From contig JADGQV010000004.1 of assembly GCA_017881465.1 (NCBI GenBank), positions 1-47,247 on the forward strand: a stretch of DNA of 47,247 nucleotides. Direction: 5' to 3'. This document shows positions 1 through 47,247 of the stretch, piece after piece. Every line of letters starts with the position of its first letter. The stretch's first letter is position 1. A program made the position numbers and the translations under genes. Origin of the DNA: Gemmatimonadaceae bacterium (lineage in GTDB: Bacteria; Gemmatimonadota; Gemmatimonadetes; Gemmatimonadales; Gemmatimonadaceae). The notes beneath the pieces are model-generated. The model did not search any database. It was not told where the DNA came from and was given only the letters and a program-made list of their open reading frames with translations.

Positions 1-768
1 CAGATTCGCGAGCGCGAAGAGGAGGCGGACTCCTTCCTTGATCTGCTCCTCCGTGACTTCGATCACACCGGCAAGGCCGTGGCTCAGAATCTCCCAATTG
101 CGATCGCCGAGCCGGAGCACGCGGGCGCCGTCAGCGATGGTGCTGGATTCATCGGGCAGAGACACGATGTGTCCGGCGCGAAACGATTCAGCGGCGTCGT
201 TTGAAAGCAGCGGCTCGGCGGCGAGCACCTGCGTATTTCTTCCACTCTGCTCGACGCCCTTAACCAATCCGGAGGTGAGCCCGCCCCCGCCTATGGGCGC
301 GATGATGAAATCGAGATCGAGGTCGAGAGCGACAAGCTCCCGGGCGAGGCTGGCGTTGCCCTCGATCACGAGAGGATCATCGTATGGGCTGGCGACGTAC
401 GCGTCGGGAAATTCCTTGGCCAGCTCGCCCAGCCGCTCAAGCCTTCCCTTCTTAGTCACGTCGACGAGATCGACTTCAGCTCCGTACTCTCGAACAGCGT
501 CGACTTTTATCTTCGGCGCCGTCGCCGGCATCACGACGGTGCATCTCTTGTTGAACAGCGAGCAAGCGTAGGCGATGGCCTGCCCGAAATTGCCTGAGGA
601 CGCAGTGATAATGTGCCCCTGCTTTACGTGGGCCGCGACGTTGTGAGCAGCGCGAAACTTGAAGCTGCCCGTGTACTGGTGGATCTCGCTGGCCAGCACC
701 AGGTCGACGCCGAGCTTCCTGGAGAGACGTGGCGCATCGACGATGGTGGTCGGACGCGGGGTCTTCAT
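1..768 (-). CDS. Threonine dehydratase / serine racemase-like PLP enzyme (C-terminus beyond window)
   Basis: This is a fold-type II PLP enzyme that probably deaminates L-threonine to 2-oxobutyrate (threonine ammonia-lyase). The ORF track misses it because no stop occurs before base 1. Reading the minus strand from the ATG at 768 gives MKTPRPTTIVDAPRLSRKLG, then TGSFKFRAA with the PLP lysine, SSGNFGQA for the PLP phosphate loop, and the glycine-rich PIGGGGLTSG. 256 codons are visible; the family is usually about 320 residues, so the C-terminal end is missing. No ACT regulatory domain can be judged. The ATG overlaps the stop of the upstream small membrane protein (ATGA), so it belongs to the acyl-CoA operon. 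2-Oxobutyrate leads to propionyl-CoA, which would fit that context (inference). Serine racemase or a dehydratase of other specificity cannot be excluded. Confidence 0.85.
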   Translation of the reverse strand, partial: MKTPRPTTIVDAPRLSRKLGVDLVLASEIHQYTGSFKFRAAHNVAAHVKQGHIITASSGNFGQAIAYACSLFNKRCTVVMPATAPKIKVDAVREYGAEVDLVDVTKKGRLERLGELAKEFPDAYVASPYDDPLVIEGNASLARELVALDLDLDFIIAPIGGGGLTSGLVKGVEQSGRNTQVLAAEPLLSNDAAESFRAGHIVSLPDESSTIADGARVLRLGDRNWEILSHGLAGVIEVTEEQIKEGVRLLFALANL

Positions 769-929
769 CCGAGCCCGCGCGGCTTCTTGATGAATCGAAG
801 GATCAGCGCGATGAACAGAAACGCGATCCCCGCCCAACGGAGCGCGGCGTCGTCGGCTCTTATCCCCCATGCGAGCAGGATCGCGGCGATCAGCATCAGC
901 GCGAGCTTGGCAATTGTGAATGGGCTCAC
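765..929 (-). CDS. Small two-helix membrane protein (54 aa, hypothetical)
   Basis: This short ORF is absent from the supplied track. A GTG start at 929 overlaps the TGA of the enoyl-CoA hydratase gene (GTGA), and its own TGA overlaps the ATG of the threonine dehydratase gene (ATGA). This double 4-base overlap, matching the rest of the chain, is the main evidence that it is translated. The 54-residue product has two hydrophobic stretches, about residues 6-22 (IAKLALMLIAAILLAWG) and 33-46 (GIAFLFIALILRF), joined by a short loop with two Asp and an Arg. It ends in a basic tail (IKKPRGLG). This suggests a small inner-membrane protein. I do not recognise the family and assign no function. Confidence 0.6.
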   Translation of the reverse strand: MSPFTIAKLALMLIAAILLAWGIRADDAALRWAGIAFLFIALILRFIKKPRGLG

Positions 930-1693
930 TGGGCGTCCTTGTTGCGGCTGGCGAATCGTTTCACGCCGGCACGGAAGGCAGGTGTCGCTCGGGCATCGGC
1001 GTTGGCGACGATGCCGGCCGAGATGCCATCGATGAAACTGAGGGTGTCGAGCTTGTAGAAGAGAGTCTTCGTCGCCGCCATCGCGCTGGGCGGTGCCTCC
1101 GCGAGCTGCCTGAGAACGGATTGAGACAGCTGGTCGAAGTCTTTTGCGGCGAACACTCGGGACACCAGGCCGATTGACCTTGCCTCTTCCGCCTTCAGAA
1201 CGCGGCCGGTGCTGACGAGATCGAACGCGTGCTTTTCTCCAACTGAACGCCGGAGCATCGTCATGACCATCGCCGGAACGAACCCGATCGTGACCTCCGG
1301 ATACGCGAAGCGGGCTTCCTCGTGCGCGAGGACGATGTCGCAGGCCGATGCCAGGCCCGCGCCGCCGCCGTACGCGCGGCCCTTGACCAGAGCGACGACC
1401 GGCTTTTCCATGCGCCGAATGGTATGAAAGACGTGTCCGAGGGCTTTGGCGTCTTCGATTTGGTCCGGGCGTGGGGCGTCGAGCATGTCCTCGAGCGCGG
1501 AGAGATCAGCTCCGGTGCAGAAATCGGGACCCTCGGCGTCTATGGCGACTACGTTCACCGGCGACTCACTCAGGGCGAACAGCGCTTCCGCGAGCTCGTC
1601 GGCGGTGACGCGATCGAGCGCGTTCTTTTTTTCCGGACGGGCGAGGGTGATCCTGCCGATCGGCCCGTCGGCACTCATGCGGATGTTGTTCAC
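926..1693 (-). CDS. Enoyl-CoA hydratase/isomerase family protein (LiuC/AtuE-like)
   Basis: This 255-residue crotonase-fold protein probably hydrates an unsaturated acyl-CoA. The oxyanion-hole segments are visible: FCTGADLSAL and KGRAYGGGAGLASACDI. The second catalytic glutamate (rat Glu164) is kept in FAYPEVTIGFVPA. The position of the first catalytic glutamate (rat Glu144, in GGGCEL) is Gly here (GGGAGL). As I recall the family, that pattern occurs in methylglutaconyl-CoA and isohexenylglutaconyl-CoA hydratases, which fits the neighbouring carboxyltransferase and AtuA genes. The start is GTG, overlapping the stop of the preceding AtuA-like gene by 4 bases. Exact substrate is unknown; an isomerase or lyase role is possible. 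Confidence 0.85.
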   Translation of the reverse strand: MNNIRMSADGPIGRITLARPEKKNALDRVTADELAEALFALSESPVNVVAIDAEGPDFCTGADLSALEDMLDAPRPDQIEDAKALGHVFHTIRRMEKPVVALVKGRAYGGGAGLASACDIVLAHEEARFAYPEVTIGFVPAMVMTMLRRSVGEKHAFDLVSTGRVLKAEEARSIGLVSRVFAAKDFDQLSQSVLRQLAEAPPSAMAATKTLFYKLDTLSFIDGISAGIVANADARATPAFRAGVKRFASRNKDAQ

Positions 1694-2043
1694 TCTGCCG
1701 CCGGTAGATCGAGACGCCTTGCCTCGGCGTCCGGAACGTCGATCACCATGCGCAGCAGTGCCGTCGAGTAGACCTTGCCCTGGGCATCGGTCTTGAGCGA
1801 CAACGTACCGCCACCGTCGAGCGCGCCGTGGAGCAGAAAGTTGAGCGCGTTGAGATTGGGAAGCTCGTATCGGTCGACCGCGCCCTCGATCATGCCACGA
1901 AAGTGCTCGGCCACTCGGTCGCGCGTCACGAATTCTTCGAGCACCTGGTACCAGCGCGGCTCCAGCGCGATCACACCGACGTTGGCGGTGTCGCCCTTGT
2001 CGCCCGAGCGGGCGTGCGCGATGTCGACGAGGCGCACCTTCAT
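1690..2043 (-). CDS. AtuA-like small protein (ferredoxin-fold partner of DUF1446)
   Basis: A 117-residue protein beginning [23 protein letters not shown]. The [11 protein letters not shown] signature is typical of the domain found either fused to the C-terminus of DUF1446/AtuA proteins or as a separate small gene next to them. Here it is separate and directly follows the DUF1446 gene with an ATGA overlap, so the two products probably form one functional unit. The middle ([17 protein letters not shown]) also matches the family. No catalytic role is established for the domain. It lacks a signal peptide and membrane segments, so it is cytoplasmic. The gene lies between AtuA and the enoyl-CoA hydratase in the acyl-CoA operon. 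Confidence 0.85.
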
Positions 2044-3401
2044 TGGATGATGTCCACTTTGGTCTTCACAACGGACTTGTCGATCAGCGCGGGCCAGTAT
2101 GCCACGATTTCTTCGACCTTGGGCCGCCCGCCGGCAAATCCAGTGACGCTCGGGGGCCCGTTCAGAACGAGCGGTGCAATCTCCCGCGTGAATCGTTCCA
2201 CCGCGGCGCGATCGGGGCCGCGGACTCCGAAGCGCAACTGTACCTCCGGCGCCTTGCGCTGGTCTCCGGCGAGGCGTCCGTGCGTAGCGTTCGCGCCGAC
2301 GAATTCGGAGAGGATGCGCTCGAAGCGGAGACCAAGCCTGTCCAGCCGCTGGCGCAGGATACGGTCAGCCAACTGCGCTTTTTCGAGCGCATCGGGCCAC
2401 GCATAGACGAGAGTGCCAACCGCCTTGAAGCCGGCGCGGTACGCCACTGAGACCTTGAGCTTGTCCGTCGGCGGCTTCCCCTTGATTCCCGTTACGAGCA
2501 CACGATCGTCGCCATCTCGCGCCACGCTGATCGTCGTGAAGTCGGCGATGACGTCGGGCGTGATGTAGGAGTGTGGATCACCCATCTCGTAGACAAGTTG
2601 CTCGCTCACCGTTTGAACAGAGACCCTTCCACCCGTGTTCGGATGCTTCGTCACGATAAAGGAGCCGTCAGGTTTTGCCTCTACCAGAGGATATCCGACG
2701 TTCGCAAGGTCGGGAATCGAACGCCAATCGTAGAGGCAGTTGCCGCCCGAGCATTGCGCCCCGCACTCGATGATATGTCCCGCCACGATTCCCGCTGCCA
2801 GCTGATCCCAGCTTTCTGCGCCCCAGGCGAACTCGTGACGAAGCGGCGCCATCGTGAGGGCGGTATCGGTCGAGCGTCCGGTGATCACGACGTTCGCTCC
2901 TTTGCCGAGCGCTTCCACGATCGGCTCGGAGCCGATGTATGCGTTGGCAGAAAGCACGCGGTCCCTCACGAGCGAGAGCGGCTCGCCGGTTTCCATGTTC
3001 GCCAGAGGATGTCCCGCTGCGATGAGCTGGTCGATACGACCGAGCAGATCGTCGCCCGAGACGACTCCGATTCGTAGCGCGCCCTTCGCTCCATTTTTCT
3101 CGGCCACCGCTTTTACCGCGGCGGCGCATGCGGGCGGATTCACTCCGCCAGCGTTTGCAATGATCTTGACACCTCTCTCGACCACGGCTGGAAGAACGCT
3201 TTCGATTGCACCGACGAAATCTCGAGCGTAGCCGAGAGAAGGGTCGCGCTCCTTCTGCTTCTGGAGAATCGACATCGTGACCTCAGCGAGGTAGTCGAGC
3301 ATCAGGTAATCAACCGGACCTCCCTCTACCTGGCGCCGCGGTGCGTCGAGATCATCGCCCCAGAATCCCTGGCCGGCGGCGACACGGACGACTTTCTTCA
3401 A
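2040..3401 (-). CDS. DUF1446 / AtuA family protein (acyclic terpene utilisation type)
   Basis: A 453-residue protein of the DUF1446 family. It starts [20 protein letters not shown], and contains the conserved stretches [32 protein letters not shown] and [24 protein letters not shown]. In Pseudomonas, AtuA is needed for growth on citronellol/geraniol, but its reaction is not settled. Here it sits between an acyl-CoA carboxyltransferase and the AtuA-like small domain plus an enoyl-CoA hydratase, the same gene company as in atu and liu-type pathways. The start codon is TTG, overlapping the carboxyltransferase TGA (TTGA). The cysteine/glycine-rich [10 protein letters not shown] segment could bind a ligand or metal (speculative). 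No membrane segment is seen. Substrate is unknown. Confidence 0.88.
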
Positions 3402-5092
3402 CTGCTCTCCTCCGAGAGATGAGGCGGAAGCACGAAGGGACCGAGGTGCGGTCCCGGATTGTGGAGAGAGGCTCGGAGTGCCAGGCTCAGCATCTCACGC
3501 GTATTCTCCGGATAGACGATGGCGTCGACGAATCCGCGTGCCGCCGCGTAGCGCGCATCGAGTTGGTGCTCGTAGTCGGCGCGCATCTCGTCGACCGATT
3601 TTGCGACCTCGGGCTCGAGAGCGCCCCCCTTTTTCTTCGCCGCTTCCAGGGCTGGTCCGTGCACCGCCTGAATCGCCGACTCGCCTTCCATCACCGCCAT
3701 CCGCCCGGTCGGCCAGCTGAGGATGAAATCGGGATCGAATCCCTGACCGGCCATTGCGTAGTATCCGGCGCCAGACGCGTGATTGACGGTGAGAACTATT
3801 TTGGGCACGCGCGCCGTCGCCATCGCTTCGACGAAGCGCGCGCCAGCACGGATGATCCCCGCGTGCTCCGCCTCGGTGCCGACCATGAAGCCGGAGACGT
3901 CCTGCACGAAGAGCAGTGGAATCCCCAGCCGGTCGCAGCGATCGATGAAGTACGCGACCTTTTCCGCGCTTTCCGTATAGACGATGCCGCCGAACCGTGG
4001 CTTCTCGCCCTCGCGGCCCTTGATCAGACCGCGCTGATTTGCGATGACGCCGAGCGTAATTCCATCGATTCGGGCGTCGCCGCAGATCATCTCCTTCGCG
4101 ATGCCGTCCTGGAACTCGTCGATCTCGCCGTTGTCCAGAATTGCCCGGAGCACCGCGTGCATGTCGTACGACATGCGGTGATCGGCGGGAAGGAGGTCGT
4201 ACAAATCCTCTTCCTTGCTGCCGGACTTCGCGGCCCTTGCTTTGGCCCTCGGCGTGCTCGCGCCGACGCGCGCTTTACCTGAATGCTGGTCGTCTTCCCC
4301 ATTGTCGTGCGGCAGGAGCGCGAGGGCGCGAGTCGTTGTCGGCAGACGCTCGATCAGGTCGCGGATCTTGGCGACGCACGCCTCATCGTTGTCCAGCGCG
4401 TAGTGCGCGACGCCGCTGATCTCGGTGTGCGTTGATGCTCCGCCCAGAGTCTCCGAATCCACGACCTGTCCCGTCGCGCCCTTCACCAGATTCGGACCAC
4501 CCAGCCCCATGAACGATGTGCCCTTCACCATGAGAATCACGTCCGAGAGCGCGGGCAGATATGCGCCGCCCGCAATGCACTGTCCCATCACCGCCGCGAT
4601 CTGCGGAATGTGCAGGTAACGCCGCATGATCGAGTTGTAATAGAAGATACGCGCCGCTCCGTACTGGCCCGGGAAGACGCCACCCTGATACGGCAGGTTC
4701 ACGCCAGCGGAATCGACGAGATACACGATCGGTATGCGGCACCGCATGGCGATCTCCTGAGCCCGCAGAATCTTCTTGATTGTCTCGGGCCACCACGACC
4801 CAGCTTTCACCGTAGCGTCGTTGGCGACGACGACCGTCTCGCGACCGTGCACTCTCACGATCGCAGTCACGACTCCAGCCGCAGGAGCCTGTCCTTCGTA
4901 CTGGTCGTAGGCGACGAGGAGCCCGATCTCGAGCATGCTCGAGCCATTGTCGCGGAGAAGCTCCACCCGCTCGCGCGCCGAGAGCTTCCCCTGCTGGTGC
5001 AGCTTCTCGATCCGTTTAGCTCCCCCCGCCTCACGAAGCTTTGTCTCGAGCGCCCTAACCTCGTCGCTCAGCTCGCGCAGGCGATTGCTCAC
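3398..5092 (-). CDS. Acyl-CoA carboxylase, carboxyltransferase (beta) subunit
   Basis: A 564-residue biotin-dependent carboxyltransferase. The N-terminal half has [32 protein letters not shown] and [15 protein letters not shown], which resemble methylcrotonyl- or geranyl-CoA carboxylase more than propionyl-CoA carboxylase. The C-terminal half has [28 protein letters not shown] and a [14 protein letters not shown] segment. Between the halves is a charged, low-complexity linker (about residues 255-295). I chose the GTG at 5092, whose first base is the last base of the preceding TAG and which has AGGAAG upstream; the track start at 5125 lies inside the previous gene. No biotin carboxylase or biotin carrier gene is visible nearby, so the alpha subunit must be elsewhere. 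Decarboxylase-type use is an alternative. Confidence 0.88.
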
Positions 5093-5502
5093 TACGCTTC
5101 CTGCTTTTCGCGCGTGGCGAACCACTCCTTGATGTACGCGATCAGCTCCGTCGTGGGGGTGCCCGGCCCGAACAGTCGCCCGATTCCGCGGCGCTCGAGT
5201 GTATCAACGTCTTCCTTTGGGATGATTCCACCGCCGGTGATCAGGATGTCGTCGCGGCCTTGCGCGTGAACGAGATCCTGAACGCGAGGGATGAGCGTCA
5301 TATGGGCGCCGCTCAGGATCGAGAGGCCGATGACGTCGACGTCTTCCTGGATCGCCGCGGTCGCGATCATTTCGGGCGTCTGATGCAGGCCTGTGTAGAT
5401 GACTTCCATCCCGGCGTCGCGAAGCGCCGCGGCGACGACCTTGGCTCCCCGGTCATGTCCATCAAGACCGGGCTTGGCGACGAGAACTCGGATTGGTCTC
5501 AT
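5092..5502 (-). CDS. Acyl-CoA mutase small subunit, cobalamin-binding domain (IcmB-like)
   Basis: A 136-residue stand-alone B12-binding domain. It has the DxHxxG motif at residues 14-19 (LDGHDRGAK), whose histidine is the lower axial cobalt ligand, then GLSILSGAH and ITGGGIIP, which line the nucleotide tail. The product begins [17 protein letters not shown] from an ATG at 5502; the longer track ORF to 5808 merely extends antisense to the methyltransferase gene. Length matches the small subunit of two-subunit mutases such as isobutyryl-CoA mutase (IcmB) and of archaeal split methylmalonyl-CoA mutases. The large subunit is two genes upstream, at 6296-8020. The 47-base gap before the start is one of the larger ones in this operon. 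Confidence 0.92.
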
Positions 5503-5549
5503 AGAGAGGTCAAAGTTAGCGGCTGCGGAGCGCGAGCGGCAATCGGGCC

Positions 5550-6299
5550 CTATTCTTTGCGGGCGACCAGGAGCATCTCGGATGCCGTTCTTCCGAGCGG
5601 TCGATCGTCGAATCCATCCCAGGCCTGCTCCACAACCAGACCCGCATCGGCGAACAATTCCGACAATCGCGTGGCCGTGTACAACCTGAGCCTGTGTTCC
5701 CGGTTGCCGCTCCTCGTGCCCCGCCTCCACGTCGATCGCACCGTCAGCAGGCCGGAGAGCGGGTCGAACTCGCGCTCCTGCGCGAATAGAGTCTTTCCCG
5801 ACGTCCACCAGTCGCGCTCCAGAAATCGCGCCATCACCCCGTCTCTGCTGCCGCCGTGCCAGACGAGCACTCCGCCCGGCTTGAGGACGCGAGCGAATTC
5901 AGTTACGACTCGCACATCCTCCGCCGGATGCGCGAAGAAGCCGAACGAAGTGAAGAGATTGAGCACGGCATCGAATCGCCTGGTCCAGCGCGCGGGCATC
6001 TTTCGCATGTCGCCACGCGTATATCGAAGCCTCGGGCCGCTACCGCGCTTGCGGGCTACCGCGAGCAGTTCGTTGGAGTAGTCTAGACCGTCCACATCGT
6101 ATCCCGACTCGGCCAGCAGGTGTGCATGGCGTCCCTGTCCGCACGGGACGTCGAGTACGCGTGATCCTACCGGCAAACCGAGCAGATCTATGAGACGCGC
6201 TGTTTCCTGGCGATCGCGCTCGGGTGTGAAGAGCGGGCCGTACTCCAGGAGATAGTGAGCGTCGAAGGCAGACTCCCACCACTCGCTCGACTTCTTCAG
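5550..6299 (-). CDS. SAM-dependent class I methyltransferase
   Basis: A Rossmann-fold methyltransferase of about 249 residues. Motif I is [20 protein letters not shown], followed by the acidic post-motif GLDYS, the GDMRKMP segment and [14 protein letters not shown]. It ends [10 protein letters not shown]. The track ORF to 6614 runs antisense into the mutase gene, and its first 100 residues look like shadow. The protein-like part begins [21 protein letters not shown]. The likely start is the CTG at 6299, which forms CTGA with the mutase stop in the same 4-base overlap style as its neighbours; no ATG or GTG lies nearby in frame. It sits between the two mutase subunit genes, which is unusual. 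Substrate unknown; small molecule more likely than DNA. Confidence 0.8.
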
Positions 6300-8020
6300 A
6301 AGAAAACTGGCTCGCGGTAGGCGCCGAACACCGACTCCATCGCGGCGCGGATCTCGTAGAGCGTGCAGTAGGCGCGGGCGCAATCGAGGATGTAGGGCAT
6401 GAGATTCCGCGACGTGCTTGCCGCTTGGCGTAGCGCGCTCAGCCTCTTCTCGACGAGCGTGCTGTCTCGGGCCGAACGCATCTTCGCCATCCGCTGCCCC
6501 TGCTCTCGCTCGGTCTCCTCGGCGATCTTGAGAAGCTCGATCTCGAGCGCCGGTCCGTCCGTGACGAATTCGTTCACGCCGACGATGACGCGCCGATGCT
6601 GCTCGACTTCCCACTGCTGCCGCGCGGCCGACTCATTGATCTTCCGCTGCAACCATCCCGTCTCGAGGCCCCGCACGACGCCTCCGACCTCCTCGATCTG
6701 CTTGAACAGCAACTCGGCTTCGCGCTCCAGCTCTGTCGTGAGCGTCTCGACGTAGTACGACCCGCCAAGCGGATCGATGACGTTCGGAACTCCCGTCTCG
6801 TAGGCGAGAATCTGCTGGGTGCGAAGGGCGACCTGCACCGACTCCTCGGTCGGCAGCGCCAGCGTCTCGTCCATCGAGTTGGTGTGCAGCGACTGCGTCC
6901 CACCGAGTGCCGCCGCCATCGCCTGGTAGGCGACGCGCACGACGTTGTTCATGGGCTGTTGTGCGGTGAGCGTGACGCCCGCCGTCTGCGAGTGAAACCG
7001 CATCATGAGCGAGCGCGGATCCTTGGCGCCGTACCGATCCTTCATGTGCCGCGCCCAAATGCGGCGCGCCGCGCGGAGCTTGGCAATCTCCTCGAAGAAA
7101 TCGTTGTGGATGTCCCAGAAGAATGAGAGTCGCGGCGCGAACGTATCGACGTCGAGGCCGCGAGCGATCCCGCGCTCGACATATGTGAATCCGTCGGCGA
7201 GCGTGAAAGCCAGCTCCTGTGCCGCCGTCGCACCAGCTTCTCTGATGTGATAGCCGGAGATCGATATCGTGTTCCACTTCGGGACGTGCTCGGCCGACCA
7301 CTCGAAGCAGTCGACGATGAGCCTGAGCGCGGGCTCGATGGGGTAAACCCACGCGTGCTGCGCCATGTACTCCTTGAGGATGTCGTTCTGGATCGTCCCG
7401 CGCAGCTTCGTCGAATCGACGCCCTGCTTCTCCGCCGCCGCGATGTAGAAGCAGTAGAGAATTACCGCCGGTCCGTTGATGGTCATCGACGTCGAGACCT
7501 GATCCAGCGGTATGCCGTCGAAGAGCGTCTCCATGTCGGCGAGGCTCGAGATCGCGACGCCGCACTTGCCGACCTCTCCCTCGGACCTGGGATGATCGGA
7601 ATCGTAACCCATCAAGGTCGGGAAATCGAACGCCACGGAGAGTCCGGTCTGCCCCTGCGCGAGTAGGAACTTGTACCGCTCGTTCGTGTCGCGCGCGCTT
7701 CCGAACCCGGCGAACTGCCGCATCGTCCACAAGCGGCCGCGATACCCGGTTGGGTGGACGCCTCGCGTGTACGGATAGAAGCCCGGCATTCCCAGCGCTT
7801 CGGCGCTCGTCTCAGCCGCGTCGAGTGGCGTGTAGATCGGCTGGACTTCCTTCTCCGAGTTGGTGAACGCGATGTCACGCAGCTCGCCCTTCTCGTACTT
7901 CTTCCGCCACTCGGCGACTTCCGTGCGCAGCAGGCGAAGCTCGGCGCTCTGCTCTTCGATGGTCGCGATCAATTCGTTGTCGGCGGCGCCTTTGGAGCTG
8001 GGGCTTTTGAGTTTCGTCAT
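6296..8020 (-). CDS. Acyl-CoA mutase large subunit (methylmalonyl-CoA mutase family, isobutyryl-CoA mutase-type active site)
   Basis: A 574-residue TIM-barrel catalytic subunit of a coenzyme B12-dependent acyl-CoA mutase. Family hallmarks include [48 protein letters not shown] and [11 protein letters not shown]. It lacks the C-terminal B12 domain, which is encoded separately at 5092-5502; 574 plus 136 residues matches the IcmA/IcmB pair. Methylmalonyl-CoA mutase uses Tyr89 and Arg207 to bind the free carboxylate. The equivalent positions here are Phe103 ([10 protein letters not shown]) and Gln221 ([12 protein letters not shown]), exactly 118 residues apart as in both known enzymes. Phe/Gln is the isobutyryl-CoA mutase signature, so interconversion of isobutyryl- and butyryl-CoA is favoured. 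Automatic annotation would likely say methylmalonyl-CoA mutase. Its ATG overlaps the meaB stop (ATGA). Confidence 0.9.
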
Positions 8021-9063
8021 TTATCCTCTTCTCCACGTACGAGCTCACCGCTCTGTCGCAACAGCTGGTCGGCGACGGCAAACGGAGTGGCGCGTCCCTC
8101 TTCAACCGATGGCAGCTGCAGCTCGAGCCGACTCATCGTGGCCGTGTCCTTCCACAGGCGGACGCGGATTTTCTGCTCCACGATATCCATCACGCGCTCC
8201 CGCAATCGCTCACGCCTGCGCGCGCCGAGCTTCCCGCTCTGCTCAAGATAAGCGAAGTGACGGTCGAGTGCCGCCACGAAGTCCGTGATTCCCTCGTCCT
8301 TTGTCGCGATCGTGCTCAACACCGGCGGCGTCCACTCGGCGGGGTTCGGCGCGGCCGCCGCTTCACGCGCCGCGCGCGCGGGATTCATGCGCTTGAGATC
8401 GATTCCGTGATGCGCCGGAACGCTCCCGAACGAAACGCCCTTTCGCAGGCCCAGCATCAGTTCGACATCGTTGCGCAGACGGTCGGCGCCGGGCCGGTCG
8501 GCCTTGTTGACGACGAAAATGTCCGCCACCTCCATCACCCCCGCCTTGAGCGTCTGGATCGAGTCGCCGGATTCCGGGACGAGAATCAGCGCGGTCGTAT
8601 CGGCCGTCCGAGCGACGTCCAGCTCCGATTGGCCTACACCCACGGTCTCGATCAGCAAACGATCGAACCCGAACGCATCCAGGACGTCGGCCACTTCCCG
8701 CGTCGCGGCGGCAAGACCGCCGAGCGAGCCACGCGTCGCCATCGAGCGGATGAATACTCCCGGATCGAGCGCGACGCTCTCCATGCGCACGCGATCGCCG
8801 AGGAGCGCGCCGCCGGTGAAGGGCGACGTCGGATCCACGGCAATCACTCCAACCCTGAGTCCGGCCTCGCGAAACCGCTTCACGAGGAGCGCGGTGATCG
8901 TGCTCTTCCCCGCGCCGGGCGGTCCGGTCAAGCCGATGCGCCGTGCCCGCCCCGTTCGCGGATGCAGATCGCCGAGTATCTGCTCGAATCCCTCTCGATG
9001 GTTCTCGACGATGCTGACCACGCGCGCCAGGGCCGCCGGTTTCCCGGCGTCGAAATCATCCAT
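8017..9063 (-). CDS. meaB: MeaB/ArgK-family G-protein chaperone of B12-dependent mutase
   Basis: A 348-residue P-loop GTPase of the MeaB/ArgK group, which gates cofactor loading and protects B12-dependent mutases from inactivation. Walker A is GPPGAGKS at residues 47-54, followed by [33 protein letters not shown] and the NKAD nucleotide-specificity motif. I start it at the ATG at 9063, eight bases past the ybeY stop; the track start at 9156 adds a basic segment that is antisense-like and lies inside ybeY. It precedes the mutase large subunit with an ATGA overlap, so the chaperone and its client are co-translated. The stand-alone form fits a two-subunit mutase, not the fused IcmF type. Confidence 0.93.
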
Positions 9064-9070
9064 CAAGCGG

Positions 9071-9520
9071 TTAGAGGACACGCGCGAGAATCCTCTCCTG
9101 GCTCCGCCACATGCGCGACGTGGTGCGTCCCGCGCCCGTCGGGTGATCGTGACCAAGAACGTGAAGCGTGCCGTGGACTACGAGGCGCAGCAGCTCCTCT
9201 CCAGCCGATATGTCCTGTCGGCGGGCGTTTTCCCGCGCAATCTCAGCGCAAATGTAGACATCCCCCACTACGGCGCCGCGTTTCCCAACCCGGCCGAGTC
9301 CGAACGAAATCACGTCGGTCGGTCCATGGTGCCCGAGGTAGCGATGGTTCAGCTGTGACATTGTGGCTCGCCCGACGAACGTGATCGATAGCATGGCGTC
9401 CTTTACGCGCTCAGCTTTGAGAGCGGCGACAGCGGCCTCTCTTATTCTCGCGCGCGACACACTGAGACGCCGCACGCTCGATGAAATGTCTATCGCGAGC
9501 CCGCGCGGAGGCCTCTTCAT
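9071..9520 (-). CDS. ybeY: Endoribonuclease YbeY (rRNA maturation)
   Basis: A 149-residue YbeY protein, a metal-dependent endoribonuclease involved in 16S rRNA 3'-end processing and ribosome quality control. The zinc-binding motif HGTLHVLGHDH is complete near the C-terminus. It is preceded by the family segments LNHRYLGHHGPTDVISFG and VVGDVYICAEIA. It follows phoH by 24 bases, the widely conserved phoH-ybeY pairing. Length is normal for the family. The C-terminal tail after the motif is short and ends ERILARVL. The product is cytoplasmic. Downstream is meaB, so an RNA-processing block feeds directly into the acyl-CoA block on the same strand. Confidence 0.95.
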   Translation of the reverse strand: MKRPPRGLAIDISSSVRRLSVSRARIREAAVAALKAERVKDAMLSITFVGRATMSQLNHRYLGHHGPTDVISFGLGRVGKRGAVVGDVYICAEIARENARRQDISAGEELLRLVVHGTLHVLGHDHPTGAGRTTSRMWRSQERILARVL

Positions 9521-9544
9521 CTGGTCAGCGCCGCGCGAGTTCGC

Positions 9545-10504
9545 TCAGGCGCCCGAATCCTCTGCGTACGCCATGATGATCTCGCGCACGAGCCGGTGGC
9601 GGACGACATCGGCCTCGGTGAGATAGTAGAACCCGATGCCTTCGATGCCCGGCAGTATTCGCTCGATCTGGACAAGTCCCGAATCTTCCCTCTTGGGCAG
9701 GTCGATCTGCGTCTTGTCGCCGGTGATCACCGCCCTCGAGTTAACGCCGAGCCTGGTCAGAAACATCTTCATCTGCGCGGTCGTTGCGTTCTGGGCCTCG
9801 TCGAGAATGACGAACGCATCCGCGAGCGTTCGTCCGCGCATGTAGGCGAGGGGTGCGATCTCGATGGTGCGCGTCTCGAGCGATTTCAGCACGCGCTCGT
9901 GGGGCATCATGTCCTCGAGCGCGTCGTAGAGCGGCCTCAGATACGGATCGACCTTCTGCTGCATGTCTCCGGGAAGAAATCCGAGGCTTTCGCCGGCTTC
10001 GACCGCGGGACGCGCGAGGACGATGCGACGAACGCGCTTGCGCGCGAGCGCGTCGACGGCCGCGGCAACCGCCAGGTAAGTCTTGCCGGTGCCGGCCGGC
10101 CCAATGCCGACGACGATGTCGTTCTCCGCCATCAGCTTCATGTACTCGGCCTGTCCGCTGGTCTTCGCCTGAATGATCTTCCGGACACCGGGAAGAACGA
10201 TGCGCGTCTCGTTGTCCACGCCGTTTCCGTTGCCATCGCGGGGACCCTCCATGCTCATGCGGAGCACATCGTCTGCGGTCATCGGCATCTGCTGCTTGGC
10301 GGTGTCGATCATGCGCTGGGCGACTGGTATGGCTCGCGCGACTGATTCCGCGTTTCCGCTGACTGCAAGCGTCTCGCCGCGGAGTGCGATCTTGGCTCCC
10401 GTCTGACGCGCCAGCTCGACAAGGTTCTCGTCGTTGACGCCGGCCAGCGTCAGCATGTCCGCCCCTTCAGTCGAGAGGCGCTGAATCGTTGTCTCTTCGC
10501 TCAC
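9545..10504 (-). CDS. phoH: PhoH-family ATPase (YbeZ-like)
   Basis: A 319-residue PhoH-like P-loop ATPase. The N-terminal 100 residues look like a KH-type RNA-binding module (ENLVELARQTGAKIALRGETLAVSG). The ATPase core has Walker A in GIGPAGTGKTYLAVAAAVDA and Walker B in AFVILDEAQNAT, plus RPAVEAGESLGFLPGDM, all typical of PhoH/YbeZ. It likely works with YbeY, encoded next, in rRNA or mRNA metabolism. The GTG start at 10504 lies one base after the aspS stop. No regulatory phosphate box was seen upstream because aspS is immediately adjacent, so the name PhoH should not be read as phosphate regulation. Confidence 0.94.
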   Translation of the reverse strand: MSEETTIQRLSTEGADMLTLAGVNDENLVELARQTGAKIALRGETLAVSGNAESVARAIPVAQRMIDTAKQQMPMTADDVLRMSMEGPRDGNGNGVDNETRIVLPGVRKIIQAKTSGQAEYMKLMAENDIVVGIGPAGTGKTYLAVAAAVDALARKRVRRIVLARPAVEAGESLGFLPGDMQQKVDPYLRPLYDALEDMMPHERVLKSLETRTIEIAPLAYMRGRTLADAFVILDEAQNATTAQMKMFLTRLGVNSRAVITGDKTQIDLPKREDSGLVQIERILPGIEGIGFYYLTEADVVRHRLVREIIMAYAEDSGA

Positions 10505-10505
10505 G

Positions 10506-12353
<1,848 letters not shown>

Positions 12354-12371
12354 AGACTTGGTGGAAGGAGC

Positions 12372-13484
12372 ATGTCGGACAAAAACACACGTCGGGAGGA
12401 TTTGCCCGCGAAGCAGAACCTCCTCAACATGCTCCCTTCGGAAGCGGAGGAGCTGCTCCGTGGCTTTGCCGTGGAGCACGGTGAGAAACCCTTCCGCGGC
12501 TCCCAGGTCGTGCGGCACCTGTGGCAGAACCCGGCGGAGAGTTTTGCGTCCATGACCGATCTGCCAGTCGCCTTCCGTGACCTGCTCGAGGAACGCTTCA
12601 CGATCCCACGCCTCGCGCTCGCAACGCGTCAGACGTCGAGCGACGGCACAGAGAAGTTTCTCTTTCGCCTCGAGGACGGCGAGTTCATTGAGACGGTCGC
12701 GATTCCCGAGGGCTCGCGCCTCACGCTTTGCATTTCGTCGCAAGCTGGCTGCGCGCTTCAATGCGCGTTCTGCGCAACCGGCGCCATGGGCTTCACGCGC
12801 AATCTCCAGATGTTCGAGATCGCCGGGCAGGTGCGCGAGATGAAGCTGCTCTCTCCACCAAAGCCGGTGACGAACGTCGTCTTCATGGGAATGGGCGAGC
12901 CGCTGATGAACTGGAAAGCGGTGGATCCGACACTCACCGTTCTCAACTCGCCCGCGGGCCTCGGAATCGGGGCCAGGCATATCACCGTATCGACGGTCGG
13001 CGTGCTCCCCGGGATCGTCGCGCTGGGAGAACGCCCGCAGCAATTCCGGCTTGCGATCTCGATTCACGCTCCCAACGACGAGCTGCGCCAGTCGCTGATG
13101 CCCATCAACACCAAGTACCCGCTCGCGAGCGTCATCGAAGCCGCGAAAGTTTTCGAGCGGCGAGTGACGTTCGAGTACGTGATGCTGGGCGGAATCAACG
13201 ACGGTGGCGAGCAGGCGACGCAGCTCGCCGAGCTGGCGCGGGAGTGTGGCGCCTTCGTGAATCTCATTCCACTTCACCCCGGCGGAGCCGGAGACTTCAC
13301 TCCCAGCTCGCCCCAGCAGATCCAATGGTTCTCGCGACGTCTGAGGGCTCAGCGCGTCGAGGTTGCGGTGCGAAAGAGCCGCGGGATGGACATCGCGGCG
13401 GCATGCGGGCAGTTACGGGTGGAACGGCAGGGGCGGCGGACGCCAGTCGGCGCCGACAAGGACGGTAACGTCCAGGTAGCGTGA
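12372..13484 (+). CDS. rlmN: Dual-specificity rRNA/tRNA adenine-C2 methyltransferase RlmN (radical SAM)
   Basis: A 370-residue radical SAM methyltransferase that methylates A2503 of 23S rRNA and A37 of some tRNAs. The 4Fe-4S motif CxxxCxxC is seen as CALQCAFCATG. The family segments MGMGEPLMNW, SIHAPNDELRQSLMPIN and LIPLHPGG follow. The C-terminal cysteine of the methyl-transfer mechanism is in SRGMDIAAACGQL. I chose the ATG at 12372, preceded closely by GGAAGGAG, over the TTG at 12348 in the track. It is an isolated plus-strand gene between two minus-strand chains. Its 3' end overlaps the convergent LytR_C gene by 72 bases. Confidence 0.95.
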   Translation: MSDKNTRREDLPAKQNLLNMLPSEAEELLRGFAVEHGEKPFRGSQVVRHLWQNPAESFASMTDLPVAFRDLLEERFTIPRLALATRQTSSDGTEKFLFRLEDGEFIETVAIPEGSRLTLCISSQAGCALQCAFCATGAMGFTRNLQMFEIAGQVREMKLLSPPKPVTNVVFMGMGEPLMNWKAVDPTLTVLNSPAGLGIGARHITVSTVGVLPGIVALGERPQQFRLAISIHAPNDELRQSLMPINTKYPLASVIEAAKVFERRVTFEYVMLGGINDGGEQATQLAELARECGAFVNLIPLHPGGAGDFTPSSPQQIQWFSRRLRAQRVEVAVRKSRGMDIAAACGQLRVERQGRRTPVGADKDGNVQVA

Positions 13485-13856
13485 GCTGTCGGGACGTATC
13501 GCGATCGGAGCATTCATAGCGCGGGCGACCAGACGCGCCCATTCCGGATGCGAAGATCGATCGTAGACAATGGTAGTCGCGCGTTGCTCGGTCACATTGC
13601 CAGAGCCAACAACATCGAAACCGCGGTCGCGTAAATACAGCGTCGCGCGGCGCGCTAGACCCTTCGTCTTGGTCGCATTCAGAACCTCCACCTTGATGCG
13701 TGTTCCGTCCGGAGCCCGCGCATCATCGGGCGCGTAGCTCACCTTCGGCGCGGAGAAGGCACTGATGACCAGCCAAACAATCCATCCGATCACGCACAGA
13801 ATCAGTAGAACGAGAATGAATCTGCCGTAACGGCGCCGGCGCGGCGGGGGCGTCAC
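13413..13856 (-). CDS. LytR C-terminal domain membrane protein
   Basis: A 147-residue protein with a basic N-terminus (TPPPRRRRYGR), one membrane helix (about residues 12-34, FILVLLILCVIGWIVWLVISAF) and an external C-terminal domain. That domain, IKVEVLNATKTKGLARRATLYLRDRGFDVV, matches the LytR_C domain usually found at the end of LytR-CpsA-Psr cell-wall proteins. The catalytic LCP domain is absent, so this is a stand-alone LytR_C protein, probably envelope-associated. Its GTG start overlaps the yqeK stop (GTGA). It is the last gene of the minus-strand trp/fol/pan chain and overlaps rlmN tail-to-tail. Function is not established. Confidence 0.8.
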   Translation of the reverse strand: MTPPPRRRRYGRFILVLLILCVIGWIVWLVISAFSAPKVSYAPDDARAPDGTRIKVEVLNATKTKGLARRATLYLRDRGFDVVGSGNVTEQRATTIVYDRSSHPEWARLVARAMNAPIAIRPDSSRYLDVTVLVGADWRPPPLPFHP

Positions 13857-14398
13857 CGCAGACTATTCCAGAGCTCGACGGTCTCGGGAAAAATGTGATT
13901 GCCCTCGCGCACCGACCACTCGAGGCGGAAGCGCACGACCTGGCGAAACACGCCGTCGAAGTTGTGCGGCACCTGGGTGGCTAGAAAGCCGCGATCCTCG
14001 GCGAGAAATTTGCGGCCCAGCTCGAGGTAATCCGCCATGTAGAGTGCGCGTCCCGTTCGATCCCAGCTCGCGTGTCCGACGGTGTGATAGCGAATGGCGT
14101 CGAGCAGATTGTTTCTCCGCTCTCCTTCGGCTTCGAGCTTGATCGCGACCGCTGGGCCATGCAGCAGGCCGTCGGGGGATTTCCGATCACCCGTGATGTC
14201 GCGCAGCTCGTGGATCGGCGCATCGCGCAGCGCGTCGTGCCAGGTGCCGGCATCGATCCAGGCATTCGCTTCGTCCGCGGTCAGGCGCATCGCCGCCCCC
14301 CACGCCCGCAGCAGCGCCGTCACGCGCGCTATGTGCGCCAGACGCCGCTCGCTCACCTGCGCCCACGTCGGCAATCCCGAGCTCTGGAGACGGACCAT
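13853..14398 (-). CDS. HD-domain hydrolase, YqeK-like (Ap4A hydrolase type)
   Basis: A 181-residue HD-superfamily protein. The metal-binding pattern is visible as RLAHIARVTALL, DAGTWHDALRD, LLHGPAVAIKL and IRYHTVGHASWDRTGRALYMADYLELGRKF. The last segment (HT.G...... ...YMADYLE) is characteristic of YqeK, the symmetrical Ap4A hydrolase of many bacteria that lack ApaH. The divergence at TWHD (usually LLHD) lowers certainty. It follows panC by one base and is followed by the LytR_C gene. In many genomes yqeK is followed by LytR and rsfS genes; rsfS is not present here. Confidence 0.75.
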   Translation of the reverse strand: MVRLQSSGLPTWAQVSERRLAHIARVTALLRAWGAAMRLTADEANAWIDAGTWHDALRDAPIHELRDITGDRKSPDGLLHGPAVAIKLEAEGERRNNLLDAIRYHTVGHASWDRTGRALYMADYLELGRKFLAEDRGFLATQVPHNFDGVFRQVVRFRLEWSVREGNHIFPETVELWNSLR

Positions 14399-14399
14399 T

Positions 14400-15242
14400 T
14401 CAGAAGATGATGTTGTCGATCAATCTGGTCTCGCCGACCCGCACGGCGCCGACGGCTGCATCGCCGTGGCGTACGTTATTTACCCGCTGAAAGGTGTCGG
14501 CATTCACCGCCGCGAGATAACGCGGCGTGAGCCCCGCCACTCGTTCGAGCATCCGCCAGCCTGTCGCCTCGAGTGCGCTCGCCCGTCGTTCTCCCCTGCC
14601 GAAAGCGTCGCGCATTGCGAAAAGGGCTTTCGACAGAATGAGCGCGAGCTCCCGGTCCTTCGGAGAGAGGTATCGGTTCCGGCTCGACATGGCCAGGCCA
14701 TCAGGCTCCCTCACGGTGGGCGCGACAAGAATTCCCACGGGAAAATTGAGATCGCGGACCATGGCTTTCACGACCGCGGCCTGCTGGAGATCCTTCTGGC
14801 CGAAAACAGCCACGTCGGGCATCACGATGTGGAAGAGTTTGGCGACTACAGTGAGAACGCCCTCGAAGTGATGCGGACGTACCGCCCCTTCCCATTCCTT
14901 CCCTATGCTTCCGGGGTGGACAATCACGACGGGAGCGTGCTCCGGGTACATGTCTTCCCGCGTCGGAGTGAACAGGAAGTCCACGCCCCTTTTTGACGCC
15001 AGGTTCGCATCGTCGTCGAGCGTGCGCGGGTAGCGGTCAAAGTCCTCACTGGGTCCGAACTGAAGAGGGTTGACGAAGACACTCATCACGACCGAATCAG
15101 CCACGCGCTTCGCTTCGTCGATGAGGGTGAGATGACCCTCGTGAAGCGCGCCCATTGTCGGCACGAAGGCGATGCTCTTCCCTTTTGCTCGCGCCCCGGC
15201 AATCACGTGGCGCATCTCGTCAATCGTCCCGACCGACTTCAT
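14400..15242 (-). CDS. panC: Pantothenate synthetase
   Basis: A 280-residue ATP-dependent ligase joining pantoate and beta-alanine, the last step of pantothenate synthesis before CoA. The adenylation HIGH-type motif is in FVPTMGALHEGHLTLI. Further signatures are FVNPLQFGPSEDFDRYPR, VAVFGQKDLQQ and LAMSSRNRYLSPKDRE. Length and domain order are standard. It lies two bases after the panB stop, so panB and panC are co-transcribed. The following gene, a YqeK-like hydrolase, begins one base beyond its stop. Confidence 0.96.
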   Translation of the reverse strand: MKSVGTIDEMRHVIAGARAKGKSIAFVPTMGALHEGHLTLIDEAKRVADSVVMSVFVNPLQFGPSEDFDRYPRTLDDDANLASKRGVDFLFTPTREDMYPEHAPVVIVHPGSIGKEWEGAVRPHHFEGVLTVVAKLFHIVMPDVAVFGQKDLQQAAVVKAMVRDLNFPVGILVAPTVREPDGLAMSSRNRYLSPKDRELALILSKALFAMRDAFGRGERRASALEATGWRMLERVAGLTPRYLAAVNADTFQRVNNVRHGDAAVGAVRVGETRLIDNIIF

Positions 15243-15244
15243 GC

Positions 15245-16066
15245 CTAGAAGCTATGCTCAGCATCCGGATATGCGCCGCTGCGAACATCGCGCGCCCAGT
15301 TTCCAATGGCCGAGCGGACCTCAGGGGCCATCTCCGCATAGCGCTTGAGGAACTTGGGGTTGAAAGTGTCGTTCAAGCCGAGCAGGTCCGGGAGCACCAG
15401 CACCTGCCCGTCACACTGCACGCCCGCGCCGATGCCTATCGTCGGAATGCCGACCGCGGCAGTGATGCGTGCGGAGACCGCGGCGGGCACGAGCTCGAGC
15501 ACGATCCCGAACGCGCCGGCTTCCTCCAGCCCTTTTGCTTCGCCTATCAATCTCTCCGCTCCTTCCTCTTCGCGCCCCTGAACGCGCGCGCCCCCGAGCG
15601 TGTTGACCGATTGCGGCGTGAAGCCGATGTGAGCCATCACGGGAATCCCAGTGCGCACCAGCGCATGAACTGTGTCGAGCATCTCCGGGCTCCCGCCTTC
15701 GACCTTCACCGCGCCCACACCGGTGTCCTGAATGGCGCGTCCGCAATTGAGCACGGCACTCTCAATGCTCGCCTGATACGAGAGAAAAGGCATGTCGATG
15801 ATGATCAGCGCGCGCTTCACTCCGCGGCGCACGGCCGAGGCGTGGTAGATCATGTGATCCAGCGTCACGGGGAGCGTCGATGTGTAGCCCATCACCGCCG
15901 TTCCAACCGAGTCGCCTACGAGGATGGCGTCCACGCCCGATTCGTCCACGAGCCGCCCAAATAGCGCGTCGTACGCCGTCATCACCACCAGCTTCTCGCC
16001 TTTGCGCTTGCACTCGGCGAAATCACGGACGGTGATAGGGCGATCCTCCGGTTTGGGCTTATCCAA
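15245..16066 (-). CDS. panB: 3-methyl-2-oxobutanoate hydroxymethyltransferase
   Basis: A 273-residue ketopantoate hydroxymethyltransferase, first committed step of pantothenate synthesis, using methylene-tetrahydrofolate. The signatures MTAYDALFGRLVDESGVDAILVGDSVG, PVMAHIGFTPQSVN and the catalytic glutamate region GIVLELVPA are seen, then GIGAGVQCDGQVLV. The fold is a TIM barrel, cytoplasmic. The start overlaps the folK stop by 8 bases, so a folate gene and this folate-using enzyme are translationally linked. Standard length; no oddities seen. Confidence 0.96.
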   Translation of the reverse strand: MDKPKPEDRPITVRDFAECKRKGEKLVVMTAYDALFGRLVDESGVDAILVGDSVGTAVMGYTSTLPVTLDHMIYHASAVRRGVKRALIIIDMPFLSYQASIESAVLNCGRAIQDTGVGAVKVEGGSPEMLDTVHALVRTGIPVMAHIGFTPQSVNTLGGARVQGREEEGAERLIGEAKGLEEAGAFGIVLELVPAAVSARITAAVGIPTIGIGAGVQCDGQVLVLPDLLGLNDTFNPKFLKRYAEMAPEVRSAIGNWARDVRSGAYPDAEHSF

Positions 16067-16475
16067 CGCGCGAGCTCCTCAGTGCGGCAAGCTCTCTCAG
16101 CCAGAAATCGCGATTCGTGAGCTCGGGATGGGGTACCGTGAGTCCCGGCTCGCGCACACTCTGCTTCTCGAACAGCACGATGTCGAGGTCCAGTGTTCGC
16201 GGTCCCCAACGCGCGTTGCGGACGCGCCCCGCGTCGGTTTCGATTCGCTTGAGCTCGGCGAGCAGATCCTGCGGCGAAAGCTCGGTTTCGATGGCGATCA
16301 TCTGATTGAGAAAGGGGCCCTGCGCAACCGATCCAATCGGAGCGGTCTCTTCTGCATCGGTGTGACCCAGCACCCGCGTCGTGGCGAGGGCCGAGATTGC
16401 ACGTCGCGCCTCCGCCAAAAATACCTCACGCTGGCCGAGGTTGGAGCCCAGCGCTATGTAAGCGACATCTCTCAC
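16059..16475 (-). CDS. folK: 2-amino-4-hydroxy-6-hydroxymethyldihydropteridine diphosphokinase (HPPK)
   Basis: A 138-residue pyrophosphokinase of folate synthesis. The N-terminal IALGSNLGQREVFLAEA and the signature RWGPRTLDLDIVLF are both present, as is GPFLNQMIAIETEL in between. It activates the pterin for coupling with p-aminobenzoate. It overlaps folB by 4 bases upstream and panB by 8 bases downstream. The length is slightly short (E. coli enzyme about 159), with the C-terminal region trimmed to REL-AALRSSRVG, but the catalytic core is intact. Confidence 0.94.
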   Translation of the reverse strand: MRDVAYIALGSNLGQREVFLAEARRAISALATTRVLGHTDAEETAPIGSVAQGPFLNQMIAIETELSPQDLLAELKRIETDAGRVRNARWGPRTLDLDIVLFEKQSVREPGLTVPHPELTNRDFWLRELAALRSSRVG

Positions 16476-16849
16476 ACACGCTCTCGCTCGAGGGCAACTT
16501 CCGCGTACGCGAGCGGTCCCGGCAGCGCGACGTTGGGTTTCCGCACGGCTATGCGCACGCGCTCGACCAGCGGGAGCTGGAGGGCGCGGTCCGCGATTCG
16601 CTCGCCGACTTCCTCGAGAAAGTTGGTATGGCCCTGCGTCACGACCTCCGCCACGAGATCGTACAAGCGCCGATAGTCGACGATGTCCTTGGCGGTGGGC
16701 CGCTCACCGCTGCGCCGAACCCAAAGCGATGCGTCAACCTCGATCGACTGCGCAATCTCGGCCTCGTGCGGCAGCACGCCGATGCGCGCGTGAAATCGCA
16801 TCGCCTTGAGGGTGACCACATCGGTATCCGTCGCGTGGTCACTAGCCAT
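16472..16849 (-). CDS. folB: Dihydroneopterin aldolase
   Basis: A 125-residue FolB, converting 7,8-dihydroneopterin to hydroxymethyl-dihydropterin and glycolaldehyde. The family pattern is ARIGVLPHEAEIAQSIEVDASL with the substrate-binding glutamate. FLEEVGERIADRAL follows, then VERVRIAVRKPN with the conserved lysine. I place the start at the ATG at 16849, not the TTG one codon upstream. It overlaps the trpA stop by a few bases. FolB and FolK are consecutive steps and overlap by 4 bases here. Confidence 0.93.
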   Translation of the reverse strand: MASDHATDTDVVTLKAMRFHARIGVLPHEAEIAQSIEVDASLWVRRSGERPTAKDIVDYRRLYDLVAEVVTQGHTNFLEEVGERIADRALQLPLVERVRIAVRKPNVALPGPLAYAEVALERERV

Positions 16850-17639
16850 CAAGAGCCTCTCGCAGACTACGTGTCAGTTTCAGAACATCCTCCGGGCCAT
16901 GCCCAGCCGCACTCACGAGCGCGCTGCCGACCACGACTCCGTCGGCCAGCTTGCCGACGCTGCGGGCCTGCTCCGGCGTGGAGATTCCAAATCCGACGCA
17001 AATCGGAAGCGTGGTCGTGGATCGAAGGCGCTGGATCGTATCGGGCAATGATGTCGCGATCTTTTCCTGAACTCCGGTGACACCGAGCCGGCTGATAAGA
17101 TAAACGAATCCGCTGCCGTGCCGCGCGATCTCAGCCATTCTGTCGCGCGGGGTCGTCGGGGCGACGAGCCTGATGAACGCGAGAGGACTGGCGCCAAGCC
17201 ACTCCTCGCGCGCTGGATCGGCGCCAACCGGAATGTCGGTGACGAGAATCCCGCTTGCGCCGGCATCTGCCGCTCTCGTGAGAGCGTCGGGGCCCGCGGC
17301 GAGAATCGGATTGAGGTAGCTGAACAAAACGACGGGGACGCGGGGCTTTGCGCGCTCGATGAGGGCGAGGACGCCGTCGTAGGTCATTCCCTTCTCCAGC
17401 GCCTGCTGCGAGCTGGCCTGGATCACCGGTCCATCCGCGATCGGGTCCGAGAAGGGCACGCCGAGCTCGATGACGTCGGCACCGCCTTCCTCGAGCGCGC
17501 GCAGCGTTTCCAGAGAGCGCCCGACGTCGGGATGGCCTGCTGTTACATAGCAGACCAGGGCGCGGCGGGATTCTTTTTTGAGCGCGTCGAAGCGACGCGC
17601 TATGGGGTTAGATGAGGTAGTCGCCGGGGGTGATACCAT
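16842..17639 (-). CDS. trpA: Tryptophan synthase alpha chain
   Basis: A TIM-barrel enzyme cleaving indole-3-glycerol phosphate to indole. The catalytic glutamate and aspartate are in VIELGVPFSDPIADGPVIQ. The phosphate-site segments GVTGVQEK and ICVGFGISTPEQARSV are present. I choose the ATG at 17639 (265 residues, normal length) over the track start at 17678. It then overlaps the 3' end of the HD-GYP gene by 32 bases. It is separated from its partner trpB by two signalling-type genes, although trpB and trpA are usually adjacent. Confidence 0.95.
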   Translation of the reverse strand: MVSPPATTSSNPIARRFDALKKESRRALVCYVTAGHPDVGRSLETLRALEEGGADVIELGVPFSDPIADGPVIQASSQQALEKGMTYDGVLALIERAKPRVPVVLFSYLNPILAAGPDALTRAADAGASGILVTDIPVGADPAREEWLGASPLAFIRLVAPTTPRDRMAEIARHGSGFVYLISRLGVTGVQEKIATSLPDTIQRLRSTTTLPICVGFGISTPEQARSVGKLADGVVVGSALVSAAGHGPEDVLKLTRSLREALDG

Positions 17640-19077
17640 AGCGATCGGGGTCCGCCGTCTTGATGATGGTCCGGGCATATTGCCCTCCTGCCTCCGGGAC
17701 GGCCAGGTCCACCTGCATCGGCGGACTGATTGTATTCCCCTGCGCGTCGCTGATGATCTTGACGATCGGTCTCGAGAGCGCCTCAGGATTCGGATTGGCC
17801 GCCGAGACGACGGCGAGCTCGAAAGTGTCGAGCACTACCAGCGTTCCGACCGGGTAAATGCCCAACAGGTTTATGAATGCTTTGACGAGCACCGGATCCA
17901 ACCCGCGACGCGGATTGTCGCGCATCTCCTGGAGAACAGCCGAGGGAGCGATTACTTCCGTCCTGTAAACGCGTCTCGATGTGGCCGCATCGTAGCCGTC
18001 GGCGATCGAGACGATCTTGCTGAGAACGCTGACCTGGCGTGGGCGAATGGATTTCGGGTAGCCCGTCAGATCAACTTTCATGTGATGCTCCTGGCACACC
18101 GTCATGGCGCGGTACGAAAGCTCCTCCTGCTGCCGGCGGAACTGGAATAGCACCAGCACGCCGAGCCAGGGGTGGGCGGCCATCCACTTCCACTCTTCGT
18201 CGGTGAGCTCGCCGGTCTTCTGGAGGAGGTCGATCGGAACTCGCGATTTGCCGATATCGTGCATGAGCGCGGCGAGGCCCAGCTCATACAGCTGGAGCTT
18301 GGTCATGCCGAGGCGGCGTCCGAGCGCGATCGAGAAGATGCACACGTTCACCGAGTGCGTGAACGTGTATTCGTCGTAATCGCGGATCGCGGTCAGGCCG
18401 ATGAGCGATGTCTCTTCGTTCAGAACCTGATCGACGATCCCCTGCACGACGCGCTTGATCTTCCTGATGTTCGGCGTCTTGCCAATCCTGACCGAGTTGA
18501 TGACGTCCTTGGTGACGGCAACCGACTGGGAGTAGGTCCGATTGGCGGCCGCCTTTGCTTCCTCGTTGAACTCCTTGTCGGTCGCGGTTTCGGTAGGAGG
18601 GTCAAGTTGGAACATCTCGATCTTCGCGTCCCTGAGCCTGGACTGAATCTCCATGAATCTTTCGGCGGGCGCATTCTTGGTTTCACCGCCCATCAGCGAC
18701 AAGAGCAGCGTCCAGTCGCGAGCCGTTCCGTCAGTGCCGACGTGAATCGCGCCGATGCCGGCGAGCTTGCAGAGCGTCAGGATGTGTCCGAACGTGGCGT
18801 AGTTGCTGAGATCGAGTCTGAGCCGCGTCGAGTTGATGAAGATGAACTCTCCCGAGATTCTGAACTCGAGCTCACCCTCTTCGGCGCGCAGCTCTTCGGC
18901 GACATGCGACAGCTCGGCCAGGGTTTTTTGCACGGCGCTGTGCTCGAGCGGATAGAGCTTGATCGCCCGCAGCGCGGCGTAGAACGCGACCATGAAATTT
19001 CTTCCGCCGCGACGGACGTTGGCGCCGGATGCCCTGTCTCCGTCGCCGGAGACGGTCTTCGTGGCCTGAGCGGTCAC
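17608..19077 (-). CDS. HD-GYP domain protein (putative cyclic-dinucleotide phosphodiesterase)
   Basis: A 489-residue protein with an N-terminal domain of about 100 residues (27-130) resembling that of the HEAT-repeat neighbour. The HD-GYP domain follows (about 200-400). Metal and signature residues are THSVNVC, the HD pair at 274-275 (ALMHDIGKSRVP), His332-His333 and GYP (EHHMKVDLTGYPK), and SIADGYDAATSRRVYR. Canonical HHE..DG.GYP is altered to HHM..DLTGYP. HD-GYP proteins hydrolyse c-di-GMP or related dinucleotides. A C-terminal segment of about 80 residues (TLVVLDTFELAVVSAAN) looks like a small beta-rich domain. No membrane segment or receiver domain. It overlaps the HEAT gene by 4 bases and lies between trpB and trpA. 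Confidence 0.85.
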   Translation of the reverse strand: MTAQATKTVSGDGDRASGANVRRGGRNFMVAFYAALRAIKLYPLEHSAVQKTLAELSHVAEELRAEEGELEFRISGEFIFINSTRLRLDLSNYATFGHILTLCKLAGIGAIHVGTDGTARDWTLLLSLMGGETKNAPAERFMEIQSRLRDAKIEMFQLDPPTETATDKEFNEEAKAAANRTYSQSVAVTKDVINSVRIGKTPNIRKIKRVVQGIVDQVLNEETSLIGLTAIRDYDEYTFTHSVNVCIFSIALGRRLGMTKLQLYELGLAALMHDIGKSRVPIDLLQKTGELTDEEWKWMAAHPWLGVLVLFQFRRQQEELSYRAMTVCQEHHMKVDLTGYPKSIRPRQVSVLSKIVSIADGYDAATSRRVYRTEVIAPSAVLQEMRDNPRRGLDPVLVKAFINLLGIYPVGTLVVLDTFELAVVSAANPNPEALSRPIVKIISDAQGNTISPPMQVDLAVPEAGGQYARTIIKTADPDRYGITPGDYLI

Positions 19078-20774
19078 CCCGTGCCTCCGCGAATCGCGCG
19101 GCTGACGGCGTTTCTGACGATCACATCCTTCTCGCCTGCCGCGCGGTTGAGAGACTCCATTGCTTTTGCACTATTGATCTTGCCCAGAGCCATCGCGGCA
19201 CAGGCGCGCATCTCGGCGTCGTCCTTTTTGCCCATGAATCCTTTGGCGTTGAGCAGACCGTCGAGGAGGGTGACCCCCGCATCGCCACAGAGGAGGCCAT
19301 ACGCCTCGAAGAAGGCCATCTTCTCCGTCAGATTGCTATCCCGCAGCTCCTTCCCCTTGATCACCGCCTCGATTCGCGGCGACGCCGCCCTGGCGTTGCG
19401 AGCGCCGAGCGCGCGCACGGCGACGATGCGTACCTCGCGGTCCTCGTCGATCAGCGCGCGCTCGAGCATCTGCATTGCGCCGGCCGACCCGATTTCCGTG
19501 AGCGCGGTCACGGCGGCGACGCGCATGTCGGACTCTCCGACGGTGAGCATCTTTCCGAGCGCTGGTACCGCCGCGGGCGACTTGAGCGCAGCCGCACGGC
19601 GGATCGCCTCGAGGACAACTGCTTCGTCGTCCGACCCGATGAGACGAATGAGCTCCGCGCTGTTGCTGCTGGCCAGGCGACCGGCGGCGACCTCGAGCAG
19701 CATCTTGAGCGAAGGATTGTTGCTGCGTCCGATCCAGCCGAGAATTGTCTCGAGCGCACGGGGCTGGAGAATTCCGAACAGCTCATCCAGCTCGTGCTGG
19801 GGGGCGCGAAGGGGCGAATCTTCGAGCGCCTGAAGGAGCTGCCCCAGCGGCTTGGGATCGCTCATCAGCTCGCCGAGCTGCATGAGACGATTCTTCTGCG
19901 TCTCCAGCACCTCGGGCGCGCGGTTCGCGGTTACTCCTGCTTCGCGCAGGAGGTATGCGGCGTTTCGATACTGCGCGGTGGAGAGGAGAATGAGGAGGAA
20001 ATAGTCGAGCAGTCCGCAGATCTCCTCGCGCACTGTCGGGTCCTTCTGGTTCTCGAATGTGTCCAGGAGCGATGCGATTACGGACGGCCGCAAATCGGTG
20101 GAAAATTCCCGCTTGATCTCGCCCTGCAGATATTCGACTTCGTGGTCGTCGAGGAAATAGAGGGTCGCGTCGAACTCGTCCATGCTGGCGATCGAGGACT
20201 GGGTCGATTCGAGACCAGCCTCAGCCTGCGCCGGCGAGAGAATCTTTTCCTTTTGCTCCGCCCGCTCCATGGATTCGACGCCGGGGCCGCCATCCTGCGT
20301 GAGATCGACGTATCGGTACTGCAGCGTCACGAACTCGCGCTCCCACATCAGCGTGAGGAGGTCGTCGTCGTCATCTGTCGCCTTTCTAACGCGCTGCAGG
20401 AGGTTGAAGAACACGCCAAGCTCTTCCTGCTCGAACCCCTTGAGCATCTTCAGCTCGCGAACGCCATCTTTGTAGAGGAGCCACGCGATGTTGTCGCTGG
20501 TCCGCTCCTCCTCGTCGAGAACCACGCGGCCTTCCCACTCGAGGCGTGTCTCGACCACCTGCAGGTCGATCTCGTCGGTGTGCACCCAGAGCGCGGCGAA
20601 CGATTCCCTGACAGCTTCGAGAGAGCGCGCGTGCATCGGATTGTTCGGCAGATAGAGCTGATGCGCGCGAACGGCCTTGACGAAGGCCTTGAGCAGGTCG
20701 GTGACGTAGACAATCGGGAACGAAGGCTCACTGAGCTCGCGTTCCTCGGTCTTTGGTGGAACCGACGTTGTCAT
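19074..20774 (-). CDS. HEAT-repeat protein with N-terminal domain shared with HD-GYP neighbour
   Basis: A 566-residue cytoplasmic protein without a recognised enzyme motif. Residues about 27-130 ([20 protein letters not shown] ... [13 protein letters not shown]) align in position and pattern with the start of the adjacent HD-GYP protein. The second half is helical repeats of the HEAT/PBS-lyase type. Examples are [52 protein letters not shown] and [18 protein letters not shown]. Such repeats are usually protein scaffolds. It overlaps trpB (ATGA) and the HD-GYP gene (GTGA) by 4 bases each. I infer a scaffold or regulatory partner of the HD-GYP protein. Confidence 0.8.
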
Positions 20775-21955
20775 GCGGGAAGAAGTCCCATTTCAGTTAT
20801 CTGCGCGAGATCCTTGTCGCCCCGACCGCTGATGCAGATAAGCACCGCGTCGTCCTTTTTCCACCGTTCTCTCTCTTTGACGACCCAGGCGACCGCGTGT
20901 GACGTTTCCAGGGCGGGGATGATTCCCTCGAGCCGGCTGAGGATTCCGAGCCCCTCGACTGCTTCGTCGTCGGTGACGGAGACGTAGAGCGCGCGACCTG
21001 TCTCCTTGAGGTAGGAGTGCTCGGGCCCCACTCCAGGGTAATCGAGCCCCGCTGAGATCGAGTGCGCGGGATGGACCTGGCCGCTCTCATCCTGTAGCAG
21101 ATAGCTGAGCGAGCCGTGGAGGACGCCCGGAACTCCACGCTGGAGGGAGGCGGAATGCTCGCCCGTATCGAGACCCTTTCCGGCCGCTTCGACTCCTACC
21201 AGCTCCACTGCCCGGTCTGGCACGAAGGCGTGGAATATTCCCATTGCGTTGGATCCGCCGCCTACGCACGCCACTACGCTGGAAGGTGCACGACCGGCCG
21301 TCTCGAGCATTTGAGCTTTTGCCTCCCGCCCGATGACTGATTGGAAATCACGAACCATTCGAGGGTACGGTGCCGGACCAACGACCGAGCCAATGATGTA
21401 GTAGCTGTCATTGACGTTCGTGACCCAGTCGCGAATCGCTTCGCTGGTCGCGTCCTTGAGAGTCCGCGTTCCGGAAAGGACGGGGACGACTTTCGCTCCC
21501 ATGAGCCGCATGCGATAGACGTTGAGCTGCTGCCGTCGCATGTCCTCTTCGCCCATGTAGACCGTGCAATCGAGGCCGAACCGCGCGCACACCGTCGCCG
21601 TCGCCACTCCGTGCTGGCCCGCGCCCGTTTCCGCGATGATGCGTCGCTTGCCCATCCGCTGCGCCAGCAGCGCCTGCGCAAGTGCGCTGTTGATCTTGTG
21701 CGCACCGGTGTGATTCAGATCCTCGCGCTTGAGATACACGTCGCACCCCACCGCGTGGGACAGTCGCGGAGCGGTGCTGAGCGGAGATGGACGCCCAACG
21801 TATTCCTTGAGAAGGCGGTCCAGCTCACGCTGGAACTCCGGGTCGCGGATCGCCTGGTCGAACGCGGCATCCAGCTCGTCGAGCGCGGGAATCAGCGTCT
21901 CGGGCACGTACCGGCCGCCGAACGCGCCGAAACGGTGGAGGGTGTCCGTCGCCAC
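20771..21955 (-). CDS. trpB: Tryptophan synthase beta chain
   Basis: A 394-residue PLP enzyme condensing indole with serine. The N-terminus [20 protein letters not shown], the PLP lysine motif [15 protein letters not shown] and [10 protein letters not shown] are all typical of TrpB1. The phosphate loop is [13 protein letters not shown]. Starts with GTG at 21955, one base after the trpF stop. Its usual partner trpA is not adjacent but lies 3.1 kb downstream, after the HEAT and HD-GYP genes. Confidence 0.97.
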
Positions 21956-21956
21956 G

Positions 21957-22607
21957 CTAGCGGGGACGGATTCCGGTGGCGGCGGTGTAAAAATCCCGCA
22001 TCAGCCACGGATCCTTGATGCCGGGTGCGCTCTCGACGCCCGAGGAAACATCGACGACATCGGGAGCGAGCGTCCTGATCGCGCTGACGACATTGTATGG
22101 GCTCAGTCCTCCCGCGAGCACGACCGCGCAGCTTCCTCTATCGAGGGCGAGATCCACCGCCAGATCGTTCCATGGGAGAGCGTGTCCGGTGCCGCCAAGG
22201 CGCGAGCCGGTCCTCGCATCCAGAACAATTGCGTCCGCGTTATCGAAGAGCAGCTCGGCGTACGCCGGAATATGCGATCCCGCGATTCTGATCGCCGCCC
22301 AGATCTCGCCGCGAAATTTGCCCCTGATCGCCACCACTTCCGAGGTCGTTGGATCGGCGTGGAGCTGCACGATGTCCAGGTGCGCCTCCTCGGAAGCGCG
22401 TTCGATTTCTTCGGGCTCATTCGTGCCGAACACGCCGACGCGCTTGACCCCAGTGCCCGCGGCGTCGAGGATCTTGCGACCCTGAGCTGGCGAGACGCGG
22501 CGAGGGCCGTCCGCGAAGACGACTCCGATGTAGCTCGCTCCAATCTCTGCGGCGAGCGCGGCGTCGTCGGGGCGCGTCATGCCGCAGAACTTAACCTTTG
22601 CGAGCAC
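21957..22607 (-). CDS. trpF: Phosphoribosylanthranilate isomerase
   Basis: A 216-residue TIM-barrel isomerase of tryptophan synthesis. The general-base cysteine is in [12 protein letters not shown] and the general-acid aspartate in [10 protein letters not shown]. The phosphate-binding ends [12 protein letters not shown] and [14 protein letters not shown] are seen. I start it at the GTG at 22607 ([10 protein letters not shown]), which overlaps the trpC 3' end by 17 bases. The track start at 22694 adds an arginine-rich shadow from inside trpC. Normal length, separate from trpC (not the fused E. coli form). Confidence 0.95.
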
Positions 22608-23454
22608 CGCCAGTCCGAGCAACGTCCGTGAGAGCGCGCGCTGCCGCTTCGGGATCGCGCGCGCCCGACAGCTCCGAGCCGACGAGAACCGCATCGGCGC
22701 CCGCGTCAGCGAAGCGCTTCACGTCCGCCGCTGATTTCACTCCACTCTCCGCGATCGCGAGCACGCCGCGCGGAATGAGCGGCAGGATTCTGAGCGACGT
22801 CCCGGCATCGATCTCGAGCGTCTCCAGATTTCTGTTGTTGACTCCAATCAGGCTGGCATTCAGGGAGAGCGCGAGATCGAGCTCTCGCTCGTCGCGGACT
22901 TCCACCAGAATCTCGAGCGCCACATCAGCCCCCGCGGTCATCAGATCCTTGAGACGCCCGGGAGGCACGGCGCGCGCGATGACGAGCGCGGCCGAGGCGC
23001 CAAGTACCCTCGCCTCGAGAATCTGCGACACCTCCACGTGAAAATCCTTCTTGAGCAGAGGAAGCGCGACTGACTTTCGTGCGAGGACAAGATCATCGGC
23101 CGAGCCGCCGAATCTGGTGGGCTCGGTGAGGACGGATATCGCGGCCGCGCCGCCCGCCTCGTAGGCCCTTACCTGCCGAGCGAGATCGAGACCTGGATTG
23201 ATGGCGCCCCTGGATGGCGAGGACCGCTTCACTTCCGCGATCACGCCAACCCGCCGACCCTGGAGCGCGTCGCGGAATGATGGGACGTTGCCGGCACGGC
23301 GCGCCATGCGCTCGAGCTCAGCCGCGCGAGGAGCCAGAGTTGCGGCCCGAGCGCGTGCTTCGTCCGTCAACTCACCGAGGGTGCCTGTCGGCGGTGTCCA
23401 GCCAGAAAAAGCTTGCGCTTCGGTCGATCTTCGGCTAACGTAGGAATTCGGCAA
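22591..23454 (-). CDS. trpC: Indole-3-glycerol phosphate synthase
   Basis: A TIM-barrel enzyme closing the indole ring. Signatures are IAEVKRSSPSRGAINPG, LPLLKKDFHVEVSQI with the catalytic lysine, LEILVEVRDE and IGVNNRNLETLEID. The start is uncertain because no ATG or GTG lies just before the conserved TGTLGELTDEARARAATL region. I use the TTG at 23454 (287 residues); a TTG at 23370 would give 259 residues but cut conserved helix alpha0. The track start at 23646 lies inside lexA. It is the first gene of the trpC-to-LytR_C chain and is divergent from lexA, so the two share an upstream region. Confidence 0.92.
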   Translation of the reverse strand: MPNSYVSRRSTEAQAFSGWTPPTGTLGELTDEARARAATLAPRAAELERMARRAGNVPSFRDALQGRRVGVIAEVKRSSPSRGAINPGLDLARQVRAYEAGGAAAISVLTEPTRFGGSADDLVLARKSVALPLLKKDFHVEVSQILEARVLGASAALVIARAVPPGRLKDLMTAGADVALEILVEVRDERELDLALSLNASLIGVNNRNLETLEIDAGTSLRILPLIPRGVLAIAESGVKSAADVKRFADAGADAVLVGSELSGARDPEAAARALTDVARTGGARKG

Positions 23455-23472
23455 ATGTTCGGTGGGATCGGC

Positions 23473-23482
23473 GGACCGGTCC
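23473..23482. promoter_or_regulatory. Perfect palindrome GGACCGGTCC in the lexA-trpC divergent region
   Basis: The 10-base inverted repeat GGACCGGTCC is centred about 35 bases upstream of the lexA ATG, in the short divergent region with trpC. Its place suits an operator for either gene. It does not match the LexA boxes I know from Proteobacteria or Firmicutes. A nearby sequence, CGGCAAATGTTCGG, has one GTTCG half site like the Firmicutes-type box, but its other half is poor. A short GC palindrome can occur by chance in this genome, so this is a candidate only. Confidence 0.3.
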
Positions 23483-23511
23483 TTTCTCAAAACCAGCCGC
23501 GGAATAAGGAT

Positions 23512-24120
23512 ATGTCGCTCACAAAACGCCAACGGGAGATTCTGACCTACCTCGCCACCTACTCCGAAGAGCACGGCTACGCGCCAAGCTTCGAGGAGAT
23601 CGCGACGGAGTTTAACTATAACTCCCTCGCGACGGTGCACGAACATCTCACGAATCTCGAGCGCAAGGGCTACATCAAGCGCGCCTACAACGAGAGTCGC
23701 GGCATCGAGCTGATTCCGTCAGAGATATTTCCTCGGGCTACAACCCTGCAGCTGCTTGGAACGGTCGCGGCAGGCATGCCGATCGAAGCCATCCAGATGC
23801 CCGAGACCATAGGTGTCCCTGAGGACCTCGTCCGTCGCAGCGGAAACCACTATGTGCTCCGGGTTCGGGGTAACTCGATGATCGATGAGCAGATCCGCGA
23901 CGGGGACTTCGTCATCGTCAACGAGAAGCACACCGCCGACAATGGAGAGATGGTCATCGCCCTCATCGACGGTACGTCCGCCACCGTCAAGAAGTTCTAT
24001 CGCGAGCGGGACGGGCGAATCCGGCTTCAGCCCGCGAACGAAACGATGAACCCCATCTACGTTCACGAGAACGACATTTCGATCCAGGGAATCGTCGTGG
24101 GTGTGCTGAGAAGGTTCTAG
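23512..24120 (+). CDS. lexA: LexA repressor (SOS regulator, S24 family)
   Basis: A 202-residue LexA. The N-terminal winged helix is TKRQREILTYLATYSEEHGYAPS followed by ATVHEHLTNLERKGYIKR. The self-cleavage site Ala-Gly lies in LLGTVAAGMPIEA. The catalytic serine is in RGNSMIDEQI and the lysine in SATVKKFY. Start is the ATG at 23512, preceded by AAGGA; the track start at 23413 would add about 33 non-family residues. It is a single plus-strand gene placed between trpD and trpC, convergent with trpD (11-base gap) and divergent from trpC. It probably represses itself and DNA-damage genes elsewhere. Confidence 0.96.
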   Translation: MSLTKRQREILTYLATYSEEHGYAPSFEEIATEFNYNSLATVHEHLTNLERKGYIKRAYNESRGIELIPSEIFPRATTLQLLGTVAAGMPIEAIQMPETIGVPEDLVRRSGNHYVLRVRGNSMIDEQIRDGDFVIVNEKHTADNGEMVIALIDGTSATVKKFYRERDGRIRLQPANETMNPIYVHENDISIQGIVVGVLRRF

Positions 24121-24131
24121 AGATAAAGCGT

Positions 24132-25187
24132 CTAAGTGGCGCTCTTTGCGGGTCTTGTGTAGGCACGTCTCAAGCGCTCCAGAACTGATTTCGCCTCCCC
24201 GGAGTCGATCGCTTTTGCCGCCGCGCCGACTCCTTCTCCGTACGACTTGACCCGGCCGCTCACGTAAATCGCCGCGGCGGCGTTGAGCACGATTGCCGCG
24301 CGCGCGCCCTTGGGTCCCCCGCCGTCCAGGACCTTCTCTATGATCCGCGCGTTCTCGCTCGGCCCGCTTCCAGCCAGATCTTCTCGCGCGATCTTTTTGA
24401 ATCCGTGCTCCTCGGGATTGATCGTCCAGCGAGTCGTTGAGCCATCCCGGACCTCGATCACATGGGTTGGCCCGAGGGGAGAGACCTCATCGAGTCCCGG
24501 CTCGCCGTGTACGACCAGCGCATGAGTCGTCCCGAGCGCGGACAACGCCCCCGCCAGAAGCGGCGCCCTCTCGAGATCGGAGACTCCGACAACCTGCCGT
24601 CCCGCCCGCGCCGGGTTTGCCAGCGGACCGACGATGTTCATCACCGTGGGAATGGCGAGCTCGCGCCTGACCGGGCCCACGTGTCTCATGGCGGGGTGCA
24701 TGAGAGGCGCGAACATGAACACGATTCCGGCCTCCCTGAGGGCTCGCTCCATCACGGGAACCGTTACCTCAATGGGGACTCCCAGGGCTTCGAGCACATC
24801 GGCGCTGCCGCAGCGTGAAGTGAACGACCGATTTCCGTGCTTGGCGATGCGGACCCCGGCGCCAGCCGCCACGATCGCAGCCGCCGTCGAGATATTGAAC
24901 GTCGAGATGGCGCCACCGCCGGTGCCACAGGTATCCACGAGCGCATCGGGATCGTCGACGGCGATTGAGATCATGGCCGATCTCAGCGCTCTCACCACTC
25001 CCGCCACGATCTCCGGACTTTCCCCCGTGGCGCGAAGCGCCGACAGAAGAGCGGCGACCTGCACCGCCGTCGCCTGGCCCTGCATGACGATGTTGAACGC
25101 CGCTTCCGCGTCCTTGGCAGTGAGAAGCTCATGGAAGGCGAGCTTCTGAATAGCGCCCTGGAGCGCGTTCGGGGGCGGGGCGCTCAT
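24132..25187 (-). CDS. trpD: Anthranilate phosphoribosyltransferase
   Basis: A 351-residue enzyme adding phosphoribosyl to anthranilate. The PRPP-binding motif is VDTCGTGGGAISTFNIST. KHGNRSFTSRCGSADVLEALG follows, then FMFAPLMHPAMRHVGPVRRELAIPTVMNIVGPLANPA. I choose the ATG at 25187, ten bases after the stop of the GAF gene; the track start at 25232 lies inside that gene. It is separated from trpC by the opposite-strand lexA gene. No trpE/trpG is visible. Not fused with TrpG. Confidence 0.95.
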   Translation of the reverse strand: MSAPPPNALQGAIQKLAFHELLTAKDAEAAFNIVMQGQATAVQVAALLSALRATGESPEIVAGVVRALRSAMISIAVDDPDALVDTCGTGGGAISTFNISTAAAIVAAGAGVRIAKHGNRSFTSRCGSADVLEALGVPIEVTVPVMERALREAGIVFMFAPLMHPAMRHVGPVRRELAIPTVMNIVGPLANPARAGRQVVGVSDLERAPLLAGALSALGTTHALVVHGEPGLDEVSPLGPTHVIEVRDGSTTRWTINPEEHGFKKIAREDLAGSGPSENARIIEKVLDGGGPKGARAAIVLNAAAAIYVSGRVKSYGEGVGAAAKAIDSGEAKSVLERLRRAYTRPAKSAT

Positions 25188-25197
25188 TGTGTCGGAC

Positions 25198-26112
25198 TTA
25201 CAGCGAAGAGGCTTGTTCTCTCGATGCGACAATCTGGAGCACTTCCTCGATCACCTTGCGCGAGTCGTGACCCGCCATCGCCTCGCGGAGCGTCTGCTCT
25301 ACCCGGTAGATGATGTTGCTCTGGGTCTGCAGCGCTTCTCCCTGTGCGTGCAGCTGCACGTGAGCCTTCTCCAGCTTGGTCACCGCGACGCGAACCTGAT
25401 CCTCAACCGCCGACAATCTCTGCGCCGTCGCTCTCGCTTCGACCGCGGCCACCTCGATCGCACGCTTCAGCTGTGTAACGCGAATGGTGTCGCCGGTTCC
25501 CTTCCCGTTCAGGGCGGCCTGCGCTTCGGAGAGCTTGTGCTGGAGCTCCGCTACCGCTCGCGCGTGCTCATCGTTGAGCGAGCGAGTGAGATCTTCCAGG
25601 GCGCGGACGGCTTCCTCGCGCGCGCGCCGCTCCGCCAGCCGCGCGAACGCGAGAGCGAAAAGGTCCACCGCTGGAGCGACTTTTTCCGACAGCCTGTGGC
25701 CGAAGCGCGTCTTGGGCTCCGAGAGGGAAAGCACTCCTGAGAGCTCTCCGTCAACCAGCAGTCCGCGCAACAGCAGCACGCCCGCCTCTGGATTTGCTCC
25801 GACGCCGAGCAGCTTCTGGTAGTCGCCGGACTCACCGCCCAGATCGGCAAACTGCCGTCCCGCCATGAGCGAGCGGCGTATTGCGGTGGGAAGATGATCG
25901 AGCGCGACCTCTATCTGCGCGGTTCGCATTCCTTCGTGCGCCGGCACCAGCCGCTCCGACAGGAGCTCGCGCTTGGCGTCATAGACGAACAGCGCGACGT
26001 GCCCATTGCGGTCGTGCTCAGAGATATCCTGGGCGAGCGCGTTCAATGCTTCCGCCACGTTTGCGACGGAAGAGAGCACGGTTGATAGGGCGGCGAGGGT
26101 TCGAGGTGCCAT
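25198..26112 (-). CDS. GAF-domain protein with C-terminal coiled coil
   Basis: A 304-residue protein. Residues about 15-165 have the look of a GAF sensory domain (VANVAEALNALAQDIS, VALFVYDAKRELLSE, GVLLLRGLLVDGELSGVLSLSEP). From about 165 to 285 it is heptad-rich, charged and helical (ARLAERRAREEAVRALEDL ... AVEDQVRVAVTKLEKAHVQL), predicting a long coiled coil. There is no histidine-kinase, GGDEF or HD output domain, no signal peptide and no membrane helix. It lies directly upstream of trpD and probably shares its transcript. It could be a scaffold or sensor lacking its own output. The start ATG at 26112 has no clear ribosome site. Function unknown. Confidence 0.75.
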   Translation of the reverse strand: MAPRTLAALSTVLSSVANVAEALNALAQDISEHDRNGHVALFVYDAKRELLSERLVPAHEGMRTAQIEVALDHLPTAIRRSLMAGRQFADLGGESGDYQKLLGVGANPEAGVLLLRGLLVDGELSGVLSLSEPKTRFGHRLSEKVAPAVDLFALAFARLAERRAREEAVRALEDLTRSLNDEHARAVAELQHKLSEAQAALNGKGTGDTIRVTQLKRAIEVAAVEARATAQRLSAVEDQVRVAVTKLEKAHVQLHAQGEALQTQSNIIYRVEQTLREAMAGHDSRKVIEEVLQIVASREQASSL

Positions 26113-26209
26113 CGTGCGAAATCAGGAGTAGAGCGCGGGCGTGCGGGAGGCCGTTCCACATTGACGAGCCGGCAGGCGAAAGTCAATCATCATCAATGGG
26201 TTACGTTCC
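26113..26209. other. Divergent intergenic region between GAF gene and truA
   Basis: With the promoter that follows it, this 131-base space is the largest non-coding gap of the window. It separates the minus-strand GAF-trpD unit from the plus-strand truA-to-flippase chain. On the minus strand a TTGACT lies at 26186-26181, but the hexamer 17 bases further (CAATGT) is a poor -10, so the GAF promoter is uncertain. No hairpin or riboswitch-like fold was recognised by eye. Confidence 0.4.
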
Positions 26210-26237
26210 TTGACAGTGAGTCTTCGGGGGCTAATTT
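26210..26237 (+). promoter_or_regulatory. Sigma-70-like promoter of the truA-pur chain
   Basis: A perfect -35 TTGACA (26210-26215) is followed after a 16-base spacer by TAATTT (26232-26237), a good -10. The expected transcription start, about 7 bases past the -10, falls on the A of the truA ATG at 26244. No Shine-Dalgarno sequence lies between, so the messenger may be leaderless. The promoter probably drives some or all of the 15 closely packed plus-strand genes. Confidence 0.7.
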
Positions 26238-26243
26238 CACGCG

Positions 26244-27020
26244 ATGCTGTCGCGTTCCGTGCAACTCGTGTTGCACTTCGATGGCGCGGGCTTTTCCGGC
26301 TGGCAGCGGCAGCCCAACGAGCGGACGGTTCAGGGTGAACTCGAGGCGGCGGTGTCCCGGCTGTGCGGAACACCCATCGCGGTCGTGGGCGCCGGGCGGA
26401 CAGATGCGGGAGTACACGCGCGCGGGCAGGCCGCGGGATTGCGCGTGCCTGACAAATGGAGCGCGCTCGCTCTCCGACGATCGATGAACGCCATTCTTCC
26501 GGACGATGTATGGATTGCGGCAGCCTTCGAAATGCGTGATGAGTTTCACCCGCGTTACAGCGCGGTCTCGCGCAGCTACAGCTATTACATAGGCACAGAC
26601 GATCTCGCATCCTCGCCGTTTCGGCGGGACCGGGAGCTGGTCTGGAAAAAACCGCTTGATTTCGGCCGTCTCTCGCAAGCGGCGCGGTCCATCGAGGGCG
26701 AGCACTGCTTTCGCGCCTTCGCGGTCAAAGGTACGGCGCCGGAAAACGACGATCACAGGTGCACGGTATCGCGCGCGGCCTGGCGCGAGCGTGAAGGCGG
26801 ACTGGCTTTCGACATTGAGGCCGATCGCTTTCTCCATCATATGGTGCGTTTTCTCGTCGGCACGATGCTCGACATTGGCGAAGGTCGCCGCGACGTGGCC
26901 GTGATCGAGCAGCTGCTCGCTCAGGACGATAACAGCCAGGTCTCTCAGCCTGCCCCGCCGCACGCTCTCTTTCTGGAGCGAGTGGACTATCCGAACGACC
27001 TTTACCTGAGAACCGAATGA
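26244..27020 (+). CDS. truA: tRNA pseudouridine(38-40) synthase TruA
   Basis: A 258-residue pseudouridine synthase modifying the anticodon arm of tRNAs. The start LQLHFDGAGFSGWQRQPNERTVQGELE-type region is seen as QLVLHFDGAGFSGWQRQP. The catalytic aspartate is in VGAGRTDAGVHARGQ. SRSYSYYIG and RFLHHMVRFLVGTMLDIGEGR complete the family pattern. It is the first gene after the promoter at 26210-26237 and has no Shine-Dalgarno sequence. Its stop overlaps the next start (ATGA). Confidence 0.95.
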   Translation: MLSRSVQLVLHFDGAGFSGWQRQPNERTVQGELEAAVSRLCGTPIAVVGAGRTDAGVHARGQAAGLRVPDKWSALALRRSMNAILPDDVWIAAAFEMRDEFHPRYSAVSRSYSYYIGTDDLASSPFRRDRELVWKKPLDFGRLSQAARSIEGEHCFRAFAVKGTAPENDDHRCTVSRAAWREREGGLAFDIEADRFLHHMVRFLVGTMLDIGEGRRDVAVIEQLLAQDDNSQVSQPAPPHALFLERVDYPNDLYLRTE

Positions 27021-27682
27021 ACATCTATCTCGAGAGCGTGAACCTCGATGAGATCAGAAACACCGCGGCGGCGGGACTCGCGGACGGTGTCGCGTTCTCA
27101 CACACCGCTTCCAGCGCTGACGCGCTCGACGCCAACACCAGGGAGCGCCTCGAGGAGATCTCGCGTGAGTTTGCCTTTCCGATTTGCGTTCCGGTCGGGG
27201 CGGTAACGTCAGGCGACATCTACGCCGAGGCGCGCGAGCTGGCGAAGGTTTCCGATCACGTCGTGGTGCAGATTCCGCTTGTCGAGGACTCGCTCGTTCC
27301 AATGGCGCGGCTCACGGCGGAGGGCGTGGTGGTTTGCGCGACCTTCGTCTTCAGCGCTGCCCAGGCGATTATTGCCGCGAAAGCGGGAGCCGCCGCGGTG
27401 CGGATCACTCTGGACGAGCTGGAGAGCTACGGCCAGTCAGGCACTCGAACTCTTGCCGAGATCAAGAGCGCACTCGAGGCCGTCGAGGAGGAGTGCGACG
27501 TCATGGCCGCGTCCCCTCGCTCATCGGTCCAGTTCGCGGAATGCGCGCTCGCCGGGGCGGACATCGTTTGCATTACGCCGGACGCGCTGCGAAACCTCGT
27601 GGTCCATCCGCTCAGCGACCGCGGCATCGACAAATTTCTGAGCCAGCTCGCCAAGCGGCCCAAGCCCCGCAGGCCTACATGA
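27017..27682 (+). CDS. Transaldolase / fructose-6-phosphate aldolase-like protein lacking the Schiff-base lysine
   Basis: A 221-residue TIM-barrel protein of the TalC/FSA small-transaldolase group. Alignment by eye with E. coli FSA runs along its length: MNIYLESVNLDEI versus MELYLDTANVAEV, VVQIPLVEDSLVPM versus VVKIPVTSEGLAAI, and ATFVFSAAQAIIAAKAGAAAV versus [20 protein letters not shown]. The Schiff-base lysine (FSA Lys85) is Gln85 here, the N-terminal Asp is Glu, and the TTNP loop is replaced by FSHT. Classical aldolase chemistry is therefore unlikely. It may have a different reaction or a binding role. It is coupled to truA and the HtrA gene by 4-base overlaps. Confidence 0.75.
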   Translation: MNIYLESVNLDEIRNTAAAGLADGVAFSHTASSADALDANTRERLEEISREFAFPICVPVGAVTSGDIYAEARELAKVSDHVVVQIPLVEDSLVPMARLTAEGVVVCATFVFSAAQAIIAAKAGAAAVRITLDELESYGQSGTRTLAEIKSALEAVEEECDVMAASPRSSVQFAECALAGADIVCITPDALRNLVVHPLSDRGIDKFLSQLAKRPKPRRPT

Positions 27683-29070
27683 CAATGCTCTTCGCGCGCT
27701 CTCTCAGCGCAATTGTGCTGGCTGCGTGTCAGGGCGCATCCAGCACTCCCTCTTCGGCGCAGTCATCCCAGATCGAGACAACGACCACTGCGGTGAGCGC
27801 ATCGCGCCGCACGGCAATCACTGAAGCCGTGGCGCGCGTAGCGCCTTCGGTCGTCACCGTGCAGACGGAGGTCGTGGAGCGAGTGCCCGCTGATGTGTTC
27901 GAACAGTTCTTTGGCGGCCGCTCGGGGCAGCGTTCCGCCGCCGGGCTCGGCTCGGGATTCATCGTGCGCGCCGACGGCGCGGTAGTGACCAACGCGCACG
28001 TCATCGCGGGCGCGACGCGCATCTCCGTGGCAATGAAGGATGGGACGAACTATCCCGCTCGTCTCATCGGAATCGACGAGACGAACGATCTAGCCGTCCT
28101 GAAGATCGATGCGCGGAATCTTCCCGTGGCGCCCCTCGGCTCTTCCAGCAATCTGCTCATCGGCGAGTGGGCGATCGCGATCGGTAATCCGTACGGCTTC
28201 ATTCTCGCCAACTCGGAGCCGAGCGTCACCGTGGGCGTCGTGAGCGGTACGGGCAGGAATCTCGCGGCCCAGAGCGAGGGCGCCGGCGTGTACGTGGACA
28301 TGATCCAGACCGACGCTTCGATCAATCCCGGGAATTCCGGCGGGCCGCTGGTCAACGCGGCCGGCGAAGTGATCGGAGTCAACAGCTCGATTTTTTCGCC
28401 GAGCGGCGGGTCGGTTGGAATCGGCTTCGCTATCCCGATCAATCGCGCGCGACGGGTGACGGAGGACCTTCTTGCCCACGGCGTCGTGCGACGCCCATGG
28501 ATCGGGATTCAGCCGCAGCTCTCGCGCAGTCCCGCAACCGGCGGTTCCAGCGCGGGGGTCGTGGTCGCGTCCGTCGTCCCTGGATCGCCGGCGGACCGCG
28601 CCGGGATTCGTCCGGGCGATGTGATCGTACGGTCGCAGAATCGGACGCTCCACAATCCATACGATTGGTACGCCGAGCTTCTGGAGCTACGCGTGGGCGA
28701 GAGCGACTCGATCGTGGTCAAGCGTGGAGCGCGCGAGATTCCCATCAGCGTTGCTGTCGTGGATCTGCCGGATGTGAACGCTCCGCGAGTGACCGTTCTA
28801 CGCGAGATCGAGCTGATCACGCTGACGGCTCCGATTCGCGCGCAGTATCAGCTCCAGAGTCGTCAGGGCGCGCTGGTGACCAGGGCCAGCGAGCGCGTAC
28901 AGCAGCAGATCGGGCTTCAGTCCGGTGACGTGATCGTCCAGATCAACCGCACTCCGATCGCCAACGCGCAGGACGTGAATCGCATTCTCACCACTTTCGG
29001 ACGCGGCGGGATCAGGATGTACTTCGAGCGCGGCGGGCAGATCTACGCCACCGAATTCAGTCTGCAATAG
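27679..29070 (+). CDS. HtrA/DegP-family serine protease, putative lipoprotein, two PDZ domains
   Basis: A 463-residue trypsin-like protease of the HtrA family for envelope protein quality control. Residues 1-17 form a short lipoprotein signal (LSAIVLAAC, lipobox Cys17), followed by a Ser/Thr-rich linker. The catalytic triad is His107 (VTNAHVIAG), Asp137 (ETNDLAVLK) and Ser210 (INPGNSGGPL). PDZ1 is near 290-365 (VVPGSPADRAGIRPGDVIV) and PDZ2 near 390-460 (GLQSGDVIVQINRTPI). I start it at 27679, where the ATG overlaps the preceding stop; the 628-residue track ORF extends antisensibly into that gene. Most HtrA proteins are periplasmic or membrane-anchored, so lipidation is a notable variant. Confidence 0.9.
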   Translation: MTMLFARSLSAIVLAACQGASSTPSSAQSSQIETTTTAVSASRRTAITEAVARVAPSVVTVQTEVVERVPADVFEQFFGGRSGQRSAAGLGSGFIVRADGAVVTNAHVIAGATRISVAMKDGTNYPARLIGIDETNDLAVLKIDARNLPVAPLGSSSNLLIGEWAIAIGNPYGFILANSEPSVTVGVVSGTGRNLAAQSEGAGVYVDMIQTDASINPGNSGGPLVNAAGEVIGVNSSIFSPSGGSVGIGFAIPINRARRVTEDLLAHGVVRRPWIGIQPQLSRSPATGGSSAGVVVASVVPGSPADRAGIRPGDVIVRSQNRTLHNPYDWYAELLELRVGESDSIVVKRGAREIPISVAVVDLPDVNAPRVTVLREIELITLTAPIRAQYQLQSRQGALVTRASERVQQQIGLQSGDVIVQINRTPIANAQDVNRILTTFGRGGIRMYFERGGQIYATEFSLQ

Positions 29071-30503
29071 TGACCACGAACCGGTATAGCTCGCCGCTCG
29101 CGGAACGATACGCGTCGCAGGCGATGCTGGAGCTCTGGTCGCCGGCCACACGTCATGGTCTCTGGCGCCGTCTCTGGCTTGCGCTGGCTGAGGCGCAACG
29201 CGAGCTGGGCGTCGCGATTCCGGAGGAAGCGATCCGGCAGATGCGCGCGAATCTCGACAAGATCGATTTCGACGCAGTCGCCGCCTACGAGAAGCGGTTC
29301 CGGCACGACGTGATGGCGCATGTCCACGCGTTCGGCGACGTCGCGCCCGCGGCCAAGCCGTTCATTCATCTGGGGGCGACGAGCGCGTACGTCACCGATA
29401 ACGCGGATCTGATCCTGATGCGGCGGGGACTCGATCTTCTCCGTGGTCGCGTGCTCGACGTGCTGCGCTCGCTAACGGCCTTCGCCGAACAGTGGCGCGA
29501 CCAGCCGACCCTGGGCTACACGCATCTGCAGCCGGCGCAGCTCACTACGGTCGGCAAACGAGCGACGCTCTGGATGCAGGACCTCGTTCTCGACATCGCA
29601 GACATCGACTACCGGCGGCGGACGCTTCCATTCCGCGGCGTGAAGGGAACGACGGGAACACAGGCCAGCTTCCTCGAGCTGTTCGAGGGAGATCACGAGA
29701 AAGTTCGCCGTCTCGATCAACTCGTGACGGAGAGGGTGTCGTTCCCCGCTTCGCTGCCAGTGACTGGGCAGACGTACACGCGGAAGCTCGATGCATTCGT
29801 GCTGTCGGTCGTAGCGGGAGTCGCCGCCAGTGCAGCAAAGTTCAGCGGCGACATTCGCATGCTACAGTCCTTCGGCGAGATGGAGGAGCCATTCGAGAGC
29901 GAGCAGGTCGGCTCGTCGGCAATGGCATACAAACGAAATCCCATGCGCGCGGAGCGGATCGCGTCGTTGGCTCGCTTCGTCAACTCCCTCGAGGGGAACG
30001 CAAATCAGACGCACGCCGTCCAGTACTTCGAGCGGACGCTGGACGACAGTGCCAACCGGCGCCTCGTGATTCCCGAAATGTTCCTGGCTACTGACGCGAT
30101 ACTACTGCTCATGGCCAACATCTCCCGTGGCCTCGAGGTTCACCCCGCCGTGATCGGGCGGCGAGTCGCCGCCGAGCTTCCATTCATGGCGACGGAGCAG
30201 CTGATAGTCCGTGCGGTGCTGGCGGGAGGCGACAGGCAGGTCGCGCACGAGACAATCAGAAAACACAGTCTGGCCGCCGCCCGGGCTCTCAAGGATGGCG
30301 CCGACTCCAACGACCTGTTGGAGCGGCTTTCGAAAGACAAATCCTTCGGAGTGAAGCTCAAGGATCTGGAAGGCGCGATCGACCCCAAACGCTTCGTTGG
30401 GCGCGCGCCCGAACAGGTCGACGAGTTTCTCCGCGACGTGGTGACGCCCCTTTTCGCCGGCGAAACCGCGAGGCCCGGGCGGCCTGATGAGCTGAGGGTC
30501 TGA
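29070..30503 (+). CDS. purB: Adenylosuccinate lyase (animal-like ADSL type)
   Basis: A 477-residue fumarase-superfamily lyase acting twice in purine synthesis (SAICAR to AICAR, adenylosuccinate to AMP). The signature loop is [16 protein letters not shown]. Long stretches resemble human [62 protein letters not shown] and [14 protein letters not shown]. Length (477) also matches human ADSL (484) better than the B. subtilis form (431). The start is a GTG whose first base is the last base of the HtrA stop TAG. It opens the purine block. Confidence 0.95.
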
Positions 30504-31444
30504 TGCTGATGCAGACGAGTGCCCTCCCGCTGACTCCGTTCCGGCGCGGCAAGGTGCGCGATGTATATGAGGTCGACGCGGACCGCCTCCTGCTCGTAGC
30601 GACCGATCGCGTGAGCGCGTTCGACGTCGTGATGAGCGAGACCATCCCTCACAAGGGCGCCGTCCTCACCCAGATCACCGCGTGGTGGCTGCGCCACCTC
30701 GAGGACAAGGTCGAGCACCACATGTTGTCGGCGGATACCGCCGAGATCGTCCGCGAAGTGCCTCAGCTCCGCGACCACGAGCAGGAGCTGGCGGGTCGCG
30801 CGATGCTTTGCCGCCGCTCCACGGTTTTCCCCGTCGAGTGTGTCGTGCGCGGCTATCTCTCGGGCTCCGCGTGGAAGGAATACCGTGACCGCGGCACTCT
30901 CGCCGGCGAGGCTCTGAGCAAGGGGCTGCGCGAATCCGATCGCCTGGACCCTCCCATCTTCAGTCCCGCGACGAAAGCCGACGAGGGGCACGACGAGAAC
31001 ATCACCGTCGACCGCATGCGGACGCTGATAGGTGACTCATGGGCGGGCGAGCTGGAAAGACTTTCGCGCGAGATTTACGAAGCGGGCCGCGCAATCGCGG
31101 CCCGGCGCGGGATCATCATCGCGGACACCAAGTTCGAGTTTGGGCGCGCCAGGAGCACTGGGGGCGAGGGGGTCGAGAAGGTTATATTGGTGGATGAAGT
31201 GCTCACACCCGACAGCTCGCGCTTCTGGCCGGCCGACAGCTACGAGCCGGGGCACGGGCAGCCCAGCTTCGACAAGCAACCGCTTCGCGATTATCTGGAC
31301 GCGGAGAAGCGCGCTGGGCGATGGGACGGGAACTACCCCCCGCCGCGGCTTCCGAAAGACGTGATTGAAGCCACAAGCGAGCGCTACCTCGACATTTTCC
31401 GTCGCTTGACCGGACACTCACTCGACCCCAACGGCTCACATTGA
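30503..31444 (+). CDS. purC: Phosphoribosylaminoimidazole-succinocarboxamide synthase
   Basis: A 313-residue SAICAR synthetase. The ATP-binding start [32 protein letters not shown] is clear, followed by [17 protein letters not shown] and [11 protein letters not shown]. At 313 residues it is the longer, yeast ADE1-like form and not the roughly 240-residue B. subtilis form. The C-terminal part ([21 protein letters not shown]) is typical of that long form. ATG overlaps the purB stop by one base. It makes the substrate for PurB, its immediate neighbour. Confidence 0.96.
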
Positions 31445-32091
31445 ACTTCGCGCGCGAAGGGCTCCTCTTTATTGCGATCGCTGGTGTCGTCGCCGCCGGC
31501 GCCTTCGGTTTCGCAATCAGCCGGCGCTCATGGGGACTCTGGCTTGCCGCGTTCGTTCTGCTCCTTCTGGCCCTGTGTGTCGCCTACTTCTTCCGTGATC
31601 CCGAGCGCACCGGAGACCGCGGCCCCTCCCTCGTCGTCGCGCCGGCGGACGGCAAGCTGATCATGATTACCGAGATCGACGAGCCGAGCTTCATCGGGGG
31701 CCGCGCGATCCGGCTGTCGATCTTCATGAACGTGTTCAACGTGCACGTGAACCGGTACCCGGTCGATGGCATCGTCAAATACATCAACTACAACAAGGGC
31801 AAGTTCTTCAACGCCGCGGCGGAGAAGTCGAGCCTCGAGAACGAGCAGATGTCGGTCGGCGTCGAGACGGGCAGGTACCGCGTGCTCGTGAGGCAGATCG
31901 CCGGACTCATCGCGCGCCGGATTGTCACCTACAGCAAACTCGGTGAGAGGGTGAGGCAGGGCGACCGGATGGGAATCATCAGGTTTGGCTCGCGCGTAGA
32001 TGTCTTCCTTCCACTCGGCTCTACCGTGCGAGCGAAGCTGGGCGACGCGACGACCGCGGGTGTGACGATTCTCGCGGAGCTTTCCAAGTGA
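31441..32091 (+). CDS. psd: Phosphatidylserine decarboxylase (short, processed type)
   Basis: A 216-residue pyruvoyl-dependent decarboxylase making phosphatidylethanolamine. The N-terminus has two hydrophobic helices ([19 protein letters not shown] and [19 protein letters not shown]), followed by FRDPERTG. The self-cleavage motif LGST near the C-terminus ([13 protein letters not shown]) would yield the pyruvoyl alpha chain. [17 protein letters not shown] is family-typical. The start is TTG overlapping the purC stop (TTGA). With pssA, which follows with ATGA overlap, it forms a two-step PE pathway inside the purine gene chain. Confidence 0.95.
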
Positions 32092-33065
32092 TGCTCGCGC
32101 CAGATCACTCGAGACGGCAACACCTCAGGGGAGATTCCGATCGGCCTCGCAATCGCGGCGTGATCATCCTTCCGAACGGATTCACGCTGATGAGTCTGTT
32201 CTTCGGAATGTTTGCGATCGTCGCCGCCTCGCGGAGTGAGTTCGATACCGCTGGCCTTTACGTCGTGTTTGCCGGTATCTGTGACGCGCTCGATGGCCGG
32301 GTCGCGCGCGCGACCGGAACGGGGTCGCGTTTCGGATCGGAGCTCGACTCGCTGGTCGATGCCATAGCGTTCGGGCTCGCGCCGGCGATGATCATGTACT
32401 TCGCCGTCCTCAACCGGAATGGCTGGGACTGGATCTTCGCCTTCTTCTTCACTGCCTGCGCGGTGATCAGGCTCGCGCGCTTCAACGTGGAGCAAGCGGG
32501 GCGCGCCAAAAAGTACTTCCATGGTCTTCCCAGCCCCGCCGCCGGAATGACGCTCGCGACGTATTACTGGTTTAGCCAGACGTCGCTTTACAGCCAGACG
32601 ATCCTGGGAGATCTCAATTGGACGACCGGACTCCGCGGATTGATGCTGCTGCTGGCGTTCCTCATGATCAGCAACGTGTCGTACCCCGCGGTTCCGACGA
32701 TCGGATTCAGAAAGATCAGCGAGATACTCGGCACGCTGGTCGTCATCGCCACCTTCATCGGCGTGTTGTTCCTGAGGAAGGAGTTCTACTTCCCGGCGCT
32801 GATCTGCTACGTGTTGTACGGACTGGCCAAGACCGTGATCTTCGGGCTGATGGACAGGCGTCCGCGCGGTGACTCGCCTGTGATCGACGACGACGACGAG
32901 CCCTTGCTGCTCACAGCTGCGGGTGTCGTAGATAGCGGCGAAGCCGCTCGTCAGCGGTCGCACCGCCGGAAAAGAAGGCGCCGCCCGCCCGGTCCCGGCG
33001 AGTCGCCGCACGGCGGACCCGGCAATTTCTCGCCGCCGTCCGGTCCGAGCGGAGGTCAGCCCTGA
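32088..33065 (+). CDS. pssA: CDP-diacylglycerol-serine O-phosphatidyltransferase
   Basis: A 325-residue membrane CDP-alcohol phosphatidyltransferase. The signature DG..AR....... .FG...DS..D is seen as CDALDGRVARATGTGSRFGSELDSLVD. Several membrane helices follow, with GLPSPAAGMTLATYYW. The core ends near residue 260. An additional tail of about 65 residues is acidic (IDDDDEP), then strongly basic (RSHRRKRRRRPPG), then Gly/Pro/Ser-rich, and is probably disordered. It supplies phosphatidylserine to Psd, encoded just upstream. It overlaps purS by one base. Confidence 0.94.
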   Translation: MMLAPDHSRRQHLRGDSDRPRNRGVIILPNGFTLMSLFFGMFAIVAASRSEFDTAGLYVVFAGICDALDGRVARATGTGSRFGSELDSLVDAIAFGLAPAMIMYFAVLNRNGWDWIFAFFFTACAVIRLARFNVEQAGRAKKYFHGLPSPAAGMTLATYYWFSQTSLYSQTILGDLNWTTGLRGLMLLLAFLMISNVSYPAVPTIGFRKISEILGTLVVIATFIGVLFLRKEFYFPALICYVLYGLAKTVIFGLMDRRPRGDSPVIDDDDEPLLLTAAGVVDSGEAARQRSHRRKRRRRPPGPGESPHGGPGNFSPPSGPSGGQP

Positions 33066-33322
33066 TGGCGAAGTTCCGCATCGCGGTTCACATCACTCCG
33101 CGCAAAGGCCTGCTCGATCCGCAGGGGAACGCAGTGAGAGACGCGCTGCACACGCTCGGATTCAAGGCGGTCAGGGATGTTCACGTGGGGAGGTACATCA
33201 TTGTCGAGACCGACGCCTACGATGCGCTCACCGCGGAAGACACGGTCGCGGACATGTGTGCCAAGCTCCTGGCGAATCCGGTAACGGAAGATTTCGAGAT
33301 CGAATCGGCGGTCCCCGCGTGA
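33065..33322 (+). CDS. purS: Phosphoribosylformylglycinamidine synthase, PurS subunit
   Basis: An 85-residue PurS, the small structural subunit that bridges PurQ and PurL in FGAM synthase. FRIAVHITPRKGLLDPQGNAVRDALHTLGF is the family start. The protein has no catalytic residues. The adjacent order purS-purQ-purL with overlaps confirms the three-protein FGAM synthase. The ATG at 33065 shares a base with the pssA stop. Confidence 0.96.
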   Translation: MAKFRIAVHITPRKGLLDPQGNAVRDALHTLGFKAVRDVHVGRYIIVETDAYDALTAEDTVADMCAKLLANPVTEDFEIESAVPA

Positions 33323-34011
33323 AGTTCGGCATCGTCACCTTCCCCGGCTCCAACTGCGACTACGACGCGTTCCAGGCCGTCACCGACATCCTCGGTGAAG
33401 AAGCGACGTATCTCTGGCACAAGGATCACGACCTTCAGGGATCGGAGGTGATCATCCTGCCGGGCGGTTTCAGCTATGGTGATTACCTCCGCGCCGGCGC
33501 GATCGCCCGCTTCAGCCCGATAATGCAGGAAGTCGCCGCGCACGCGAAGGCAGGCGGCCCTGTGCTCGGGATCTGCAACGGCTTCCAGATCGCGTGCGAG
33601 GCCGGCTTGCTCCCCGGAGCTCTGATGCGGAACCTACATCTTCAGTTCGTTTCCGCCGAGGTTAGGATTCGCGTCGAGAACAGCGACACGATGTTCACGA
33701 ACCTTTACGACCGCGGCGAAATCCTTCGGATGCCGGTGGCTCACGGAGACGGCCGTTACGTTGCGCCCGCCGGTGTTCTCGAAGAGCTCGAGGCCGAGGG
33801 ACGGATTGTCTTCCGATATGCGGACGCCAACGGCAGCATCAGCGCGGACGCCAACCCGAACGGATCCGAGCGCAACATCGCGGGAATCATCAGCGAGGGC
33901 GGAAACGTGCTCGGCATGATGCCCCACCCTGAGCGGGCCTGCAGCGCGCTGCTCGGCTCCAGCGACGGGGTGCGCCTGCTCGAGTCGATCCTCGCCAGAG
34001 TGGCCGCCTGA
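33319..34011 (+). CDS. purQ: Phosphoribosylformylglycinamidine synthase, PurQ (glutaminase) subunit
   Basis: A 230-residue class I glutamine amidotransferase supplying ammonia to PurL. The nucleophile cysteine is in [16 protein letters not shown]; the His-Glu pair is in [22 protein letters not shown] is the family start. I start it at the GTG at 33319, overlapping the purS stop (GTGA); the track start at 33256 adds 21 residues read from inside purS. Overlaps purL by one base. Confidence 0.96.
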
Positions 34012-36317
34012 TGTCCGACGTGAGACCCCGGCCCGGGGATCCAGTGATCACTCCGGCGCTCATCGCGGAGCACGGCCTGACGAAGCAGGAATACGAGCGA
34101 CTGGTCGGAATGCTCGGTCGCACACCTACCTTCACCGAGCTCGGGATCATCAGCGCTCTGTGGAGCGAGCACTGCTCCTACAAGCACTCGCGCCCCATTC
34201 TGAAAACACTGCCGACCACTGCGCCGTATGTGCTGCAGGGTCCCGGCGAAAACGCCGGCGTGATATCGATCGGGGACGGCCTTGCGGTGGCGTTCAAGAT
34301 CGAGTCGCACAACCATCCCTCGGCGGTCGAGCCGTACCAGGGAGCGGCGACGGGGGTCGGTGGAATTCTGCGCGACGTCTTCACCATGGGAGCGCGTCCG
34401 ATCGCGATGCTCAACTCGCTCCGGTTTGGGAGCCTCGACGATCCGCGGGTGCGGTATCTCTTCTCCGGAGTCGTGAGGGGAATCGGCGACTACGGCAATT
34501 GCGTCGGAATTCCGACGGTCGCTGGCGAGATCGTTTTCGATCCTGCGTACGCCAACAATCCGCTTGTCAACGCGATGTGTGTAGGCCTCCTCCACGAGGA
34601 GGATCTCATTCGTGCCAAGGCCGAGGGCGTCGGCAATCCGATCATGGCTGTTGGGGCGCGCACCGGGCGTGATGGCATTCACGGGGCGTCGTTCGCGTCC
34701 GAGGATCTCTCCGAGGCGAGCGATGCGAAGCGACCCCGCATTCAGGTAGGAGATCCTTTTACCGAGAAGCTTCTGCTCGAAGCGAGCCTCGAGCTGATCA
34801 AGAGCGGACACATCGTGGCGATTCAGGACATGGGCGCCGCGGGTCTGACGTCGTCGTCGGCGGAGATGGCTGAGCGCGGGGATGTCGGCGTGACGATAGA
34901 TGTCACCAAGGTTCCGACGCGCGAAAGCGGAATGTCGCCGTACGAGATCCTGCTGAGCGAATCGCAGGAGCGGATGCTGGTCGTCGCGAAGAAAGGACGC
35001 GAGGACGCGGTTCGCGGCATTCTCGCCAAATGGGATCTGACCGCGGCCGTGATCGGAGAGGTCATCGCCGAGCCGGTGTACAGAGTGACCGAGGGAGACA
35101 GAGTCGTAGCCGAGTTTCCGGGGTCGAGACTCGTGACGGATTGCCCGAGCTATTCGCCAGACGCGCGGGAGTCGAGCGCGATCGCGGATCTGCGGGCGGC
35201 GGATCCTTTCGCGATCCCCGAGCGGCCGGAAGAAAGGGATCCTGCCTGGACTCTCGAGCAGCTTCTCTCGGCTCCCACGATCGCGAGCAAGGCGTGGGCG
35301 TACCGGCAGTACGATTCCACCGTGCGGACCAATACCGTCATTGGCCCGGGCGGAGATGCCGCCGTTCTTCGCGTCAGAGGGACGAACAAGGCCATCGCGG
35401 TGAAGACCGACTGCAACGGGCGATACGTCTATCTCGATCCGCGCGTGGGCGGACGCATTGCCGTGGCGGAAGCCGCGCGCAACGTCGCCTGCACCGGCGC
35501 GCGCCCCATGGCAATCACCAACTGTCTCAACTTCGGAAATCCGACCCGCCCGGAAGTCTTCTACCAGCTCAAGGAAGCCGTGGCGGGAATGGGAGAGGCG
35601 TGTCGCGCGCTCGGGACTCCGGTGACCGGGGGAAACGTTTCTCTGTACAATGAGAGTCCGTCCGGCGCCGTGTATCCAACGCCGGTAATCGGAATGGTCG
35701 GACTGATCGACGACCTGTCGCACATAACGCGCGCAACGTTCCAGCGGGACGGCGACGCGATCCTTCTGCTCGGCGAGCTCGGCGGCGAGCTCGGCGGCAG
35801 CGAATATCTCGCCACGATTCACGGGAAGGTGCTTGGAGCGCCACCGCGGTGCGACGTCGAGCGGGAAAAGGCGCTGATCGACGCGTTGCTCGAAGCGATC
35901 CGCGCCGGCGTGGTCAGCTCCGCCCACGATTGCAGTGACGGCGGACTCGCGGTCGCGCTGTCGGAATGCTGCATTGCCAATCCCGAAGGCGTGAGCGGCG
36001 CGGAAATCGATCTATCGAGTCATTCGGCTCTCCAGGATCGCGCGATTCTGTTCGGCGAAAGCCAGGGACGCATAGTCGTATCGAGCCCGGCTCCCGAGCG
36101 TGTGATCGAGATCGCCGCAAAGGCGGGAGTTCCCTGCGCGCGGATCGGCAGAGTGCTACGCGAATCGGATACGCTCGCCATCAAGCTGCCGAAGAGATCG
36201 ATGCGTAGCCCGCTCGCGCGTCTCCGTCGCGCCTATCACGAGACCATCCCGGGAATTATGGCGCGCACGCCCGAGCACGCGACCTTCGACGAGCTGGCTC
36301 CCGTGGCGGCTCACTGA
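34011..36317 (+). CDS. purL: Phosphoribosylformylglycinamidine synthase, PurL subunit (small type)
   Basis: A 768-residue ATP-dependent synthetase subunit converting FGAR to FGAM. The small form lacks the N-terminal PurS-like and C-terminal glutaminase domains, which are the separate neighbours. Signatures are [52 protein letters not shown] and [26 protein letters not shown] small in-frame DNA repeat (two copies of GCGAGCTCGGCG near 35773) gives [11 protein letters not shown]. The usual length is about 740. Confidence 0.97.
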
Positions 36318-36318
36318 T

Positions 36319-37701
36319 ATGTGCGGAATCTTCGGGATCTACGGTGCGGAAAACGCGGCGGCGCTGACGCACCTCGGCCTGTACTCGCTTCAGCATCGCG
36401 GACAGGAATCGTCGGGCATCGTTGCCGTCGATCGTGAGCAGGGCGCGAGAGCGATCAAGAGAATGGGTCTCGTATCCGATGCGTTCGCCGTGTCCGACGT
36501 CCAGACGCTGCGCGGTGGCATCGCGATCGGTCACACGCGCTACAGCACCGCCGGCTCTTCCACCATCGAGAACGCTCAGCCCATGCTCGCGCGGTTTCGC
36601 GACGGGCACATCGGCCTCGCCCACAACGGAAACCTGACGAACGCCAGCGAGCTACGCCGCGAGCTCGAGGACGCCGGCTCGATCTTCACTACGACGATGG
36701 ATTCCGAAGTCCTCGTACACAGGATGGCACGTTCATCTTCAGTCAAGCCGGAACATAGGCTCGCGGATGCGCTGAAGGGCGTAGAGGGAGCCTACTGTCT
36801 CACGGTCATCGTTGGAAACACGCTATTGGCGGCGCGCGATCCGCGCGGGTGGCGGCCCCTGGTGATGGGCAAGCTCGGCGACGCTACGGTCTTCGCGTCG
36901 GAAAGCTGCGCTCTCGATCTCCTTGGCGCGACGCTCGAGCGTGAGGTGGAGCGCGGCGAGATCATAGCCATCGATGAGAGCGGGATGCGTTCGATCTTTC
37001 CACTCGAGAAGCTGGATTCGAAAAAGTGCGTCTTCGAGTACGTCTACTTCTCGCGTCCCGACAGCCAGGTATTTGGCGGCTCGGTGGATAGGGCGCGACG
37101 AGAGTTGGGTCGCCGTCTGGCGCGCGACTTCCCCGCCCCGACGGCGGATCTCGTCTTCAGCGTCCCCGATTCCTCCAACTCGGCGGCGCTCGGTTTCGCC
37201 GAAGAGTCGGGGCTGCCGCTCGAGCTGGCGCTGATTCGAAATCACTACGTCGGACGGACATTCCTTCAGCCAACCCAGGCCGGACGCGACGCGAAGGTCA
37301 AAGTGAAGTACAACGCGGTTCGCGAAGTGCTCCGTGACAAGAGCGTGGTGATGGTGGACGACTCCATCGTTCGCGGCACGACTACGCGTGGCCTCGTGAA
37401 CATGGTCCGCGCCGCGGGGGCGAGAGAGGTGCATCTCCGCGTCAGCTCGTCGCCGGTCACAGGGCCGTGCTACTATGGCATCGATACGCCGACTCGTGAG
37501 GAGCTGATCGCGGCCAACATGAGCATTGACGAGATCACGACCGCGGTGGGCGCCGATACGCTCGGATACCTCACGCTTGACGGGATGCTCGAATCGGTGC
37601 CTGGTGGCCCATCGGGGTTCTGTCACGCCTGCTTCTCCGGCGACTACCCCACGCCCCCGCCTGCCGACCCGGAGAAGCTCCGCTTCGGCTGTGGCTGCTG
37701 A
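36319..37701 (+). CDS. purF: Amidophosphoribosyltransferase
   Basis: A 460-residue enzyme of the first committed purine step (PRPP to phosphoribosylamine). The catalytic N-terminal cysteine follows Met directly (MCGIFGIYG), so there is no propeptide. The PRPP loop is VVMVDDSIVRGTTTRG. Four cysteines match the 4Fe-4S ligands of the B. subtilis enzyme: KKCVFEYVYFSRPDS, TGPCYYGIDTP and FCHACFSGDYP (two). An Fe-S cluster, and thus oxygen sensitivity, is inferred. It starts one base after purL. Confidence 0.96.
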   Translation: MCGIFGIYGAENAAALTHLGLYSLQHRGQESSGIVAVDREQGARAIKRMGLVSDAFAVSDVQTLRGGIAIGHTRYSTAGSSTIENAQPMLARFRDGHIGLAHNGNLTNASELRRELEDAGSIFTTTMDSEVLVHRMARSSSVKPEHRLADALKGVEGAYCLTVIVGNTLLAARDPRGWRPLVMGKLGDATVFASESCALDLLGATLEREVERGEIIAIDESGMRSIFPLEKLDSKKCVFEYVYFSRPDSQVFGGSVDRARRELGRRLARDFPAPTADLVFSVPDSSNSAALGFAEESGLPLELALIRNHYVGRTFLQPTQAGRDAKVKVKYNAVREVLRDKSVVMVDDSIVRGTTTRGLVNMVRAAGAREVHLRVSSSPVTGPCYYGIDTPTREELIAANMSIDEITTAVGADTLGYLTLDGMLESVPGGPSGFCHACFSGDYPTPPPADPEKLRFGCGC

Positions 37702-37706
37702 CGTCC

Positions 37707-40370
37707 ATGGCGCAGTCGGTTTTCTTCTTCGGCAATGGGTCCGCCGAGGGTACGCGGGACATGAGGAGCATCCTCGGCGGCAAGGGTGCGGACCTCGCCG
37801 AGATGACGAATCTCGGCGTTGCAGTTCCGGCCGGATTGACGATCGCATGCAGCGAATGCATCGAGTACCTCAATAGCGGAAGATATTCCGACAAGCTCCG
37901 CGCCGAGGTCGAGGGAAACGTCGAACGGCTGGAGAAGGTCACGGGCAAGAAGCTGGGGGATCCGAAAAATCCGCTTCTCGTCTCCGTAAGATCAGGAGCG
38001 CCTGTCTCCATGCCGGGGATGATGGAAACGATCCTCAACCTAGGTCTCAACGATCGCGCCGTAACTGCGCTGGCCGAGCAGAGCCAGAATGCGCGATTCG
38101 CGTACGACTCCTTTCGTCGCTTCATCCAGATGTACTCGGACGTCGTGCTCGGAATCTCGATCCAGGACTTCGAGCACCTTCTGAAAGCGAAGCGGATGAC
38201 CGCAGGCGCAAGCTCCGACGCCGATCTTGGGGAAAACGATCTGAGACACCTGGTCGAGGAATACAAGGCGCTCGTGCGGAATCGGACGGGCGCCGACTTC
38301 CCGCGCGATCCGGTGGTGCAGCTCTGGGGTGCGATCGAAGCCGTCTGGAAATCCTGGACGCTCAAAAAGGCGAAAGACTACCGCCGGGTCAACGGAATCC
38401 CCGAGGACCTCGGGACCGGGGTCAGTGTCGTCGCAATGGTGTTCGGCAATCTTGGGGAGGACTCCGGAACCGGCGTCGCGTTTACGCGCAATCCGTCGAC
38501 CGGAGAGCGGCGCTTCTACGGTGAGTTCCTCGTCAACGCGCAGGGCGAGGATGTGGTTTCCGGACTCCGCACTCCGCTCGACATTGACGAGATGGCGAAG
38601 AAGTTCCCCGGCGCTTACAACGAGTTGATGGATACCCAGGAGCGGCTCGAGCGGCATTACCGGGAAATGCAGGACCTCGAATTCACCGTCGAGCGCGGCA
38701 AGCTGTATCTCCTGCAGACGCGCACCGGCAAGCGCACCGCCGCCGCCGCCGTGCGCATCGCGCACGACATGGTGAGCGAAGGATTGATCGACAAGATCGA
38801 AGCCGTGCGACGAGTTCCGGCCGCGCACCTCGGCCAGCTGCTGCACCCGATCATCGACCCATCGATTCGCGCCACGCCTCTCTGCCTCGGTCTTCCCGCG
38901 AGTCCAGGAGCGGCCAGTGGGCGCGCGGTGTTCGATCCCGACACCGCCGAGCAGCGCGCGCACGCCGGCGAGAGCGTGATTCTCGTCCGCGATGAGACCA
39001 CGCCGGAGGATTTCCACGGCATCGTCGCGGCGCGCGCAGTTCTCACCGCACGTGGCGGCATGACGAGCCACGCCGCCGTCGTCGCGCGGGGAATGGGAAA
39101 ATGCGCGATCGTCGGCTGCAAGGACATACAGCTCGATCTGGACCGGAAATCCTTTAGCGTCAACGGGACCGAGGTCGCAGAGGGCGACTGGCTGACACTC
39201 GACGGCGCAACGGGCCGCGTCTTCGCGGGCGATCTGGCGACGATCCCGAGCGAGGTGGTGCGCGTGACGAACGGGACTCTCGCTCGCGCTCAGGCACCCC
39301 TCTACCAGTCGTACGCCGAGCTGCTCGGCTGGGCCGACGAGGTTCGCACCCTCCGTGTGCGCGCCAACGCCGACACTCCTCGCGACGCGCGCATCGCGCG
39401 CAGCTTTGGCGCCGAAGGCATCGGCTTGTGCAGAACCGAGCACATGTTCTTCGAAGGCGACCGGATCACGGCGATGCGCGAGATGATCGTCGCGCGCGAG
39501 GAGGCTGGGCGCAGACGCGCACTCAAGAAGTTGCTGCCAATGCAGCGCGCGGATTTCGAGGGAATCTTCGAGGCGATGGACGGACTGCCGGTCACAATCC
39601 GGCTGCTGGACCCGCCCTTGCACGAGTTTCTTCCGCACGGGGGAGAGGAGGCCAAGCTCCTTGCTCGCACTCTCGACATCCCCCGCGCCGACCTGAATCG
39701 CATCATAGAGTCTCTTCGTGAGACAAATCCCATGCTCGGGCACCGCGGCTGCAGGCTCGGGATTTCTTACCCGGAGATTACAGAAATGCAGGGACGGGCG
39801 ATTCTCGAAGCGGCGGTGCGCGCGATGCGGCGCGGCATCGTGGTCAAGCCGGAGATCATGATTCCGCTCGTCGCGACGGTGAAGGAGTTCGACAATCAGC
39901 GCGCGATCATAGAGGACGTGGCCGAGCGCGTGCTCGGCGCAATGGGAGAAAAGATTCCGTATTTGGTTGGAACGATGATCGAGCTACCGCGCGCCGCGCT
40001 CACCGCTGGACAAATCGCGCAGTCCGCCGAATTCTTCTCATTTGGAACAAATGACCTGACGCAGACTACACTAGGGCTCAGCCGCGACGATGCGGGCCGG
40101 TTCCTTCCCTCTTACATTGATCGGGGTATTTTTCCAGACGATCCATTCCAGGTGCTTGACACCGAAGGGGTGGGTAGACTCGTAGGGATCGCTGTTGAGG
40201 ATGGACGACGAGTTCGTCCTAAGATCAAGCTGGGGATATGCGGGGAGCACGGCGGAGAGCCGCGCTCCATTTCTTTCTTTCATTCGCTCGGTCTCGATTA
40301 TGTATCGTGCTCACCATTCAGAGTTCCAATCGCGCGCTTAGCCGCTGCACATGCCGCTCTTGACGCGTAA
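37707..40370 (+). CDS. ppdK: Pyruvate, phosphate dikinase
   Basis: An 887-residue PPDK, interconverting pyruvate, ATP and phosphate with phosphoenolpyruvate, AMP and pyrophosphate. The N-terminal nucleotide domain begins VFFFGNGSAEGTRDMRSILGGKGADLAEM. The phosphohistidine is in ARGGMTSHAAVVARGMG. The PEP-domain signature is FSFGTNDLTQTTLGLSRDDAG, and the C-terminal part has GICGEHGGEPRSI. Full length for the family. It lies five bases after purF; that pairing may be only positional, although it produces AMP when run towards PEP. It overlaps the next gene by 20 bases. Confidence 0.97.
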   Translation: MAQSVFFFGNGSAEGTRDMRSILGGKGADLAEMTNLGVAVPAGLTIACSECIEYLNSGRYSDKLRAEVEGNVERLEKVTGKKLGDPKNPLLVSVRSGAPVSMPGMMETILNLGLNDRAVTALAEQSQNARFAYDSFRRFIQMYSDVVLGISIQDFEHLLKAKRMTAGASSDADLGENDLRHLVEEYKALVRNRTGADFPRDPVVQLWGAIEAVWKSWTLKKAKDYRRVNGIPEDLGTGVSVVAMVFGNLGEDSGTGVAFTRNPSTGERRFYGEFLVNAQGEDVVSGLRTPLDIDEMAKKFPGAYNELMDTQERLERHYREMQDLEFTVERGKLYLLQTRTGKRTAAAAVRIAHDMVSEGLIDKIEAVRRVPAAHLGQLLHPIIDPSIRATPLCLGLPASPGAASGRAVFDPDTAEQRAHAGESVILVRDETTPEDFHGIVAARAVLTARGGMTSHAAVVARGMGKCAIVGCKDIQLDLDRKSFSVNGTEVAEGDWLTLDGATGRVFAGDLATIPSEVVRVTNGTLARAQAPLYQSYAELLGWADEVRTLRVRANADTPRDARIARSFGAEGIGLCRTEHMFFEGDRITAMREMIVAREEAGRRRALKKLLPMQRADFEGIFEAMDGLPVTIRLLDPPLHEFLPHGGEEAKLLARTLDIPRADLNRIIESLRETNPMLGHRGCRLGISYPEITEMQGRAILEAAVRAMRRGIVVKPEIMIPLVATVKEFDNQRAIIEDVAERVLGAMGEKIPYLVGTMIELPRAALTAGQIAQSAEFFSFGTNDLTQTTLGLSRDDAGRFLPSYIDRGIFPDDPFQVLDTEGVGRLVGIAVEDGRRVRPKIKLGICGEHGGEPRSISFFHSLGLDYVSCSPFRVPIARLAAAHAALDA

Positions 40371-41553
40371 GCTCGCGCACTCGCGCCGCATCGAGCTGAT
40401 GCCGGCGGGATCGCTCCCGATGGCGCGCAACCAGCATGCGCGCCCGCTCAGAATAGCTCTCGTCACGGAGTACTACTACCCGCACCTCGGCGGCATCTGC
40501 GAGCACGTACACTTCTTCGCCCGCGAAGCGCGCCGCTACGGACACCACGTCGACATCATCACCTCGAACATGCCCGGCGCGCGGGAGGAGCCCCACGTCA
40601 TTCGCATCGGCAGGAGCCAGCCGGTGTACGCGAATGGATCGCAGGCGCGATTTACGTGGGGACTCGAGCTGAGAAAGAACCTGCGCCGCGTATTCAGCCT
40701 CGGGCAGTACGACATCATTCACGTCCACTCCCCGCTCAGCCCCGTTCTTCCGGTCATGGCGATCGAGGAAGCAGACTGCCCGGTCGTCGGGACCTTTCAC
40801 ACTTATTTCGATCGGTCGATGGCCTACGCCATCGGGAACCGATACTTCCAGAAGCGACTCGATCAGCTCCACGCGGCAATCGCGGTGTCGCACTCGACGA
40901 CGATAGCACTCAATCGATACTTCGAGGCGAACTGGACGATCATCCCCAACGGAATCGACACCGATGTCTTCAACCCGCACGCTCCCCGCCCCGCCGCTCT
41001 GCGCACCGATGTTCCCGTCATTCTCTTCCTCGGAAGATTCGATCCCCGCAACGGCCTCACCACTCTCATAGAATCTTTCCAGAAGGTCCGCGGCAGAAAC
41101 CGCCAGGCTCAGCTCGTGGTCGTCGGCGATGGCCCGCTCCGCAAGCACTACTACCGCGCCGCCGGGGGCGATCCCGACATCACCTTCGTAGGCTCAGTCC
41201 TCGGAGAGCGCCCCGGCTATTACGCGCACAGCGCGATGTACGCCTGCCCCACCACCAAGGCATCATTCGGAATTACCCTCCTCGAATCGATGGCGTGCGA
41301 GACGCCGGTCGTCTGCTCCGACATCTATGGCTTCCGGGATGTGGTAAAACACGAGCGGGAGGCACTAATGGTGCACTGTGGTGACACGGAGGCTCTCGCG
41401 GACGCCCTGGTGAGGCTGCTGGACGACGAAACCTTGAGGGCCAGACTCGGAAAGCAAGGCCGGCAGGAGGCGGAACAGTACTCCTGGGCCAAAGTGACCG
41501 AGGCTGTGCTCGACATCTACACAGCCGTACTGGGACGGGCTACACGCGAATGA
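40351..41553 (+). CDS. GT4-family glycosyltransferase (PimA-like fold)
   Basis: A 400-residue GT-B glycosyltransferase. The N-terminal acceptor domain starts RIALVTEYYYPHLGGICEHVHFFARE. The C-terminal nucleotide-sugar domain has VILFLGRFDPRNGL, VVVGDGPLRKHY and ACPTTKASFGITLLESMACETPVVCSD. The usual EX7E motif (ESFGIVLVE in PimA) reads ASFGITLLE here, so its first Glu is Ala; the second is kept. The ATG at 40351 lies inside the ppdK end; later in-frame ATGs (40399, 40420) are also possible and fit the family start better. With the deacetylase and membrane protein downstream it suggests synthesis of an envelope glycan or glycolipid. Sugar and acceptor unknown. Confidence 0.88.
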   Translation: MPLLTRKLAHSRRIELMPAGSLPMARNQHARPLRIALVTEYYYPHLGGICEHVHFFAREARRYGHHVDIITSNMPGAREEPHVIRIGRSQPVYANGSQARFTWGLELRKNLRRVFSLGQYDIIHVHSPLSPVLPVMAIEEADCPVVGTFHTYFDRSMAYAIGNRYFQKRLDQLHAAIAVSHSTTIALNRYFEANWTIIPNGIDTDVFNPHAPRPAALRTDVPVILFLGRFDPRNGLTTLIESFQKVRGRNRQAQLVVVGDGPLRKHYYRAAGGDPDITFVGSVLGERPGYYAHSAMYACPTTKASFGITLLESMACETPVVCSDIYGFRDVVKHEREALMVHCGDTEALADALVRLLDDETLRARLGKQGRQEAEQYSWAKVTEAVLDIYTAVLGRATRE

Positions 41554-42239
41554 TCGGGTATGCAGCTCTGGGAGTGTCGGTGATAGGCGGAGCGGTGCAC
41601 GGTGCTTTCCACCGCAACAGTCCGCTGTTCGGCCGCGCGCTGGGCAGAATTTCCGGCGACAGGAAAGTTGTGGCGTTGACGTTTGACGATGGGCCGAACC
41701 CCGATGCGACGCCGCTGATTCTCGACACGCTCGCCGAGAAGGGAGTGCAGGCAACTTTCTTCGTGCTGGGGAGTCACGCGGAGCGCTGGCCCGAGCTCGT
41801 TCGACGCATGTCGCAGGAAGGCCACCAGCTCGGCAATCACGGCTACTTCCACCGCAAGCTGCAGTTCAAGAGCCCGTTCTACGTGAGCCGCGACATTCGC
41901 CTCGGAATTCGAGCGATCAAGCGCGCGGGCGCTCCCGCACCCCGGTACTTCCGCGCTCCTCACGGCTTTCGGAGTCCCTGGACGACTCCGATCGCGCGCT
42001 CCTATGGCGAGCGCACAGTCGGCTGGTCACTCGGCGTCTGGGACAGCGATCGCCCGGGAGTCGACGAGATCGTGCGGCGCACGCTCGAAGGAGTTTCTCC
42101 GGGCTCGATCGTGCTGCTGCACGACGGCGACGGCTACAACCCGGACGGCGACCGGATGCAGACAGCGGCTGCTCTCCCGCATATCATCGACCGCCTGAAA
42201 GAACAGGGCTACGAGTTCGCGACTCTGCCCACTGAATGA
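41550..42239 (+). CDS. Polysaccharide deacetylase (NodB/CE4 family)
   Basis: A 229-residue carbohydrate esterase family 4 protein. Motif 1 with the catalytic Asp is ALTFDDGPNPDATPLIL. Motif 2 with the metal histidines is LGNHGYFHRKL, motif 3 is YFRAPHGFRSPWT, and motif 5 is IVLLHDGDGYNPDGD. All active-site parts look complete. The N-terminus (GYAALGVSVIGGAVHGAF) is mildly hydrophobic and might anchor it, but no clear signal peptide is seen. It starts with an ATG overlapping the glycosyltransferase stop (ATGA), so the two probably act on the same glycan. Confidence 0.92.
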   Translation: MIGYAALGVSVIGGAVHGAFHRNSPLFGRALGRISGDRKVVALTFDDGPNPDATPLILDTLAEKGVQATFFVLGSHAERWPELVRRMSQEGHQLGNHGYFHRKLQFKSPFYVSRDIRLGIRAIKRAGAPAPRYFRAPHGFRSPWTTPIARSYGERTVGWSLGVWDSDRPGVDEIVRRTLEGVSPGSIVLLHDGDGYNPDGDRMQTAAALPHIIDRLKEQGYEFATLPTE

Positions 42240-43339
42240 GGGCAGGGCTGAAGAAAGGGATTCGCTGGGCGCTCTCCGCCGCGATTCTCGTCCTCCTCAT
42301 TTATTTCGCGACAAAGATCAACTGGCACGAAGCGTGGAGCTCGATGCGGCACGCATCGCTCCCGCTCCTCGCCGCGGCTCTCGGCGTCAACTTTCTCTCA
42401 GTGCTGATCAAGGGCGTCCGGTGGTGGCTCTTTCTGCGCCCGATCGGCATCACGTCGCTCCCCCTCGCGGTGCGTGCGACGGTCGCGGGCGCCGGCCTCA
42501 ACAATATTCTCGTCGCCAGCGGCGGAGACGCGGCGCGCGTGGTGTTCGTGTCCCGCGCGACCGGCGTCCCCAGCTCCACGGTGCTCGCATCGATGGCGCT
42601 CGAGAAGCTGTTCGATCCCATAGGATTCGTGATTCTGCTGGTATTCGGCGTCCTCGCGTTCCAGCTTCCGCCGCAGTTCGAGCGGTGGAAGGTGCCAGCG
42701 GAGATCCTCCTCGTCGTCATAGTCCTCCTGCTGGTGTTTTTCGTTTACGCCACCAGGCACATCAAGCCCGAGCACGTGCCCGAGCGCCGCGCCAAGCCAC
42801 GCACCGTGTGGGGAAAGGTTCGTGCGTATTTCGTGAGCTTCGGACAGACAGCTGGACGCCTGGCAACAGGACCCCGATTCCTCGCGGCGACTCTTCTGTC
42901 GCTGGGTTCGTGGGCGTGCCAGCTGTGGACTTTCGAGCTCGCCGCAGCAGCGGCGCACGTCCCAATCCCGCTCGCAGGAAGTCTGGCCTGCCTCCTCGGC
43001 ATCAACGTCGGGTTGATCATCCGGGCCACACCGGGGAACGTCGGATTTTTTCAGTTCGTGTACGCACTGACGGCGGAGCAGTTCGGAGTGCCCCGCAACG
43101 ACGCCATCGCTGTCTCTCTACTTATTCAGACGTTGCAGATTCTTCCGCTGACGCTGCTCGGCATCGTGCTCGCTCCGGAGTTCATATTCCGGCGCGGCAA
43201 AAAGGACAGCGAGACCGAGGCGGTCGCTAAGAAACTCGAGAAGGAGAAGCTCGCCCATCACGGCCCGCTGTCGACCGCGGAAGAAGTGCTCAAGCGTGCC
43301 GGCAAGGCAGGCATCGCTCGGGCGCCGAAGAAGCCCTAG
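42236..43339 (+). CDS. UPF0104 / LPG_synthase_TM family membrane protein (flippase-like)
   Basis: A 367-residue integral membrane protein with about eight hydrophobic segments (for example WALSAAILVLLIYFATKINW, ILLVVIVLLLVFFVYAT, LTLLGIVLAPEFIF). The pattern GVRWWLFLRPIG, GAGLNNILVASGGDAARVVFVSRATG and ASMALEKLFDPIGFVILL is typical of the UPF0104 family. These are often annotated as lysylphosphatidylglycerol synthase transmembrane or flippase-like proteins. A charged tail of about 50 residues follows. It is coupled (ATGA) to the deacetylase. A role in moving a lipid or glycolipid is inferred. Its TAG stop shares CTAG with the stop of the convergent dsbD gene. Confidence 0.85.
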   Translation: MRAGLKKGIRWALSAAILVLLIYFATKINWHEAWSSMRHASLPLLAAALGVNFLSVLIKGVRWWLFLRPIGITSLPLAVRATVAGAGLNNILVASGGDAARVVFVSRATGVPSSTVLASMALEKLFDPIGFVILLVFGVLAFQLPPQFERWKVPAEILLVVIVLLLVFFVYATRHIKPEHVPERRAKPRTVWGKVRAYFVSFGQTAGRLATGPRFLAATLLSLGSWACQLWTFELAAAAAHVPIPLAGSLACLLGINVGLIIRATPGNVGFFQFVYALTAEQFGVPRNDAIAVSLLIQTLQILPLTLLGIVLAPEFIFRRGKKDSETEAVAKKLEKEKLAHHGPLSTAEEVLKRAGKAGIARAPKKP

Positions 43340-44631
43340 CCGCGCGCGCGCTGAAGGAACGCGATGAATTCTGCGGGGTTGCGGGTAAGTCCCGTGAACG
43401 TCGAGCGCACTTTGCCGTCGGCGTCGACGACCGCGTAGAGAGGCAGGGCAACCGTCCCGAACGTCTGCTCCTGAAAGGCCTGCTGTCTCTCGTAGATCTC
43501 GCCTTCACCATCGGTATACAGCCGCGCCAGAACGAATTGCCCCAGCTCGGCACCAACATCGGGACGACTGAAGATGTTGGCCTCCATCCACCGGCAATTG
43601 GTGCACGTGTATCCGGTGAAGTCGACGAAAACCAGCTTGCCTGATGTTCGCGCCGCTTTGAGCGCGCCGTCGTAATCGTTGAGAAGCCAGGTTGGCATCG
43701 TGCCGCCGCCGGACGCAAGCGCCGCGACCGGAGCCGACGGAGGAAGAAATGCCTCGATCTGGCGCAGCGGTCGCCCACTCAGCCCCGACCCCAGCCAGGC
43801 AGCGAGAAGGAGCGCGATCATGACCGGGATGATTCCTGTCAGGCGCGATTCGGGTCGCTCGATCTTCGCTCGCAGATCGCGTCCGAGATAGGCGGCGGCG
43901 GCGATCGCGAGCGCCATCCAGAAAAACAGAACCACCTGTCGCGTGAATACTCCCCACCCCAGAACGAGATCGGCGTTAGACACGAACTTGATGGCCGCGC
44001 CGACTTCGAGAATTCCGATCAGGACGCGAAGGGTCCGGATCCACTGACCCGCTCGCGGCAGTCTCGTAACCAGGCGTGGCGCCAGCGCGAGCACGACGAA
44101 AGGCAGAGCGAACGCCGTCGAATAGACGACCATTCCGACCACGGGCATCGCCCACGACCCCCGCGACGCAAGCACCAGCAGCGTTCCCACGAACGGCGCC
44201 GTACAGGTGACCGACGTCAGGGTGAACGTTGCGCCCATGAGGAGTGCGCCGAGCGAGCTGCCCCGTGGTGTTTTGCGCGCGGAACGATCGACGGCGTTGA
44301 CGACGCGCCAGGGGAGACTCAGCTCGAGCCAGCCAAACAGATTCGTCGCGAACAGAAGAAAGAGGATCGCGAGCGTCATGTTCACCCACGGATCGGCCGC
44401 GAACCGGTTGAGGCCCGCCGCTCCGAACACCGCCGCCAGCGCGAGACCCAGAACCGTGAACGTGCCGACTATTCCCAGCCCGAAGAGCAGCGCTCTCCGC
44501 GCGCCCGCTCGCTCGCCGTCCTCCGGCGTCGAGAAGTACGCGATGGTGACGGGCACCATAGGAAAAACGCAGGGAGTAAGAAGCGAAAGGAGGCCTGTGC
44601 TCGCCGCGAGCCAGAGAAATCCCGAGCTCAT
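43336..44631 (-). CDS. dsbD: DsbD-like thiol:disulfide interchange protein, beta plus gamma domains
   Basis: A 431-residue membrane protein carrying reducing power from the cytoplasm to the envelope. The membrane beta domain has its two redox cysteines in LLTPCVFPMVPVTIAYF and TLTSVTCTAPFVGTLL. The C-terminal gamma domain is thioredoxin-like with CTNC in VDFTGYTCTNCRWMEANIF. The alpha domain of E. coli DsbD is missing from this protein and is encoded by the gene just upstream, with a 4-base overlap. It converges on the UPF0104 gene, sharing the CTAG that holds both stop codons. Confidence 0.92.
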   Translation of the reverse strand: MSSGFLWLAASTGLLSLLTPCVFPMVPVTIAYFSTPEDGERAGARRALLFGLGIVGTFTVLGLALAAVFGAAGLNRFAADPWVNMTLAILFLLFATNLFGWLELSLPWRVVNAVDRSARKTPRGSSLGALLMGATFTLTSVTCTAPFVGTLLVLASRGSWAMPVVGMVVYSTAFALPFVVLALAPRLVTRLPRAGQWIRTLRVLIGILEVGAAIKFVSNADLVLGWGVFTRQVVLFFWMALAIAAAAYLGRDLRAKIERPESRLTGIIPVMIALLLAAWLGSGLSGRPLRQIEAFLPPSAPVAALASGGGTMPTWLLNDYDGALKAARTSGKLVFVDFTGYTCTNCRWMEANIFSRPDVGAELGQFVLARLYTDGEGEIYERQQAFQEQTFGTVALPLYAVVDADGKVRSTFTGLTRNPAEFIAFLQRARG

Positions 44632-45137
44632 CTCCGTCCCGCGATGCGAATCGCTACGTCGAGCTTGTCCGTGCGCGACGGCAGACAGACCTTGTCGCTG
44701 CAGACCTGATAGCGGGCAGCAATCTGGAATCTGCGAATGCCGGCGAGCGAGTGACCGGGCACGCCCACCGGAATCGTGAACCGCGCGGTGCCGGAATAAA
44801 GCTCGGTCTCAATTCCAAAATTCTTGTCGAAGGTCCGCTCCGGTTTCGGAGCGTTGATCACCCCGCGCACGACCACGTCAGCAGCTCCGACGAGCTCGAG
44901 CCGGAGCGGAATCGGGCCGCCGGGCTTCTGCGTCAGGGAGTAAATATGCCAACCCTTTGCGATCTCGGCCTGCAGCGTGATCGGTACCGTGCGTCCCGAA
45001 ACGACGTCGCGAGGCGAGCTGCCACCGACCACGGTCCAGCGGACAGGACGCAATGAGAGACTGCCCGCATTCCGCGGAAGTCCTTCATGTCGATTGATGC
45101 TTAGCGGCAGCAAGAGAAGATATGCGAGCTTATTCAT
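44628..45137 (-). CDS. DsbD alpha-domain protein (separate periplasmic partner)
   Basis: A 169-residue exported protein. The N-terminus has a short hydrophobic stretch (LAYLLLLPLS) resembling a signal or anchor. The body matches the N-terminal domain of DsbD: GWHIYSLTQKPGGPIPLRLEL and the end AARYQVCSDKVCLPSRTDKLDV. Its two cysteines (CSDKVC) would be the redox pair that receives electrons from the gamma domain and passes them to substrates. It is translated just before the beta-gamma protein (ATGA overlap). A -10-like TATATT ends 7 bases before its ATG, so the messenger may be leaderless. Confidence 0.85.
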   Translation of the reverse strand: MNKLAYLLLLPLSINRHEGLPRNAGSLSLRPVRWTVVGGSSPRDVVSGRTVPITLQAEIAKGWHIYSLTQKPGGPIPLRLELVGAADVVVRGVINAPKPERTFDKNFGIETELYSGTARFTIPVGVPGHSLAGIRRFQIAARYQVCSDKVCLPSRTDKLDVAIRIAGRR

Positions 45138-45144
45138 TGTCTCA

Positions 45145-45150
45145 AATATA
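45145..45150 (-). promoter_or_regulatory. -10-like element directly before the DsbD alpha gene
   Basis: On the minus strand, TATATT is followed by seven bases (TGAGACA) and then the ATG at 45137. The expected transcription start falls on or next to the A of the ATG. No clear -35 is found 16-18 bases upstream and there is no Shine-Dalgarno sequence. This spacing is the same as in front of truA. Confidence 0.45.
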
Positions 45151-45174
45151 CACGTCAGGCGGCGCGATCCCTGC

Positions 45175-45180
45175 TATAGA
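45175..45180 (+). promoter_or_regulatory. -10-like TATAGA upstream of the DUF421 gene
   Basis: CTATAGAAT stands out in the 104-base divergent region between the DsbD alpha gene and the DUF421 gene. Taking TATAGA as the -10, transcription would start near 45187, giving an untranslated leader of about 55 bases before the ATG at 45242. The -35 position (ACGTCA) is weak. Assignment is tentative. Confidence 0.35.
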
Positions 45181-45241
45181 ATACCCATTGGCGGCGCCGG
45201 TGTGCGGCACAATCTCTCCGCCGCGTTCACAGGCGAGGCTA

Positions 45242-45784
45242 ATGGGGCACACACCCTTCTTTTTTGAGAGCTGGTACAACGTCGAGCGCACCGTGACGCT
45301 GTCTGTCGTCGGGTTCGCCGCGCTGTTCACGATGCTGCGCATTTCAGGCAAGAGAACTCTCTCCAAGCTGAACGTGTTCGACTTCGTGTTCGTCGTTGCC
45401 GTCGGTTCCGTGTTCGCGTCGATGATCATATCAAAGGACGTGACGCTGATCGAAGGCGTCGCCGCCCTGGCGACTCTGATCGGCATCCAGATACTGCTCG
45501 CCGAGCTCGCGGCCAGGTTTCCGAGGGCAGAGCGGATCATCAACGGCGAGCCGACGCTTCTGCTATCGCACGGAAAGTTCATTTCCGCCGCGCTCAGGAG
45601 AGAGCGCGTGACGGAGGAGGAGGTTCGGGGCGCCATTAGAGCCGAGGGAGTCACCCGCGTCGAGGACGTCGACGCCGTTACAATGGAAAACGACGGGACG
45701 CTCACCGTCGCCTGGATGTCGAAAAAGCCTGGGGAAACGAGCCTCGTTGACGCAAAGGACCCCGACCCGGACGATAGCGGCTGA
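45242..45784 (+). CDS. DUF421 (YetF-like) membrane protein
   Basis: A 180-residue protein with about three N-terminal membrane helices (TVTLSVVGFAALFTMLRISG, FDFVFVVAVGSVFASMII, GVAALATLIGIQILLAELA). A cytoplasmic domain follows, with the family hallmark NGEPTLLLSHGKFISAALRRERVTEEEVRGAIR and then DVDAVTMENDGTLTVAW. RISGKRTLSKLNVFDFV is also typical of the YetF group. The start is the ATG at 45242 after GGCGAGG; the track start at 45122 would read through the promoter region. Function of the family is not firmly known; some members bear on stress or germination. Single gene or first of a unit with nfeD. Confidence 0.88.
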   Translation: MGHTPFFFESWYNVERTVTLSVVGFAALFTMLRISGKRTLSKLNVFDFVFVVAVGSVFASMIISKDVTLIEGVAALATLIGIQILLAELAARFPRAERIINGEPTLLLSHGKFISAALRRERVTEEEVRGAIRAEGVTRVEDVDAVTMENDGTLTVAWMSKKPGETSLVDAKDPDPDDSG

Positions 45785-45907
45785 GGGCTAGCGGGCACTC
45801 ACGGAATGGCGCATATCCAAGGCCGTCAGGGGCGGAGCTTTACGGTGATGTTGTCGACTGAAAAGCTCGATAACTTCATCAACCTCAAACGTCGAGAAGA
45901 CGGACCT

Positions 45908-46363
45908 ATGCCGATAAATGGCGCGTTGCTCTGGATGGCGATCGCGATAGTCGCGCTCGTGATCGAGGCGACAAATCTCAACCTTATTTTTCTGTTCGGC
46001 GGGGTGGCGGCGTTGCTCGCCGGCACTCTCGCAGCCCTGGGCGTGCCGCCGGTCGGACAGATCCTCGGGTTCGCCCTGGCAGCGCTGCTTATTCCTGCGC
46101 TGCTTCGGCCCCGCCTGCTTCGAAGACTCGGCAGCGTCGGCGTGCTCTCCCGCACCGACGCATTGATCGGACAGACGGCGCGGGTGACGACGGCCATCGA
46201 CCCGGTCAATGGAACGGGCCGCGTGCTTGTCCAGGGCCACGACTGGGCGGCGAGCAGCACCGAGCCGATTCTGGAAGACGCGCTCGTCGAAGTCCTCGGG
46301 TCCGACGGCATCGTTCTGCTCGTCGCGCCGGTCGCGGTGCTGCCGAGCGGTGGTAACTACTAA
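45908..46363 (+). CDS. NfeD-like membrane protein (short form)
   Basis: A 151-residue short NfeD. Two or three membrane helices (ALLWMAIAIVALVIEATNLN, LIFLFGGVAALLAGTLAALG, QILGFALAALLIPALL) precede a C-terminal OB-fold domain (LIGQTARVTTAIDPVNGTGRVLVQGHDWAASS). It lacks the ClpP-like protease domain of long NfeD proteins. It directly precedes a stomatin/SPFH gene, the standard NfeD-slipin partnership at membrane microdomains. I start it at the ATG at 45908; the track start at 45806 adds residues from a region that is probably leader. The 123-base gap before it may hold a promoter that I cannot define. Confidence 0.88.
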   Translation: MPINGALLWMAIAIVALVIEATNLNLIFLFGGVAALLAGTLAALGVPPVGQILGFALAALLIPALLRPRLLRRLGSVGVLSRTDALIGQTARVTTAIDPVNGTGRVLVQGHDWAASSTEPILEDALVEVLGSDGIVLLVAPVAVLPSGGNY

Positions 46364-46380
46364 TCAACTGACGGAGCATT

Positions 46381-47247
46381 AATGCCATACGTCCTGGTCG
46401 GATTCATCGTCCTCATTCTGGTCGTTCTCGCCCGCTCGGTGAAAGTCGTGTCGCAGAAGCAGGTGAAGATCATCGAGCGGCTCGGAAAGTTCCATACCCA
46501 GGCCGAGCCGGGCCTCAATCTGATTCTGCCGTTCATCGACTCCGTTCGCGCGTCGCACGATCTGCGTGAGCGAATCACGCGAATCGAGCCGCAGCCGGTC
46601 ATCACCCGCGACAACGTGACGATGGAAGTAGACGCGGTGATCTATTACCTGCTGGTGGATCCCGTCCGTGCGACGTACGAGGTGCAGAATTTGGAGATGG
46701 GCATCGAGCAGCTCACTCTCTCCGCGCTGCGGAACGCGATCGGCTCACTCGATCTCGATCACACACTCACGTCGCGTGACGAGATCAACTCGCAGCTCCG
46801 CGCCGCGCTCGACGCAGCGACCCAGCAGTGGGGAGTCAAGGTGGTGCGCGTCGAGCTCAAGAACATCGATCCGCCGGAAGAGATAAAGCTGACGATGGAG
46901 AAGCAGATGACAGCCGAGCGTTCGCGGCGGGCGGTGGTGACGACGGCGGAGGGAGAAAAAGCGTCGGCGATTCTTCGCGCCGAGGGGTTGAAGCAGTCGG
47001 CGATCGTGAACGCGGAAGGTCAGAAACAGGCGGCGATTTTGCAGGCGGAGGGTCAGGCGCAGGCGAGACTGGCGGTGGCGCAAGCGGAATCGCAGGCGCT
47101 GCAGGTGATCGCGAAAGGCTTGGGCGCCGAGGGGAATCCGGCGCGCTATCTGATTGCGAAGGGATATCTTGAGTCACTCACCGCGATCGCCGCGAATGCG
47201 CAGAAGACGGTTTTTCTGCCGTACGAGGCGAGTGCGGCGATGTCGGC
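46381..47247 (+). CDS. Stomatin/slipin-like SPFH-domain protein (C-terminus beyond window)
   Basis: An SPFH/prohibitin-type membrane scaffold, absent from the track because it has no stop in the window. The ATG at 46381 follows GGAGCATTA. One N-terminal membrane helix (VLVGFIVLILVVLA) is followed by the SPFH core: VKIIERLGKFHTQAEPGLNLILPFIDS, ITRDNVTMEVDAVIYYLLVDP and NAIGSLDLDHTLTSRDEIN. A coiled-coil region with AEG..Q repeats comes next (RAEGLKQSAIVNAEGQKQAA). 289 codons are visible, so little is missing. It pairs with the NfeD gene 17 bases upstream. Confidence 0.93.

Follow-up and report, generated by a model that had tools for sequence, protein, structure and literature searches.

Gene organization of the locus

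The window analysed here is a stretch of 47,247 nucleotides from a Gemmatimonadaceae bacterium (contig JADGQV010000004.1, positions 1 to 47,247), in which the gene order on the minus strand is trpC-trpF-trpB-HEAT-HDGYP-trpA-folB-folK-panB-panC. The two genes between trpB and trpA, which a preceding sequence-only reading had pointed out, are real and contiguous open reading frames. The first one (19074..20774, minus strand) encodes a HEAT-repeat protein of 566 aa, whose orthologs adjoin the orthologs of the second one, and the second one (17608..19077, minus strand) starts with GTG and encodes an HD-GYP protein of 489 aa, as delimited by its open reading frame, domain matches and boundary sequence. 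The upstream neighbour trpB (20771..21955, minus strand; TIGR00263), which is dispensable to the pair, and the downstream neighbour trpA (16842..17678, minus strand; TIGR00262; likely start at 17639 or 17678) were taken as context outside the module. Both genes had been described as lying there with 4-base overlaps, and this holds exactly for the trpB/HEAT boundary (ATGA) and for the boundary of the HEAT stop and the HD-GYP start (GTGA), but not for the HD-GYP/trpA boundary, where the overlap is longer than 4 bases (HD-GYP stop at 17608-17610 versus possible starts of trpA at 17639 and 17678).

The HEAT protein consists of an N-terminal domain shared with the HD-GYP protein, a helical middle region and HEAT repeats at the C-terminus. 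Its assignment as a HEAT protein was confirmed by Pfam (HEAT_2, 1.5e-16, 60.9 bits versus the curated cut-off of 27.7), and the repeat region covers about residues 376-561 (19092..19649, minus strand) according to HEAT_2 and the HEAT-type NCBIfam matches.

Putative catalytic site of the HD-GYP protein and its probable c-di-GMP context

The assignment of the second protein was likewise upheld by Pfam (HD_5, 1.8e-16; HD, 1.7e-11) and by the presence of the HD...GK motif as H273-D274-K277. The catalytic domain covers about residues 232-405 (17863..18384, minus strand), as judged by HD_5 and by the solved HD-GYP enzymes 5z7c, 4mcw (PmGH) and 4r8z. The consensus of the HD-GYP loop is HHExxDGxGYP (PMC4159591), and the corresponding loop of the window protein is the variant HHMKVDLTGYP (residues 331-341; 18055..18087, minus strand). 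According to the column counts in 40 orthologs, the loop of the family is HHMxxD(L)(T/S)GYP with HH, D and GYP invariant, and Glu is replaced by Met in 38/40 and Gly by Leu in 35/40, which establishes the altered loop noticed earlier as a fixed character of the family.

The residue roles in PmGH were taken from PMC4159591 and mapped by alignment. Seven of the eight metal ligands of PmGH are kept (H241, H273, D274, H302, H331, H332 and D360), and the eighth, E185, corresponds to Tyr237, which is near-invariant among the orthologs. D235 and K277, which correspond to the catalytic D183 and K225 of PmGH, respectively, are invariant or nearly so; D363 and R369 correspond to D308 and R314, and the position of K317 is occupied by Gln in most orthologs. 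The Tyr at the position of E185 suggests that the metal site may be dinuclear rather than trinuclear.

A GGDEF domain is encoded in 11/11 pair-bearing versus 4/15 pair-less genomes among the 26 tested (Fisher p 2e-4, uncorrected for phylogeny). This association is confounded by phylogeny, as the genomes having neither the pair nor GGDEF mostly belong to two families. The genome G028 (1.8 Mb, listed as 100% complete) encodes one GGDEF protein, with an intact RWGGEEF and RxxD site, and only one HD_5 domain, which belongs to the pair; no EAL was found in this genome. Because GGDEF accompanies the pair in the genomes tested, c-di-GMP is favoured as the substrate. We strongly infer that the HD-GYP protein would hydrolyse a cyclic dinucleotide, most probably c-di-GMP from the GGDEF enzymes of the cell. 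Residue conservation and genome context both back this predicted catalytic output.

The E185A mutation in PmGH lowers hydrolysis and does not abolish it, and mutations in its GYP motif have little effect (PMC4159591). Because these mutants stay active, the window protein is more likely to be an active HD-GYP enzyme, perhaps one with two metals in its site, than a degenerate, non- or weakly catalytic protein that would serve mainly as a c-di-GMP receptor. In the latter case, binding of the nucleotide would switch the HEAT scaffold, and the pair would read out the signal instead of erasing it. This explanation draws on the very substitutions to Tyr and Met, which are found in nearly all orthologs, as well as on Bd1817, a known inactive HD-GYP protein (PMC4159591), but the remaining metal ligands are, like D235 and K277, invariant or nearly so, and the searches of G028 gave no further HD-GYP or EAL hydrolase, so that a receptor of this kind is considered unlikely.

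Shared N-terminal domain

The shared domain covers about residues 22-130 of the HEAT protein (20385..20711, minus strand; motif QLYLPNNP) and about residues 24-140 of the HD-GYP protein (18658..19008, minus strand; motif KLYPLEHS), as delimited by hhalign and AlphaFold2. No common N-terminus was found by BLASTP between the two window proteins (best E 3.2), and the homology of the domain is thus invisible to single-sequence comparison. A profile-profile comparison of the two N-termini, proposed beforehand as a check, was done by using profiles from about 40 orthologs of each protein, and residues 20-175 of the HEAT protein were aligned by hhalign with residues 20-165 of the HD-GYP protein at a probability of 94.6 (E 6.6e-8, 101 columns), compared with 0.1-0.6% for seven other region pairs of the two proteins as controls. 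The rerun with a smaller, second pair of alignments gave 92.3% (E 5.6e-7). The N-terminal domains proposed earlier to be shared are thus related, as profiles that are disjoint match at 92-95% and the controls stay below 1%. The HD-GYP N-domain profile also detected the N-terminus of the HEAT protein in G074 by HMMER (7.5e-5), and L100, a HEAT protein having no HD-GYP neighbour, bridges the two families (90.1% with the HEAT N-domain profile and 90.2% with the HD-GYP N-domain profile). On this profile evidence, the N-terminal domains of the HEAT and HD-GYP proteins are homologous. The weak matches L102 and L104 were considered as additional shared-domain families and were rejected as insignificant.

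The predicted topology of both N-domains is αα-ββ(β)-α-β-αα-β, and the conserved core is composed of two long helices around an LYPxxHP / LYLPNNP turn, then a beta hairpin followed by one helix and one strand, and it closes with a helical end. AlphaFold2 gave a pLDDT of 92 and a pTM of 0.86 for the domain of the HD-GYP protein, and a pLDDT of 80 and a pTM of 0.74 with the same order of elements for that of the HEAT protein. The agreement of the two models is supportive but not independent of the sequence evidence, because one set of 13 alignment rows, arranged in two orders, was used for both.

Neither N-terminus of the window proteins is covered by any Pfam model, and no consistent match was obtained in a Pfam scan of 50 copies of the domain. 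No convincing chain was found by searching the PDB sequences with the HD-GYP N-domain profile, and no match at E <= 0.001 was found by Foldseek for either model against the PDB or for the HD-GYP N-domain model against a viral model library. A GAF-like nature of the domain was considered and rejected: PelD, PDE6 and other GAF-type chains are found among the top Foldseek rows, at E > 0.3 and a TM-score of about 0.2 or less. The domain appears to be undescribed and may be a new fold.

Distribution of the pair

Close orthologs of the HEAT and HD-GYP genes are present in the same 41 of 61 Gemmatimonadota genomes sampled, and the remaining 20 lack both. Their adjacency and order are fixed, and the 4-base overlap is exact in 21/39 loci compared. 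Co-occurrence in other genomes had been named in advance as a check on the proposed pairing, and the identical 41-genome sets, together with the joint absence and the conserved order, bear out that the two genes behave as one unit. In G027, both genes are present a second time, in diverged form and at a distance from trp, and this second HEAT gene has an in-frame stop. A second copy of the pair in G008 lies at contig ends, is possibly an assembly duplicate and was left out of the evidence.

At nine paralogous loci within Gemmatimonadota (L075, L077-L080, L082-L084 and L098), a shared-domain HD-GYP gene directly follows the gene for another shared-domain protein; these upstream proteins have 626-744 aa, and the E-values of their N-domains range from 5e-20 to 8e-4. 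The window's own genome contains such a paralogous pair (L077, 4114-6282/6278-7510). The N-domain match in a tenth paralogous locus, L076, is marginal.

Outside Gemmatimonadota, generic HD-GYP proteins dominate among the matches listed, and the number of phyla with pairs is a lower bound. An Armatimonadetes MAG (L128) contains two tandem pairs, each with a shared-domain HEAT-type protein followed by a shared-domain HD-GYP protein, a deltaproteobacterial MAG (L111) contains an overlapping pair of the same layout, and a Phycisphaerales MAG (L108) contains a pair in which the upstream protein, left out when the profile was built, matches it at 1.6e-6. Adjacent genes both encoding the shared domain are therefore found in Gemmatimonadota, Armatimonadetes, Deltaproteobacteria and Phycisphaerales; the search for the domain elsewhere, suggested at the outset, has shown the module, with its paralogous and cross-phylum pairs, to be wider than first thought. 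As Pfam gave no HEAT match for the upstream partners in L108 and L083, HEAT repeats may not be the defining feature of the partner in every case. An HD-GYP member is also present on an Eisenbacteria contig (L119), where the upstream reading frame is HEAT-like by eye only, and in Planctomycetota (L141), where the upstream protein has no shared domain above the threshold of the profile search. The L141 upstream protein, picked by eye as a partner, is unsupported by profiles and was rejected.

HEAT proteins that carry the shared domain but have no HD-GYP gene next to them (L100 and L101) occur in two genomes of family f3, as would be expected if a tandem duplication of an ancestral shared-domain gene had given two copies that work independently today. 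Against such separate action stand the joint presence or absence of the two genes in 61 genomes, their conserved overlapping order and the repetition of the layout in several phyla, and it is regarded as quite improbable.

Relation to tryptophan genes

The pair lies after lexA and before the usual downstream genes, with no trpB/trpA there, in G028, G050, G037, G041, G038 and G043. No trpB was found in the G028 and G050 genomes, yet the pair is present, and trpB is located elsewhere in the genome in G038, G043, G037 and G041. Six class members having no pair (G057, G052, G034, G035, G045 and G017) have trpA immediately after trpB within this neighbourhood. Since the pair and the trp genes each occur without the other, in both directions, there is no tie to tryptophan synthesis, and any functional link to the trp operon is unsupported. 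Although the insertion between trpB and trpA is conserved across several families, a functional position at which the pair would regulate or support tryptophan synthesis, perhaps as a scaffold for TrpA-TrpB, is largely refuted already by these genomes and by the location of the paralogous and cross-phylum pairs outside trp loci, and is hardly credible. The place between trpB and trpA is most likely an old site of co-transcription that is incidental to the function of the pair.

Proposed function and significance

The homologous N-domains, the fixed adjacent order, the joint presence or absence and the recurring pairs point to a previously unnamed two-part signalling module. The reading preferred here, with moderate confidence, is that of a two-gene cyclic-dinucleotide signalling module, in which a HEAT scaffold and an HD-GYP phosphodiesterase would be joined by their N-domains and for which the trp position is incidental. 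The HD-GYP protein would be the hydrolase, probably acting on c-di-GMP. The sequence-only reading had the shared domain sense or dimerise and the HEAT repeats recruit a partner, and both may hold. It may be supposed with moderate confidence that the two proteins form a complex via the shared domain, by hetero- or homotypic contacts, and, with similar confidence, that the HEAT solenoid would act as a regulatory or targeting arm that places or gates the phosphodiesterase.

A wider version is advanced tentatively and is held to be possible rather than probable: the pairs may represent obligate c-di-GMP phosphodiesterase complexes of two proteins, forming a family that spans several phyla, and the undescribed domain, possibly a new fold and present once per subunit, would hold each complex together. 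Because the HD-GYP protein would be the sole c-di-GMP-degrading enzyme in some minimal genomes, the HEAT arm is proposed to be the main route of control over c-di-GMP there.

The usual description of an HD-GYP enzyme is that of one polypeptide in which a fused sensor domain precedes the catalytic domain. A separate HEAT partner having a copy of the N-domain of the enzyme would imply a two-subunit wiring of cyclic-dinucleotide turnover. In the literature searched for HD-GYP with HEAT repeats and for HEAT with c-di-GMP phosphodiesterase, in which subscription journals were little covered, no such system was found, and no description was found by searching for trp operons or c-di-GMP in Gemmatimonadota. 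Both HD-GYP and HEAT proteins belong to known kinds; what appears to be new is the domain they share and their arrangement as two genes. The pair also adds an apparently undescribed domain, and it provides Gemmatimonadota, for which the literature search returned nothing on c-di-GMP biology, with a putative signalling pair that is near-core. In a small genome that encodes this HD-GYP protein and a single GGDEF enzyme, the two would make up a very simple c-di-GMP circuit for testing.

Comparison with known systems

The HEAT protein resembles the PBS-lyase-type HEAT-repeat proteins (CpcE/F and NblB) in its HEAT repeats and in weak NCBIfam matches, but the scores are far under the curated cut-offs (27 versus 300 and 21 versus 220 bits), and the matches fall in the repeats only, with the N-domain outside. 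Among PDB sequences, the HD-GYP domain is matched best by the 3'3'-cGAMP phosphodiesterase V-cGAP3 (PDB 5z7c, 5.2e-21), and this match is limited to the HD-GYP domain of the window protein. RpfG is alike in being an HD-GYP phosphodiesterase with protein partners; it carries a receiver domain, and we know of no HEAT partner that has its N-terminus. The function of RpfG includes protein-protein interaction with GGDEF proteins (PMC4159591).

PmGH, the GAF-HD-GYP c-di-GMP phosphodiesterase of Persephonella marina (PDB 4mcw, 4mdz and 4me4), has the same framework of HD, HH, Asp and Lys, and in both proteins an N-terminal domain precedes the catalytic domain. The N-domain of the window protein, however, is not GAF by Pfam and has no significant fold match in the PDB, and its catalytic domain differs from that of PmGH in the change of E185 to Tyr, in the mostly Gln residue at K317 and in the loop HHM..DLTGYP. 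Unlike PmGH, the window HD-GYP protein is accompanied by a HEAT protein of its own that carries the same N-domain.

Two further genes of the window are of note. The gene at 13853-14398 encodes a 181-aa protein with an HD-like motif, for which no Pfam match was obtained; almost every relative that was inspected retains this gene on the downstream side of the pair. The lexA-like gene at 23413-24120 lies on the opposite strand within the group of trp genes, with trpC on one side and trpD on the other, and this placement is conserved in the class.

Outside the phylum, an Armatimonadetes MAG (JACQTN010000436.1, 2458-9603) carries two tandem HEAT/HD-GYP pairs with the shared domain, as four consecutive genes on the same strand. 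In two family-f3 genomes, shared-domain HEAT proteins were found at L100:5562-7076 and L101:4866-6368, with no HD-GYP among their neighbours and a mutL-like gene directly downstream of each; here the domain is possibly used solo, without an HD-GYP partner. At G015:C1:42483-43202 (L099), a stop splits the second-type HD-GYP gene between the N-domain and the HD domain, representing either a pseudogene or an assembly error.

For c-di-GMP gene content, a match to GGDEF, the c-di-GMP-making enzyme, was absent in 11 of the 12 sampled members of families f5 and f7 of the pair's class (e.g. G017, G034 and G042), and the HD_5 domain was absent in all five members tested for it; this part of Gemmatimonadota is apparently without c-di-GMP signalling. 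The reduced 1.8-Mb genome G028 (L185:6770-8134, L062) encodes one GGDEF protein, one HD-GYP protein and no EAL protein, apparently a minimal c-di-GMP circuit.
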